DNA from: an uncultured Verrucomicrobia subdivision 3 bacterium
GTDB taxonomy: Bacteria > Verrucomicrobiota > Verrucomicrobiae > Limisphaerales > CAMLLE01
DNA: 8,615 nucleotides
Direction: 5' to 3'
NCBI GenBank assembly: GCA_946480555.1
Contig: CAMLLE010000097.1
Span: forward strand, 1-8,615
Each line of letters begins with the position of its first letter. Position 1 is the first letter of the stretch. Positions 1 to 8,615 of this stretch are shown one piece after another. The notes under the pieces were generated by a model. It did no database searches and was not told where the DNA came from. It saw only the letters and a program-made list of their open reading frames with translations. The translations under genes were made by a program, and so were the position numbers.

Positions 1-187
1 GCAGACGGACACAAACGTGACGCTGCAATGGCCGGACTATCCCGACGGCTTTGTCCTGCAGACGTCGGGAGATGCTGGTTCGACCTGGACGAATGTGACG
101 GCGGTTCCAACGCTCGGCGCGCGGCGCAAAACCGTGACGATCAATGCGGCTGGCGAAAAGCAGTTCTTCCGGTTGAAACAGCCGTGA
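1..187 (+). CDS. C-terminal end of a secreted or surface protein (partial)
   Basis: This is the last 61 codons of a gene entering from the left edge, read in the frame starting at base 2 and ending at TGA 185-187. The visible peptide has the pattern LQWPDYPDGFVLQTS, then a short acidic/glycine stretch, WTNVTAVPT, and a final FFRLKQP just before the stop. This beta-rich module (W-P-x-GF-x-LQ-S ... W-x-NV ... QFFRL) is familiar as the C-terminal domain of many large secreted proteins of Verrucomicrobiota, often behind LamG, FN3 or repeat domains. Its role is not established; attachment or export are guesses. The function of the whole protein cannot be told from this tail. No T-rich terminator hairpin is evident just after the stop. 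The reading frame is secure; the family assignment rests on remembered pattern and not on a search. Confidence 0.75.
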   Translation, partial: QTDTNVTLQWPDYPDGFVLQTSGDAGSTWTNVTAVPTLGARRKTVTINAAGEKQFFRLKQP

Positions 188-623
188 TCAGGCGGCAGGG
201 CGAATGAAGCGAATGGAGGTTCGCGCTTTCAGTGCAAGCGGCTGAGCGAGCCAGCCCTGTCTTGAACGTTGCGCGTTGAATGTTCTCCCTTTCTCGATTG
301 GGGCGGGCCTTGGAGAGAATCCTGTTCGAATCGCGCAGCGCCCTCCAATCGCGGCTGTTCGTCGTGCAACGAATGGTATTCTCCGGGAGTTCCGGAACAG
401 CTATCCCGCCAGTGTGCCGACGCCGCTGACCGCCCCACGCGCTCATCAGTCAATGTGCCGCGTGGACAACCACGCGAGGAGTCTTCAACGCTTTGTCGTT
501 TCAATCGACGACTTGATTTCTGCCTGATCCCTTTCGAAAGTGGCGCGCAACTGTGGTCCATTCAGGGATCGCCGTCGCCCGGCAAAAGTCGCTGGGCGCT
601 GCCGCGATCTTCTGGAACAAACT
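188..623. other. Gap of about 435 bases with no supported gene
   Basis: Open frames exist here on both strands, but their translations are arginine-, serine- and proline-rich, overlap each other and show no recognisable domain, so none is called. No T-tract terminator, tRNA or strong sigma-70 promoter could be recognised by eye. The promoter of the downstream esterase gene presumably lies in the right-hand part. A tRNA-like TTCGAAT heptamer occurs near 329-335, without a matching stem. Confidence 0.5.
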
Positions 624-2561
624 ATGATTTCTAAAATGCTTCGTCTGCTTGTCGGCGTGGTCGCGTCAGCCAATCTGGCGCACGCCGCCACCGTTTCAAC
701 GCTGCCATTCGTCAGCCCAATGTTCGGCCATCACATGATGCTGCAACGTGACAAGACGAACACGATTTGGGGCTGGTGTGCGCCGGGAACTGAAGTGCGT
801 GTGGAGATCGACGGACGCGCAACTTCGACCAGGGCAGGTGCCGATGGCCGATGGCAGGTAAAGCTGCGGCCGCCCGCGGCGGGTGGACCTTACTCGCTCA
901 ATATCGAGGGCCCGGAAAAGGTGTCCTTCACAAACGTGCTCGTCGGGGATGTCTGGCTTTGCGGTGGACAATCGAACATGGAATGGCCCCTGTCGCAGGC
1001 GCGCAACAGCGAAGCGGAAGTCAAAGCGGCAGACCATCCGTCGATTCGCATTTTCAATGTGAAGCAACAGCCGGGCTACGCGCCGAAGTCGCTGGTCGAA
1101 GGCGCGTGGCGGGTTTGCTCGCCGAAGAGCGTGACGGAAGACGGCGGCGTTTCGGCCGTGGGATATTTCTATGCGCGCAAGATTCAAAGCGCGACGAATG
1201 TTCCAATTGGTTTGATCAAGGATTGCTGGGGTGGCACGCCCGCAGAAAGCTGGGCCAGTATGGAGGCATTGCGTCCGTTCAATGAATTCGACGCCGGTTT
1301 GAAAGAGGTGCAGCGGCTCCACGCGAAAGGCGCGCCGGAATACGGAAACTTCATCACGCACTGGCATGAAGAATACGATCCAGGCCAGAAGGCATTCTGG
1401 CTCGGCGCCAACGTCAACGATGTCGATTGGAAGGCGGTTTCACTCAAGGACGGCTTCCGCGAGCTGGGTGTGCCCGAGATGCCGGCGGTTTGTTATTTCC
1501 GCAAAACCGTGGTGCTGCCCGATCCCATTCCGGCCGGCCGCGCGCGGCTCCATTTGGGCATCGTCGAGCGAATGGACACCGTCCACGTGAACGGCCATTG
1601 GGTTGGTGCGAGCGCCTGGGTGGAGAATCCGCGCGCCTACGGCATCAACAACAACGTGCTCAAACCCGGTACCAACGTGATCGCCATTCGCGTTCTCAAA
1701 ACCCGGCCGGATGGCGGTTTTCGTTCCCCGGCGGAGGAACTCAAACTTGTGCTGGGCGACAAAACGGAGATTCCCCTGGCGAATGACTGGAAGGGAAAAC
1801 TCAGTCTCGATGCGAAGCCGCCGCATCCGTTGCCAGCCGGATTCGAAAACTGGCCCACCATGCCGGCAGTGCTGTACAACGGCATGATTGCACCAGTGGC
1901 GCCATTGGGGATTTGCGGCGCAATCTGGTACCAGGGCGAATCGAATGTCGGGCGCGACGACCAGTATCGCCGCCTGCTTCCCGCGATGATTCAGAGCTGG
2001 CGCAGCGCGTTTCAGCAGGGTGACTTTCCGTTTTACATCGTGAGCCTGGCAGCGTTTCAACCACGCAAGGATCAGCCCGGGGATGACGAGTGGGCGGAGT
2101 TGCGCGAGGCGCAGGCGTTCGTGGCGCGCACAGTTCCCAACTCCGGACTCGCCATCACGATCGATGTCGGCGATGCGAATGACATTCATCCGAAAGACAA
2201 AAAGGAAGTGGGCGAACGGCTGGCGCTGCAGGCGTTGAGCAAATATTACGGCCAGAACGTGGTGGCTTCCGGACCGACACTCGCGAAGGTGGAGAAAACT
2301 TCTGGCGGGCTGAAACTCACGTTCGATCACGCGGACGGCGGATTAGTGGTGAAGGGGGAAAAACTCGGCGAGTTTTCAATTGCGGGCGAAGATCGCAAAT
2401 GGTCGTGGGCGGAAGCGAAGATTGAAGGTGACACGATCGTCGTTTCATCGCCCGAAGTGCCGAATCCCGCCTACGTCCGCTACGCCTGGCAATCGAATCC
2501 GCAGGCGACATTGTTCAATGGCGCGGGACTGCCCGCGGTGCCGTTTCGAACAGACCAATAA
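624..2561 (+). CDS. Secreted sialate O-acetylesterase-type SGNH hydrolase (SASA family)
   Basis: This is a 645-residue carbohydrate esterase, probably removing O-acetyl groups from sialic acid or other acetylated glycans outside the cytoplasm. Residues 1-22 form a signal peptide (MISKMLRLLVGVVASANLAHAA, cut near AHA-A). The SGNH signatures are complete: block I GGQSNMEW at 114-121 with nucleophile Ser117; the oxyanion-hole glycines in CWGGTP at 201-206; WYQGESN at 435-441; and the terminal DANDIHP at 517-523 with Asp520 and catalytic His522. Residues about 255-385 split the hydrolase fold and resemble a beta-galactosidase-type jelly roll (LHLGIVERMDTVHVNGHW), an arrangement usual for this family. 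The frame is open upstream to an ATG at 540, but 624 is chosen because it puts the signal peptide at the N-terminus; ATG 636 is a less likely alternative. The Shine-Dalgarno is weak. The true substrate may be hemicellulose acetyl groups instead of sialate. It appears to be monocistronic. Confidence 0.93.
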   Translation: MISKMLRLLVGVVASANLAHAATVSTLPFVSPMFGHHMMLQRDKTNTIWGWCAPGTEVRVEIDGRATSTRAGADGRWQVKLRPPAAGGPYSLNIEGPEKVSFTNVLVGDVWLCGGQSNMEWPLSQARNSEAEVKAADHPSIRIFNVKQQPGYAPKSLVEGAWRVCSPKSVTEDGGVSAVGYFYARKIQSATNVPIGLIKDCWGGTPAESWASMEALRPFNEFDAGLKEVQRLHAKGAPEYGNFITHWHEEYDPGQKAFWLGANVNDVDWKAVSLKDGFRELGVPEMPAVCYFRKTVVLPDPIPAGRARLHLGIVERMDTVHVNGHWVGASAWVENPRAYGINNNVLKPGTNVIAIRVLKTRPDGGFRSPAEELKLVLGDKTEIPLANDWKGKLSLDAKPPHPLPAGFENWPTMPAVLYNGMIAPVAPLGICGAIWYQGESNVGRDDQYRRLLPAMIQSWRSAFQQGDFPFYIVSLAAFQPRKDQPGDDEWAELREAQAFVARTVPNSGLAITIDVGDANDIHPKDKKEVGERLALQALSKYYGQNVVASGPTLAKVEKTSGGLKLTFDHADGGLVVKGEKLGEFSIAGEDRKWSWAEAKIEGDTIVVSSPEVPNPAYVRYAWQSNPQATLFNGAGLPAVPFRTDQ

Positions 2562-2679
2562 CCGCCGCCAAGCGGCCGGATTAATGGTCTTCGCCCGGGC
2601 TGCCGGCCGGCCCCGTTCACGCGAGAGGATGCTCCGCGCTCCGTCCCGTTCCCAGGCTACCTCGTGAAAATCCGACATG

Positions 2680-2694
2680 TTTCCTGGCAGGAAA
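2680..2694. promoter_or_regulatory. Perfect 7-bp inverted repeat with 1-base centre, possible operator
   Basis: TTTCCTG at 2680-2686 is followed by a single G and then its exact reverse complement CAGGAAA at 2688-2694. The one-base centre is too small for an RNA hairpin loop, so a dimeric protein-binding site is more plausible than a terminator. It lies about 80 bases upstream of the response-regulator start at 2774, where a promoter for the two-gene signalling operon would be expected. No protein can be assigned to it, and chance occurrence is possible. Confidence 0.35.
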
Positions 2695-2773
2695 AGACTG
2701 TCACTTCTTCCTGACTGGCGTGTATGCTCTGCCGCGGATCGGAACCATCAGGCTGGTTTCGCCATGGAGTTGT

Positions 2774-3211
2774 ATGAACAAAAGAATCCTTCTGGTCGAA
2801 GACAATCCCAACGACGTGCAACTCACCCAGCGGGCATTGAAGAGGAACAATTTCAATCACGAGCTGGTGGTTTTGAAAGACGGTGTCGAAGCGCTGGAAT
2901 ATCTGACCCAAGCCTGTCAGACGCAGCTGGAAGGTCGCGAACAACTGCCGGCGCTCATTATCCTGGATCTCAGACTTCCCCGCATGGACGGCCTCGAGTT
3001 GCTGCGGGCGATTCGATCGAATCCGCGGCTGAAAAGGCTTCCCATCGTGGTTCTTACTGCCTCCAAGGAAGACGAGGATTTTCTTAGGAGCTATCGGCTG
3101 GGTGCGAACAGCTGTATTCGCAAACCGGTCGATTTCGACCAGTTTGTGGAAGCCGTTCGGGATCTGGGCAGGTACTGGCTGTTGTTCAACGAGCCGCCAC
3201 CCGAGCGCTGA
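2774..3211 (+). CDS. Single-domain response regulator, Rcp1-like receiver
   Basis: This is a 145-residue stand-alone receiver domain with no output domain, of the type found beside hybrid kinases and phytochromes (Rcp1-like). Visible receiver residues are the acidic pair Glu9/Asp10 in LLVEDNPND, the phosphoacceptor Asp65 in LIILDLRLPRMDG, Thr95 in VVLTASK, and Lys117 in CIRKPVDF. The longer loop before the acceptor (about residues 46-59, TQACQTQLEGREQL) is characteristic of the Rcp1-like group. The frame extends upstream to an ATG at 2720, but ATG 2774 starts the receiver fold correctly and has GGAG at 2766-2769, four bases before it. Only 50 bases separate its stop from the next gene, so the two are probably co-transcribed. 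The likely role is as a phosphorylation partner or phosphate sink for the adjacent kinase. Expected to be cytosolic. Confidence 0.93.
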   Translation: MNKRILLVEDNPNDVQLTQRALKRNNFNHELVVLKDGVEALEYLTQACQTQLEGREQLPALIILDLRLPRMDGLELLRAIRSNPRLKRLPIVVLTASKEDEDFLRSYRLGANSCIRKPVDFDQFVEAVRDLGRYWLLFNEPPPER

Positions 3212-3261
3212 AGCACGGGCCCGATCCGGCCATGGCCGCGGCCCCGTTGCGGGTCAAGTTT

Positions 3262-5595
3262 ATGAGCACGCCATTGAATGTTCTCATGGTGGAAGATTCC
3301 GAGCACGATGCCCGCCTGGTCGTGAAGGAACTGCGGCGTGGTGACTTTGAACCGGAGGTGGAACGCGTCATGACGCTGGCTGCGTTGGAGGAGGCGTTGC
3401 GGCGCGGGGGGTGGGACATCATCCTTTCCGATTACAACCTGCCATCATTCACGGGGCTCGACGCGGTGAAGCTCGTTCGCGGACGCGGGCTCGATCTGCC
3501 GTTCATTCTGATCTCCGGTGCCATCGGCGAGGAAACGGCGGTCGCAGCCATGAAAGCCGGCGCGCACGATTACCTGATGAAGGACAGCCTGCACCGGCTT
3601 GTTCCGGCGGTGAAACGTGAACTGGCCGAAGCCCGCGTCCGGCAGGAACACCGCCGCGCTGAACAGCAGTTGCGCCAATTGTCCAGCGCCGTGAAGCAGA
3701 GCCCGTCGGCCATCATGATCACCGACGAGAAAGGGGACATCCAATACGTGAATCCGAAGTTCATCGAGCTGACGGGTTACACGTTTGAAGAAGTGGTCGG
3801 CAGGAATCCGCGGTTTCTGAAATCAGGCGACACGCCGGTGGAAGCCTATCAGAAACTCTGGAGCACCATCTCCCGGGGCAAGGACTGGCACGGCGAATTC
3901 CACAACCGCAAGAAGGACGGGACTCTCTATTGGGAGACGGCATCGATATCTCCGATTCGCGATGCGAACGGGAGCATCACCCATTTCGTCGCGGTGAAGG
4001 AGGACATCACCGAACGTAAGCTCACCCAGGAACGGATGCGTGAACAGGCGGAGTTGCTGGATCAGACCCAGGACGCAATCCTGGTCCTGGGGCTGAACCA
4101 GCAGCTCCGCTACGCGAACCGCAGCGCAGAGCGGGCTTACGGCATCCCGGCAGAACAGCTCGCAAAGCAGAATCCTGCGGCGTTGCTCTTTCATGACGAT
4201 GCGGATCACTTTGCCGGGATTTGCCATAAAACGCTGGAGAACGGCAACTGGTCCGGCGAGATCAGTTACACCAGCCGGATGGGAATGAAGCGCGTGGTGT
4301 TCAGCCGCTGGACGCTCGTTCATAACTCGGACGGCCGTCCATCTTCGTTCCTGGTCGTGAACACCGACGTGACCGAGCAAAAACGGCTGGAGGAGCAGTT
4401 CCTGCGCGTCCAACGAATGGAAAGCATTGGAACGCTTGCCAGCGGCGTGGCCCATGACCTGAACAACATCCTCTCGCCGATTCTGATGGCGGCCGATTTG
4501 TTGCGGCCGCTGGCAAAGCAGGAGGAAGACAAGGAAATCATCTCCATGCTGGAACGCGGCGCTCGACGGGCGTCGGACATCGTGCGGCAGTTGCTGACGT
4601 TCGGTCGTGGAGTCGAAGGCAAACGTGTCGCGCTGCAACCACGCACATTGCTTGGTGAAATGGCGAAGGTTGTTCGCGAAACTTTTCCCAAGAACCTGAC
4701 GTTCAGCCAGCATTTCCCTGAAGATCTTTGGGCCATCTTTGCCGATCCCACGCAGATTCATCAGGTGCTGCTGAACCTCTGCGTGAATGCCCGCGACGCC
4801 ATGCCGCGCGGCGGAGAACTGGTCATCGCTGCGGAAAATCTGCTGGTCGATGCCGCCTACGCCGCGACAAATTCCGAAGTGAAGCCCGGACCCTATGTCG
4901 TCCTGCAAGTGAGTGACACGGGCTCGGGTATTCCACCGGAGATCATGCACAAGATCTTTGACCCGTTCTTCACCACCAAGGAACTGGGGAAGGGCACTGG
5001 CCTGGGACTCTCCACCGTTTTGGGAATCGTGAAAAGCCACGGCGGATTCCTGCAGGTCAACAGCCGCGTCGGCGAAGGCACGCAATTCAAGGTGTATATC
5101 CCCGCGGTGGTTCAGAATGGCGACCTGAAGGCGGACCTGTCGAATGATCCGTTGCCGCAAGGACGCGGCGAACTCGTCTTGATCGTCGATGACGAGGAAT
5201 CGATCCGGACGGTGGCGCAACACGCGCTTGCGAAAAATGGTTATCGCGTGATCACCGCTGCCGATGGAGCGGAGGCGCTGCTGGTTTACAGCCGGTCGAA
5301 AGAGCCGATCAGTGCGGTGGTGACGGACATGTTGATGCCGATCATGGATGGCGGGACGCTGATCAAGGCATTGCGGCGTCATTCGACCGAGTTGCGTTTG
5401 ATCGCGATGAGCGGGCTTTCCGAACAGGAGGCTGTCGCGAAAGACGCCGGTTTGGGCGCTGGCCTGTTCCTCACCAAGCCATTCAATGCGGAACGGCTGG
5501 TGATTGCGTTGCATAAAATCCTGGCGGAACGAGCTGCCGATGCGCCGTTGATGACGAATCCGGCAGGGGTGGAGGGAACGGGTGTTGGCCGATGA
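3262..5595 (+). CDS. Cytosolic hybrid histidine kinase, REC-PAS-PAS-HisKA-HATPase-REC
   Basis: This is a 777-residue soluble hybrid sensor kinase without membrane segments. An N-terminal receiver (about 5-122) has Glu11/Asp12, acceptor Asp57, Ser85 and Lys107. PAS1 (about 142-255) contains GRNPRFLKSG at 180-189 and an NRKKDGTLYWE stretch, resembling NifL/Aer-type PAS domains. Pro183 stands where LOV domains carry the flavin-reactive Cys, so it is not LOV. PAS2 spans about 262-376. The HisKA phosphoacceptor is His398 in GVAHDLNN. The ATPase domain shows the N box (NLCVNARDA, Asn505/Asn509), DTGSGIP at 552-558, DPFFTTK at 567-573 and GKGTGLGLS at 576-584. The C-terminal receiver (about 637-755) has Asp643/Asp644, acceptor Asp689, Ser717 and Lys739. 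The architecture resembles CckA-like kinases. ATG 3262 is preferred over ATG 3232, which would add ten residues before the receiver. No Hpt domain is visible, so relay to a separate protein is inferred. It probably forms an operon with the preceding receiver gene. Confidence 0.95.
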   Translation: MSTPLNVLMVEDSEHDARLVVKELRRGDFEPEVERVMTLAALEEALRRGGWDIILSDYNLPSFTGLDAVKLVRGRGLDLPFILISGAIGEETAVAAMKAGAHDYLMKDSLHRLVPAVKRELAEARVRQEHRRAEQQLRQLSSAVKQSPSAIMITDEKGDIQYVNPKFIELTGYTFEEVVGRNPRFLKSGDTPVEAYQKLWSTISRGKDWHGEFHNRKKDGTLYWETASISPIRDANGSITHFVAVKEDITERKLTQERMREQAELLDQTQDAILVLGLNQQLRYANRSAERAYGIPAEQLAKQNPAALLFHDDADHFAGICHKTLENGNWSGEISYTSRMGMKRVVFSRWTLVHNSDGRPSSFLVVNTDVTEQKRLEEQFLRVQRMESIGTLASGVAHDLNNILSPILMAADLLRPLAKQEEDKEIISMLERGARRASDIVRQLLTFGRGVEGKRVALQPRTLLGEMAKVVRETFPKNLTFSQHFPEDLWAIFADPTQIHQVLLNLCVNARDAMPRGGELVIAAENLLVDAAYAATNSEVKPGPYVVLQVSDTGSGIPPEIMHKIFDPFFTTKELGKGTGLGLSTVLGIVKSHGGFLQVNSRVGEGTQFKVYIPAVVQNGDLKADLSNDPLPQGRGELVLIVDDEESIRTVAQHALAKNGYRVITAADGAEALLVYSRSKEPISAVVTDMLMPIMDGGTLIKALRRHSTELRLIAMSGLSEQEAVAKDAGLGAGLFLTKPFNAERLVIALHKILAERAADAPLMTNPAGVEGTGVGR

Positions 5596-5621
5596 ATCCG
5601 TGGAAGCATCGCTGAACCGAT

Positions 5622-6041
5622 CTACTCAGCCTTCTCGTTTGGATCGGGACGTGCCGAATTCCTTGGAAGCTTGGATCCGTATTTCCGATCGAGCGCAGCT
5701 TCGACACATTCGATCAACGCCTCGGTACTGATTGGCTTCGCCAGTGTGAACACGGCACCAAGCAGGCGCGCCTCTCGAAACATCCGGAGCGGCGATTCAT
5801 TCCCGCTGATGACGATGAACGGCATCGCGAGATTTTCCTTCAAGGCGAAGCGCAACAGCTCGATGCCATCCGGATCCGGCATGTTGACGTCGGTGATGAC
5901 CAGGTCGAAGGGCTCGGTGCCGAGCCGCTGGATCGCCTCCTGGCTGGAGGTCGTCGCGAGCACTTCATAGCCCGCGGTTTTGAGGGTGCGCTTCAGTGCG
6001 AGCACCATCATCGAGCAGTCATCAATAACCAGAATTTTCAC
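5622..6041 (-). CDS. CheY-like single-domain response regulator
   Basis: This is a 139-residue receiver with no output domain. Key residues are Asp7/Asp8 in ILVIDDCS, acceptor Asp51 in LVITDVNMPDPDG, Ser79 in IVISGNES, and Lys102 in TLAKPIS. The receiver ends near residue 118 and is followed by a charged, probably disordered tail of about 20 residues. The start codon is GTG at 6041-6039, with a GGGAG on the minus strand at 6057-6053 about 11 bases upstream; starting there gives the canonical first beta strand. It converges on the hybrid kinase, with only 26 bases between the two stop codons, and is divergent from the carbonic anhydrase-chemoreceptor gene. It could receive phosphate from the neighbouring hybrid kinase, or act as a CheY-type output for the receptor; neither is shown by the sequence. 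Confidence 0.92.
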   Translation of the reverse strand: MKILVIDDCSMMVLALKRTLKTAGYEVLATTSSQEAIQRLGTEPFDLVITDVNMPDPDGIELLRFALKENLAMPFIVISGNESPLRMFREARLLGAVFTLAKPISTEALIECVEAALDRKYGSKLPRNSARPDPNEKAE

Positions 6042-6454
6042 CGCAGAACTTTCTCCCGCATCGCGGCGGGACTGTTCGCCCGCTCGTTGACGGGCAGGCG
6101 TGGATTAACAACGGACGAATCGCGCCGGAGCTTAATGGAAATATCCTGACTTCCTGGGCGGGTTTACCCGGGCCCGGCCGGCGTGGAACCTGATGCGGGA
6201 AGGCCAAGATCCGTTCACCGGAATCCTGAACGGAATTCGGGTTTTTCCGATTCAAGCCCGGGTGTCAGACGCCGATGTCCGGTTGTTGCAGGGTTTCGGT
6301 CTGGTGAATCGCACGTCAGGATGCTGTTATCCGCGTGGGTTGGCCTGAGTTTCCCTTGCCGGAAAAATGCAAAAGCAAACGAACAGTGGCGTGAGAAGCG
6401 GGCAGTTCCCGTCCAGTTGCCTGCTGTCAATCCGCTGATCCAATCCCCACTCGC
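6042..6454. other. Divergent intergenic region with several inverted repeats
   Basis: About 410 bases lie between the start of the minus-strand receiver gene and the start of the plus-strand fusion gene, so promoters for both should be here. Short open frames on either strand have no recognisable domain and are not called. Notable structures are overlapping GC-rich stems at 6066-6095, a CGGGT-TT-ACCCG palindrome at 6159-6170, and a 7-bp inverted repeat at 6210-6234. No convincing sigma-70 or sigma-54 promoter could be identified by eye, and no strong Shine-Dalgarno precedes ATG 6455. Confidence 0.5.
6210..6234. promoter_or_regulatory. 7-bp perfect inverted repeat with 11-base spacer, possible operator
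   Basis: TCCGTTC at 6210-6216 and its reverse complement GAACGGA at 6228-6234 flank an 11-base spacer. The half-site centres are 18 bases apart, close to two helical turns, which would suit a dimeric regulator. The GTTC/GAAC core recalls the half-sites of LexA-type boxes, but the spacing is far too long for those. A run of five T at 6242-6246 follows about seven bases later, so a weak plus-strand terminator is an alternative, although no plus-strand gene ends just upstream. Confidence 0.3.
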
Positions 6455-8615
6455 ATGAAAGCCCGCATTGTCGTTCTCGCATCCATCCTCCTCATTGCCC
6501 TTTGCAGCGGCGCAGCCCCGGCCACCGAACCGGTCCCAAATGCTGAGGACGGATTGAAGCGATTGGCCGCCGGCAACGAACGTTATGTCGCGGGCAAGCC
6601 TGCCCATCCCAATCAGGATCCTGAGCGCCGCGCCGTCGTCGCCAAAGGTCAGACGCCATTTGCCACCATTCTCGCCTGTTCCGATTCCCGGGTGCCGGTG
6701 GAGGTGCTCTTCGATCAGGGCATCGGCGATCTGTTCGTGGTGCGCGTGGCGGGAAACGTCTCGGACACGGACGAAATTGGAACCATTGAATATGGCGTGG
6801 GCCATCTGAACACGCCGCTCCTGGTGGTGCTTGGTCATAGCAGCTGCGGCGCGGTGAAAGCCGTGGTGGAAGGCGCGCAGGTGCATGGCAGCATTCCGGC
6901 GCTGGTGGATAACATTGTCCCGGCCGTGGCAAACGTCCGCAGTGCGAAACCAGGCGCAGCCGGCGCGGAACTGGTCGGCGAAGCAGTGAAGGCGAATGTC
7001 TGGACGTCGATTGATGACCTCTTCAAGAACAGTCCTGAAGTCCGCGAACTGGTCCATGCCGGCAAGCTTACCGTGGTGGGAGGCGTGTACAACCTGGAAT
7101 CGGGAGAGGTTGCCTGGCTGGGCAAACATCCGGAGCAACCGCGGTTGCTGGCTTACACCAGCGGTGCGGGGCACGGCGAGGCACATGGCGATTCGGGCGC
7201 GCACGCACCGGCCCACGCTGGTTCTGCGGCCGGCCACGGCACGGCGGCTTTACACGCAGCCGGTGAAACGGCCGCACATGCCGGGTCGCACACCAAGGAA
7301 ATCATCTTCTCTTTGGTGGCCGCGGCGTTGTTCAGCGGCATTGCGTTCGTGGTATTTCGCGTCACGCGGCAGAGCTCCATTCAGGTGCGCATCCTTTCGA
7401 ATTCGGCCGTGCTGCTGCTGATCCTGCTCGGGCTCGGCGGATTCGTGTATTTCGAATTTCACCGGATTGGACGCCAGCTGGACGCCACGGCCAACGATGC
7501 GTTGCCGATTCTGATCACGCTTTCCGACGCTGAAACGAAAGTCGTGAAGCAGGCGTTGTTTCTGGAGAAATTTGCGCTGACGAAAGATCCGGCGCTGGTC
7601 GCCGATTTCGACCGGTTCGCCAAGGAGGTGGAGGATGAACTGGCGGTGGCCGAGGCTGAGATTCGGCAGGCCATTCAGCACGCGATCAGTTCGGAGCAGA
7701 AGAAGGCGTTTGAGAAAATGCTGGGAGAAGTGGCGCGATTAAGCAAAGAACACCGCGAGTTCGATCTGGACGGCGACGAATACCTGGCGGCGATTAAAGC
7801 CGGCCAGCGCGCCCGCGCCGCGGAACTCGCCCGGAAGATCGCCCACGAGGAACTGCAGATGATCTCCGAGTTCACGAACATTGTGGCTGAGATCAAATCG
7901 GAAACCTTGCACGACGCCCAGCTTGCCACGTCGATGGAGAAATCCGGCCAGATCATGGTGGTGGCGGTGAGCCTGTGTGGATTGCTGGTGGGCGTGATGT
8001 TTGCGTGGTTCACCGCGCGAAACATCAACCGGCTGCTGCGTTCCGTCGCGGGCAGCTTGAACGAAGGTGCGAGCCAGACCGCTTCCGCAGCAGGACAGGT
8101 TTCATCCGCATCACAAACCCTGGCCGAAGGCGCCAGCGAACAGGCGGCTTCGCTCGAAGAAACCAGCGCGTCGATCGAGGAGCTTTCCAGCATCACCAGA
8201 CGCAATGCCGAAAACGCGCAACGCGCCAACGATCTCGCCCGGCAGACGCGCAGCGCCGCAGACACGGGCGCGGCGGACATGGACGCGATGAACCAGGCCA
8301 TGGAAGCCATCAAAGCTTCCAGCGACGACATCGCCAAGATCATCAAGACGATCGACGAGATTGCGTTCCAGACCAACATTCTTGCCCTGAACGCCGCGGT
8401 CGAAGCCGCGCGCGCCGGTGAAGCGGGAATGGGATTTGCCGTGGTGGCCGACGAAGTGCGGAACCTCGCGCAACGTTGCGCGGATTCCGCCAAGGAAACC
8501 GCATCGAAGATTGAAGGCGCGATTACGCGCACGTCGCAAGGGGTCGAATTGAGTGCGAAGGTTTCGCAAGGCTTGCAGGAAATTGTTTCCAAGATCCGGC
8601 AGGTCGATGAACTGG
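6455..8615 (+). CDS. Exported beta-carbonic anhydrase fused to a methyl-accepting chemotaxis receptor (3' end beyond window)
   Basis: The frame stays open for 720 codons to the window edge. Residues 1-24 are a signal peptide ([20 protein letters not shown], cut near APA-T). Residues about 30-236 are a beta-class carbonic anhydrase with zinc ligands Cys75, His128 and Cys131 (ACSDSR and GHSSCGA) and the Asp77/Arg79 dyad, so it should hydrate CO2 in the periplasm. A His-rich linker (237-280) leads to TM1 (about 283-301), a short Arg-containing loop, TM2 (about 316-333), a roughly 160-residue helical extracytoplasmic region, and TM3 (about 499-519). The MCP coiled coil follows, with a methylation-type site AASLEETSA (Glu568/Glu569) and the conserved hairpin [19 protein letters not shown] (638-656) through [10 protein letters not shown]. 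No full HAMP is seen. Arginines in the TM1-TM2 loop and after TM3 fit periplasmic enzyme and sensor with cytoplasmic signalling. ATG 6455 is set by the signal peptide; no Shine-Dalgarno is obvious. Domain calls are secure; sensing of CO2, bicarbonate or pH is inferred. Confidence 0.93.

What the first reader, a model, noticed from the sequence alone, without database searches (positions are those of the whole stretch)
6455..8615. Carbonic anhydrase-chemoreceptor fusion: a possible CO2/bicarbonate/pH taxis receptor with a built-in enzyme
One uninterrupted frame joins a signal peptide, an intact beta-carbonic anhydrase (Cys75, Asp77, Arg79, His128, Cys131) and a complete-looking transmembrane MCP with sensor helices, methylation site and signalling hairpin tip. 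Chemoreceptors normally carry binding domains such as 4HB, Cache or PAS, and beta-carbonic anhydrases are normally stand-alone or fused to SulP-type transporters. I do not recall a described enzyme-MCP fusion of this kind, but could not search. The inferred model is that the enzyme converts CO2 at the outer face of the membrane, and that the resulting HCO3- or H+, or occupancy of the active site, is read by the attached helical sensor and passed to CheA. COS or CS2 hydrolysis by the same fold is an alternative.
Basis: partly seen in the sequence, partly recalled or inferred. Interest (0 to 1): 0.88.

Follow-up and report, generated by a model that had tools for sequence, protein, structure and literature searches.

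The report
Chemoreceptor with built-in carbonic anhydrase
A bacterial swimming-control receptor carries a complete carbonic anhydrase, probably outside the cell membrane, apparently so that the cell can read carbon dioxide, bicarbonate or the acid they form; many relatives share the design and our paper searches found no description of it.

Summary
The fusion is real. Window 6455-8614 (+), cut by the window end, is one frame: signal-like N-terminus, beta-carbonic anhydrase (Pro_CA, 8e-41), flexible His-rich linker, an extra membrane helix, then a chemoreceptor with a helical sensor and no HAMP hit (MCPsignal, 7e-38). Relatives confirm it: 97 of 218 pooled proteins carry both domains, one 70% identical through the junction. 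Zinc ligands and the Asp-Arg pair are invariant in 52 of 52 aligned rows of this layout (4 rows lack the receptor domain), and 117 of 117 enzyme domains in receptor-linked proteins keep the motif. Other layouts: two or three anhydrase domains before the receptor (17 proteins), and an anhydrase between the two membrane helices of an otherwise ordinary receptor (28). In two genomes the gene sits with cheW and cheA. Best reading: a periplasmic enzyme that rapidly interconverts CO2 and HCO3-/H+ beside an attached sensor, giving CO2, bicarbonate or pH taxis. Location, activity in the fusion, ligand and coupling are inferred. Ten paper searches listed no description; databases auto-annotate some members. 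New variant of a known kind.

The parts
6455..8614 (+). carbonic anhydrase-chemoreceptor gene, 3' end cut by the window
   Evidence: one frame of 720 codons; Pro_CA and MCPsignal
6455..6526 (+). signal-peptide-like N-terminus (residues 1-24, end point approximate)
   Evidence: hydrophobic 5-23; N-terminal hydrophobic stretch in 51 of 52 aligned rows; no signal-peptide predictor was available
6527..7159 (+). beta-carbonic anhydrase domain (residues 25-235, ends approximate)
   Evidence: Pfam 70-219; model pLDDT 71-97 per block of ten residues; best fold 2a5v, TM 0.84 by target length
6677..6691 (+). Cys75, Asp77, Arg79: zinc ligand and Asp-Arg pair
   Evidence: sequence; invariant in 52 of 52 rows
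6836..6847 (+). His128 and Cys131: zinc ligands
   Evidence: sequence; invariant in 52 of 52 rows
7160..7288 (+). flexible His-rich linker (residues 236-278)
   Evidence: 8 His in 50 residues as cut; pLDDT below 50 at 239-278; no Lys or Arg in residues 239-280
7289..7366 (+). extra membrane helix A (residues 279-304)
   Evidence: hydropathy 283-301; helix in model
7379..7444 (+). receptor membrane helix B (residues 309-330)
   Evidence: hydropathy 309-327; continuous helix 309-376 in model
7445..7951 (+). four-helix sensor module (residues 331-499)
   Evidence: helices to 376, 379-408, 413-448 and from 452, pLDDT about 90-97 per block; 4HB_MCP_1 E 5e-5, below cut-off
7952..8008 (+). receptor membrane helix C (residues 500-518)
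   Evidence: hydropathy
8009..8614 (+). cytoplasmic chemoreceptor signalling region, no HAMP hit, cut by the window end
   Evidence: MCPsignal 592-719; lower model confidence here, blocks of 40-80
5622..6041 (-). single-domain response regulator, divergent neighbour
   Evidence: PF00072 E 1.2e-21
3232..5595 (+). hybrid PAS sensor kinase upstream
   Evidence: PF00512, PF02518, PAS and two PF00072 stretches; REC-kinase-fusion order also in L086
2720..3211 (+). response regulator upstream of the kinase
   Evidence: PF00072 E 3.3e-22

Best explanation
It is a transmembrane chemoreceptor whose exported part carries a working beta-carbonic anhydrase. The enzyme sits in the periplasm, tethered by a flexible His-rich linker and a membrane helix to a four-helix sensor; it speeds CO2 + H2O to HCO3- + H+ (or the reverse) next to that sensor, so the receptor can report CO2, bicarbonate or local pH within the seconds that chemotaxis needs; the signal passes through helix C to the canonical signalling hairpin, CheW and CheA. 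Shown here: domain order, conservation of the active site, conservation of the fusion, che and flagellar genes in the carriers tested. Inferred: export, activity in the fusion, the ligand, and how the signal enters the sensor.
For: Both domains in one frame and in 97 of 218 pooled proteins (the pool was gathered by similarity to such proteins). Active-site residues invariant in 52 of 52 rows of layout A, 48 of them with the receptor domain, and in 31 of 31 rows of the inserted layout, 28 with it; motif complete in 117 of 117 receptor-linked enzyme domains. Charge pattern fits enzyme and sensor outside: the loop between helices A and B is richer in Lys/Arg than the linker in 52 of 52 rows (medians 0.231 and 0.019), and an N-terminal hydrophobic stretch occurs in 51 of 52. 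In the inserted layout the enzyme lies between TM1 and TM2 of an otherwise ordinary receptor, normally the exported ligand-sensing position (recalled). Chemotaxis context: cheW starts 4 bases after the CA-MCP gene in L075, with cheA nearby; cheW, REC, CA-MCP and cheA in L085. CheA and FlhA families match in 9 of 9 genomes tested, of which 6 hold a CA-MCP frame without a break. In L019 a separate CA gene starts 14 bases after an MCP gene.
Against: No experiment. Of 29 loci found in genome contigs with the enzyme half, only 3 (L005, L008, L020) encode enzyme and receptor in one frame; of the other 26 only 2 have an MCP frame in the held stretch, L019 and the decayed L001. So this enzyme family often lives without a receptor and may only use it as an anchor. 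L002 and P0076 keep enzyme, sensor and membrane helices but end before the signalling domain. The same family occurs in tandem without a receptor and joined to porin-like barrels. Different layout-A members have different helical sensors, so no one sensor sequence goes with the enzyme. The models do not place enzyme against sensor (pTM 0.40 and 0.39).
Confidence: 0.6

Rival explanations
1. The carbonic anhydrase is a carbon or pH housekeeping enzyme that merely uses the receptor as a membrane or polar anchor; the helical module senses an unrelated ligand.
For: Linker predicted disordered; in genome contigs 26 of 29 relatives are not fused to a receptor in one frame; the family also occurs in tandem and joined to porin-like barrels; L002 and P0076 lack the output domain.
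Against: Anchoring needs one helix, yet receptor fronts and output domains are kept; the inserted layout puts the enzyme between TM1 and TM2 of a receptor; two carriers place the gene beside cheW and cheA.
Confidence: 0.22
2. The domain is used as a binding sensor (bicarbonate, CO2, zinc or another anion in the active site), with occupancy or an oligomer change moving the receptor; turnover is incidental.
For: Receptors and beta-CAs are both oligomeric as families (recalled); the inserted layout places the enzyme inside the sensor.
Against: The Asp-Arg pair, which serves catalysis (recalled), is invariant in 52 of 52 layout-A rows; in both models stretches with pLDDT below 50 lie beside the CA.
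Confidence: 0.12
3. The enzyme hydrolyses COS or CS2, so the receptor follows sulfur gases.
For: A COS hydrolase shares the family and matches weakly (3vqj, E 9.9e-6).
Against: Far closer to a carbonic anhydrase, 2a5v/1ym3 (E 1.5e-41), which is also best by fold.
Confidence: 0.04
4. Assembly or annotation artefact joining two genes.
For: The window is cut at its end; the origin of the window is not told; many relatives are from metagenomes.
Against: 97 of 218 pooled proteins in several layouts; members stand on long contigs, e.g. P0047 on 5,446,402 bases and P0031 on 1,631,895 bases.
Confidence: 0.01

Closest known systems
Transmembrane methyl-accepting chemotaxis proteins with a four-helix sensor (4HB_MCP_1, PF12729)
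   Same: membrane helix, helical module, membrane helix, canonical MCP signalling domain
   Different: a carbonic anhydrase and an extra membrane helix precede it; no HAMP found in the window protein
Beta-carbonic anhydrase Rv3588c (PDB 2a5v, 1ym3)
   Same: closest solved sequence and fold, about 40% identity
   Different: stand-alone enzyme; here exported-looking and fused to a receptor
H. [quoted passage not shown]
   Same: a chemoreceptor reported for bicarbonate
   Different: the term 'carbonic anhydrase' does not occur in that paper's text; it says the sensing mechanism was not further characterised and direct bicarbonate sensing is unclear
Carbonic anhydrase 4 on mammalian sour taste cells (passage of the review PMC7503421)
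   Same: an enzyme on the cell surface suggested to take part in extracellular acidification when carbonated liquid is tasted: the same logic
   Different: separate protein, different enzyme class (alpha, recalled), no chemoreceptor fusion
SulP transporter-carbonic anhydrase fusions (recalled; not examined here)
   Same: beta-CA joined to a membrane protein
   Different: transport, not signalling

Membership tests
beta-carbonic anhydrase | Pro_CA fold over the full profile | tested here: met
   PF00484 positions 1-156 of 156, E 8.4e-41; fold match 2a5v, TM 0.84 by target length
beta-carbonic anhydrase | two Cys and one His as zinc ligands plus Asp-Arg pair (roles recalled) | tested here: met
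   C75, D77, R79, H128, C131 invariant in 52 of 52 rows
beta-carbonic anhydrase | CO2 hydratase activity | not testable with these tools
   no assay
NCBIfam NF011765 carbonic anhydrase family protein | score over curated cut-off | tested here: not met
   141.5 bits against 221 for the window, 149.7 for P0064; P0012, P0021 and P0003 pass with two domains
methyl-accepting chemotaxis protein | MCPsignal domain over curated cut-off | tested here: met
   130.5 bits against 34.6, although cut by the window end
methyl-accepting chemotaxis protein | cheA and a motility apparatus in the carrier genome | tested here: inconclusive
   9 of 9 genomes tested, 6 of them with an unbroken fusion frame, match PF02895 and PF00771; the window's own genome is not held
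methyl-accepting chemotaxis protein | methylation and control of CheA | not testable with these tools
   needs experiments
HAMP-containing MCP | HAMP after the last membrane helix | tested here: not met
   no PF00672 hit at E 0.001 in the window protein; some tandem relatives have it (P0010, P0027, P0031, P0042)
4HB_MCP_1 sensor | profile score over cut-off | tested here: inconclusive
   23.3 bits against 27; the model shows four helices
COS hydrolase | closer to COS hydrolases than to carbonic anhydrases | tested here: not met
   E 9.9e-6 against 1.5e-41 among solved structures

The most novel reading that the evidence does not exclude
Bacteria in several phyla have built enzyme-gated chemoreceptors: a periplasmic carbonic anhydrase covalently held at the sensor brings slow CO2 hydration onto the time scale of run-and-tumble decisions, so CO2 is read through its products. 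Links between this CA family and receptors arose or were lost more than once and in different topologies, with His-rich tethers that may act as proton relays or zinc stores.
Probability: 0.42. Interest if true: 0.87.

Novelty: new variant of a known kind. Interest (0 to 1): 0.74.

Why it matters
How bacteria sense CO2 and bicarbonate for navigation is poorly defined; for H. pylori TlpA it is called unclear whether bicarbonate is sensed directly (passage in PMC5245789). A receptor with a conserved enzyme at its input offers a direct genetic test, because one catalytic residue should decide the response. It would add an enzyme to the kinds of chemoreceptor input and parallels the surface carbonic anhydrase suggested for mammalian carbonation taste (passage in PMC7503421).

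Tried and rejected
Whole genome of the window: not held. Viral collection: 7 stretches matched a pattern, none a relative. RNA families: no match at gathering score in the window. Promoter-like and terminator-like sites at 5500-6600: none and one, no more than in shuffles. One origin for layouts A and C cannot be excluded from the CA tree (AU p 0.60, the held tree even scored higher); one clade of all receptor-linked CA domains is rejected (p 8e-8), but tandem domains, a quick tree and the chosen rows make this less than proof of independent fusions. The protein search with the sensor alone returned only P0061 and missed P0063 and P0066, which one search shows to be relatives, so it cannot show absence. 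The sensor profile matched 0 of 288 genomes, but carriers of a fusion with another sensor did not match either (G004; five more), so this says little about an exclusive link. A 1937-aa frame in G674 has a CA domain only near its end (residues 1715-1917) behind a noise-like front and was judged spurious by eye. Fold searches listed only carbonic anhydrases in the 50 rows shown and did not identify the sensor. PMC11218372, opened for domain fusions, held nothing relevant in the passages found. Paper listings: six searches aimed at the fusion and four at context; two searches showed 15 of 404 and 10 of 37 papers; three papers were opened for passages (PMC11218372, PMC5245789, PMC7503421), the others were seen as listings only.

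Full report
What is there. Window 6455-8614 (+) is one open frame of 720 codons that runs off the end. Pfam finds a full carbonic anhydrase (Pro_CA, residues 70-219, E 8.4e-41) and the first 142 of 172 positions of the chemoreceptor signalling domain (residues 592-719, E 7.3e-38); 4HB_MCP_1 matches 308-475 at E 5e-5 but under its cut-off, and no HAMP is found at E 0.001. Hydrophobic stretches lie at 5-23, 283-301, 309-327 and 500-518. An AlphaFold2 model from 52 sequences (mean pLDDT 79.7, pTM 0.40) gives a confident anhydrase, a stretch below pLDDT 50 at 239-278, a membrane helix 279-304, then helices 309-376, 379-408, 413-448 and 452-565, that is, a four-helix module whose first and last helices continue into the membrane stretches; the signalling region is modelled less surely. 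The low pTM means that the placing of enzyme against sensor is not predicted. The best solved relative of the enzyme is Rv3588c, by sequence (E 1.5e-41) and by fold (TM 0.84 by target length).

It is not chance or an artefact. A search with residues 20-320 against proteins of receptor-like length gave 455 hits, 120 listed, of which 55 carry both domains; a second search with an inserted-layout relative gave 628, again 120 listed. Of the pooled 218 proteins, 97 have both a CA and an MCP domain by profiles built here, 73 CA only and 48 MCP only. P0061 is 70% identical to the window protein in the alignment. These sets were gathered by similarity and cut at 120 rows, so the fractions are not natural frequencies.

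Layouts. Of the 97, 80 have one CA domain, 15 two and 2 three. (A) One CA, linker, helix A, then a receptor: the window and most single-CA relatives outside layout C, about 780-880 aa with a few of 1000-1170; names, where given, are Verrucomicrobiota or groups within it (P0075, P0100, P0104, P0115, P0116; placement of some names recalled). (B) Two or three CA domains before the receptor, 1129-1525 aa, some with HAMP, including a Zixibacteria and a Planctomycetota record (P0027, P0042). (C) CA between TM1 and TM2 of an otherwise ordinary receptor: P0121 (L020, Phycisphaerae) and 27 others, 28 in all; names given include Phycisphaerae, Tepidisphaeraceae, Planctomycetaceae and Hydrogenedentes. 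In the model of P0121 (mean pLDDT 73.8, pTM 0.39) the CA at about 207-412 is flanked by stretches below pLDDT 50 (174-195, 420-430) and by helices on both sides. (D) Separate genes: in L019 (Magnetococcales) a CA gene starts 14 bases after an MCP stop codon.

How common is the fusion among relatives in genomes? Of 29 loci from a scan of one genome per species, 3 encode both domains in one frame (L005, L008, L020; L008 is cut at the contig edge); of the other 26, two have an MCP frame in the held stretch, L019 and L001, whose gene is decayed. The scan used six short patterns and reports close relatives only. So unfused relatives outnumber fusions there.

Active site. In layout A, C75, D77, S78, R79, H128 and C131 are invariant in 52 of 52 rows, 4 of which (P0072, P0076, P0097, P0120) lack a receptor-domain match; in layout C the same positions are invariant in 31 of 31, 3 of which (P0142, P0143, P0154) lack it. 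The motif C.D.R then H..C is complete in 117 of 117 CA domains of receptor-linked proteins, window included, and in 140 of 141 others. This argues for retained catalysis rather than a dead scaffold. A broken copy exists: in L001 the Arg of the pair and one zinc Cys are replaced and the frame is interrupted.

Topology. In the 52 rows of layout A the loop between helices A and B has a median Lys+Arg fraction of 0.231 against 0.019 in the linker, higher in 52 of 52; an N-terminal hydrophobic stretch occurs in 51 of 52. By the positive-inside rule (recalled) this puts enzyme, linker and four-helix module outside and the signalling domain inside. No dedicated predictor was available.

Linker. In 71 layout A/B proteins the linker after the last CA has a median 7.5% His (0 to 17.8%; linkers over 15 residues) against 2.4% over all pooled proteins; the window has 8 His in 50 residues. 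Of 27 layout-C proteins in that call, 12 were printed, and His stands beside the CA on at least one side in those. Roles such as proton relay or zinc store are speculation. For mechanism it matters that both layouts seem to tether the enzyme flexibly, which favours a local product effect or docking over a rigid lever.

Sensor. The window-type sensor is shared with strong scores by the window, P0061, P0063, P0066, P0076 and P0086 and by L002, and after profile iteration by four tandem-CA receptors (P0010, P0027, P0031, P0042); L029, also a CA protein, matches at 1e-9; CA-less receptors match only at E 3e-6 or worse. The profile matched 0 of 288 genomes of the phylum of G004; in control genome G002 it matched once, in the CA protein, and in 5 other fusion carriers not at all. 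So strong matches were seen only beside the enzyme, but the protein pool was chosen by the enzyme, and other layout-A members carry a different helical region.

Distribution. In 288 genomes of the phylum of G004 (the genome of L007 and L008, an Opitutaceae MAG by title), 37 have a CA match at E 1e-30 or better; 4 have a checked fusion (G004, G055, G179, G191), and one further long frame (G244, 779 aa) was not examined. In 150 genomes of the family group of G179, which includes G004, 12 match at 1e-50 and 6 have the fusion (those four plus G372 and G416). In 294 genomes of the phylum of G005, 14 match at 1e-45 and 2 were seen to have the fusion (G005 layout C; G606 CA before a receptor with a longer helical region). 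CheA (PF02895) and FlhA (PF00771) match in 9 of 9 genomes tested: six with an unbroken fusion frame (G004, G005, G006, G055, G179, G191), one with the form lacking the output domain (G002), one with the broken gene (G001) and one with separate genes (G007).

Surroundings. In L075 (G179): Cache-type MCP, CA-MCP, cheW 4 bases on, hybrid kinase, and cheA and an HDOD gene on the other strand. In L085 (G372): cheW, REC, CA-MCP, hybrid kinase; cheA and HDOD on the other strand. In L086 (G416): REC, hybrid kinase, CA-MCP, as in the window, where a divergent REC gene lies between kinase and fusion. L077 and L008 have HDOD genes nearby and no cheA or cheW among the neighbours scanned.

History. In a quick tree of 123 chosen CA domains, layout A (with P0076) falls in one starred group (96) with two stand-alone Opitutaceae CAs nested in it, and layout C is one starred group (96). 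Holding A and C together is not rejected (p 0.60); holding all receptor-linked domains together is (p 8e-8). So linkage to receptors changed more than once, by gain or loss, and the two topologies need at least one rearrangement.

How it most likely works. Uncatalysed CO2 hydration takes many seconds, while chemotaxis compares concentrations over a few seconds (both recalled). An enzyme held at the receptor would let HCO3- or H+ follow CO2 fast enough to be read by the attached four-helix module, which then acts on the hairpin, CheW and CheA. Domain order and conservation are shown; export, activity, ligand and coupling are inferred. The main rival is an enzyme that only uses the receptor as an anchor; the forms without an output domain (L002, P0076), the porin-linked and tandem forms and the many unfused relatives keep that open, and its odds were raised by 0.02 when the count was added.

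Known or new. Six full-text searches aimed at the fusion and four on context listed no paper whose title or abstract start describes a CA-MCP fusion; the library lacks most subscription papers, and the listed papers were not opened except three. Some database entries already carry automatic names such as 'methyl-accepting chemotaxis protein/carbonic anhydrase', so the architecture is visible in databases. It belongs to the MCP and beta-CA families by their defining domains and is a new variant by combination.

Noticed in passing
P0021, P0022, P0035, P0036, P0043, P0044, P0051, P0054, P0056: Two carbonic anhydrase domains joined to a Porin_O_P (PF07396) barrel: a possible enzyme-coupled outer-membrane channel.
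   Followed up: partly
L029:3-1919: A contig-edge frame runs from a carbonic anhydrase remnant through two membrane-like stretches and part of a window-type sensor, then a stretch that looks out of frame, into a CheB methylesterase (PF01339, E 5.6e-53), followed by a REC-like gene. It is either a rearranged or broken CA-receptor gene beside cheB, or a novel CA-sensor-CheB fusion.
   Followed up: partly
P0012, L006:2809-4371 and other 450-550 aa hits: Tandem carbonic anhydrases without a receptor, several with His-rich linkers, are frequent among the listed relatives.
   Followed up: partly
L002:3980-5641 and P0076: Carbonic anhydrase, membrane helices and the window-type sensor are kept but the protein ends before the signalling domain.
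   Followed up: partly
L001:7992-10529: Broken copy: active-site residues replaced and frame interrupted. The MAG's label as Akkermansia muciniphila looks doubtful, since its genome matches FlhA and CheA and that species is non-motile (recalled).
   Followed up: partly
P0202: A 995-aa protein from the dinoflagellate Effrenium voratum with four carbonic anhydrase domains.
   Followed up: no
L077:5279-6112, L008:2891-3754, L075:16669-17544, L085:13938-14816: HDOD-domain genes lie near the fusion or its cheA in four carriers.
   Followed up: no
window 540-2561: SASA-type carbohydrate esterase with a weak GH2 sugar-binding match, at the other end of the window.
   Followed up: no
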